Origin: an uncultured Pseudomonadales bacterium
Lineage (GTDB): Bacteria; Pseudomonadota; Gammaproteobacteria; Pseudomonadales; Azotimanducaceae
DNA: 35,171 nt
Direction: 5' to 3'
Assembly (NCBI GenBank): GCA_905182095.1
Contig: CAJJAQ010000170.1
Span: 1-35,171 of the forward strand
Within the stretch, counting starts at the first letter, position 1. Each line of letters opens with the position of its first letter. Of the stretch, positions 1 through 35,171 are shown piece by piece. The notes beneath the pieces are model-generated. The model saw only the letters and a program-made list of their open reading frames with translations. It did no database searches and was not told the origin of the DNA. The position numbers and the translations under genes are program-made.

Positions 1-2
1 GG

Positions 3-557
3 ACCGTAAATAGTGTTACGCACATGTGGGGCAAGACGGATGGACTGAATAGCTCAGCGTCGAATAACTATGTCTGGTTAGGACCGCTGGGTGAAGGCAA
101 CCATCACGGTGATCATCACGACTATCCAAGAGATTATCGTAATGGTTTTGGTGTTTCAGGTTGGTTACTAGATCCTACGCGATATGGAATTTTGGCTTTG
201 CGCGCGGTCAAGTTGGTTCGTGGTCTGAACAGAGCCTCGGAAAAAGAGGAAGCTGAAATTATTGCGGGTCGCGAAATTGCTCAGGTGAGTAGTATGACGT
301 CCTTTAACCGCGAAGCGGCTGCTTTGAAAAAGCAACTCGACACTCGGGTTATGGAGCTGAAAAACGATTGGATAGAAGCATTAGCCCATTGGGAAAAACT
401 CAAGCAAGAGTCTAAATTACTTCAGCAAGCGGCCGATCGCAGAGATGACCTTGCGAAAGAAATAGCTCAGGCTCGTGCCCATGTAAACAAGCGCAAAGAA
501 GTATTTTTCGCCGAATTAGAGGCATTACGCACCCAAGCGATGGCTTTTTCCACCTAA
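3..557 (+). CDS. Acyl-CoA (stearoyl-CoA type) desaturase, C-terminal part
   Basis: The reading frame is open to the left edge, so this is the last ~184 codons of a longer gene. It starts within the motif NSVTHMWG, which matches the conserved NSxxH segment of membrane di-iron acyl-CoA desaturases. It then has the third histidine box as EGNHHGDHHDYPRDYRNG (the HxxHH ligands), followed by a WLLDPTRYG segment typical of this family just before the C terminus. The rest is a charged helical tail of about 100 residues, longer than usual, with coiled-coil character. Family knowledge: such enzymes put a cis double bond (usually delta-9) into saturated acyl chains at the inner membrane. The first two His boxes and the membrane segments lie outside the window. 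Calling the ATG at 24 the start would cut through the catalytic core, so it is not the real start. Confidence 0.88.
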   Translation, partial: TVNSVTHMWGKTDGLNSSASNNYVWLGPLGEGNHHGDHHDYPRDYRNGFGVSGWLLDPTRYGILALRAVKLVRGLNRASEKEEAEIIAGREIAQVSSMTSFNREAAALKKQLDTRVMELKNDWIEALAHWEKLKQESKLLQQAADRRDDLAKEIAQARAHVNKRKEVFFAELEALRTQAMAFST

Positions 558-784
558 TATCAATGATATAGGCTGACGCAATTGTTGAGCCTCGGATGGT
601 TTGTCGAGGCGTTCTGTGAACTTTTTCGGCAAATGCGTTCTGTGAACTAGCGCGGTGAATCCGCGCTGGATCACGATCTTTTTCTACTCCCTCAGTTCAT
701 TCTTTTCTCAATGTTTAGTCCGCCGGTTAAACCCTCGGCCTTGGCTTCGTTATCACTTTCTCACGTTTTCCCTCCAGACCCTCA
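558..784. promoter_or_regulatory. Intergenic region with two hairpins and a duplicated GTTCTGTGAAC element
   Basis: Two inverted repeats follow the desaturase stop: GCCTCG at 589-594 with CGAGGC at 605-610, and AGCGCGG at 649-655 with CCGCGCT at 661-667. The second is followed by a T-rich stretch and could act as a terminator, although the T-run starts about 11 bases after the stem. Between them the 14-mer GCGTTCTGTGAACT occurs twice (609-622 and 635-648). Its core GTTC-TGT-GAAC is an interrupted palindrome, so two copies 26 bases apart look like paired operator half-sites in front of the transporter gene. No protein that would bind them is identified. Confidence 0.4.
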
Positions 785-2353
785 GTGGTCTATGATCTGA
801 CTCGCTCAGATGAATTATTGGATACCCAAACTTTGACTCAATGGATGACCGAACACTGGCTAGCAATGGTCTTATTGCTGACTTACTCGATGTTGCTGTT
901 GCACAACGCATATATCGGTAGCAAGGTCAGCACCGGTCTAGACGAATTTTATGTTGGCGGTCGTAAAATGGGTGGGCTTGCCATTGGTATTTCGTTTTTT
1001 GCCACCTTCGCATCCACCAATAGCTACATTGGGCACGCGGGTAAAGGGTATACCTACGGATTGGCATGGATGGCTATGCCCATTATGCTCATCCTGTTCA
1101 CCTTCATTACTTGGCGTTGGATTGGGCCAAAGACTAGGCGTTTGGCGGCTAGATTTGACGCGCTGACGTTGCCCGACTTTCTCGCCAGTCGTTTTCTTCC
1201 AATACCGGGGTCTGTTGAGCCGCTTAATAACAACGCGCAGCGGCAAAAACACCCTTTGCTCATTGTTTCGGGACTCATCATTGTCTTTTGTAGCTTGCTC
1301 TACTTGGTTGCTATTTTTAAAGGCGTAGGGCACCTCTTTGAACGCTTTTTTGATGTGCCTTATGAGGTAGCAATTGGCATCGCCTTGGTCATCGTAATGC
1401 TCTACACCAGTGTGGGTGGCTTCGTTTCCGTGGTGCGTACTGATGTTATTCAGGGCGTTTTGATGATGGTAGGTGCGGTAACCATTTTCTATTTTGTCAC
1501 CTCGGCCGCAGGGGGTGTGGGTGCTTTAGTCGATTTGAGTGAGATGCCCTCTAAAGATTTTCTCTTTGACCTAAACGGCGGCATCCCTTTTGTTGTGTTG
1601 TTGGGTATTGCCCTCTCAGGGTCGTTAAAACTGATAGTTGATCCCCGTCAAACTTCTAGGTTTTATGCGCTAAAAGATGAGGCATCCTTGCGTCAAGGCA
1701 TGTGGGCTGCGGTGATCGGTCTGACCATTGTGCAGCTGTGTTTATACCCCGTTGGCATCTACGCGCACCTATTAATGTCCGGAGTGAGTGATACCGATTT
1801 GATTATTCCCACTTTAGTTAACGACCCTTCGGTTTTCCCTATTTGGGCTGGGGATTTTTTGTTTATCGCCATTATCGCGGCGGCAATGTCTTCTATGGAC
1901 AGTGTGCTTTTGGTGGCGGCCTCGACGTTTTACAAAAACCTTATTCAGCCTTTCAATTTACCCAGTGCGCAAACATTCCCCTTGGCGTGGACGAGAGCAG
2001 CGGTTTTGTTGCTGGCACTGATGTCCGCGGGGTTTGCATTGAACCCGCCTGGTGACATTTTGGCCATTACCATTTTTTCTGGCAGTTTATACGCAGCCTG
2101 CTTTTTCCCCGCAGTAGTCTGTGGTTTGTATTGGCAAAAAGGCAGCGCTGCAGGAGTCTTGGCTTCAATGACCGCAGGGGTGACGGTATTACTAGTTTGG
2201 ATAGCTTCAGGCTTGAGCAGCGTACTGCACGAGGTGTTTCCGGCGTTGGCCGTGTCTTTGGTTGTTTACTATGTTGTTGCTAGGTTGAGCCACGATACTG
2301 TAGATCTAGAGCGCATGGTGGGACTAGATTCGCCGTTGGATCACCGCAGCTAA
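785..2353 (+). CDS. Sodium:solute symporter (SSS family)
   Basis: A polytopic membrane protein of about 522 residues with roughly 13 hydrophobic segments, the normal size for the SSS family. Family signatures are visible: FYVGGRKMGG with STNSYIGHAGKGYTYG near residues 55-95, the YTSVGGFVSVVRTDVIQG signature around residue 210, and IAAAMSSMDSVLLVAASTFYKN around residue 365. These proteins use the sodium gradient to import small solutes such as proline, pantothenate, sugars or carboxylates; the substrate cannot be read from sequence. The start is uncertain. The GTG at 785 gives a 20-residue polar leader but has no clear ribosome site, and an in-frame ATG at 845 lies just before the first membrane helix. 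The gene stands alone between convergent and co-directional neighbours. Confidence 0.88.
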   Translation: MVYDLTRSDELLDTQTLTQWMTEHWLAMVLLLTYSMLLLHNAYIGSKVSTGLDEFYVGGRKMGGLAIGISFFATFASTNSYIGHAGKGYTYGLAWMAMPIMLILFTFITWRWIGPKTRRLAARFDALTLPDFLASRFLPIPGSVEPLNNNAQRQKHPLLIVSGLIIVFCSLLYLVAIFKGVGHLFERFFDVPYEVAIGIALVIVMLYTSVGGFVSVVRTDVIQGVLMMVGAVTIFYFVTSAAGGVGALVDLSEMPSKDFLFDLNGGIPFVVLLGIALSGSLKLIVDPRQTSRFYALKDEASLRQGMWAAVIGLTIVQLCLYPVGIYAHLLMSGVSDTDLIIPTLVNDPSVFPIWAGDFLFIAIIAAAMSSMDSVLLVAASTFYKNLIQPFNLPSAQTFPLAWTRAAVLLLALMSAGFALNPPGDILAITIFSGSLYAACFFPAVVCGLYWQKGSAAGVLASMTAGVTVLLVWIASGLSSVLHEVFPALAVSLVVYYVVARLSHDTVDLERMVGLDSPLDHRS

Positions 2354-2443
2354 TTCAAACCAGCGCCACAAGACCTTTGCCTCTGGCACTAGTTCTATGC
2401 GGTAGGTTTTTGCTGCATTAATGTGAAGTAGCGATTGCTGTAA

Positions 2444-3706
2444 TCAGTCGATTACGGCTTGGTAGGTTAATACCTGAAAATCCTGGCGTATATTGATGTG
2501 GGTATAGGGGCGGACCTGTGTCATCACAACGCCTATTAGCTCTTGTTCTGGATCTATCCATGACAACGTGCAGTAAGCACCGCCCCAGTAGCCTGAACCT
2601 TCAGACAAGGGTGTGGCGGCCTCGCCACGATCAACCACAACCCCGTAGCCTAAACCAAAGCCCATACCGGGTCCGGCAAGCCATAAATCTAGGTCGCCGG
2701 TATGGTTTTCTAACATCAGACTAACGGTGCTGGGTGCCAGAATTCGAGTGCCGTTCAAAATGCCACCGTTGAGCATGGTGAGTTGGAAACGCAAGTAGTC
2801 TCGAGTGGTAGACGCTAACCCCCCGGCGCCACGAAATAGTGTTTTTGGTCCTGTAATCCATCGGCTTTCTGTAGAACCTGGATCTTGTTCGACAATTTTC
2901 ATGTCTGCACCGGGCGTATATTGAGCCGCTAATCTAGGCGCCTTGCTGGCATCCATATAGAAGTGCGTATCGGTCATATCCAGTGGCGCAAAAATGCGTC
3001 GCTTAAAAAATTGGTCTAAGGACATGCCAGAAATGATTTCTACTAAGTGTCCCACTACGTCGGTGGCGACGGAATACTGCCAATCTTCGCCGGGCTGATA
3101 ATTCAGTGGCAAAGTGAGTAAGGTTTTAATCAGCTCTGCATTGTCTTTTTGTGGTTTGCCAGCAAACGCCGCTCTATAGGCTTGAATATCGCCTCGATAA
3201 CTATTTGCTAGTCCCGCCGTATGGGTGAGCATGTCGCGAATCTGAATGGGTCTTTGTAAATCTTTTAACTCGCCAGAGTCGCCCTTAACTTTCACGTTGG
3301 CGAATTCGGGGATGAATTTGGCGACTGGGTCGCGTAATTGAAAGTGGCCTTCTTCCCAAAGCATCATTAGTGCAACAGATGTGATGGGTTTGGTCATGGA
3401 GGCAATGCGGAAAATTGCGTCTTCTTGCATGGCTTTGCCTGCTGCTACGTCCATGTCTCCTTGCACCTGAAAATGCACAAGTTTGCCCTTTCTCAATATG
3501 GCGGTAATAACGCCGGGCGTTAGACCTTGATCAATATATTTTTGCATCGCGGGAGCAATTCTTCGCAGGCGCTCACTGGACATTCCTACAGATTCGGGTT
3601 TTGCCCGTGGAATTTCCTTAGCGCTAGCGTGCATAGAAAAAATGGCTAAAGAAAGGGTACAAAGGGCAACAAGAAGGCCAACAAATAAACGAGTAATGCT
3701 TTTCAT
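2444..3706 (-). CDS. Secreted serine hydrolase, beta-lactamase class C / EstB-type esterase family
   Basis: Starting at the ATG at 3706, which has GGGGAG five bases upstream, the protein has 420 residues. It begins with a clear signal peptide: positively charged start, hydrophobic core, and cleavage after ASA near residue 29. The longer frame from 3736 would bury that signal and is rejected. The catalytic S-x-x-K motif is SMTK at residues 103-106. The second motif is YSV at 211-213, as in EstB-like esterases rather than the YAN of true class C beta-lactamases, and a WGGAY segment near the C terminus takes the place of KTG. Family knowledge: these periplasmic or secreted enzymes cleave esters or small beta-lactam-like or peptide substrates. 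The substrate is unknown, and antibiotic resistance should not be assumed. Confidence 0.87.
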   Translation of the reverse strand: MKSITRLFVGLLVALCTLSLAIFSMHASAKEIPRAKPESVGMSSERLRRIAPAMQKYIDQGLTPGVITAILRKGKLVHFQVQGDMDVAAGKAMQEDAIFRIASMTKPITSVALMMLWEEGHFQLRDPVAKFIPEFANVKVKGDSGELKDLQRPIQIRDMLTHTAGLANSYRGDIQAYRAAFAGKPQKDNAELIKTLLTLPLNYQPGEDWQYSVATDVVGHLVEIISGMSLDQFFKRRIFAPLDMTDTHFYMDASKAPRLAAQYTPGADMKIVEQDPGSTESRWITGPKTLFRGAGGLASTTRDYLRFQLTMLNGGILNGTRILAPSTVSLMLENHTGDLDLWLAGPGMGFGLGYGVVVDRGEAATPLSEGSGYWGGAYCTLSWIDPEQELIGVVMTQVRPYTHINIRQDFQVLTYQAVID

Positions 3707-3952
3707 ATATCTCCCCAGAAATGAATTCAGAACCAACGCTTAATATTACCTATAAATCGGGTGATCTCCGAAGGTTAAATTAGGCGGCGTAAACAGGGGT
3801 TGAATATGGGACTTTCAGAGTTCTGCAGTTGAAATTTGCAAAGTGAACGCGACGCAGTGCCGCTCATTGAAGGTTCCTGCAAAAAGTTAAAGCTGGTTTA
3901 TGAAAGCTTGTAAGCGGCAAGAAATACGCTACGTACCCTATATGTTGAAAGG

Positions 3953-4594
3953 CTAATCCTTTGCAGATTTATTGCTCACGGAACGCGACCACCAAACAGC
4001 CATTAGCCTAAATTGCACTAAGAGTGTGGCCAGGGTTATCAACAAAATGGCTAGCGTTGCGGCGATGAAGGGGGCGTAAACCCACTCGTAGACGCCAAAA
4101 GCCAACAACATAATTATGCTGCCGATGGCAAGTTGAAAATCGCGCCAGCTTGCCGTTGTAGTGCCGGCAAAAAATTCGCCGTTATCGCCGTCCAGACGGG
4201 CCTTGCGCATGGTGCTATGAGCAATCCAGTTTATCGTTAATATCAGCACTGCCACCAAGACCATCCATGGGCCAATGAGCTGTACCGTTAACATTTGAAT
4301 GATCGAAAATTGTATTAAGCCAACCGCGAAAGGCATGACAAATTCCTGCATTGTAGGCACCCAGACAAATCTCGTTACATTGGTGGCGTAGGATACCCAA
4401 ACTAAAATAGTGCCCATTAGGGTGATCGAAACTTGTAGCCAAGACAGCAGCGCCTGCCAAGTTAATGCAAATAGATATGGCGTTTCGACAATGAAAGACC
4501 AAAGTAACTCCAGTGCAAAGGCCTGCATTATGCCCAGAAGTGTCAGCACTAATGCGGGAACATTATGTTTTACTCGGTTGCTAATGTCTTTCAT
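3953..4594 (-). CDS. Hypothetical membrane protein, about six helices
   Basis: A 213-residue protein made almost entirely of hydrophobic helices (about six), with a short polar break near residues 130-150 containing RKARLDGDNGEF. I recognise no family. The ATG at 4594 is the first usable start. The frame stays open upstream through a GATGGT-type hexanucleotide repeat, which would read as alternating Ile-Thr, but no start codon occurs there before a stop. The region before the ATG has only a weak AAGAAA purine stretch as ribosome site. It lies downstream of the GST gene on the same strand but about 245 bases away, with a hairpin between them, so it is probably transcribed separately. An integral inner-membrane location is the only safe statement. 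Confidence 0.7.
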   Translation of the reverse strand: MKDISNRVKHNVPALVLTLLGIMQAFALELLWSFIVETPYLFALTWQALLSWLQVSITLMGTILVWVSYATNVTRFVWVPTMQEFVMPFAVGLIQFSIIQMLTVQLIGPWMVLVAVLILTINWIAHSTMRKARLDGDNGEFFAGTTTASWRDFQLAIGSIIMLLAFGVYEWVYAPFIAATLAILLITLATLLVQFRLMAVWWSRSVSNKSAKD

Positions 4595-4609
4595 GGCGAA
4601 AATTTTCTT

Positions 4610-4633
4610 GATGGTGATGGTGATGGTGATCGT
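4610..4633. repeat. Hexanucleotide tandem repeat GATGGT x4
   Basis: GATGGT occurs three times exactly, followed by one variant copy GATCGT, immediately upstream (16 bases) of the start codon of the minus-strand membrane protein gene. It occupies the 5' leader of that gene, so changes in copy number would alter leader length but not the reading frame. Confidence 0.85.
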
Positions 4634-4760
4634 GGTTAGGCGGGCTCTACTAAAATACCAGTTGTAGAGTTTCTATTCTCAAGGCCAGCAATGTATCGCG
4701 TTTCTATCTAATTATAGTTTAGGGCAAAAAATTATTTGGAATTTGAGCTTAGTTAACGGG

Positions 4761-4783
4761 TGGGGCCTGCAGAAAAGGCCCCA
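4761..4783. terminator. Hairpin, possible terminator below the GST gene
   Basis: TGGGGCCT (4761-4768) pairs perfectly with AGGCCCCA (4776-4783) across a 7-base loop. On the plus strand a T-rich stretch begins eight bases later. On the minus strand, the direction of the GST gene, there is no strong T-run directly after the stem. The position between two minus-strand genes favours a terminator or attenuator role. Confidence 0.5.
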
Positions 4784-4839
4784 ACACCGCGTTTTTCTTT
4801 TGGGTATTCGACTAGCTCGTGTGCGCAAACGCCATTTGA

Positions 4840-5460
4840 TTAAGAGCTGGCTTCTTCAGTTACGCGCTTAATACTTGGGCGTTCTGCTAGGTGTTCCATT
4901 AGTCCTGCAATCTGTGGGTAGTCAGCAAGTATGTCTTTATTGAACATCTTTTTGCCAATGGTTGATGCTAGGCCAAAGGAATAGTACGTATACAAGTCGG
5001 CAATACTGAAGGTGTCGCCAGCAGCATAAGGGTTACACACCATTAGCTGTCCAACAGCCTGCATGCCTCTGTCTAAATCTTTTTCTGTACTGGCTTTGGT
5101 TTCATCACTAACAGGCGTGTTGAACAGGGCTTCAGGCAGGCAGCGTCTTGCGACTAGCTCAACGTTTAATTTGATATGGCAGGCCAGTTCTATTGCTTTG
5201 GCCGCCGCAAATGGATCGGCAGGAACGATAGAGGGCGAAGGCTGTAGGCGTTCTAGGTAGTCAACAATGGCTAAAGACTCTGAGATGTATTGGCCGTTTA
5301 CACCAATTGAAGGCATTTTGCCCATAGGTGTTCTAGCAAGGTTGTCGTCTTTTTGAGTGGGTGGGGCTTTGACTTCTTCGAATTCCAAACCCTTTTCAAT
5401 AAGAACAGCTTTTACCAAACCGTAGTAATTGCTCATTCGTAGTCCGTATAACTGGATCAT
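4840..5460 (-). CDS. Glutathione S-transferase family protein
   Basis: A 206-residue two-domain GST, the normal length. The N-terminal thioredoxin-like domain begins IQLYGLRMSNYYGLVKAVL and carries the glutathione-binding cis-Pro region MGKMPSI followed by the SES motif (ISESLAIVDYL, about residues 60-70). The all-helical C-terminal domain follows, with the conserved FSIADLYTY segment (N-capping box and hydrophobic staple). The ATG at 5460 has AAGGGAGA just upstream, a strong ribosome site. Family knowledge: cytosolic GSTs conjugate glutathione to electrophiles or reduce peroxides. Ser11/Tyr13 are the likely residues near the thiol, but the class was not determined. It is a single-gene unit, probably with a stress or detoxification role. 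Confidence 0.9.
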   Translation of the reverse strand: MIQLYGLRMSNYYGLVKAVLIEKGLEFEEVKAPPTQKDDNLARTPMGKMPSIGVNGQYISESLAIVDYLERLQPSPSIVPADPFAAAKAIELACHIKLNVELVARRCLPEALFNTPVSDETKASTEKDLDRGMQAVGQLMVCNPYAAGDTFSIADLYTYYSFGLASTIGKKMFNKDILADYPQIAGLMEHLAERPSIKRVTEEASS

Positions 5461-5685
5461 AAGTCTCCCTTAATTTTTTTTGCAGTTAGATTTTTATGTT
5501 GTATTGAGAGTTTAACTGAGTCGGTCTTGAAATGGCACGAGGCTTAAGCGCCGTCAGGTCCAAGTTTTTCTTGAATATATGACGTGAGTTTTTGGACTTT
5601 GCAACAATTATTGCCACCACGCGCACCAAGTTGCTTATCATAGGGTTCAAGCGGTGAGAGCGCCGTTCTAACAGGAATTAAAGCT

Positions 5686-6495
5686 TTGCAATCCGATATA
5701 GAAAAACTTCATGACCTGATGCAAAAGCATAAGAAAATTTTGCTTATTTCCGGGGCCGGGATCAGTACCAACTCAGGTATTGGCGACTATCGCGACAAGA
5801 ACGGAGATTGGAAAAGAGTTCAGCCGGTAAAACATCAAGGGTTTATGGGCAGTCATCAATGGCGGCAAAGGTATTGGGGGCGTAGTCAGCTTGGATACCC
5901 TGAGTTTTTGCGGGCACAGCCTAATGAGGGTCATCATGCTTTGGCTCGGTTGGAGCAGCAGGGTAGGATTTTTGCGCTCATCACGCAGAATGTAGATCGA
6001 CTGCACCAAAAGGCCGGTCAACAAAATGTAATTGATTTGCATGGTCGTTTAGATCAAGTGATATGCACTGCTTGCGGCAAACTGGAATCTCGTGATGATA
6101 TTCAGCTTTGGTTGGAAGCCCATAATCCCAGCTTACAAGCCGCGGAATTTGTGCCCGCACCAGACGGAGATGCTGATTTGGAGGCAGAGTTTTCGCAAAT
6201 CCAAGTTCCCGGTTGCTCAGCTTGTGACGGTATTCTGAAACCTCACGTGGTGTTTTTTGGTGATTCGGTGCCTAAACCTATTGTCGAACAAGCCTACACT
6301 TGGGTCGAGGAGGCTGATCTGGTTTTGGTTATTGGTAGTTCGCTCATGGTCTATTCAAGTTTTCGCTTTGTGCGCAAAGCGCATGAGTTATCTATACCCA
6401 TTGCCGCCATAAATAATGGCGTTACTCGGGCAGATGAATTATTTGATATGAAAATTATCGGCGATTGCTCTGATATATTGAGACAGTTGTTTTAG
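5686..6495 (+). CDS. NAD-dependent protein deacylase, Sir2 family (SIRT4-like)
   Basis: A 269-residue sirtuin with all core motifs: GAGIS at 23-27, the TQNVD segment at 100-104, catalytic His119 in HG, zinc cysteines C127/C130 and C177/C180, GDSVP at 192-196 and GSSL at 217-220. The insert of about 45 residues between the zinc-binding pairs, rich in acidic residues, is typical of class II (SIRT4-like) sirtuins rather than the shorter E. coli CobB. The reaction is NAD-dependent removal of acetyl or other acyl groups from lysine, releasing nicotinamide and O-acyl-ADP-ribose; cytoplasmic. The start is a TTG at 5686 with AGGAA about eight bases upstream; no ATG precedes the GAGIS motif without truncating the Rossmann fold, except Met12. 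Acyl specificity is inferred, not shown. Confidence 0.92.
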   Translation: MQSDIEKLHDLMQKHKKILLISGAGISTNSGIGDYRDKNGDWKRVQPVKHQGFMGSHQWRQRYWGRSQLGYPEFLRAQPNEGHHALARLEQQGRIFALITQNVDRLHQKAGQQNVIDLHGRLDQVICTACGKLESRDDIQLWLEAHNPSLQAAEFVPAPDGDADLEAEFSQIQVPGCSACDGILKPHVVFFGDSVPKPIVEQAYTWVEEADLVLVIGSSLMVYSSFRFVRKAHELSIPIAAINNGVTRADELFDMKIIGDCSDILRQLF

Positions 6496-6706
6496 CAGGG
6501 TTTGACTTAGAGGGAGCCGGTTTGGTTGGGCTACAGTACCTATTCAAAAGAGCAAAAAGGAGTACCGTTGTGTGCAATTGCAGGTTTTCTCGAAGTTTTG
6601 TCAGGTCGGGGCTGGTGGAATCTTCGCTACAAGGATTGATGGGAGGTGGCAAAACTTGCAAGTCACTTGCAGGCTACAAGACTGTCAGTATTTGGGGCGG
6701 TGTAAA

Positions 6707-7384
6707 ATGATGAAATCCGTTAACTCATACTATTTTTTGCATCATGTTTTTTGCTTGTTCTGCGCCGGCGTTAGAGCGAGGGCAAATATTAGGTCTTTCA
6801 GAGCGTTCAATTTCTCTGTGTTATTGGCCGTCTCTTTAGCTGGTGTTTTTCTAAATGTATCTGCGTTAGCAAATTCCGACGATATCGCAGGATCCGTCGC
6901 TGTGAGCGCTGAAGCCTCTACACTAAATGACGATGCAGATGCTGAATCAACGTTAGAAGGCATTCTGACTCAAGAGCCTCAAAAAGAAGACTATGTGGAG
7001 GAACGTAATTGCATCTCCACGCATCGAATTCGTAACGTCCAAGTGTTAGATGAGCATCATGTGATTTTCAATATGCGCCGGAATAAGCACTATTTGGTGC
7101 AGTTTAAGCATCGCTGCTTTGGGCTCAAACCTAACCAACCTATTAGCTACGAAGTGAATTCTTTTCAGGTCTGTAAATTTGATGCCATTCAGGGTTTAGA
7201 TAATTTTGCGGGCCGTTTGCAGACCGGTCAAAGTTGTCGAATACCTGGGTTTCAAAGTATTTCTAAGGAGCAGGTGGTGGTGCTGAAAGAAAACTTAAAG
7301 AACGACAGGCAACGCGCTCGTGAAGAGCGCAAAGCCAGGCGCGAGGCCGAGCACCAGGCGCGTAAGGCTAAACGAAAGGTCTAG
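6707..7384 (+). CDS. Secreted DUF6491-like protein
   Basis: A protein of about 225 residues from the ATG at 6707, preceded by GGGGCGG. The frame is open further upstream to 6572, but that part lacks a ribosome site and protein-like character. A hydrophobic segment at about residues 34-54 ending in SALA looks like a signal peptide with an unusually long N-region. An acidic linker follows. The conserved block from about residue 100 to 200 (RNCISTHRI, VLDEHHVIFNMRRNKHYLVQF, HRCFGL, VCKFD, SCRIPGF) matches the pattern I know for DUF6491. It has four cysteines that could form two disulfides in the periplasm. The last 30 residues are strongly basic (repeated RKARREAEHQ-type helix). Function unknown. 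Confidence 0.75.
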   Translation: MMKSVNSYYFLHHVFCLFCAGVRARANIRSFRAFNFSVLLAVSLAGVFLNVSALANSDDIAGSVAVSAEASTLNDDADAESTLEGILTQEPQKEDYVEERNCISTHRIRNVQVLDEHHVIFNMRRNKHYLVQFKHRCFGLKPNQPISYEVNSFQVCKFDAIQGLDNFAGRLQTGQSCRIPGFQSISKEQVVVLKENLKNDRQRAREERKARREAEHQARKAKRKV

Positions 7385-7418
7385 TTCTGCCCCAAAGGAG
7401 CAGTACTGTCCCGATAAG

Positions 7419-7432
7419 CGCCCTAAGGGGCG
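7419..7432. terminator. Small hairpin between convergent genes
   Basis: CGCCC (7419-7423) pairs with GGGCG (7428-7432) over a TAAG loop. It sits in the 68-base gap between convergent genes ending at 7384 and 7453. The stem is short and lacks a T-run, so a terminator role is plausible but weak. Confidence 0.3.
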
Positions 7433-7452
7433 ACCTGCACCAATGTTTAGCG

Positions 7453-8475
7453 CTAACGATCTAGAACGATATCAGCCAATTGCTGCAGTTCTACTACGCT
7501 GCGTGCAGAAACATTCAACGAAGTAACCGGAGTTTCATCCCACGCCTTGAGCCGGTCCCTAATTTTGTCTACTGACCCTACAAGAGATATTTCATCAGCC
7601 AGCGCAGTAGGCACCGCCACGGCAGCCTCGTCTTTTTTGCCCGCCAAATATAGATCCTGAATTTTTTCTGCCTCGGCCTCGAAACCCATGCGACCAATCA
7701 ACTCTTTGTGGAAATTGCGATCTTTAGCGCCCATGCCGCCAATATAAAGTGCCAACATATGTTTAATGGGAATCAAGCCTTTTTCTTCGTCGTCAGTGAT
7801 ATTCACCACCAACCCTTGTGTGACCTCAAAGTCAGCTTTTGCGTTAGATAACGAAGCGGAATAAACGTCTTGCCTAAAGGGTGAGTAGTACAATGGCAAC
7901 CAACCATCTGCAATTTCGGCAGCTAACGCTACGTTCTTCGGTCCCTCAGCACCCATCATAATGGGCAGGTCAGCCCGCAAAGGGTGAACTATCGGCTTCA
8001 AAGGTTTGCCCAAGCCCCAAGACCCTTCACCGGTAAATGGCAGTGGATAGTGTTCACCATCGTTAGACACGGGATTTTCTCGCGCTAAAACCTGACGAAT
8101 AATGTCGATATATTCACGGGTTCTGGCTAAAGGCTTAGAGAAGGGCGCGCCGTACCAACCCTCGACCACCTGAGGGCCAGATACACCTAGGCCAAGTATC
8201 ATACGACCATTGGAAAGGTGATCCATAGTGAGTGCGGCCATGGCCATGGCGGTTGGGGTGCGTGCGGAAATCTGACAAATACCTGTGCCTAAACGAATTT
8301 TGCTGGTCTGCGCGCCAATCCATGCGAGTGGTGTAATAGCATCGCTGCCATAAGCCTCCGCGGTCCACACTGAATCGTAGCCCAGTGCCTCAGCTTGCTG
8401 GGCCATTTGAATATGATGGGTGGGTGGTGTTGATCCCCAGTAGCCCAGCATTAGTCCTAATTTCATATCGCTCAT
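7453..8475 (-). CDS. LLM-class (luciferase-like) F420- or flavin-dependent oxidoreductase
   Basis: A 340-residue single-domain TIM-barrel protein. It begins MKLGLMLGYWG, then has EALGYDSVWTAEAYGSDAITPLAWIGAQT, the LGTGICQISARTPTAMAMAA strand that shapes the cofactor pocket, and MILGLGVSGPQVVEGWYG. This pattern is typical of LLM-class F420-dependent oxidoreductases related to those of actinobacteria and of many marine proteobacteria. GAGGAGAGAG just upstream of the ATG gives a very strong ribosome site. Such enzymes oxidise or monooxygenate hydrophobic substrates. Whether the cofactor is F420 or FMN cannot be decided without checking the genome for F420 biosynthesis genes. It is convergent with the DUF6491-like gene. 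A second LLM protein lies at 30942-31859 but belongs to a different subgroup. Confidence 0.88.
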   Translation of the reverse strand: MSDMKLGLMLGYWGSTPPTHHIQMAQQAEALGYDSVWTAEAYGSDAITPLAWIGAQTSKIRLGTGICQISARTPTAMAMAALTMDHLSNGRMILGLGVSGPQVVEGWYGAPFSKPLARTREYIDIIRQVLARENPVSNDGEHYPLPFTGEGSWGLGKPLKPIVHPLRADLPIMMGAEGPKNVALAAEIADGWLPLYYSPFRQDVYSASLSNAKADFEVTQGLVVNITDDEEKGLIPIKHMLALYIGGMGAKDRNFHKELIGRMGFEAEAEKIQDLYLAGKKDEAAVAVPTALADEISLVGSVDKIRDRLKAWDETPVTSLNVSARSVVELQQLADIVLDR

Positions 8476-8775
8476 TTCTCTCTCCTCATTTTATTTGGCC
8501 GGTTGTTGCTCATGCCTCTGAGCAGTTTGCCCAGAGTCTTTTAACTCGGCTTTTTAGCTCTATATGTCGATACTTCTTTGAATTCTGTCATTCAACACCG
8601 AGTGGTAGCTAAGCCTCGGCCTGTTGGCTGCCCGCCACTTTTGCGGCCCGGCCAAGGTGGCTGGATTTGCCTGGTGGGTTTCGCGTTCTATTTTATAATG
8701 GGAAACAACCCAAATCGCAAATAGACAAAGCTAGCAATAAAGTGGCAGGAAAAAGGTCGTTAAGTCATAACGAAT
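8476..8775. other. Non-coding gap upstream of the LLM gene
   Basis: No convincing gene. A plus-strand TATAAT occurs in TTTTATAATGGG near 8693, without a well-placed -35. The stretch runs from the LLM gene leader into the decayed transposon DNA, and its right part may be unrecognisable transposon remnant. Confidence 0.5.
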
Positions 8776-8980
8776 TTTACCCGTTTTAAGGGTGTGTTCT
8801 CGCCGAACAGCTAACTGCGTGAGTATGTGGTTTCACAGAAACCTAAAGAAGAACAAGAAATTCTGCAAACGAAGGCTTACCCGATGAAGTAGGCACAAAG
8901 GCTCAACCGTGTGTTCGTCATTGATATAGAGGTGTGTGAAAAGTGCGGTGGACTTGTTCCGGTCATTACTTCTATTGAAG
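8776..8980 (+). pseudogene. IS91-like transposase relic (C-terminal end)
   Basis: Read in the frame of position 8782, the sequence gives TRFKGVFSPNS-stop-LRE, then a low-complexity linker, then MK-stop-AQRLNRVFVIDIEVCEKCGG and VPVITSIE. This matches the C-terminal end of IS91-type (Y2) transposases, which typically read RFHGVFAPNS...MTWAQRLKRVFNIDIETCxxCGGxVKVIAxIE. The second stop (TAG) replaces the conserved Trp (TGG) and another stop (TAA at 8812) replaces a Lys-like position, so at least two nonsense changes are present. The N-terminal catalytic part is missing. The match ends abruptly at about 8980, where an unrelated transposase sequence begins in another frame. Confidence 0.75.
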
Positions 8981-9328
8981 GCCCAGCCCAAGAGAAAAAT
9001 CGGGCGTGCCGATATGGCGTTGAGTCTAAGCGCCAAGTTGTACGCCGTAGAAAAAAGCAAAGCGAGTAATGCCGCTGCGCGGCATCAACGTCGTCAGCAA
9101 CACAGATCGCCTGCGCTAAGTAAGTTGAAAGCCTTGTTGGACAAATATCGACAGCAAACGCCCCCTAAAAAAGCAGCGTTGGGCAAAGCGGTTAACTATG
9201 CCTTAAGCCAGTGCTCAGCTTTGACGCGCTATGTCGATAGCGGCACTTGACCGAAGGGTAACAACCCTGCAGAAAACGCCATCTATGCCAACGACATTGC
9301 AGCTCTCTTGCCTTTGAAGGCTCTGTAG
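8979..9328 (+). pseudogene. IS66 transposase (TnpC) relic, internally deleted
   Basis: In the frame of position 8936 the sequence reads KAQPKRKIGRADMALSLSAKLYAVEK, then HQRRQQHRSPALSKLKALLDKY, then KKAALGKAVNYALSQCSALTRYVDSG. These are successive blocks of the DDE transposase of IS66 elements. A stop at 9248 follows, but the same frame continues with NNPAENAI (normally DNNxAERAIRP) and then jumps directly to IAALLP, the usual extreme C terminus. The roughly 60-100 residues that should lie between are gone. The catalytic N-terminal part is also missing. A possible eroded element end is the GGACGCTAT at 9364-9372, which faintly resembles IS66 termini. The gene cannot make an active transposase. 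Confidence 0.78.
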
Positions 9329-9759
9329 GGGCGATTAAGAAGAAAATTTTAATACAGGTGTTTGGACGCTATGAGCTTCTACCCAGCAGTAAAGTAAGCC
9401 CTATGGCCTCTAATGGTTTGCCTTGTATCTGAAATTTCACACCATTTAACGAAAGCCCATATATTTTTTTAACGAATAATCCACGATGTTTCTAGCAGCT
9501 CGTTGGGACATTTTGATATCAATAAAAATAGGTGTGCTAAATCGTCCGCATTGGCAAGATCTTAAGTAAAAGATCTTAAGTAAAAGATCTTAAGTAAAAA
9601 ATCTTAACTAAAAGATCTTAAGCTAAGGGCCCCAATCAGACGGCAGCTTCGAACCTCATACACCGCTCGAATTGTATTCGGCATTTGATTTACTGCCATG
9701 TGTAAACGGCAAGATCAGTTGCGCATACACAGCTAATAAATCTATTTTGGGAGTTAGTT
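9329..9759. other. Gene-poor region after the transposon relics
   Basis: No convincing coding sequence. The region contains the 14-bp repeat array at 9556-9625 and is followed by the nucleotidyltransferase ribosome site at 9750-9756. It is A+T-rich in places (a run of seven T at 9464-9470). It probably combines transposon debris with the promoter region of the next gene. Confidence 0.55.
9556..9625. repeat. 14-bp tandem repeat array, five copies
   Basis: The unit AAGATCTTAAGTAA is exact at 9556-9569, 9570-9583 and 9584-9597. It is followed by AAAATCTTAACTAA (9598-9611) and AAGATCTTAAGCTA (9612-9625). Each unit contains the palindromes AAGATCTT and CTTAAG, so the array presents regularly spaced two-fold symmetric sites every 14 bases. 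It ends 134 bases before the nucleotidyltransferase start. There are no spacers, so it is not CRISPR. An operator array or a slippage product are both possible. Confidence 0.9.
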
Positions 9760-10659
9760 ATGAATAGTGATGTTAAGAATGCTAAGGAAAATGCGAACCA
9801 CTATTTCAATTGTTCTACAGTAAATTGGGAGCAAATCTATAATATCGTCGATGAGATAAAGACCGAAAACAATATGGTGCTTTTGGTTGGCTCAGTGGCG
9901 GAAGGCAATGCGAATTTTGGGTCAGATATAGATTTGGTAGTGCTAGATACAGGTAATATTTCAGCGCACGGATTAGCGATAGATAGCTCGGACCATTCTC
10001 AAATTAGCCACACAATCGGAGCCGGTCGAGCGTTTAATGTGGAGTTTTGGAGCGTTGAGAAATGTTTAGAGCTAGGAAAAAGCCTTACAGATTTAATCGA
10101 TAGTTTTTCAGATGTTGTCAGTATAAATGCCCTTCAAATTTTTAATGAGAATGAACTTCGGCTTATGCACCGAATTCGTTGTGGTCTGACCCTTTGGGGG
10201 GATGATCGCATGGCAAAATTTCGCGAACAGATGTCATCTGACCGATTCGAAGACTATGTCACGTTGCTGGGTCTATCTTGGCATGTGTCAAGCCGAAAGG
10301 ACGCTTATTCACAATCACTCGATGGCGATCTAGAAGCAGCTCTCTTCATGCTACAAAACTCATTTGCCTGTTTAGCTATGTCTCTGCTTGGCTCTTATGG
10401 CGAGACAAATTTGTACGACAAGTCGAAGATTACCCTTTTGAAGGAACACAAAGCGCAAATTGGGGGAGAGGTCGTAGACAGAATTATCGACCGCCTGCTT
10501 CCTGGTAGAAGAGATGATATCGAAAGTTTTGTCGACGAATCATTAGAGTTCGCTGACCATATCATTCAAAGCATACATTTTAGAAAACCGCACCTCCCTG
10601 AGGTAGTAGTGTACTTAAGCAGCAATATTGAGTTGGTAAATGATGCACAACGTACCTAA
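9760..10659 (+). CDS. Orphan nucleotidyltransferase-fold protein with helical C-terminal domain
   Basis: A 299-residue protein with GGGAG at 9750-9754 giving a good ribosome site. Residues 41-62 carry the Pol-beta-type nucleotidyltransferase signature: GSVAEG (44-49) and GSDIDLVV (54-61), with D56 and D58 as metal ligands. A third carboxylate is plausible at E95 in FNVEFWS. The catalytic set therefore looks intact. The remainder (about 120-290) is predicted helical and resembles the accessory helical domains of kanamycin-nucleotidyltransferase-like or HEPN-associated proteins; I cannot assign it to a family. Family knowledge: such proteins transfer NMP groups to proteins, tRNA ends, antibiotics or small molecules. 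There is no HEPN partner gene beside it. It sits alone between transposon relics and non-coding DNA, suggesting a transferred gene. Confidence 0.75.
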   Translation: MNSDVKNAKENANHYFNCSTVNWEQIYNIVDEIKTENNMVLLVGSVAEGNANFGSDIDLVVLDTGNISAHGLAIDSSDHSQISHTIGAGRAFNVEFWSVEKCLELGKSLTDLIDSFSDVVSINALQIFNENELRLMHRIRCGLTLWGDDRMAKFREQMSSDRFEDYVTLLGLSWHVSSRKDAYSQSLDGDLEAALFMLQNSFACLAMSLLGSYGETNLYDKSKITLLKEHKAQIGGEVVDRIIDRLLPGRRDDIESFVDESLEFADHIIQSIHFRKPHLPEVVVYLSSNIELVNDAQRT

Positions 10660-11088
10660 TTATATGACAGAGTAAGCCGATATCGGATTATCAGGGGCAT
10701 TGAAGGGTAGTATGGCTGACTCAAAGTTAGCCTCCCGATATCGTTATTATTTTTATATTTTTACGAACCTTCGTTTCCTAACGTAGTATTAGTTAGGCCA
10801 GTTAAGTTATATTTCTCCGCCTTGTCGGTTGCCTGCCCAGCGACCTATTCAGCCACCTATTCAGCCACCTATTTGGCTACTATCGACATCCAACTACCTA
10901 TCTTGTCTATCCTATTTTAGCTGCTGAAGGCACAACACTGCCGACTCATGCCTCATAGCTAATTATGATGATCAACCGATAGACATTTAGTCACCGGACT
11001 GATGACCGGTTGTTGAGCGCATTTGGGGCCTAGGCTATAGTCGGTGCCTCAAGCCTAGCCGCAAAAGTAGGGGCGACCACGCCTAGTT
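10660..11088. other. Non-coding gap with 12-bp repeats
   Basis: No coding signal seen. Near 10678 is the 10-base palindrome CCGATATCGG, with a related CCGATATCG near 10735 followed by an A+T-rich stretch that could end transcription of the nucleotidyltransferase gene. Three 12-bp units occupy 10841-10876. The leader of the MerR-TPR gene follows. Confidence 0.55.
10841..10876. repeat. 12-bp tandem repeat, three copies
   Basis: CGACCTATTCAG (10841-10852), CCACCTATTCAG (10853-10864) and CCACCTATTTGG (10865-10876) are head-to-tail. The array is in non-coding DNA, with no start codon nearby. Confidence 0.8.
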
Positions 11089-11952
11089 ATGAGCAAATTA
11101 ACTTTGCCAGTTTCACATCGATCTCCTGGTACCAGTGGGTACAGTACTCAGGAGGTAGCAGATCTTCTCAATATTGGCCCAGATCATATACGCCACTATG
11201 TGCGCAGGGGGCTGCTTAAACCTATGCGTAACGACCGCAGGCATTTTCGGTTTTCTTTTCAAGATGTGGTATTTCTGCGTACGGCAAAAGCATTGCGTGA
11301 TGCCTCAGTTGGCGTACGCCGCAGCTATCGAGCGTTAACCAAACTCAAGGCTGAATTGGTACAATTTAAATCTCTCAGTTCTGTGCGTATTTATGCCGAC
11401 GGTCATGTGGTGGTTGTGCGTGATGATGACAAAGCTTGGGAAGTGGAAAGTGGGCAGCTAACAATGGATTTTTCTGTGCAAGCTTTAGCAGAAAATGTTG
11501 CTCATTTGGCCCGGGCCACTGCTGGTGGCGGCAAACCTCTTGAAGATTTGGATTCGGACGAATGGTATAACCTTGGCCTAGATCTAGAAGAAGTGGATCC
11601 AAAACAAGCGCCAAATGCCTATCGTGAAGCCGTCCGCTTGGATGCGCAAAATGCCGACGCACATGTAAATTTGGGCCGACTTTATCAGCTAGATGGTGAT
11701 GTGCGTGGGGCCAAACGTCATTACGAATTGGCCTTAGCCATTGCGCCGTATCATGAGTTGGCTAACTATAATTTGGGCACTGTGTTTGATGAGTTGGACG
11801 ACCTTGATAAAGCCGTTAACTATTATAAAAAGGCGCCGGATATTCCTGATGCCCATTTTAACTTGTCTCGTTTGCACGAACTCGAAGGGGATGAGTTTAA
11901 TGCCCGTAGGCATTTACGCTTGTATGAAAATTTACTTCAGGGCCAAGATTAG
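11089..11952 (+). CDS. MerR-type DNA-binding domain fused to tetratricopeptide repeats
   Basis: A 287-residue protein. Residues about 17-75 form a MerR winged helix: GYSTQEVADLLNIGPDHIRHYVRRGLLKP followed by RHFRFSFQDVVFLRTAKAL. A middle segment (about 85-155) has a beta-rich stretch, SVRIYADGHVVVVRD. From about 160 to 285 there are TPR units, such as NADAHVNLGRLYQLDGDVRGAKRHYELALAIAPYHELANYNLGTVFDELDD (shown only as short motifs: AHVNLGRLYQ, ANYNLGTVFDELDD, AHFNLSRLHELEGD). Classical MerR proteins have a short effector-binding coiled coil; here it is replaced by a protein-interaction solenoid. It probably acts as a regulator responding to a partner protein, but this is inference. The ribosome site is weak (GGGGCGA about 17 bases upstream). 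Cytoplasmic. Confidence 0.85.
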   Translation: MSKLTLPVSHRSPGTSGYSTQEVADLLNIGPDHIRHYVRRGLLKPMRNDRRHFRFSFQDVVFLRTAKALRDASVGVRRSYRALTKLKAELVQFKSLSSVRIYADGHVVVVRDDDKAWEVESGQLTMDFSVQALAENVAHLARATAGGGKPLEDLDSDEWYNLGLDLEEVDPKQAPNAYREAVRLDAQNADAHVNLGRLYQLDGDVRGAKRHYELALAIAPYHELANYNLGTVFDELDDLDKAVNYYKKAPDIPDAHFNLSRLHELEGDEFNARRHLRLYENLLQGQD

Positions 11953-12058
11953 CCACTTAATTCTTTTTGAGTGTTTTACTGGCTATCAGCGCAGTCTTCG
12001 TGTGTGTACCAAAGACCGGGTATAAAGTGTAAAGCCAGCAGTTTTTGATGGCGCTTAG

Positions 12059-12079
12059 TTTTTAGTTTTTAGTTTTTAG
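12059..12079. repeat. 7-bp tandem repeat TTTTTAG x3
   Basis: Three exact copies of TTTTTAG, preceded by a partial TTAG, lie between the convergent MerR-TPR and fur genes. The T-rich content could also serve plus-strand termination. Confidence 0.8.
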
Positions 12080-12123
12080 CAATCATCGCCTCTAGTGCAA
12101 AGCGAGGGCAAAAATCTGATTAG

Positions 12124-12171
12124 AGCGCTAATGAAAGCGCTAATCAAAGCTCTATTCATAGAGCTAGTCAG
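12124..12171. repeat. Degenerate 12-bp repeats with hairpin at the fur stop
   Basis: Four head-to-tail 12-mers are seen: AGCGCTAATGAA, AGCGCTAATCAA, AGCTCTATTCAT and AGAGCTAGTCAG. The last overlaps the fur stop codon. Read on the minus strand, GCTCTA (12164-12159), loop TGAA, and TAGAGC (12154-12149) make a tight hairpin followed by TTTGATT, which could be the fur terminator. Confidence 0.6.
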
Positions 12172-12574
12172 CTTTCTCTTTTTTGCGTACATACAGTACT
12201 AATTCGTGATGCACTAATTCATAGCCGTGTTCTTTAGCAATTTCATGCTGCAACGCTTCTATGCGCTCATTGACAAATTCTGTGACCTGACCGTTATCCA
12301 CATCTACCATATGATCATGATGTCTTTCTGCAGACAGTTCGTAGACTGAGTGGCCATCGTCAAAGTTATGCTTGTCGACAATGCCTGCGGACTCGAATTG
12401 GGTTAATACTCGATAAACAGTAGCAAGACCAACTGTATCATCAGTACTGAGCAGCCGTTTATAAACATCTTCCGCACTTAAATGATGGGGTGTTGAACCT
12501 TCTAATACTTCCAATACCTTGAGTCTGGGTAAGGTAACTTTAAGGCCTGCTTTTTTGAGGTCTAATCCGGGCAC
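12164..12574 (-). CDS. fur: Ferric uptake regulator Fur
   Basis: A 136-residue Fur protein, close to the family length. The winged-helix N-terminal domain contains GLKVTLPRLKVLEVLE, HLSAEDVYKRLL and GLATVYRVLTQFESAGIV, the family DNA-recognition segment. The metal-binding region HHDHMVDVDNGQVTEF (85-100) retains the histidines. However, the CxxC positions found in E. coli Fur are Asp91 and Asn94, and the whole protein contains no cysteine, so no Cys4 structural zinc site is possible; related cysteine-free Fur proteins are known in some gammaproteobacteria. Role: iron-dependent dimeric repressor of iron uptake genes. The start is GTG at 12574 with AGGA nine bases upstream. It follows the cysteine synthase gene on the same strand, with a possible small ORF overlapping its start. 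Confidence 0.93.
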   Translation of the reverse strand: MPGLDLKKAGLKVTLPRLKVLEVLEGSTPHHLSAEDVYKRLLSTDDTVGLATVYRVLTQFESAGIVDKHNFDDGHSVYELSAERHHDHMVDVDNGQVTEFVNERIEALQHEIAKEHGYELVHHELVLYVRKKEKAD

Positions 12575-12747
12575 TGATATATCCTGTTAAGTTTGTAAAG
12601 GCGGTCCAATAAAGCGAACGATACTTGGCCTTGAGCGTCTTTACCACCATAGTCTGAACCTTGGGGTTTACCCACCACAACATTTAGCAACGGTATTTCT
12701 TGGCGTCGCTGGTGCCAGTGGTCTAGGACATTATGGAGGCTGTTAAT
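12562..12747 (-). CDS. Possible small ORF bridging cysteine synthase and fur
   Basis: Between cysteine synthase and fur a minus-strand frame is open for 61 codons and ends at a TAG inside the first codons of fur (13-base overlap). It reads as plausible protein: HQRRQEIPLLNVVVGKPQG, then GSDYGGKDAQGQ, then FALLDRLYKLNRIYQCPD. There is no ATG. Possible starts are the GTG pair about 37 codons before the stop, a TTG, or an ATT overlapping the cysteine synthase stop. I recognise no family. Overlap with the fur start would allow translational coupling. It could instead be the tail of a lost gene or chance. Confidence 0.3.
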   Translation of the reverse strand: MNSLHNVLDHWHQRRQEIPLLNVVVGKPQGSDYGGKDAQGQVSFALLDRLYKLNRIYQCPD

Positions 12748-13723
12748 CCGGGCTCTTTAGACCCTTTTGCGCAAGAAACTCGTCATTGTAAAGACGTGAT
12801 TGATACTTGCCGCCATCATCGCAAAGAATGGTCACAATGGTGTGGCCTGGCCCTAGTGTTTTGGCCGCTTTCACCGCAGCGCCGAGGTTAATGCCTGAGC
12901 TTGAACCGAAGAACCAACCGTCTTGGCGAAGCAGTCGATACACCATATCCACCATTTCTTGGTCGGTGACTTGCACCGCGCTGTCTATTACCGCCTGCTT
13001 TAGGTTTTCTGTGATTCGAGAATTACCGATGCCCTCGGTGATTGACGGGCCTGGTGTCATGGTGGCTTCGCCAGTGCTGACCCAGTTGTAAAGAGCGCTG
13101 CCCATGGGGTCTGCCAAAATAATCTGTATATTGGGTTTTTGTTCTTTTAAATACGCCGAAGTGCCGGCCAAGGTGCCGCCGGTACCCACTGCACAGGTAA
13201 AAACGTCCACTTTACCCTCAGTCTGAGCCCAAATTTCAGGGCCAGTAGACTCGTAGTGGGACAAAGCGTTGGCTGTGTTATCAAATTGATTAGCCCAAAT
13301 GGCATTATCGAGAGTGGCGGCATACCGCCCAGCCTGTTTCTGGAAGTTGTCTTCATTGGCATAGGGCACTGTCGGCACAACGCGCACCTGGGCACCCAAT
13401 GTCCGCAATAGGTCCACTTTTTCGCTGGATTGGTTGTCGGGCATATAGATAACAGTCTTATAGCCACGGCTATTGCAAACGTGGGCAAGGCCTATGCCGG
13501 TGTTGCCTGCTGTACCCTCAACCACTGTGCCGCCTTGCTTGAGCGCACCACTGGCTTCTGCTGCCTCGATCATCCACAGCGCAGCCCGGTCTTTTACCGA
13601 TCCTCCGGGGTTCATAAATTCCGCTTTGCCCAATATTTCGCAACCTGTTTCTTCGGATAAACTGTCAATTCGTATGAGCGGAGTGTTGCCGATAGAGCCA
13701 GTTAGGCCTTTTAAGATGGGCAT
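12743..13723 (-). CDS. PLP-dependent cysteine synthase family protein
   Basis: A 326-residue fold-type II PLP enzyme. The Schiff-base lysine is K44 in GGSVKDRAA. The substrate/cofactor loop is GTAGNTGIG (70-78), the phosphate cup is GTGGT (180-184), and SSSGIN (274-279) contacts the pyridine nitrogen. Asn replaces Ser in the usual TSGNTG-type loop (TAGNTG here), a form found in one branch of O-acetylserine sulfhydrylase / cystathionine beta-synthase-like enzymes. The expected reaction is O-acetyl-L-serine plus sulfide to L-cysteine; a beta-synthase activity on homocysteine cannot be excluded. Cytoplasmic homodimer. The gene lies 168 bases before fur on the same strand and may share a transcript with it. 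Confidence 0.9.
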   Translation of the reverse strand: MPILKGLTGSIGNTPLIRIDSLSEETGCEILGKAEFMNPGGSVKDRAALWMIEAAEASGALKQGGTVVEGTAGNTGIGLAHVCNSRGYKTVIYMPDNQSSEKVDLLRTLGAQVRVVPTVPYANEDNFQKQAGRYAATLDNAIWANQFDNTANALSHYESTGPEIWAQTEGKVDVFTCAVGTGGTLAGTSAYLKEQKPNIQIILADPMGSALYNWVSTGEATMTPGPSITEGIGNSRITENLKQAVIDSAVQVTDQEMVDMVYRLLRQDGWFFGSSSGINLGAAVKAAKTLGPGHTIVTILCDDGGKYQSRLYNDEFLAQKGLKSPD

Positions 13724-14094
13724 AAAATTTCCGAAAGTTCTAATTATTGCAGCCTATTCTAGGGTGACCTATGTGCTTGAGCAAATGGCCTTTACTTCTA
13801 TAGTTATTTTTATTTATCACTCACCGCCAAAGCAGCAGGGTTGATGATCTTTGTGCCTTGATTGTCAAATTGAATGTTGGCGTAATTCGCTCTTTAATGG
13901 TGGTCATGGTGTGACCTTAGCGGGTGCCAAGTTAACCAGTACTGGGTTAGATTGATGCTGGAGTGCTGGAGTGCTGGAGTGCTGGAGTGCTGGAGTGCTG
14001 GAGTGCTGGGGTTATTTATTACCCAAAAATAAATCAACGTGGGAAGTGTGGGGCTTTGGCCGAATACTTTTACCTTCGCTAACGGAAGAAGCAA
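13724..14094. other. Divergent intergenic region with octamer repeat
   Basis: This region lies between the minus-strand cysteine synthase and the plus-strand serine hydrolase and should contain both promoters. No coding sequence is supported: a minus-strand frame of 86 codons here is created by the octamer repeat. Translation of the plus-strand gene begins after CGGAAGAAGCAA, a usable ribosome site. Confidence 0.6.
13957..14009. repeat. Octamer tandem repeat GCTGGAGT x6.5
   Basis: Six exact head-to-tail copies of GCTGGAGT (13957-14004) are followed by a partial GCTGG. The copies are identical, a sign of recent slippage and likely length variation between strains. It is placed about 86 bases before the start of the serine hydrolase gene and about 230 bases from the cysteine synthase start. 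Confidence 0.95.
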
Positions 14095-15249
14095 ATGAAC
14101 GAAGCTCAAATAGATAGCCTTAAGGCTTACGGACTTGCAGTAGATAAAGTACAAGAGCTGCTGACAAGGGCGGCTAAAGAAGTGAATGAAGGGTTGCTAC
14201 CCGCAGCGCAAATTGCGTTAGCCAAAGACAATAAAGTTATTTTATCAGCCTCCTTTGGTGCCGCTGAAGATAATTCTCTGACCTGTATATTTTCCGCTAC
14301 CAAGGCCATTACCTCCTCTGCCGCTTGGCTTCTCATCCAAGAAGGTAAGCTCAGTGAAGATGAACTGGTCGCAGACATCATTCCAGAGTTCGCAGCAAAT
14401 GAAAAAGGCCATGTCACAGTGGGACAACTATTTACGCACACGGCTGGCTTCCCCTCGGCACCTTTTGCGCCTTTAGATTGGGACGATATGGATGCGCGTA
14501 TGTCGCGCTTTAGCCGCTGGCGCCTCAATTGGCCTGCGGGTTCGCAATTTGAGTATCACGCGTCTTCTTCCATGTGGGTAATTGCTGAACTGATTGAACG
14601 CCGTAGCGGCTTAGGCTACCGCGACTTTGTGCGTACCCGGGTGATCGAAGCGCTAGGCTTAGAGGACATTTATGTGGGCTTGCCGGAAGCAGAAAACCAT
14701 CGAGCATTACCTTGTTCTTATGTTGGTGATGCGCTCACCCCTGAGGATTACGTCAAGATGGGTATGCCGGTGCCACCCGAAACCGAAGTAACTGAAGCGG
14801 CTATTTTGGCCTTTAATCGTCCTGATATTCGTGCAGTGGGTGTGCCTGGTGGTGGTGGCTTTGCTACAGCTTCTGCGCTGGCGCTGTTTTATCAGGCGCT
14901 GTTGCATGGTGGTAACGATAAAGCAAGGCTGTGGTCAGAATCTACTCTTGCTGATGTGCGCCGTATCCGTTCGGGTGACTTCACTGACGCCTTATTTAAG
15001 AAGCCAGCAAATAGAGCGTTAGGGCTAATTATCAGTGGTGATGACAGTCGCCGCTTTAGAGGTTTTGGGCGTACTAATTCACCCCCCACTTTTGGTCATA
15101 ACGGCGCTGGAGGCCAGTTGGCTTGGGCGGATCCAGAAACTGGCCTGTCATTGGCCTACGTAACGCCAGGCCATGATCGCAATGGTATCCGCCAAGGCAG
15201 TCGCGGTGTGGCTATCGGCACCATTGCCGCTGAATGTATGGCTAAGTAA
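14095..15249 (+). CDS. Cytoplasmic serine hydrolase, beta-lactamase class C / EstB family
   Basis: A 384-residue protein without a signal peptide. The nucleophile motif is SATK at 67-70, the second is YHAS at 154-157 (Tyr as general base), and the third is HNGAGG from His335, in place of KTG. The THTAGFPS segment near 114-121 is the conserved HTSG/HTAG loop of this family. The arrangement fits carboxylesterases such as EstB and lovastatin-hydrolase-like proteins better than true beta-lactamases. It precedes an M20 amidohydrolase and a DUF1932-type dehydrogenase on the same strand (79 and 1 base gaps), so the three may act in one pathway releasing and processing an esterified or amidated compound. 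Substrate unknown. Confidence 0.87.
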   Translation: MNEAQIDSLKAYGLAVDKVQELLTRAAKEVNEGLLPAAQIALAKDNKVILSASFGAAEDNSLTCIFSATKAITSSAAWLLIQEGKLSEDELVADIIPEFAANEKGHVTVGQLFTHTAGFPSAPFAPLDWDDMDARMSRFSRWRLNWPAGSQFEYHASSSMWVIAELIERRSGLGYRDFVRTRVIEALGLEDIYVGLPEAENHRALPCSYVGDALTPEDYVKMGMPVPPETEVTEAAILAFNRPDIRAVGVPGGGGFATASALALFYQALLHGGNDKARLWSESTLADVRRIRSGDFTDALFKKPANRALGLIISGDDSRRFRGFGRTNSPPTFGHNGAGGQLAWADPETGLSLAYVTPGHDRNGIRQGSRGVAIGTIAAECMAK

Positions 15250-15328
15250 CAAAGTTTAGATTGGCGACTCAACGCATTTGACTAAATCTACCTAGGCGTC
15301 ATCCGGCGCCTTTTGCTAGGGGAAAGAG

Positions 15329-16786
15329 ATGACTGTTTTTAGGCATGGATTTTTTGTTTTGGGGTTATCCCTTATCAGTTGCTGGGCCGTAGCACAGTCA
15401 GGCCTACCTGCTGAATCATCGACCCAAACGCAAAGAGTGATGCAGTTAGTTGAGAGCCAGCGCGATCGTTCGGTAGCCATTGCAGATGAGCTTTGGCAGT
15501 TGGCGGAGATGGGTTATTTGGAGACAAAAAGTAGTCAGTCTTTGCAGGACTATTTGGGTGAACATGAATTTGACGTAGTGACTCAAGTTGCAGACATTCC
15601 AACGGCCTTTGTTGCAACCTATGGCAGCGGCGGCCCAACCATTGCAATTTTGGCTGAATTTGATGCATTACCCGGTTTGAATCAAGGCGCTGTGGCTACT
15701 CGGCAAATCACCAAACAAGATGCTGCGGGTCATGCCTGTGGTCATCACCTGTTTGGTGCAGCATCAACCTCAGCTGCCGTTGCATTAGCCAAGTGGTTAG
15801 ACGAGTCTGGTACGCCGGGAACGATAAAGCTGGTGGGGACCCCTGCGGAAGAGGGTGGTTCTGGGAAAGTTTATCTAGCAAGAGCAGGCGTATTTGATGA
15901 TGTCGATGTGGTGTTGCACTGGCATCCCGGTGACAGTAACTCCGCCTCGCCTTCTAGCAGCACAGCGAACAAGTCTGGGCGCTTCACTTTTCATGGGCAG
16001 GCAGCTCACGCCGCCTCTGCACCTGATCGCGGCCGTTCCGCTTTAGATGGTGTTGAAGCCATGAACTACATGGTGAATTTAATGCGTGAACACGTACCGC
16101 AAACCAGTCGCATCCACTATGTGATTACCGACGGCGGCGACGCGCCGAATATTGTCCCGGAACGTGCTCAAGTTTATTACTACGTTAGGCACCCTGAAAA
16201 AGAGCAGGTGGTGAAGCTGTTTGAGCGCGTGTCGAATGCTGCGCAAGCGGCTGCTCTGGGTACAGATACTCAGGTAGATATTGAGGTTATGCATGGCAAC
16301 TATGCAGTACTACCTAATTATACGCTGTCCCGGTTAGTCTACGACAATTTACTTAAGCTAGGTGGCATTAACTACAGTCCTCAAGAGCAAGATTTTGCGG
16401 AAAAAATTCGCCAGTCATTGCCCGGCGCAAAGAAGGCCTTAGGTTCGCAAACGCAAATTCAGCCTTATAAATTTCAGCAAGGCATGGGTTCAACAGATGT
16501 AGGTGATGTGAGTTGGCTGGTGCCCACCGTTGGATTTAGAACCGCTACTTGGGTGCCGGGAACGCCGGCCCACAGTTGGCAGGCTGTGGCTGCCGGCGGC
16601 ACAACAATTGGCCATAAAGGTATGATCTTGGCGACTAAACTGCTGGCTAAAACCGCTGTGGATTTGTTCCGACACCCTTCTACTATTGAAGCGGCGACAG
16701 ATGAGCTGAAACGCGCTCAGGGCGAAGATTTCAATTACTCCGCGCTGTTGGGTGATCGTCTGCCACCTTTAGATTACCGGCGTTAA
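15329..16786 (+). CDS. Secreted M20-family amidohydrolase (AbgB-like)
   Basis: A 485-residue metallopeptidase-fold hydrolase. It begins with a signal peptide (hydrophobic core FFVLGLSLISCWA, likely cleavage after AVAQ or nearby), so it is exported, unlike cytoplasmic E. coli AbgB. The metal-binding motif HACGHH is at residues 136-141, the TPAEEGG motif with the catalytic glutamate at about 171-177, and LHWHP with two His at 196-200. The lid/dimerisation domain follows (GRFTFHGQAAHAA, ARD-like RGRSALDGVEAMNYM). Closest family pattern: aminobenzoyl-glutamate hydrolase subunit B. It should hydrolyse an N-acyl amino acid or amide bond. GGGGAAAGAG directly upstream is a strong ribosome site. The next gene starts two bases after the stop, so they are certainly co-transcribed. 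Confidence 0.9.
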   Translation: MTVFRHGFFVLGLSLISCWAVAQSGLPAESSTQTQRVMQLVESQRDRSVAIADELWQLAEMGYLETKSSQSLQDYLGEHEFDVVTQVADIPTAFVATYGSGGPTIAILAEFDALPGLNQGAVATRQITKQDAAGHACGHHLFGAASTSAAVALAKWLDESGTPGTIKLVGTPAEEGGSGKVYLARAGVFDDVDVVLHWHPGDSNSASPSSSTANKSGRFTFHGQAAHAASAPDRGRSALDGVEAMNYMVNLMREHVPQTSRIHYVITDGGDAPNIVPERAQVYYYVRHPEKEQVVKLFERVSNAAQAAALGTDTQVDIEVMHGNYAVLPNYTLSRLVYDNLLKLGGINYSPQEQDFAEKIRQSLPGAKKALGSQTQIQPYKFQQGMGSTDVGDVSWLVPTVGFRTATWVPGTPAHSWQAVAAGGTTIGHKGMILATKLLAKTAVDLFRHPSTIEAATDELKRAQGEDFNYSALLGDRLPPLDYRR

Positions 16787-16787
16787 C

Positions 16788-17636
16788 ATGCGCATTGGTC
16801 TACTCCACCCGGGACAAATGGGTGTATCAATCGGCCTAAGTTTGCTCGCCAGTGATCATGAGGTGGGCTGGGTCAGCGAAGGGCGCAGTGCCGATAGTCG
16901 CAATAGAGCTAAACAGTTTGAGGCATTTGCAGTCTTAGACGATATGGCCGTATGGGCCGATGGCATAATCAGTATATGCCCCCCGGATGCGGCTATTGCT
17001 CAAGCTCAGGCAGTTTACTCCACGGCTTTTGATGGTCTTTATGTTGATGCCAATGCCATCGCATCGAGCAGTGCGAAAAAGATCTCAGAAATATTTGGCG
17101 CTGGCGCCTATGTAGATGGCGGGGTAATTGGTCCACCGGCTTTGAGTGCGGGTACCACGCGGCTGTATTTGTCCGGGCAACACGCAGTTAGGGTGGCTGG
17201 CTGGTTTACTCAGGGTTTTCTGCAGGCCATAGCCTTGCCAGCATCAGATCACGCCAATTCAATGGTTGCAGCGTCTTCATTGAAAATGGCATACGCCGCG
17301 CACTCAAAAGGTTCTAGTGCATTACTGCTGGCAGTCAATGCTCTGGCTGCCAATAGTGGTGTCAGTGAAGCGCTTAAGGCCGAGTGGGACATCTCACAAC
17401 CTGGGTTGAATCAAATTAGTCAGGCAACAGCCAAAGCCACCTCGCCTAAGGCATGGCGCTTTGCCGGTGAAATGCTGGAAATCAGCGAGACCTTTAAAGC
17501 TCAAGGACTGTCGGGAGATTTCCACCAAGGGGCCGCAGATATTTTTGCCAGTATGGCAAACCTGAAAGACCAGCCTAGTGCTGATCTAGATCAGGTGATA
17601 AGCGAAATACTCGGTTCGGAGTGTCCAGGGGGTTAA
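16788..17636 (+). CDS. NAD(P)-binding 6-phosphogluconate dehydrogenase-like protein (DUF1932)
   Basis: A 282-residue protein. The N-terminal Rossmann domain opens with MRIGLLHPGQMGVSIG, the nucleotide-binding glycine pattern of the beta-hydroxyacid dehydrogenase superfamily, where GxGxMG is replaced by HPGQMG. A second motif, GIISICPPD, is at about residue 64-72, and GAYVDGGVIGPP occurs near 105-116, as in DUF1932 proteins. A helical C-terminal domain contains SSLKMAYAAHSKGSSALL, with the Lys (about 171) that is catalytic in the wider family. The reaction is an NAD(P)-dependent oxidation or reduction of a hydroxyacid-like compound; substrate unknown. It is last in a likely three-gene cluster, with no gap to the M20 gene. 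Confidence 0.85.
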   Translation: MRIGLLHPGQMGVSIGLSLLASDHEVGWVSEGRSADSRNRAKQFEAFAVLDDMAVWADGIISICPPDAAIAQAQAVYSTAFDGLYVDANAIASSSAKKISEIFGAGAYVDGGVIGPPALSAGTTRLYLSGQHAVRVAGWFTQGFLQAIALPASDHANSMVAASSLKMAYAAHSKGSSALLLAVNALAANSGVSEALKAEWDISQPGLNQISQATAKATSPKAWRFAGEMLEISETFKAQGLSGDFHQGAADIFASMANLKDQPSADLDQVISEILGSECPGG

Positions 17637-17669
17637 GCCCCCCCCCCCAATCCCCAGTTTTTGGATTGG
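17628..17669. terminator. C11 tract and hairpins between convergent genes
   Basis: Five G at 17628-17632, TTAAG, then eleven C at 17638-17648 can fold into a G5/C5 hairpin overlapping the stop codon. A second perfect inverted repeat, CCAATCC (17647-17653) with GGATTGG (17663-17669), has a T-rich loop. The region lies between genes converging at 17636 and 17764 and probably ends transcription. The long C homopolymer is prone to slippage. Confidence 0.5.
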
Positions 17670-17763
17670 GTAGCAATCCCCAAGCTTATGCTTAAGTCTC
17701 ATTACCAGGAGTTTTTACCCAGAGCCTCTTCTTACAGCTAAACCCTAGCACCAAATCTCAATG

Positions 17764-18450
17764 CTAAGTAAGCTGACCACTGCCATCGTGGAGGGTACTG
17801 TTCACGTGTGCATTGTCATTAAATGCTCGAACCTTAATCTCGTCACCGTTAATGACAATGCGCGAGATCGAGCCGTTGTCCGCACCATTAAAGGCAAACG
17901 GCTGTGCGCCACTGGCCTTGGCAAGGATATGACCAATAACCCCGCCGTGAACCACAGCAACTACATTCTGATTTGGGTGAGCTTTGTGGATCCGCGTTAG
18001 ACCCGCCATTACACGTGTATTTAGCGTCTCCCAACTCTCTGCGCCGGGTATTAAATCCCAGCGTTGCTGTTCCTGCATTTGCGTAAATATGGGGTCGCCT
18101 GCCGCTGCGCGTATGCGCATTACGCCGCCTTCCCAGTCGCCGAGAAATACTTCTCTGAGGTCTGCCTCAACAATAGGGGTTAGGCCTAGGTGGCGGCACA
18201 GTGGTGCGGCTGTCTGGTGGGTTCTTTGCAGGCTGGTGACATAAATGGCGTCAATGTCTTCGCCTTTTAATCGCTCCCCCACCATTTCTGCTTGCTGCTC
18301 GCCGTTGGCGTGTAACTCAGGGTCGCCGTGTCCGTCCACAAGTGGAAACGGATTTTCCTCTGATGCTGCTCTAGATTCACCGTGGCGAACTAAAGTGATT
18401 TGCGTGGCACCTTCCGGTGCCTGATAACTGTGTTGTCGATACTGGGCCAT
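17764..18450 (-). CDS. Histidine phosphatase family protein
   Basis: A 228-residue member of the phosphoglycerate-mutase-like superfamily. The phosphohistidine motif is RHGE at 22-25, the phosphate-pocket arginine is in SLQRTHQTA (Arg76), the acid loop is DLREVFLGDWEG (about 98-108), and the second histidine is in VVHGG (His168). All expected catalytic residues are present. Family members dephosphorylate sugar phosphates, phosphoproteins or nucleotide-like compounds; no specific substrate can be read. The ATG at 18450 has GAGAAG upstream. It lies 12 bases after the acyl-CoA carboxyltransferase gene on the same strand and should be co-transcribed with it. Cytoplasmic. Confidence 0.88.
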   Translation of the reverse strand: MAQYRQHSYQAPEGATQITLVRHGESRAASEENPFPLVDGHGDPELHANGEQQAEMVGERLKGEDIDAIYVTSLQRTHQTAAPLCRHLGLTPIVEADLREVFLGDWEGGVMRIRAAAGDPIFTQMQEQQRWDLIPGAESWETLNTRVMAGLTRIHKAHPNQNVVAVVHGGVIGHILAKASGAQPFAFNGADNGSISRIVINGDEIKVRAFNDNAHVNSTLHDGSGQLT

Positions 18451-18462
18451 AAATACTTCTCG

Positions 18463-20013
18463 TTAAGGGCGGTAGCCAAAGTTAGGTGGATCTGTTCTTA
18501 ATGCGCGCTGGGCAAGTTTTGCCCATTGGCATAGGTATGCTCGGGTTTTGCGTGGATCGATTATTTCTTCGATCTCAAAAAATTCAGCAGAGCGGTAGGG
18601 CGAACGTAAATTGTTTAAACGCTCTTTAATTTTTGCAAGGTGTGCGTCTGGATTTTCCGCTGCCGCAATTTCGGCCTTATAGGCCACCTCTATGCCGCCT
18701 TCGATAGGCAGTGAGCCCCAGTCACCAGACGGCCACGCCGCGCGAAAATGATGGCTGCCGGGTTTGTGGTTGCCTGCGCCAGCAACGCCAAAAGCTTTGC
18801 GGATAACCACGCAGCAAAACGGCGTTGTTAGCTGACCAAGGGCTGCCAACGCAGCAGAGCCATAGCGAATGGTGGCCTCTTCTTCAGATTGCTTACCAAT
18901 CAAAAATCCGGGGCAGTCTTCCAAATGGATAACCGGTAGGTGAAAGGTGGAAGCCAAATCTAGCAAGCGGATAAGTTTGCGTGATGAATCTGCTGTCCAA
19001 GCGCCGCCGTAAACCCTTGGGTTTTCAGCAAATACTGCCACCGGAATACCGTTAAAGCGCGCCAATCCTGTGATCAGCGAGCGACCCCACTTACGCCCCA
19101 TTTCGAAAAACGAGCCTTCATCACAAACGGATTCCAGCAACTGGTGCATTTTGTAAACCTGTCTCGGTTCTTTGGGCACAAGGGTGAGTAAGCTCTCGTC
19201 CTCTCGCTTTGGGTCATCTGTGCATTCAATGACAGGCGGCAACTCGTCTACGCTGCTGGGCAGGTAGGACAAAAACTGTCGGGCCATTGCAAAGGCCTCT
19301 TCTTCAGTGTCGGCAACATCATCAATGGCACCGTTGCGGGTATGGATTTTGTACGACCCCAATTCTTCTTTACTGACATCACCCAAGCTTGCCCAATCCA
19401 CCAATGCTGGCCCGGCAATCATCATTTGTGCACTGTCTTTAACAATCACTGAATAGTGCGATGTGGCCACGCGAGCTGCGCCCATGCCTGCAACTGAGCC
19501 CAGCGCCAGTGATACAGAGGGCGCTATGGAAAGGTGAGAGACCACTGTTTCCCAGCCGCGTAGTTCTGGAATATAAGTGCGCCCAGCTGTTTCAATGGTT
19601 TTTACCGAGCCGCCGCCGCCCATGCCATCTATTAATCGGAGGTGGGGCAGACGTAGTTCAGCTGCTAAACCTTCTGCTCGAGTGCGTTTGCCGGCAATAG
19701 AAGCGTCAGCCGACCCGCCTCTTACGGTGAAGTCATCGCCAGATAAAATAATCGGTCGATCATCAATGTCTGCTGTGCCAAAAACGAAGTTAGAGGGCGT
19801 AAAAGCTATTAGTTTGCCGTCTTCGTCGTATTCACCGACACCGGCCAAGGTACCTATTTCGTGGAAAGTGTCACTGTCAGCAACTTTGCCAATACGTTCA
19901 CGGATGGTGAGTTTGTTAAACTCGTGTTGCCGAGCAACTTTTTCTTCGCCACCCATTTTGTAGGCCAATTCTGCCCTACTGTGCATTTCTTCAATTTCTT
20001 TGTCCCAACTCAC
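18463..20013 (-). CDS. Acyl-CoA carboxylase beta subunit (carboxyltransferase)
   Basis: A 516-residue carboxyltransferase with N- and C-terminal crotonase-fold halves, the normal length for propionyl-/acetyl-/methylcrotonyl-CoA carboxylase beta chains. Visible family segments are LTIRERI near the N terminus, GGSADASIAGKRTRAEGL, LALGSVAGMGAARVATSHYSVIV (oxyanion region), GGAWTADSSRKLIRLLDLASTFHLPVIHLEDCPGF, and GAGNHKPGS in the second half. It transfers carboxylate from biotin to an acyl-CoA and needs a biotinylated alpha subunit, which is not adjacent; the biotin carboxylase starting at 35018 is far away. GTG start at 20013 behind GGAGAGAG. Followed by the histidine phosphatase after 12 bases. 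The acyl substrate is not determined. Confidence 0.9.
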   Translation of the reverse strand: MSWDKEIEEMHSRAELAYKMGGEEKVARQHEFNKLTIRERIGKVADSDTFHEIGTLAGVGEYDEDGKLIAFTPSNFVFGTADIDDRPIILSGDDFTVRGGSADASIAGKRTRAEGLAAELRLPHLRLIDGMGGGGSVKTIETAGRTYIPELRGWETVVSHLSIAPSVSLALGSVAGMGAARVATSHYSVIVKDSAQMMIAGPALVDWASLGDVSKEELGSYKIHTRNGAIDDVADTEEEAFAMARQFLSYLPSSVDELPPVIECTDDPKREDESLLTLVPKEPRQVYKMHQLLESVCDEGSFFEMGRKWGRSLITGLARFNGIPVAVFAENPRVYGGAWTADSSRKLIRLLDLASTFHLPVIHLEDCPGFLIGKQSEEEATIRYGSAALAALGQLTTPFCCVVIRKAFGVAGAGNHKPGSHHFRAAWPSGDWGSLPIEGGIEVAYKAEIAAAENPDAHLAKIKERLNNLRSPYRSAEFFEIEEIIDPRKTRAYLCQWAKLAQRALRTDPPNFGYRP

Positions 20014-20049
20014 ATCTCTCTCCTCTTATTATCCCCAGATGAATCCGTT

Positions 20050-20346
20050 TTAAGCGCGCGTGCCCTTGAAGTCAGCATTGCCGAAAGCGCCCAGTTTTAC
20101 TGACCCAGTGATTTCGTCTCCGGCAACCGTGGCAGAAAATTCAAGGTTCATAGGCATGGGTGAAGTGATGCTGGTGGTCCAAGACAAGTTGTCACCGTCG
20201 ACCTTGCCATCGGTAATTGCCATCTCGCCCTGAGGACTTTGCATGGTGCCGCTGAGTTCGCCGCTGTTGGTTGTGAGTACTAACGTACCGGTTTGCGCGC
20301 CCATAGGGGTATTAATTGTAGTTGTCCAACTGCCGTCTGCGCTCAT
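20050..20346 (-). CDS. Small beta-rich hypothetical protein
   Basis: A 98-residue protein from the ATG at 20346, which has GGAGAAA seven bases upstream. The frame extends to 20382, but the extra 12 residues lack a ribosome site. It is made of alternating strands with many Ser/Thr/Gly (GSWTTTINTPMG, LVLTTNSGELSGTM, GDNLSWTTSITSP, EFSATVAGDEITGSVKLG), reminiscent of small lipocalin-like or one-sheet proteins in which each strand pair ends in a turn. There is no signal peptide or cysteine. It sits 36 bases before the carboxyltransferase gene and likely shares its transcript, suggesting a link to acyl-CoA metabolism. I do not recognise a named family. Confidence 0.75.
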   Translation of the reverse strand: MSADGSWTTTINTPMGAQTGTLVLTTNSGELSGTMQSPQGEMAITDGKVDGDNLSWTTSITSPMPMNLEFSATVAGDEITGSVKLGAFGNADFKGTRA

Positions 20347-20615
20347 GGTTTTTCTCCAATAGTGAAGCGCTGAGTATGTCATACCCTTGAATGCGTCAAA
20401 ACTATGTGGGGAAACTTTCCTTTTGCGTGAATTTTCAGTGCATTGATCTAGTGTTGAAGGAGAGCACCAGCCAGTGCGTGGCTGCCTAATTTGGCAGGTT
20501 TTTTTCTACTTACGTGGGTAGAGGGTTGAAATTTTGCCAACTGGTTCGCCTTTTAGCCGTAAAAACTCAGGCATAGGTAGTTGCGACGGGCTTCTAAGCT
20601 ACTCTTACGCTCCAA

Positions 20616-20649
20616 TCATATTGGTCATATTGGTCATATTGGTCATATT
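20616..20649. repeat. 9-bp tandem repeat TCATATTGG x3.8
   Basis: Three exact copies of TCATATTGG (20616-20642) plus a partial TCATATT. It lies about 120-150 bases before the DUF805 start and may overlap its promoter region. Confidence 0.85.
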
Positions 20650-20723
20650 TGTAGTTTAGGAAGTTTTGCCAAACTAGCTCTCGCCCAGGCGAATGAAAGA
20701 GAACAGCTGCAAGCAAACAGAAA

Positions 20724-20756
20724 GACGACATAAGGACAACATAAGGACAACATAAG
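20724..20756 (+). repeat. 11-bp repeat carrying Shine-Dalgarno-like cores, three copies
   Basis: GACGACATAAG, GACAACATAAG and GACAACATAAG are head-to-tail. Each junction makes the ribosome-site-like string AAGGA, and the last copy runs into AAGGGG 11 bases before the DUF805 ATG. The repeat therefore multiplies a ribosome-binding-like element in the leader of this gene. Confidence 0.8.
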
Positions 20757-20769
20757 GGGCATTTTTTAG

Positions 20770-21129
20770 ATGAACTATTTTAGTGACGCGCTACTCAAGT
20801 ATGGCGACTTCGGCAGTAGAACCAAGAGAAGAGACTATTGGATGTTTATTCTCTTTTATCTATTTCTTAGCTCAATGGCGCGAGTCTTAGATTTAGTGCT
20901 CGGATTTGGTCTGGGTTTAGGGCTGGGGTTTAGTCTTGTGAGTTGGTTTTTTTCCCTCGCTACGCTGATACCCTTGATAGCTGTTACAGCCAGAAGGTTG
21001 CACGATACGAGCCGCAGCGGCTGGTGGATGCTGCTTGGTTTTGTCCCGTTAGTGGGCCTAATAATTCTTATTATATTTTTGTCTCAGAAAAGCCAAGCCA
21101 ATAACCAATATGGCGAAAGTCCAGAGTAG
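20770..21129 (+). CDS. DUF805 family inner-membrane protein
   Basis: A 119-residue membrane protein with the DUF805 pattern: an N-terminal amphipathic part YGDFGSRTKRRDYWMFILF, three to four membrane helices including a glycine-leucine rich one (LGFGLGLGLGF), and the family hallmark ARRLHDTSRSGWW at about residues 74-86. Length is normal. Function of the family is not established. The start ATG at 20770 follows AAGGGGC with a T-rich spacer. It is convergent with the small membrane protein of the sigma factor operon, with stops adjoining at 21129/21130. Confidence 0.88.
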   Translation: MNYFSDALLKYGDFGSRTKRRDYWMFILFYLFLSSMARVLDLVLGFGLGLGLGFSLVSWFFSLATLIPLIAVTARRLHDTSRSGWWMLLGFVPLVGLIILIIFLSQKSQANNQYGESPE

Positions 21130-21474
21130 CTATTCGCTAGACTTTAATCCGATAAAACCCAATGCCCCGAGGAATAAGCCAATGCCCACGGTTATGCTCA
21201 GTGCCAGAGCAGATTGAGAAATTTGAAATATTGCTTGCAGCGCCGCGGTGAATATCCAGCCAAAGGCGTTGTCTATGGGGTTCCCTGGGTTGATGAAAAA
21301 TACCCCAACCACTAAGAGATTAATTAAGGCGATTGAGAAAAGGATTTTCTGCAATTTGCCCTTAGAATGCTGTGAAGCAATTTTTGCCATAACGGCAAAC
21401 CCGAACAATTCACTATTTTGCAGATGATATTTGGTTTCTTTCTCGCGCTGTAAAATACTTTCAAATTCGTTCAT
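21130..21474 (-). CDS. Small membrane protein downstream of the ECF sigma factor (candidate anti-sigma)
   Basis: A 114-residue protein starting at the ATG at 21474, whose A is shared with the TGA stop of the sigma factor gene; AAGAAGG upstream serves as ribosome site. The TTG one codon earlier is less likely. The first 40 residues are polar and cytoplasmic (NEFESILQREKETKYHLQNSE), followed by two to three membrane helices. No zinc-binding HxxxCxxC motif of ZAS anti-sigma factors is present. The tight translational coupling to a sigma factor gene and the cytoplasmic-head/membrane-tail layout suggest an unconventional anti-sigma factor, but this is inference from context only. Confidence 0.72.
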   Translation of the reverse strand: MNEFESILQREKETKYHLQNSELFGFAVMAKIASQHSKGKLQKILFSIALINLLVVGVFFINPGNPIDNAFGWIFTAALQAIFQISQSALALSITVGIGLFLGALGFIGLKSSE

Positions 21475-22061
21475 CAAATTACCTTCTTCTTTTTGTCTCT
21501 AGCATTTGGGGCATTTGGGGAGTCTTTGGCGTTTTGCTCAAGCTTGCCAAGCTTCTGCGTGGCTCTACTGAGTTTTGATTTTACGGTACCCGGATTGAGC
21601 GCCATCAACTCACCTATTTCTGCAATTTTAAATTCGTAGACAAAACGCAAAATCACCAGCGCACGCTCTTCCATGTTGAGTGGTTTTATCAGCGCCACAA
21701 AAGCTCTGTCCATTTCTGGCTCCGGTGTATGGAAACCTTCAAGGGATTCTTCGTAGGAGTTAGAGAGGTTAAAGGCATCTGAGGAAACGTAAGCGTTTTC
21801 TTTTTTTATTGCGTCTTTAAAGCAGTTAACCGCAATGCCTGCTATCCAATGTTTAAACGCTTTGTTGCGATCAAAGCTTTTCAGATAAGTAAACGCATTG
21901 AGAAAAGTTTGTTGAGTAATGTCCTGGGCTAAAGCCCTGTTGCCACTGGTCAGTCGCATATTCAGCCCAAAAACATAATCGCTGTGGCGCTGCACAAGGG
22001 GGCCAAAGTGGAATGCCCCCTCAGCAAGCGTGCGACGTACAAGTTCCGGGTCTGGAATCAT
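21474..22061 (-). CDS. ECF-type RNA polymerase sigma factor
   Basis: A 195-residue sigma-70 family protein of extracytoplasmic-function type. Region 2 is at about residues 20-85 (SDYVFGLNMRLTSGNRALAQDITQQTFLNAFTYLKSFD, with the -10 recognition segment ending HWIAGIAVNCFKD). Region 4 is at about 125-175 (LNMEERALVILRFVYEFKIAEIGELMALNPGTVKSKLSRATQKL), the helix-turn-helix for -35 binding. A basic tail follows. It starts four bases after the DUF6249-like gene and overlaps the next gene by one base, so it is embedded in an operon with a GIN-domain secreted protein. It probably controls its own operon in response to an envelope signal. Confidence 0.9.
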   Translation of the reverse strand: MIPDPELVRRTLAEGAFHFGPLVQRHSDYVFGLNMRLTSGNRALAQDITQQTFLNAFTYLKSFDRNKAFKHWIAGIAVNCFKDAIKKENAYVSSDAFNLSNSYEESLEGFHTPEPEMDRAFVALIKPLNMEERALVILRFVYEFKIAEIGELMALNPGTVKSKLSRATQKLGKLEQNAKDSPNAPNARDKKKKVI

Positions 22062-22064
22062 TGG

Positions 22065-22475
22065 CTAAACTTGGCTGTCTTTCTGTTGAGCGTTTTGCTG
22101 AGCGTCTTTTTGGTAAAAACCAAAGCCGCTCATTGCCAGACCAAAGAGGGCAAAGCACAGGCCTAACCCCACAACAAAATCCCCATGTCGGCCAAAGCCA
22201 ACGTAGCCTAGGCAGGCAACGCCTAGTCCGAAGCCGAGAGTTAAAATTCCTCGTCTTAAGTCGTTTCTAGCAGATACTTCTTTGTAGCCCGGAATACCGC
22301 GCAGCAATTCTGGGGCAATTTGCTGGCCACTGTTTATAAGCACCTGCAACGACTCATGGAACAACCGGTCTCGGTTGCGTTCATATTTATAGTAAATGTG
22401 GACAATAAGGGCTGGCAATCCAAAAGCCATAACAATAGCCAACACCGGAATCAGTAGGTCTTCTAATAAATGCAT
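22065..22475 (-). CDS. DUF6249-like membrane protein
   Basis: A 136-residue protein with one N-terminal membrane helix (LLIPVLAIVMAFGLPALIVHIYY), a cytoplasmic stretch with the family-like pattern YERNRDRLFHESLQVLINSGQQIAPELL, and two close helices near the C terminus (LRRGILTLGFGLGVACLGY and DFVVGLGLCFALFGLAMSGFG). The helix / 'R.R..HE.L..LI..GQ.IPPELL' / two helices layout is what I know of DUF6249 proteins, which commonly lie beside ECF sigma genes. The ATG at 22475 has AGGAAAAAC upstream. It is second in the four-gene minus-strand operon. Function unknown; membrane signalling component is an inference. Confidence 0.72.
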   Translation of the reverse strand: MHLLEDLLIPVLAIVMAFGLPALIVHIYYKYERNRDRLFHESLQVLINSGQQIAPELLRGIPGYKEVSARNDLRRGILTLGFGLGVACLGYVGFGRHGDFVVGLGLCFALFGLAMSGFGFYQKDAQQNAQQKDSQV

Positions 22476-22523
22476 ATGTTTTTCCTTTACGAGGATTGTG
22501 CGTCCATGTTGTGAAGTGGGCAG

Positions 22524-23294
22524 TTAACAGTGAAACGAATCTACTTCGCCGCCTGAAGATGTCTTCAGAGCATTGCGCTCTGCTTCTTCCGGTAGATCAA
22601 TGTTGCCGCCGCTGGAAACGCGGCCTTCAACAGACATGGCTCCGCACATTTCAGCAGAGCCACCAGATGAAATACGCACCGATGCTCTGTTAATTTCAAC
22701 CTCATTTGCAAATCCAATTTGGCCGCCGGAACTTGCTTCAACCTTGGCACTGGTCACATTCATGGGCGCTTTTATGTCTATTTTCGCACCAGAGGAAACG
22801 TCTACCTCAAGGTAGGTGATTCGGCTATTGTCGCCATTAATGCGCAGCGAAGATCCTGAACTCGCGGTTAACTCCACTTCTGCACTGTTGGAGAAGCATT
22901 CACTCACTCGCCCCTCAGCAGCAGATTTGACTTCAATCGCTTCCGGGGAATAACTCAATACCAGTTCGGCAGAGATAGATTCAAAGCCCTTAAACCAAGA
23001 TGAAAATGAACCGTTTTTTGATAGGGAGATTTCATTGGCGCTTATATCCAAGTCAAAAGCGTCCTCGTCACTGGCTGTTATTCTAATGATTCCGCTATCG
23101 TCCTCATCGCCTGTGCGGGCTCGAATGCAGGTAAGGGTAAACTCGATACCCTCATCAATTTCAACCTCCTCAGCATCTTTGGCTATGGGGTACTCAAAAA
23201 CCTCTGCGCTGGCAGTTGGCGCTAAAGTCCCTGCGATGGTCAGTAGTAGTATTTGTATTAGAGCGTGTATTTGTGACCGGTTAATGTGCTGCAT
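22524..23294 (-). CDS. Secreted GIN-domain (DUF2807) protein
   Basis: A 256-residue exported protein. The signal peptide covers about residues 1-30 (hydrophobic ALIQILLLTIAGTLA, cleavage after ASA). The body is a right-handed beta-helix type repeat: segments like LTASSGSSLRI, VDVSSGAKIDI, VEASSGGQIGF, VRISSGGSAEM, GRVSSGGNIDL and KTSSGGEVDSF recur every 18-22 residues with the SSGG/SSGA turn, the hallmark of DUF2807/GIN proteins ('putative auto-transporter adhesin, head GIN domain'). Four cysteines could form disulfides. CAGGAGAT upstream of the ATG at 23294 is a strong ribosome site. First gene of the sigma factor operon; it may be the sensed or regulated envelope component. Confidence 0.85.
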   Translation of the reverse strand: MQHINRSQIHALIQILLLTIAGTLAPTASAEVFEYPIAKDAEEVEIDEGIEFTLTCIRARTGDEDDSGIIRITASDEDAFDLDISANEISLSKNGSFSSWFKGFESISAELVLSYSPEAIEVKSAAEGRVSECFSNSAEVELTASSGSSLRINGDNSRITYLEVDVSSGAKIDIKAPMNVTSAKVEASSGGQIGFANEVEINRASVRISSGGSAEMCGAMSVEGRVSSGGNIDLPEEAERNALKTSSGGEVDSFHC

Positions 23295-23446
23295 ATTGAT
23301 CTCCTGTTTTTCTATATACTCAGTGCCTGCCCAAAACGTTGCATGCAGGGTGAAAAAAATCTGCTTAAACGGACCTCACCAATCAATGACGCTCATTTCA
23401 TGCCCCAGCTAATAGTCAAGTATTTCAAGCAAAGCAAGCCACAGGC

Positions 23447-24142
23447 ATGGCCAAAGTCTTGAGCGGTATAGGTACCCTTAATGAAGGGCATTTACATGCC
23501 TCACTAAAGCACATATACGCCGGTGATCAGGGCCAGTTAGAGGTGCCCTTCGGCAAGTTTGTTGCAGACGTTGTACGCGACGGCGTGATATTTGAGATTC
23601 AAACATCCAGTTTCAGTGGGCTGGGGCGCAAAATGTTGGCCCTTGCGGAACAGCAGCCGGTGGTACTGGTGCATCCAATAGCGCATAGCAAAACCCTGAT
23701 TAAACTGAAAAAAGATGACAGTGGAGAATTCACTCGCCGCCGTTCACCTAAGCGCGGTGCATTGGCACACATTGTCAGCGAGTTAGTCTATATCCCGGGG
23801 CTGCTTAAGCATCCAAATTTCTCAGTGGAAGTGGTGTTGATTGAAGAAGAGGAGGTGCGTAGTTTTGATGCAAAGGCGCGCCGGGGCCGGGGAGGGTGGC
23901 GAGGCCAAGGCCGACAACTCGTTAAAGTGTTAGATCAAGCGCGTATATCCACCCCTTATAGCTTGCTAGATTTTTTGCTTGAAGACTTGCCGGATCCCTT
24001 CACCACCAAAGACCTTAGTGCAGCTCTAGATCAACCCCAAGAAATTGCTCAACAAATGGCCTACTGTTTGAGGCACATGGATGTGGTGGATGTGTGCGGT
24101 AAAACTGGTAACTTGCTCAATTATAAGTTTTTGGATGAATAA
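23447..24142 (+). CDS. Conserved protein with PD-(D/E)xK-like nuclease signature and C-terminal winged-helix-like region
   Basis: A 231-residue protein. The N-terminal part has GTLNEGHLHASLKHIY, then EVPFGKFVADVVRDGVIFEIQTSSFSGLGRKM, giving a D41-x8-E50-I-Q52 pattern on two predicted strands. This resembles the catalytic core of restriction-endonuclease-like folds, with Gln in place of the usual Lys. A basic middle section (RRRSPKRGALAHI, then RRGRGGWRGQGRQL) and a C-terminal helical part with FTTKDLSAALDQPQEIAQQMAYCLRHMDVV, similar to a DNA-binding winged helix, follow. I recall similar sequences only as an uncharacterised family (DUF8091-like). Nucleic-acid processing is inferred. The start ATG at 23447 has a weak upstream site; the gene stands alone. 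Confidence 0.7.
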   Translation: MAKVLSGIGTLNEGHLHASLKHIYAGDQGQLEVPFGKFVADVVRDGVIFEIQTSSFSGLGRKMLALAEQQPVVLVHPIAHSKTLIKLKKDDSGEFTRRRSPKRGALAHIVSELVYIPGLLKHPNFSVEVVLIEEEEVRSFDAKARRGRGGWRGQGRQLVKVLDQARISTPYSLLDFLLEDLPDPFTTKDLSAALDQPQEIAQQMAYCLRHMDVVDVCGKTGNLLNYKFLDE

Positions 24143-24191
24143 TTTGATCGGTGTGGCGCCAAATCTTAGTCAGTTTGACAAACGATAGTTG

Positions 24192-25724
24192 TTAATTTTG
24201 CTGGCGTTGCTCTAGATAGCTATGTAGTTCTAGTTGCGCATCTTTGCTTAGCACCAAACCCAGTTTAGTTCTGCGGTACAACAGGTCATCGGCTTGTTGT
24301 ACCCATTCGTTGGCTATCAAGTAATCTACTTCTGCGGCATATAGTTCGCTGCCAAAGTGTTGGCCTAAGTCAGCCAAACTATTATGCTGAGCGAGCATTT
24401 TAAAACTGTCGGTGCCGTAAAGTCGCGCTAATCTGCGTGCCAGCTTTTCGCTGATAAATGCATAGTCTTGTTTAATTTTGCTGACTAAATCTTCATAGCC
24501 ATCTACTGGAAAGTGGCCGCCGGGTAAGCGGGTGCCAGAGGTCCACGGCTGATTGGCCTGGCCGAGGTAATTGCACACTCTACCCACCACCTCTTCTGCC
24601 AATTTTCGGTAGGTGGTGATTTTGCCGCCAAACACGTTAATGAGTGGGCCGCCGAGTTCGTTGTTCTCTCTCACCACATAGTCCCGGGTGGCCTCTTGGG
24701 CTTGGCTTGCGCCGTCATTGTACAAGGGGCGCACGCCGGAGAATGTCCAAACCACATCCTCTGGGGTTATGGCATCGCACAAATATTCGCTGGCAGCCTC
24801 ACACAAATAATCTATCTCGTCTTGGGTGATTTTTGGCGGGGTGTGTATGTCGTTGTTTTCGGTATCAGTTGTGCCGACCAATAAAAAATCATTTTCGTAG
24901 GGAATGATAAAAATCACTCGGTCATCGGCTGCTTGGAATATATAGGAGCGATCATAGGGTAGCGTGCGGCGAATGACTATGTGGCTGCCGCCTACAAGGC
25001 GCACGTTATTAGCGTGGTTTAAACCAAATACGCCTTTGAGTATTTCATCCGCCCAGGGTCCGCTGCTGTTAACGACAACAGTGGCTGTAACTTGGAAGGT
25101 CTCGTCAGTCACTGTGTCATGCAGGGTCAGCAACCATTTGTTTTGTTGATACACTGCAGATCGAATGGCAGTGCGTGGCAAAATTTGTGCGCCGTTTTCT
25201 GCTGCCTGTTGCAAATTGAGAATGACCATGCGCGAGTCTTCTATCCAGCAGTCTGAATATTCAAAGCCCTTTGTGAAATCGCTCTTTAAAATTTGCCCTG
25301 CTGGATCTGTAGTTAAATCTAGGGTCTTGGTGGCCGGTAATAATTTGCGTCCACCCAAATGATCGTAAAGAAAGAGGCCTAGGCGGAGTAGCCAGGCTGG
25401 GCGTAAACCACTGTGGTGGGGGAGCACAAAACGCAGCGGCCAAATGATATGGGGTGCCATCTGTAGCAGTTCTTCACGCTCTATCAGCGCCTCCCGGACT
25501 AATCTGAATTCGTAATATTCTAGATAGCGCAGTCCGCCGTGGACAAGTTTGGTGGATGCTGAAGATGTGCCGCCGCCAAAATCTCCTGAGTCACATAGGC
25601 ACACTGACTGGTTCCTTCCTGCTGCATCTCTGGCTATACCAGCACCATTGATGCCACCGCCTATAACAAAGGTGTCGTAGTGGGCTGGGCTTTGATCAGC
25701 TTCAGCGTGGTCAGACTGTTCCAT
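24192..25724 (-). CDS. glpD: Aerobic glycerol-3-phosphate dehydrogenase
   Basis: A 510-residue FAD enzyme, the family length. The dinucleotide motif GGGINGAGIARDAAGR is at residues 22-37, followed by GGTSSASTKLVHGGLRYLE, the GlpD signature that includes FAD-contacting residues. Later segments include NSSGPWADEI, FIIPYENDFLLVGTTDTEN, and VFGGKITTYRKLAEE with the C-terminal helical cap. Role: oxidises sn-glycerol 3-phosphate to dihydroxyacetone phosphate and passes electrons to ubiquinone at the inner membrane, linking lipid breakdown to respiration. No glpK or glpF is adjacent, which is unusual compared with E. coli-type glp operons. The start at 25724 lacks a strong ribosome site. Confidence 0.95.
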   Translation of the reverse strand: MEQSDHAEADQSPAHYDTFVIGGGINGAGIARDAAGRNQSVCLCDSGDFGGGTSSASTKLVHGGLRYLEYYEFRLVREALIEREELLQMAPHIIWPLRFVLPHHSGLRPAWLLRLGLFLYDHLGGRKLLPATKTLDLTTDPAGQILKSDFTKGFEYSDCWIEDSRMVILNLQQAAENGAQILPRTAIRSAVYQQNKWLLTLHDTVTDETFQVTATVVVNSSGPWADEILKGVFGLNHANNVRLVGGSHIVIRRTLPYDRSYIFQAADDRVIFIIPYENDFLLVGTTDTENNDIHTPPKITQDEIDYLCEAASEYLCDAITPEDVVWTFSGVRPLYNDGASQAQEATRDYVVRENNELGGPLINVFGGKITTYRKLAEEVVGRVCNYLGQANQPWTSGTRLPGGHFPVDGYEDLVSKIKQDYAFISEKLARRLARLYGTDSFKMLAQHNSLADLGQHFGSELYAAEVDYLIANEWVQQADDLLYRRTKLGLVLSKDAQLELHSYLEQRQQN

Positions 25725-25905
25725 CTAGAGAGCATCCCCATGGGTTATGCAGAAGTTTCGAAATTTGTGCCGCTCGGTCCTGATCTGACTAATAACAATG
25801 CAAGCTCAGGCCCTACACCAAAAGGATGGTAGATCTGGGGTTTTTGCACCCATATTTTTAGCTAAACATTGTTAGATCAATATGCGGAAGATCTGCAGCG
25901 CGAGT

Positions 25906-26823
25906 TTAGTCGTTGGACGAGGATTTACTTTGTACGCTGTAGATGCCTAATGTTACGACTAACACGGCTACCAGGTCGAGCCAGTTTCGCGATTCTTGGT
26001 AAAATAATGCACCTACGCCCATTGCGCTGACCCCTTCCAACATAATCACCACTGCCGCTACATGGGTGCTGAGCTTGCTCAAGCCGTTGGCGATTAGGCC
26101 TTGGGCAAAAACATGGGCGACTAGGGCTAGGAGAATGAGTGGAATCCATCCTTCTATACTTGTTGGTACAAACCCGTTGCCCATTACTTCGCCCATCACT
26201 ATAGCGACGGGTAATAGAAAAACTGCCGAGGCAACGGATGAATAAAACATGGTGGTAAGGGTACTTTGCACTGACCGACACTTGGCAACGGCAAACAAAT
26301 AGCCGGTAAAGAAAAACCCAGTGATGAGTCCGTAAAAGTCACCCAGCCAATGTGCGTTTGAGAAGGACAAGTGTTCACGGGCCAGCAGCAGTGCGCCGAC
26401 AATGGCTAAGACTAGCCCAAAAACAAAGCGGCCACTGAGTTTAATACCCAAGAAACAGATGCCGACTAAGGGCACCCAGATGCTGGACATGGTGGCTAAG
26501 AAAGTTGCGTTACCAAGACTGGTGTTGACTAAGGCTAGGTGCCAAAAAATCAGATCTCCGGCAAAAAAGAAGCCTGCCCAGAGCAATGGTCCAATGTTGC
26601 CTTGAGGTACTCGAAAGGTGGCTTTGTCGCGCTGATAAAAAATCACTAGTGCCAGTATGGGCACTGCGATTGCTACGCGCCAAAACGCAGCGGCAATGGG
26701 GCCAACATCAATTTCACGCAGAATTGCCGATGACACACCCAAGGTCAGCGCGCCGAGAATAACCAGTGCTAGAGGGTTATTCAGGCTATTGAATTTAGCG
26801 GATGGGTTGGCCGGGTGGTGCAA
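25906..26823 (-). CDS. EamA-family (DMT superfamily) transporter
   Basis: A 305-residue protein with ten hydrophobic helices in two EamA repeats (about residues 15-145 and 160-298). Visible features are the short N-terminal cytoplasmic segment, AAAFWRVAIAVPIL in helix 2, and the repeat ending LVVTLGIYS. Family members export amino acids, metabolites or drugs; the substrate is not predictable. The start is TTG at 26823, with AAGGA nine bases upstream; no ATG or GTG lies near the first helix. The leader contains a 15-bp tandem repeat. It lies 181 bases upstream of glpD on the same strand, probably as a separate unit. Confidence 0.85.
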   Translation of the reverse strand: MHHPANPSAKFNSLNNPLALVILGALTLGVSSAILREIDVGPIAAAFWRVAIAVPILALVIFYQRDKATFRVPQGNIGPLLWAGFFFAGDLIFWHLALVNTSLGNATFLATMSSIWVPLVGICFLGIKLSGRFVFGLVLAIVGALLLAREHLSFSNAHWLGDFYGLITGFFFTGYLFAVAKCRSVQSTLTTMFYSSVASAVFLLPVAIVMGEVMGNGFVPTSIEGWIPLILLALVAHVFAQGLIANGLSKLSTHVAAVVIMLEGVSAMGVGALFYQESRNWLDLVAVLVVTLGIYSVQSKSSSND

Positions 26824-26834
26824 GCAAGTGTCCT

Positions 26835-26894
26835 TAGTTAGACATTAAATAGTTAGACATTAAATAGTTAGACTTTAAATAGTGAGGCGCTAAA
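26835..26894 (-). repeat. 15-bp tandem repeat in the EamA leader, four copies
   Basis: TAGTTAGACATTAAA is exact at 26835-26849 and 26850-26864, followed by TAGTTAGACTTTAAA (26865-26879) and TAGTGAGGCGCTAAA (26880-26894). The array begins 12 bases upstream of the TTG start of the EamA gene, just ahead of its ribosome site. Confidence 0.88.
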
Positions 26895-26967
26895 TAATTG
26901 CGCTATTTGACACGCTAACTACGGGGATGAGAAGAACAGAATGCTGGGTTTTTTTCAATAAAGTTAA

Positions 26968-26997
26968 AGCGTGGGGGCATTGTCGCTGACCCACGCT
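26968..26997 (-). terminator. Hairpin downstream of the acyl-CoA dehydrogenase pair
   Basis: AGCGTGGG (26968-26975) pairs perfectly with CCCACGCT (26990-26997). Read on the minus strand, the 8-bp stem is followed by TTAACTTTATT. It is 28 bases past the stop of the dehydrogenase gene and is a fair terminator candidate. Confidence 0.55.
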
Positions 26998-27024
26998 CTT
27001 GCCTAATGATGGATCTAAGCTTGG

Positions 27025-28092
27025 TTAGGCTACTAACCCTTGCAGTATTGCTGCTTCATGGCGTACATGCTCTGGCGCGCCTAACCACTGCCGGTTTGCG
27101 CCAATGCGCTTAAACCAATAGTGCAGCCCAACTAAGTCTGTAAAGCCCATGCCGCCGTGTACCTCGGTTGAGGTTTTGGCAATGGCTTTACCCACTTCAG
27201 ATAGATGCGCCTTGGTGTGGCAGGCGGTGGCTCTAGCTTCGTCTGGCAAATCTGCCAGTGCGTGGGCGGCGAACCAAACCATTGAGCGACAAGGCTCTAA
27301 AGATGCAGCCATTTCAGCGCACATGTGCTTGACCGCTTGGAAGCTGGCAATAGGACGATTGAATTGCTCGCGCTGCTTTGCGTAATCTACGGCTTGATCA
27401 AGCATGTCTTGGGACGCCCCAAGGGTGTCTGCTGCCAGCATCACTCGGCCAATATCTAAAGCGGCTTCAAATACGCTGACATTCGTGCTGATGCAGGTGG
27501 CAGTAACGTCTTTGTAGTTTAACTCTACAGTTTGGCGGGTTTTGTCCACGGTGGTTAATAGGGTGCGCGTAAGCCCAGTATCATCGGCTGAGACCATGTA
27601 TAGGTGCTTGTTTTGGTCTGCTACCAAATAACTGTCCGCTATTGCATCAAAGGCAAATAACGAGGTGCCGTTCATGATGCCATTGCTGACCTGAATGCCT
27701 GCATTATTACGGCGTTTAATGGCTTCGCCAAATGCAATGCCTACACGGTGTGTGCCAGCTGCCAGCTGGGCGAGCATTTCGCCATGATCGCCACCGCTGG
27801 CGATCAGTGCAGTAGGTGCCATAACCGCGCTGCCCAAAAAGGGGCCAGGTGCGACATTGTTGCCTAAACATTCTGCCACTATGGCTGCGTCAAGGGGCGT
27901 CATGCCAATGCCGCCGTGTTCCTCAGGAATAAGTATTGCAGCTACGCCCAGTTCGGCCAGTCCAGCCCAGACGTCAGCATCGCTGCCGCCCTCGGCGTAT
28001 TTGCGTACTTGATCTAGTGAGGCGTTGTCGTTCAAAAAGCGTTTCACATTATCCTGTAGGAGGATTTGTTCTTCTGATAATCCAAATTGCAT
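27025..28092 (-). CDS. Acyl-CoA dehydrogenase, short partner subunit of a pair
   Basis: A 355-residue acyl-CoA dehydrogenase-fold protein, shorter than typical (about 380). The N-terminal helices (MQFGLSEEQILLQDNVKRFL), the middle beta domain and the C-terminal four-helix bundle (DTLGASQDMLDQAVDYAKQREQFNRPIASFQAVKHMCAEM) are present. The C-terminal end has VHGGMGFTDLVGLHYWFKR, the conserved FAD-adenine/dimer loop. Typical of the beta or alpha chain of alpha2beta2 acyl-CoA dehydrogenases, as in bacterial steroid side-chain breakdown. It starts 10 bases after the partner gene, with GGAGA before its ATG. Reaction: FAD-dependent alpha,beta-desaturation of an acyl-CoA. Whether this subunit carries the base is not decided. 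Confidence 0.9.
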   Translation of the reverse strand: MQFGLSEEQILLQDNVKRFLNDNASLDQVRKYAEGGSDADVWAGLAELGVAAILIPEEHGGIGMTPLDAAIVAECLGNNVAPGPFLGSAVMAPTALIASGGDHGEMLAQLAAGTHRVGIAFGEAIKRRNNAGIQVSNGIMNGTSLFAFDAIADSYLVADQNKHLYMVSADDTGLTRTLLTTVDKTRQTVELNYKDVTATCISTNVSVFEAALDIGRVMLAADTLGASQDMLDQAVDYAKQREQFNRPIASFQAVKHMCAEMAASLEPCRSMVWFAAHALADLPDEARATACHTKAHLSEVGKAIAKTSTEVHGGMGFTDLVGLHYWFKRIGANRQWLGAPEHVRHEAAILQGLVA

Positions 28093-28102
28093 TTAATCTC
28101 TC

Positions 28103-29296
28103 CTAGCGGGATTTTTCGATTTTTGGTTCGCGTGGCATGTCTAAGCCGCGCTCACTGATGATGTTTTTCTGAATTTGCGAGGTGCCGCCGCCAATGATCA
28201 GGCCAAGGTAATACATGTACTCGCGCTGCCAGCTACCGGTGTTGCGCAGGTGCGGATTGTCTTCATAAGCCAGACCAATTTCGCCCATTACATCAATGGC
28301 TAAGCCTTCAAGTTCATGGCGTAGCTCAGTACCTTCCAGCTTGGTGATCATGCGTGAAAGCCCCGCATCTTGACCGGGGTTCAAACGTGCAGAAAGCACT
28401 CTGAGTTCGTTAAAACGCATGGCCATGACGTGGCCTTGAATCTTCATTAAACGGTCACGATAAACCGGGTTATCGATAAGGCGTTCGCCGTCTGCGGTGT
28501 CTGCTTTCATCAATTCAATGAGAGTGTTTATGCGGGTTTGTGCAGTATTCGCGGGCGCCAGAGTTTCTCTCTCGTGACCCAAAATTGCGTTAGCTACCTG
28601 CCAGCCCTGACCGCGCTCACCGACAATTTGGTGCTTAGGCAGGCGCACATCTGTATAGAAAGTTTCGTTGAAGTTGGCGGCGCCAGTCATATCGACGAGC
28701 GGACGAATTTCAATGCCAGGTGTCTTCATGTCGAACAGCAAAAAGGAAATGCCTTTGTGCTTGGGTGCATCTGGTTCGGTTCTGACCAAACAGAATATCC
28801 AATCTGCAATGTGCGCCGTACTGGTCCAGATTTTTTGCCCGTTCACTACCCATTCATCGCCGTCTAAAACCGCTGACGTGGTGAGGCTGGCAAGATCGCT
28901 GCCTGCGCCGGGTTCAGAATAACCTTGGCACCAAATCATCTCTCCATGAATGGTGGGGCGAATGAATTGCTCTTTTTGTTCTTGAGTACCCATCTCTAGC
29001 AGCGTGGGCACTAGCATGGAAATACCTTGCCCCCCCAGACCTGTGTTTACCCTTAGGTTGGAGAATTCTTCTGCAATGATTCTAGACTTAAGAATATCGG
29101 GCTCTGCGCCAAAGCCACCAAATTCTTTAGGAATGGTGCGTGCGGTGTAGCCGTTCTCTATCAATAGCTTTTGCCAGTCTTTGGCGGTTTGCCCGCGAAG
29201 GTCGTTGCCCTTGGGCGCCTTGTGGGCGTTGTTGGCGAGGAAACTTTGTACCTCCACACGAAATTCGTCGTACTCTGAACCGAATGATAGATCCAT
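28103..29296 (-). CDS. Acyl-CoA dehydrogenase, long partner subunit of a pair
   Basis: A 397-residue acyl-CoA dehydrogenase. The middle domain has the FAD/substrate motif WCQGYSEPGAGSDLASLTTSAVLDGDEWVVNGQKIWTSTAH (shown as the usual 'SEPGAGSD' and 'GQKIWTS'). The C-terminal end reads LGLIIGGGTSQIQKNIISERGL, the conserved segment that contacts FAD in the neighbouring chain. The strong family match and the immediate downstream partner suggest a heteromeric enzyme acting on a bulky acyl-CoA (steroid, terpenoid or cyclic acid), inferred from known paired enzymes in actinobacteria and proteobacteria. GGGAGCGG before the ATG at 29296 is a good ribosome site. Divergent from the dUTPase gene. Confidence 0.92.
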   Translation of the reverse strand: MDLSFGSEYDEFRVEVQSFLANNAHKAPKGNDLRGQTAKDWQKLLIENGYTARTIPKEFGGFGAEPDILKSRIIAEEFSNLRVNTGLGGQGISMLVPTLLEMGTQEQKEQFIRPTIHGEMIWCQGYSEPGAGSDLASLTTSAVLDGDEWVVNGQKIWTSTAHIADWIFCLVRTEPDAPKHKGISFLLFDMKTPGIEIRPLVDMTGAANFNETFYTDVRLPKHQIVGERGQGWQVANAILGHERETLAPANTAQTRINTLIELMKADTADGERLIDNPVYRDRLMKIQGHVMAMRFNELRVLSARLNPGQDAGLSRMITKLEGTELRHELEGLAIDVMGEIGLAYEDNPHLRNTGSWQREYMYYLGLIIGGGTSQIQKNIISERGLDMPREPKIEKSR

Positions 29297-29510
29297 GACC
29301 GCTCCCGGATATTTATAATTAGAATTTGGCGTTGCCGTTATTGCTTGTAACGCTCAAAATTTAGCCTCCAAAGGCTACCCGCTCGAAACAGCTCTGGCAA
29401 CTGGCGGAGGTGTGGCCGGAGTGGTACACAACGGCAAGGCCATGGGATACGCTGCTGCAGAGATAGCAGCATGCCTTGCGCAAGTTAAAGAGTTAAAAGG
29501 AAAGAAATCG

Positions 29511-30155
29511 ATGTCGACAGAAAATGCATTAGCAATGCTGCGCACCATGGCGCAGATGCAAGATGAACATAATGCGCTGGTACACCCGCAATGGCGCGAC
29601 CAAGGCCATCAATATTATAGAGCAGTGTGGGTTGAGTGCGCAGAAATGCTCGACCACTTCGGCTGGAAGTGGTGGAAAAAACAGAGTCCAGACTTAGATC
29701 AGGTAAAGCTCGAGTTGGTGGATATTTGGCATTTTGGTCTTAGTGAAATGTTACGTAGCGGACCAGTGGATGAGGCTATTGCCGCTCAACTCAGTGCAAT
29801 TGAAGCCGCTGACGTCAATGCGCCTGAAGACGTGCGCGCTGAAAATTTTCGGCTTTCTATCGAGCAGCTAGCCGCAGCGTGCTTGGCTACCCGATCTTTT
29901 GATTTGCCCGCCTTCAAATTGGCTATGGCCAGTTTGCCTATGGATTTGCCAGAACTTTACGCGATGTACATTGGCAAGAATATTCTTAACCGGTTCCGCC
30001 AGAACAATGGCTATAAGAGCGGCGAATACCGCAAACTTTGGCAGGGTCGCGAAGACAACGAGCATTTAGTTGAGTTATTGGACGAGTTGTCTGACGTGGT
30101 TGAAGGTCTACCGGACAAGTTATACGCCGGCCTGGAAGCGCGTTACACAGCCTGA
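29511..30155 (+). CDS. Dimeric all-alpha dUTP diphosphatase (dUTPase_2 family)
   Basis: A 214-residue protein from the ATG at 29511, which has AAGGAAAG upstream. The frame is open back to 29412, but that portion is poor in protein character and would need a long leader. Conserved motifs of the all-helical, MazG-related dUTPase are visible: ECAEMLDHFGWKWWKK (E42xxE45 metal ligands and the WKWWK segment, 42-57), DLDQVKLELVDIWHF (E68xxD71), and GKNILNRFRQNNGYKSGEYRK, binding the nucleotide. Reaction: dUTP (and dUDP) to dUMP, keeping uracil out of DNA. It is unrelated to the trimeric Dut of most gammaproteobacteria. The stop codon overlaps the start of a Nudix gene by one base. Confidence 0.9.
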   Translation: MSTENALAMLRTMAQMQDEHNALVHPQWRDQGHQYYRAVWVECAEMLDHFGWKWWKKQSPDLDQVKLELVDIWHFGLSEMLRSGPVDEAIAAQLSAIEAADVNAPEDVRAENFRLSIEQLAAACLATRSFDLPAFKLAMASLPMDLPELYAMYIGKNILNRFRQNNGYKSGEYRKLWQGREDNEHLVELLDELSDVVEGLPDKLYAGLEARYTA

Positions 30156-30772
30156 TGCCTGTCGCCAAAATCCCTAGGATTCAGATCGACACTTTATGGG
30201 TAGAGCGTTGGCAACCGGAGTTGATTGGTACATTAATGTTTGTGCTGCGCACCCACCAAGCGCGTGCGCAAGTGTTGTTGATTCACAAAAAGACAGGCCA
30301 TGGTCAGGGCCGCGTTAATGGACCCGGTGGTAAGTTAGATGCTGGGGAGAGTTTGACCGCCTGTGCCACGCGAGAAGTGCTTGAAGAAGTGGGGCTGCAA
30401 GTGGCGAATCCAGTATGTCGGGCGGAGCTGCGTTTTGTAGAGTTAGATGGGTCTCAATGGCTGGGTTATGCATATACCGCAGATCAGTTTGGCGGCCAGT
30501 TAATAGAAACGCCAGAAGCGAAACCCTTTTGGTGTGATATTGAGGAAATTCCATTTGCTGATATGTGGCCGGATGACCAGATTTGGTTGCCAACTATTTT
30601 GCAACAGCATGCGAGCCAGTCTATTGGTAAATCGCTTGACCAAAAATCTGGCGATAAACACCAGCCGCTGGTCGGGGACTTTTTGTTCGAAAACGAACAG
30701 CTGCTTGAGCATCGAGTTTATAAGGACAAAACCTTTTCGGTGTCGTTGGACACAGTGCTAGACAATACTTAA
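30155..30772 (+). CDS. Nudix hydrolase (8-oxo-dGTP-type diphosphatase)
   Basis: A 205-residue protein with a full Nudix box at residues 59-81: GKLDAGE, then seven residues, then REVLEEVGL, exactly GX5EX7REUXEEXGU. The N-terminal strands GTLMFVLRTHQARAQVLLIHKKTGHGQGRVNGPGG resemble MTH1-type sanitising enzymes. The C-terminal ~70 residues form an extra strand pair after the fold (DKSGD...HQPLVGDFLFENEQLLEHRVYK). Role: hydrolyses damaged or surplus nucleoside triphosphates to monophosphates. Start ATG overlaps the dUTPase stop (TGATG), so translation is coupled. Together they form a nucleotide-pool cleaning operon. Substrate assignment is by analogy. Cytoplasmic. Confidence 0.88.
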   Translation: MPVAKIPRIQIDTLWVERWQPELIGTLMFVLRTHQARAQVLLIHKKTGHGQGRVNGPGGKLDAGESLTACATREVLEEVGLQVANPVCRAELRFVELDGSQWLGYAYTADQFGGQLIETPEAKPFWCDIEEIPFADMWPDDQIWLPTILQQHASQSIGKSLDQKSGDKHQPLVGDFLFENEQLLEHRVYKDKTFSVSLDTVLDNT

Positions 30773-30774
30773 CT

Positions 30775-30816
30775 GGTTTAGCTGTAAGGGTTTAGCTGTA
30801 AGGGTTTAGCGGTAAG
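30775..30816 (+). repeat. 14-bp tandem repeat GGTTTAGCTGTAAG x3
   Basis: Two exact copies (30775-30788 and 30789-30802) and one variant GGTTTAGCGGTAAG (30803-30816), followed by a broken fourth. It begins three bases after the Nudix stop and lies about 125-165 bases before the LLM start. Confidence 0.88.
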
Positions 30817-30941
30817 GGTTTGCTGGAGGGCGTAAGTTAAAGCAGGGCGGTTCCCCTCAAACCAAAAAGGACCAAAGTAGCCCAAGGCCAAATAAGACCG
30901 GATAAAGCTATTCGGCGAATTTGAATATAAGGAAAGTGATC

Positions 30942-31859
30942 ATGCGCATCGGCATATCTATTAGTTCTAGCTACCGTGTTGAAGACCCAAGTTTGGGTGC
31001 CAGATTTATGATTGAGCGTGCGGCCACAGCCCGCCGAGCGGATTTAGACAGCCTTTTCATTGGCGACCATCATGTTACGGCCCAGCCTTACTACCAAAAT
31101 TCTCCAATGCTGGGCCGCTTACTTGCCGAGTGGAACAACAAGCCGGCTGGGGCACTCTACCTTTTACCTTTGTGGCACCCGGTATTGCTGGCTGAACAAA
31201 TTGCGACCCTTGCCGCCATCATGGAGGGCAGGTTTATTTTGCAATGTGCGTTAGGAGGAGAGCGGCCACAAAGTGAAGGCATGGGCATTGATATGAAGTA
31301 TCGAGCGCCCATGTTTGAAGACAGCCTAGATATTATGCAACGACTTTGGGCTGGCGAAACTGTTACTCATGAACGGTTTTGGAATATTAAGAATGCCAAA
31401 ATTTCACCGCTGCCCGCCCAGAAGATAGAAGTGTGGGTGGGTTCATCTGCGCCAGCTGCGTTGAACAGAACGGCGCGGGTGGCCGAAGGTTGGCTGGCGC
31501 AACCTGGGCTGAGTTTGCAGGGCGCAACAGATCAGCTTAATCAATATCGTCAGGCTTGTGCCGAGCATAATCGCCAGCCCACGGCAGTAGCTGTTAGGCG
31601 GGATATTTTTGTCGGCGGTACCTCCCAAGAGGCAGAAGCCTTTAAAAGTAAAGCTGTGGAAAAAGGCTATAGAGGGTTTGCCCCTGAGTCGATGTTGGTG
31701 GGTAGCGTTAACCAAGTGGCAGATGAATTGGCGGCTTTTAAGGAGGCCGGTTTTACCGATGTCATTATTCGCAATATGTCATCGAACCAGTCTGAGGCTC
31801 TGGCCAGTATAGAAAGAATTGCAGAGGTCAAAGCTATGCTCGAGCGTTCAGATCAGTAA
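30942..31859 (+). CDS. LLM-class flavin-dependent oxidoreductase, second type
   Basis: A 305-residue luciferase-like TIM barrel from the ATG at 30942; AAGGAAAG lies upstream. The alternative TTG at 30921 lacks a ribosome site. Motifs: MRIGISISSS, ATARRADLDSLFIGDHHV, the strand LPLWHPVLLAEQIATLAAIMEGRFILQCALGG, and SSAPAALNRTARVAEGWLAQPG near residue 175. This is a bacterial luciferase-like monooxygenase distinct from the protein at 7453-8475. Likely oxidises a hydrophobic or CoA-linked compound with FMN or F420. It appears to be a single-gene unit, separated from the Nudix gene by a 169-base gap containing repeats. Confidence 0.88.
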   Translation: MRIGISISSSYRVEDPSLGARFMIERAATARRADLDSLFIGDHHVTAQPYYQNSPMLGRLLAEWNNKPAGALYLLPLWHPVLLAEQIATLAAIMEGRFILQCALGGERPQSEGMGIDMKYRAPMFEDSLDIMQRLWAGETVTHERFWNIKNAKISPLPAQKIEVWVGSSAPAALNRTARVAEGWLAQPGLSLQGATDQLNQYRQACAEHNRQPTAVAVRRDIFVGGTSQEAEAFKSKAVEKGYRGFAPESMLVGSVNQVADELAAFKEAGFTDVIIRNMSSNQSEALASIERIAEVKAMLERSDQ

Positions 31860-32114
31860 AAAACCGCCCCATCAAATGGGCTAAAAATTCTTAAAAAAAC
31901 TATTTACATCCTCTTTTAACGGCAGATAATCCAGCTTAATGACTTTGTATTTTGTTGGGTACCTTTGCCCGCAAACGACGGTGTTTTTGGTTGCTGGTTA
32001 GGGTGTTCTTTTTAACGAGGCTGCCTGATCATAGACTGAAAACTTTTTTACAGACAAGTAACTTAACCGCGAACGAAAGATAGAAATTATCTGTTTCGAG
32101 TTGGGAGAACCTTT

Positions 32115-32342
32115 ATGAAGAACCCGGGTGAGGATGAAGCGCGAGGCATCGAAGACGATGTGTTGGATGAAAATTTTATCGAAGAAAGCGCAGATTGGGA
32201 AAGCTCTGAGCCGGAGTGGGGCAATGGCAAAGGTGATCAGCTCACCTGTTCTGCGAAGACCAAAATGACACGTCAGGCCATAGAAGATTGGCATGAGCAA
32301 CGCAGAATTGAGCGCGAGCTTGATGCGCTGCTAAATGACTAG
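32115..32342 (+). CDS. Small acidic protein with basic C-terminal helix (PA3496-like)
   Basis: A 75-residue protein with an acidic N-terminal half (DEARGIEDDVLDENFIEESADWE), a short linker, and a C-terminal helix TRQAIEDWHEQRRIERELDALLND. The 'R.AIED..E.RRI..ELD.L' ending resembles the small PA3496 family, but the match is from memory and weak. The strong ribosome site GGGAGA lies six to twelve bases before the ATG. It contains one cysteine and no signal peptide. Possibly a soluble protein that binds a basic partner; function unknown. Neighbour genes are in the other direction or distant, so it is a single unit. Confidence 0.6.
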   Translation: MKNPGEDEARGIEDDVLDENFIEESADWESSEPEWGNGKGDQLTCSAKTKMTRQAIEDWHEQRRIERELDALLND

Positions 32343-32520
32343 TTTTAGGCGCTGAGGCGTAATGACTTTAATTCCAAGGCGTTACCTCACATAAAATAGT
32401 TGGCACAAACGATGCGGTATTAGTGTTGGATATTTTTGCTTGCGCTTGTAAAGGGCGTCACGCGAAATTTGGTTGGCGGAGTGATGGCGTTAGTGATCAA
32501 GTAATAACCGAAATTCCTCG

Positions 32521-32563
32521 ATCGCGGCGATAACAAATTTATTGTCGTCGTTATTGCCGCGAT
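32521..32563. repeat. Long inverted repeat (14-bp arms)
   Basis: ATCGCGGCGATAAC (32521-32534) and GTTATTGCCGCGAT (32550-32563) are reverse complements at 13 of 14 positions, with a 15-base loop. It is 49 bases past the stop of the spondin-domain gene on the minus strand. There is no T-run on either side, so a factor-independent terminator is not supported; a transcript stabiliser or a mobile repeat are alternatives. Confidence 0.75.
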
Positions 32564-32611
32564 TAGGCGATGTATAAAATCTCTAGAGTAGCCGGCTAAA
32601 GTCTGCGCTCG

Positions 32612-33340
32612 CTAGTTTAATCGCTCAACGCGGATTTGGATGGCGGGGTGATCCCAGCGATGAATAGAAGAAAGTGCTGATGTGGTGAGCCCGTCAGTAG
32701 TTGTGACTACGCCTGCGTGCACGAACACGCTATCTCTGACATCGTCGCGAACGGCGTTGAAGCCTTCTTGAGCGCCGCCAGCTGCTGCAGGGCCGGGCAT
32801 GGTAGCGGCAGTTTCAGTATTTGCCTCTGTGCCAGTGTCATAACTCAGCGCATTCACGCGCATGGATTCATTAGAGTTCAGGGTCGATATATCAATGCGG
32901 TTGAGAGCCGCGATAGCGTCATTTGTATTCACTAGCATTGCTACTAAAGACAGTGACAGACTTCTGATTTGGGATTCAGTCACTTCGACCTCTATACTTT
33001 CAGATTCTCCCGGTCCTATATCGCCGGTTCCAGAGGCCGCGCCAAAGACACCTACCATGTTTTCAGCCGCAGCAAGTAAAGCGCTATTGTCACCACTCTC
33101 AGCAAGCATCTCTAACTCTGTAGAAGCAGGTTCGCCAAGGTTAAAGGTGCTCCAGCTACCGTCATGTAACACAATGGCAACAGGTGAAAATGGTTGTGCA
33201 GCTGTGGTGTTAGTCAGGGTCACTCGGTAACTGATGGCGGCTTGCTGTGTAAATGACGTCGCTAGATTGCTGTTGGCCCCGCAAGCCACTAACAGTGATG
33301 CTGATATTGCAGTCAGGCTTAGTTTTAAGAGAATTTTCAT
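32612..33340 (-). CDS. Spondin-domain lipoprotein (Spondin_N)
   Basis: A 242-residue secreted protein. Using the ATG at 33340 with AAGGAAAG upstream, the N terminus is MKILLKLSLTAISASLLVAC, a lipoprotein signal with the lipobox LVAC (Cys at about residue 20); the longer frame to 33379 is unlikely. The body has the Spondin_N pattern: YRVTLTNTTAAQPFSPVAIVLHD, LAESGDNSALL, GPGESESIEVEV, LSLVAMLVNTNDAIAALN, NALSYDTGTEANTE and a C-terminal IHRWDHPAIQIRVERL. It lies 10 bases after a paralogous gene. Family members are found in bacterial surface or periplasmic proteins with unknown roles, sometimes linked to metal or matrix binding. Confidence 0.86.
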   Translation of the reverse strand: MKILLKLSLTAISASLLVACGANSNLATSFTQQAAISYRVTLTNTTAAQPFSPVAIVLHDGSWSTFNLGEPASTELEMLAESGDNSALLAAAENMVGVFGAASGTGDIGPGESESIEVEVTESQIRSLSLSLVAMLVNTNDAIAALNRIDISTLNSNESMRVNALSYDTGTEANTETAATMPGPAAAGGAQEGFNAVRDDVRDSVFVHAGVVTTTDGLTTSALSSIHRWDHPAIQIRVERLN

Positions 33341-33350
33341 TGTGCTTTCC

Positions 33351-34130
33351 TTAACGTACGGTGACAGTGATTCTGGCAACAGGATTGAGCCAACGCTGTA
33401 CCCTGCTATCTACGTCGCTTATGCCGCCCGCTGTATTGGCGTCACCTAAGTTGCCGCGGTGGATGTGGACAAAACCTTCAGTAGTGGTTGTCACGCCTGT
33501 GCCGCCTGTTCCAAGTACTGGGTTTAGCGGTTCTGGAACTGGAAAACCTGGTGTGTTCAAATCGCCGCCGCCACGTAATTCATCATTGGCTTCGGTGCCT
33601 GCGTCGTAGGCGTTGGCATAAAAGGTATAGGTGCCAGCTTCGGTGGGGATATCAACTGCATTTAGCCCAACGAACCCGTCATTAGATGGCAACACCATTG
33701 CCACAATAGACAGTTGTGTATTTGCCGTGGCGTTAATCGTGTCTAGCGTGCTCGTAGCTGTGGCGCCCGGGGCTAGCAAGCCCGCCGCTGGGTTGTTGTC
33801 CATAGTCGCACCTGAGCTGGTTAATACGCGTGCAAGGTCTTCAATCTCTCCGGTTTCAGCCATCGTTTGCAATTCAGTCGAGGCGCTTACGCCACTGGCG
33901 AATAGGTTAACGTCGGCAGCATGTGCTACTACGGCAATCGGAGTAAAGTATAAGCCTCGGGTTATGTTGTCGATGGTGATATCAAAGTCGACTGCCGCAG
34001 CCATTGGGGCTAGGGCAGATAAAATAATGGCTATAAGACATTTGTTAGTTTTTGCGATGAATCGCTTCAATATGCTATTTGTCGTAGCAGATAGTTGGAT
34101 TGCAGGTCGGTCGAGGTGGTTAATTAACAT
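33351..34130 (-). CDS. Spondin-domain secreted protein, paralogue of the next gene
   Basis: A 259-residue protein with an N-terminal export signal: about 25 polar residues, then a hydrophobic stretch CLIAIILSALAPMAAAV, cleaved after AAA. No lipobox is present, so it differs from its lipoprotein neighbour. The Spondin_N body shows FDITIDNITRGLYFTPIAVVAHAADVNLF, ELQTMAETGEIEDL, GLLAPGATATSTLDT, LSIVAMVLPSNDGFVGLNAVDIP, FYANAYDAGTEANDELRGG and VQRWLNPVARITVTVR. The ATG at 34130 is the only ATG before the signal; it has a weak GGAAA about eight bases upstream. Together with the following gene (10-base gap) it forms a two-gene operon arising by tandem duplication. Confidence 0.86.
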   Translation of the reverse strand: MLINHLDRPAIQLSATTNSILKRFIAKTNKCLIAIILSALAPMAAAVDFDITIDNITRGLYFTPIAVVAHAADVNLFASGVSASTELQTMAETGEIEDLARVLTSSGATMDNNPAAGLLAPGATATSTLDTINATANTQLSIVAMVLPSNDGFVGLNAVDIPTEAGTYTFYANAYDAGTEANDELRGGGDLNTPGFPVPEPLNPVLGTGGTGVTTTTEGFVHIHRGNLGDANTAGGISDVDSRVQRWLNPVARITVTVR

Positions 34131-34356
34131 ATGTGAGGTTTCCGAAAGTAAGTAAATTTGTTAGAACAAAATTTGCGTAGTCGATTAGAAAAACATATTG
34201 CTACGAACTTAGTCACCTGATTGGCGTAAAAGTTGTGTTTGGGCAGGTTGCGGGCTTATTGAAAGCCTGTTTTTAAGGTTGGTTGTTGGTGCTTTTAAAC
34301 CCATAAATCGCACCCGCATTATGTTAAGTTAAGGCTTATTACTATTTGAGCGCCTT

Positions 34357-34692
34357 ATGTCTGACTTGCCCAATTGCCCTGAATGTAGTTCTGCACTTAC
34401 CTATCCAGATGGTGAGTTTTTAGTCTGTCCAGAATGCGCGCACGAGTGGAGTCCTACTGATAACCAGGGTGATTTGGAGGAGGGTGTGAAAGATGCTCAC
34501 GGTAATCTTTTACAAAATGGCGACACTATTAGTGTGATCAAAGATCTGAAAGTGAAAGGCTCTTCCTTGGTGGTGAAAGTGGGTACAAAGGTCAAGAATA
34601 TTCGGTTAGTGGACGGCGATCACGACATTGATTGTAGAATTGACGGCGTGGGTGCCATGAAGCTTAAGTCTGAGTTCGTCAAGAAAGTCTGA
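34357..34692 (+). CDS. yjdM: PhnA/YjdM zinc-ribbon protein
   Basis: A 111-residue protein with the family layout: an N-terminal zinc ribbon [10 protein letters not shown]...[11 protein letters not shown] (Cys at residues 7, 10, 25 and 28), then the PhnA C-terminal beta-barrel segment [39 protein letters not shown], and a basic end EFVKKV. Formerly called alkylphosphonate utilisation operon protein PhnA, it is not a phosphonoacetate hydrolase; its role is unclear and probably nucleic-acid related. Start ATG at 34357 lies after GAGCGCCTT, a weak site. Stand-alone gene with its own leader. Confidence 0.92.
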
Positions 34693-35017
34693 TCCTTGGT
34701 TGGTCTGTATCGTTGAGGGTAGGTCGGTTGACTTGCCTAGAGCCTAGCCGCCCGCGTGTAATCTTTCGAGTGTCCCCTTGCCTTGCCTGAACCGTTTTTT
34801 ATTCTTTCGCCAACTCGTCATAACCCCGTCATAGCCCTTCGCTTGTATTCCTATCCCCTTAAAGACAGAATCTTCGTTAAGAGGGAGATTCCATTGCTTG
34901 GCTTAAGACAATGTGTGTATCTGATTTTGACCTGATTTTTCCGGGCATTAGATGCAATTTAGCTATGTCAAAATCCAACGTGAAAGTCCTGCAAGCAAAA
35001 AAATTTTGGGGAAATCA
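34693..35017. other. Gap before the biotin carboxylase gene
   Basis: No coding sequence or RNA gene seen. A 21-codon frame from an ATG at 34965 lies just before the carboxylase start in another frame, without a ribosome site, and is not called. The A+T-rich middle (around 34790-34800) may hold promoter elements. GGGGA at 35009-35012 serves the next gene. Confidence 0.5.
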
Positions 35018-35171
35018 GTGTCTAATTTAAACAAGCTACTTATTGCTAATCGTGGCGAAATAGCCATCCGTATCACTCGTGCCGCTCAAGAATTGAGCAT
35101 CACAGCAGTTGCCATTTATCCCGAAGATGACGCTCAGTCTTTGCATGTACGCTTAGCTGATGAGGCTATTG
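35018..35171 (+). CDS. Biotin carboxylase (acetyl-/propionyl-CoA carboxylase alpha type), N-terminal fragment
   Basis: Only the first 51 codons are in the window. GTG start at 35018 with GGGGA about six bases upstream. The sequence [48 protein letters not shown] matches the N-terminal domain of biotin carboxylases (the [11 protein letters not shown] signature and the ED..S.H...ADEA strand). In full it should hydrolyse ATP to carboxylate biotin for an acyl-CoA carboxylase, and may be a multi-domain protein of more than 650 residues. The matching beta subunit at 18463-20013 is 15 kb away, so they need not belong to the same enzyme. Confidence 0.9.

Follow-up and report, generated by a model that had tools for sequence, protein, structure and literature searches.

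A conserved DUF6249, sigma factor and small membrane protein unit with a predicted minimal anti-sigma factor in an uncultured Pseudomonadales bacterium

Anti-sigma factors of class I have a four-helix cytoplasmic domain that is taken as 50 aa or more, its zinc form being marked by Hx3Cx2C (available text of PMC7406223). According to the available text of PMC5358783 and PMC7406223, RsiW binds sigma2 through its L4'-a4' part, and CnrY retains no more than the equivalent of a3'-a4'. For the Toastrack/Lia and PSP modules, the text available (PMC11237479) counts DUF2807 as Toastrack, connects it with envelope stress and mentions an operonically linked sigma factor; most of these modules are described there with PspC or LiaI-LiaF-TM and are argued to be intracellular. 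The Dma/Reo dual-membrane anti-sigma factors of Bacteroides are described, in the available parts of PMC13088901 and PMC9308784, as single proteins of large size that extend to the outer membrane.

In this study, the window, a stretch of 35,171 nucleotides from an uncultured marine Pseudomonadales bacterium, was analysed around an operon for a GIN-domain protein, a DUF6249 protein, a sigma factor and a small membrane protein (Table 1).

Operon layout and encoded proteins

The ORFs confirmed what the earlier note on this DNA had read from the sequence, namely four genes on one strand, with 48 and 3 bases between the first three and an overlap of one base between the last two. The overlap lies at TGATG, where the ATG of the small gene (position 21474, from which the 114 aa are counted) shares one base with the stop codon of the sigma gene; the start in the ORF list is a TTG at 21477, one codon 5' of this ATG. 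A DUF805 gene (20770-21129) is convergent with the operon and its stop codon abuts that of the small gene; a similar short convergent ORF was seen by eye in two other DUF6249 loci (L035 and L036). Elsewhere in the window, two adjoining and slightly overlapping minus-strand ORFs (32612-33379 and 33351-34130) contain a similar stretch (VTLTNTTAAQPFSPVAIVLHD and ITIDNITRGLYFTPIAVVAHA, respectively) and look like a tandem duplicate.

Table 1. Positions of the operon genes, the parts of the small protein and the predicted promoter in the window
Feature	Position	Strand	Length	Remarks
GIN/DUF2807 protein gene	22524..23294	-	256 aa	Toastrack-type; Pfam match and apparent Sec signal peptide
DUF6249 membrane protein gene	22065..22475	-	136 aa	three TM helices by hydropathy
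ECF (sigma2-sigma4) sigma factor gene	21474..22061	-	195 aa	Pfam and NCBIfam matches
Predicted minimal anti-sigma factor gene	21130..21474	-	114 aa	two TM helices after a short N-terminus on the cytoplasmic side
Putative sigma-binding part (N-terminus of small protein, residues 1-42)	21349..21474	-		
Proposed counterpart of the RsiW-like helix (residues 21-37; F24, V28, M29, I32)	21364..21414	-		suggestive only for the window clade
Predicted ECF-type promoter, TGCAACGTTTT-N9-CTGAGTA	23317..23343	-		

The product of the sigma gene matched Pfam Sigma70_r2 (40.4 bits, cut-off 24) and Sigma70_r4_2 (38.7 bits, cut-off 25.7) as well as NCBIfam TIGR02937 (65.2, cut-off 42.9). With regions 2 and 4 in a short protein, it is an ECF sigma factor.

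The GIN protein narrowly exceeded the cut-off of Pfam DUF2807 (PF10988; 25.7 versus 24.2 bits), gave no match in NCBIfam and showed by eye an apparent Sec signal peptide at residues 1-30. Its structure model had a mean pLDDT of 55.3, with a confident beta-helix for about residues 161-256 only, and the best structure matches were weak: 3jx8 (E 0.65), followed by 4opw (E 0.87), which is named as a Toastrack example in the available text of PMC11237479, and also 3ljy.

The membrane protein belongs to DUF6249 (PF19762; 46.9 bits, cut-off 33). The "HE" stretch (RLFHESLQVLINSGQQIAPELL) to which the earlier note had drawn attention proved to be the loop between TM1 and TM2, which is conserved in the family (consensus ETI..lle.GqdlPpELL); the E and the PEL end agreed with the majority consensus of the relatives, but the H did not.

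The small protein of the window had no match in Pfam, no significant match in NCBIfam and, searched against DUF5056 (PF16479), none at E up to 1. Among 29 small proteins of the family, 19 matched DUF5056 at E<=1, one relative (L092) scoring over its cut-off (28.9 versus 28); class-wide, DUF5056 was matched in 6 of 185 genomes, in none over the cut-off. No anti-sigma family was among the matches listed (25 of 40 families) for the relatives. As had been claimed before, the zinc anti-sigma motif is missing: the protein has no cysteine and thus no Hx3Cx2C. A tail of about 40 aa devoid of cysteine also places it outside the class I (ASDI) domain. Its AlphaFold2 model was weak (pLDDT 64.8, pTM 0.29), with helices predicted at residues 2-14 and 21-61, and a fold search with this model gave no match at E<=0.001.

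Conservation of the unit and of its predicted promoter

Loss of the gene order outside this genome had been named beforehand as grounds for rejecting the unit; the order was found to be conserved. All four genes occur in the same order in the genomes G017 and G021, and G005 has the last three on a contig that ends before the GIN position. Identities to the window in G017, G005 and G021 were, respectively, 85%, 85% and 28% for the small protein, 88%, 92% and 32% for DUF6249, and 91%, 92% and 52% for the sigma factor; those of the GIN protein were 81% in G017 and 34% in G021. The small protein was matched in 4 of 58 near relatives and in 7 of 293 genomes of the order (E<=0.001; three weak matches in long frames look like chance), and DUF6249 in 38 of the 293. 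A DUF6249 family search across the class matched 12 of 369 genomes. The family was common in one genus and in families preselected for matches (16/18, 94/144, 38/112, 82/101 and 65/117 genomes, the last count including many weak partial matches).

Search returns, together with regions picked by hand from their lists, gave 337 DUF6249 matches, of which 286 were distinct after removal of identical DUF6249 sequences only; owing to the hand-picking, counts from this set are no random sample, and since every locus was chosen by DUF6249 they say nothing on such sigma genes lacking it. A sigma gene adjoined DUF6249 in 241 of the 286 loci; 41 had no sigma gene, including three (L175, L178 and L179) that are second DUF6249 matches in sigma-bearing loci, and 10 were cut off. 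With start codons taken as approximate, DUF6249 had an N-terminal extension (long form) in 125 loci and was short in 161.

Behind the sigma gene, 231 of the 235 untruncated sigma-bearing loci had a TM ORF of 70-220 aa, starting at -4 relative to the sigma gene in 83 and at -8 in 75. By hydropathy, two TM helices were counted in 153 of these ORFs, one in 65 and three in 13. A family profile built from 29 members matched 226 of the 231 (the exceptions being L308, L350, L117, L108 and L111). The other four loci (L264, L194, L191 and L126) contained a profile-matching frame outside the TM or distance rule: two of these frames are weak in hydropathy and overlap the sigma gene by four bases, and two start 150 and about 174 bases past it. 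A profile-matching small protein was therefore present in 230 of 235 loci, and a non-matching small TM ORF in five. In 17 unrelated sigma loci of other phyla used as a control (L008-L024), any small TM ORF was found in three and a profile match in none.

The GIN protein adjoined DUF6249 in three loci, including the window, and was fused to it in one, giving 4 of 286 as a lower bound, as the profile was a narrow one built from four proteins. A GIN match in L033 was discounted; it lay in an unrelated-looking protein of 1414 aa that had wrongly entered the first GIN profile. The fusion (L077:3999-5270) is a single protein with an apparent signal peptide, a GIN domain (87.1 bits) and DUF6249 (67.8 bits), followed by the sigma and small-protein genes. 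It ties GIN to DUF6249 and suggests that the GIN part is periplasmic and the DUF6249 loop cytoplasmic.

These results show that the conserved unit, found across many families, consists of three genes, DUF6249, the sigma factor and the small protein, to which GIN is a rare addition. The four-gene unit proposed in the earlier note thus stands as to its three-gene core, but the four-gene version itself is rare.

Among the 41 DUF6249 loci without a sigma gene, 12 had a small XRE-type HTH frame (L088, L201, L202, L323-L327, L329, L330, L332 and L333), which in nine began no more than about 8 bases from the end of DUF6249; one such frame, scanned by family profile, matched HTH_3 (54.8 bits). It may be that DUF6249 partners more than one type of regulator at the membrane. 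Two short DUF6249 genes without sigma (L096 and L094), from two genomes, share a similar context, with membrane and lysine-rich ORFs before DUF6249; after it come a small ORF that looks exported and a larger exported one.

An ECF-type promoter, absent from the earlier note, was predicted before the operon (Table 1); TGCAACGTTTT-N9-CTG[AC]GTA is common to the window, G017 and G021 in the DNA before the operon. A first pattern, T[GA]CAAC-N16-20-GT[AC], was found upstream of DUF6249 in 11 of 17 loci of the clade containing the window (window clade); counted over the 14 loci of this clade other than the window, G017 and G021, the number was likewise 11. A second, GCAAC-N17-19-GTA, the first base having been freed after the sequences were seen, was present in 16 of the 17 upstream regions, including those of the window and G017 (shuffled mean 0.19), and missed G021 because of an N in the sequence. 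It occurred in all 14 further window-clade loci, 61-75 bases before the start codon in 13 of them. For this second pattern the region upstream of GIN was used for the window, L035 and L034, and L036 was omitted, as its contig ends there. Not all of the 17 loci are independent, as they form nine groups at an identity threshold of 80% between sigma factors.

The sister clade carried another promoter: of its 213 loci, 70 had TG[CA]ATC-N14-19-[GC]CATC (shuffled 0.2) and 155 had TG[CA]ATC[CT] (shuffled 15.1). As a control for the two-part motif in 231 loci, the first 300 coding bases contained it in two and the reverse upstream strand in none. ECF promoters have a two-box form with such spacing, a likeness that points to autoregulation. 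In the genome of the window, GCAAC-N-TTT-N13-15-GTATA had an exact match only at the operon, overlapping the predicted promoter (two matches in the reversed control), and TGCAACGTT-N14-16-GTA had a single match besides the operon (one in the reversed control); no wider regulon was shown by these patterns in this genome. A generic sigma-70 promoter scan found one site versus 3.7 expected.

Taken together, gene order, coupling, the ECF-type promoter, the apparent signal peptide of GIN and the GIN-DUF6249 fusion lend good support to the previous proposal of a self-contained envelope sensing sigma unit.

The predicted cytoplasmic tail of the small protein and the RsiW-like motif of the sister clade

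When a profile of 45 tails was compared with 177,635 PDB sequences, the best match was to residues 60-78 of the anti-sigma factor RsiW (E 0.0065). With a full-length profile of 29 small proteins, RsiW ranked second in PDB (E 1.7), and with a tail profile free of the window clade the RsiW stretch scored alone gave 21.3 bits. Because residues 60-78 are located at the end of the 80-residue construct, we infer that they are the L4'-a4' part. E. coli RseA carries a similar FDISSRVMAAIEEE, but with the tail profile it scored only 4.3 bits, not significant with an E of about 340 for a database the size of PDB.

The likeness belongs to the sister clade. A profile of window-clade tails alone did not find RsiW, and the tail profile of the sister clade found none of 18 window-clade proteins. 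The full-length sister-clade profile reached 10 of the 18 below E 0.01, only three of which (the window at 3e-4, L035 and L036) scored better than the strongest DUF6249 decoy (4.9e-4); such matches may therefore rest on the TM parts. In the other direction, the window-clade profile reached 2 of 213 sister-clade small proteins. A non-circular comparison of profiles across the clades aligned them in the register expected, but its score was exceeded by 4 of 100 column shuffles; another such comparison was discounted as circular, its alignment containing five window-clade rows. The link of the window clade to the RsiW-like motif is suggestive only, and the window protein is therefore read as an anti-sigma factor mainly for its place in the operon, its coupling to sigma, its size and its topology.

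Of the window-protein residues, F24 was kept at the aligned position in 221 of 231 small proteins, L8 in 216, V28 in 179 and M29 in 127; the tail consensus of the window clade was F..I...EK...Y...N..LF.F.TLT.IA.EQA. In mean-field DCA of 231 triplets (Neff approximately 147 at 80%), sigma-sigma pairs were under-represented in the top 100 (0.65-fold), indicating that the analysis had no power, and no inter-protein pair was used.

Proposed mechanism, alternatives and relation to described systems

The DUF6249-sigma-small-protein unit is a real and conserved sigma unit; its most likely mode of action, judged from these sequences, is that a minimal anti-sigma protein sequesters sigma at the membrane and that sensing lies with a separate protein. 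In the form that we regard, with some reserve, as probable, an autoregulated ECF sigma factor would be held at the inner membrane by the 114-residue protein, with GIN and DUF6249 serving as the sensor. The small protein would be the inner-membrane anchor, its two TM helices leaving almost no periplasmic part. In the tail of approximately 40 residues, the first helix (2-14) would lie on sigma4 and the second (21-37, through F24, V28, M29 and I32) on sigma2, which is the arrangement of class II anti-sigma factors, and the bound sigma factor would be inhibited. Since a sensor domain is not evident in the small protein, the signal, presumably one of the envelope, would be sensed by the exported GIN protein, by DUF6249 or by both; the three TM helices and conserved loop of DUF6249 would then bring about release, and the freed sigma factor would transcribe its own operon from the predicted promoter. 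The earlier note had suggested that the last gene could encode a new kind of anti-sigma factor. An anti-sigma factor is indeed the best explanation in view of position, topology and the motif in the sister clade; a new kind it does not appear to be, for the protein resembles a known kind in minimal form, with the class II layout of CnrY.

Against this main reading, DUF6249 belongs to the unit no less than the small protein does. DUF6249 itself could be the true anti-sigma factor, with sigma held on its loop and the small protein a helper or stabiliser; we consider this unlikely. Its conserved loop, its position beside sigma in 241 of 286 loci (in a set chosen by DUF6249) and its position beside a 70-aa HTH_3 regulator in some sigma-less loci, from which it may act on DNA-binding proteins, would fit such a role. 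However, the RsiW-like motif of the sister clade lies in the small protein, and all 235 untruncated loci with sigma have a small protein behind it (230 by profile, five as other TM ORFs). DUF6249, in contrast, is also found in loci lacking sigma and beside an unrelated regulator, which is what one would expect if it were a sensor partner. Alternatively, the two membrane proteins, which flank sigma with tight spacing, might form a two-part complex inhibiting only jointly, comparable to YhdL-YhdK of Bacillus subtilis sigma-M. To this arrangement we give a slightly lower chance again.

That the small protein is an activator or stabiliser of sigma, or an effector of the regulon, rather than an inhibitor, seems very improbable. 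Between the window-clade tail and known anti-sigma motifs there is no significant relationship, which would agree with such a role, but the sister-clade tail matches RsiW, and anti-sigma genes usually lie near the sigma gene or in the same unit (available text of PMC8103513).

A broader reading, offered tentatively, is that DUF6249 is a general TM signal transducer for unrelated regulators, coupled either to an ECF sigma factor that has a mini-anti-sigma protein of two TM helices, in two clades each having its own promoter code, or to a small HTH_3 regulator. The anti-sigma factor would be blind, and sensing would reside in GIN or in the N-terminal extension of DUF6249; with the sensor on a separate protein, release need not involve periplasmic cleavage of the anti-sigma factor.

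In the literature searched, no description of this sigma unit was found; the search did not cover the ECF re-classification, which may list the sigma group. Neither DUF5056 by name nor GIN domain, sigma factor and anti-sigma combined gave a result, and DUF6249 gave a match only on plant kinases, as judged by title. An association of GIN with sigma is not new as such, since a Toastrack-linked sigma factor is mentioned in the available text of PMC11237479. The unit offers a testable function for DUF6249 and the DUF5056-like proteins, both of which are without one, and for a GIN protein, and names a promoter that can be used as a reporter. It suggests that a tail of approximately 40 residues may suffice as the whole anti-sigma domain when the sensor is on a separate protein.

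Compared with described systems, the proposed arrangement is close in layout to class II CnrH-CnrY of Cupriavidus metallidurans, with which it would share a short two-helix sigma-binding part lacking zinc-binding helices (available text of PMC7406223 and PMC5358783); it differs in having two TM helices, no notable periplasmic domain and separate GIN/DUF6249 partners. With SigW-RsiW of Bacillus subtilis, a zinc anti-sigma system, it has in common the sister-clade tail that matches RsiW 60-78; there is no zinc-binding three-helix bundle here, and the window clade alone has no RsiW match. Unlike in the Toastrack modules, the GIN protein here carries an apparent signal peptide and is partnered by DUF6249. 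Like Dma/Reo, this unit would place an unusual membrane anti-sigma factor beside an ECF sigma gene (available parts of PMC13088901 and PMC9308784), but here the sensor and the anti-sigma factor would be separate small proteins.
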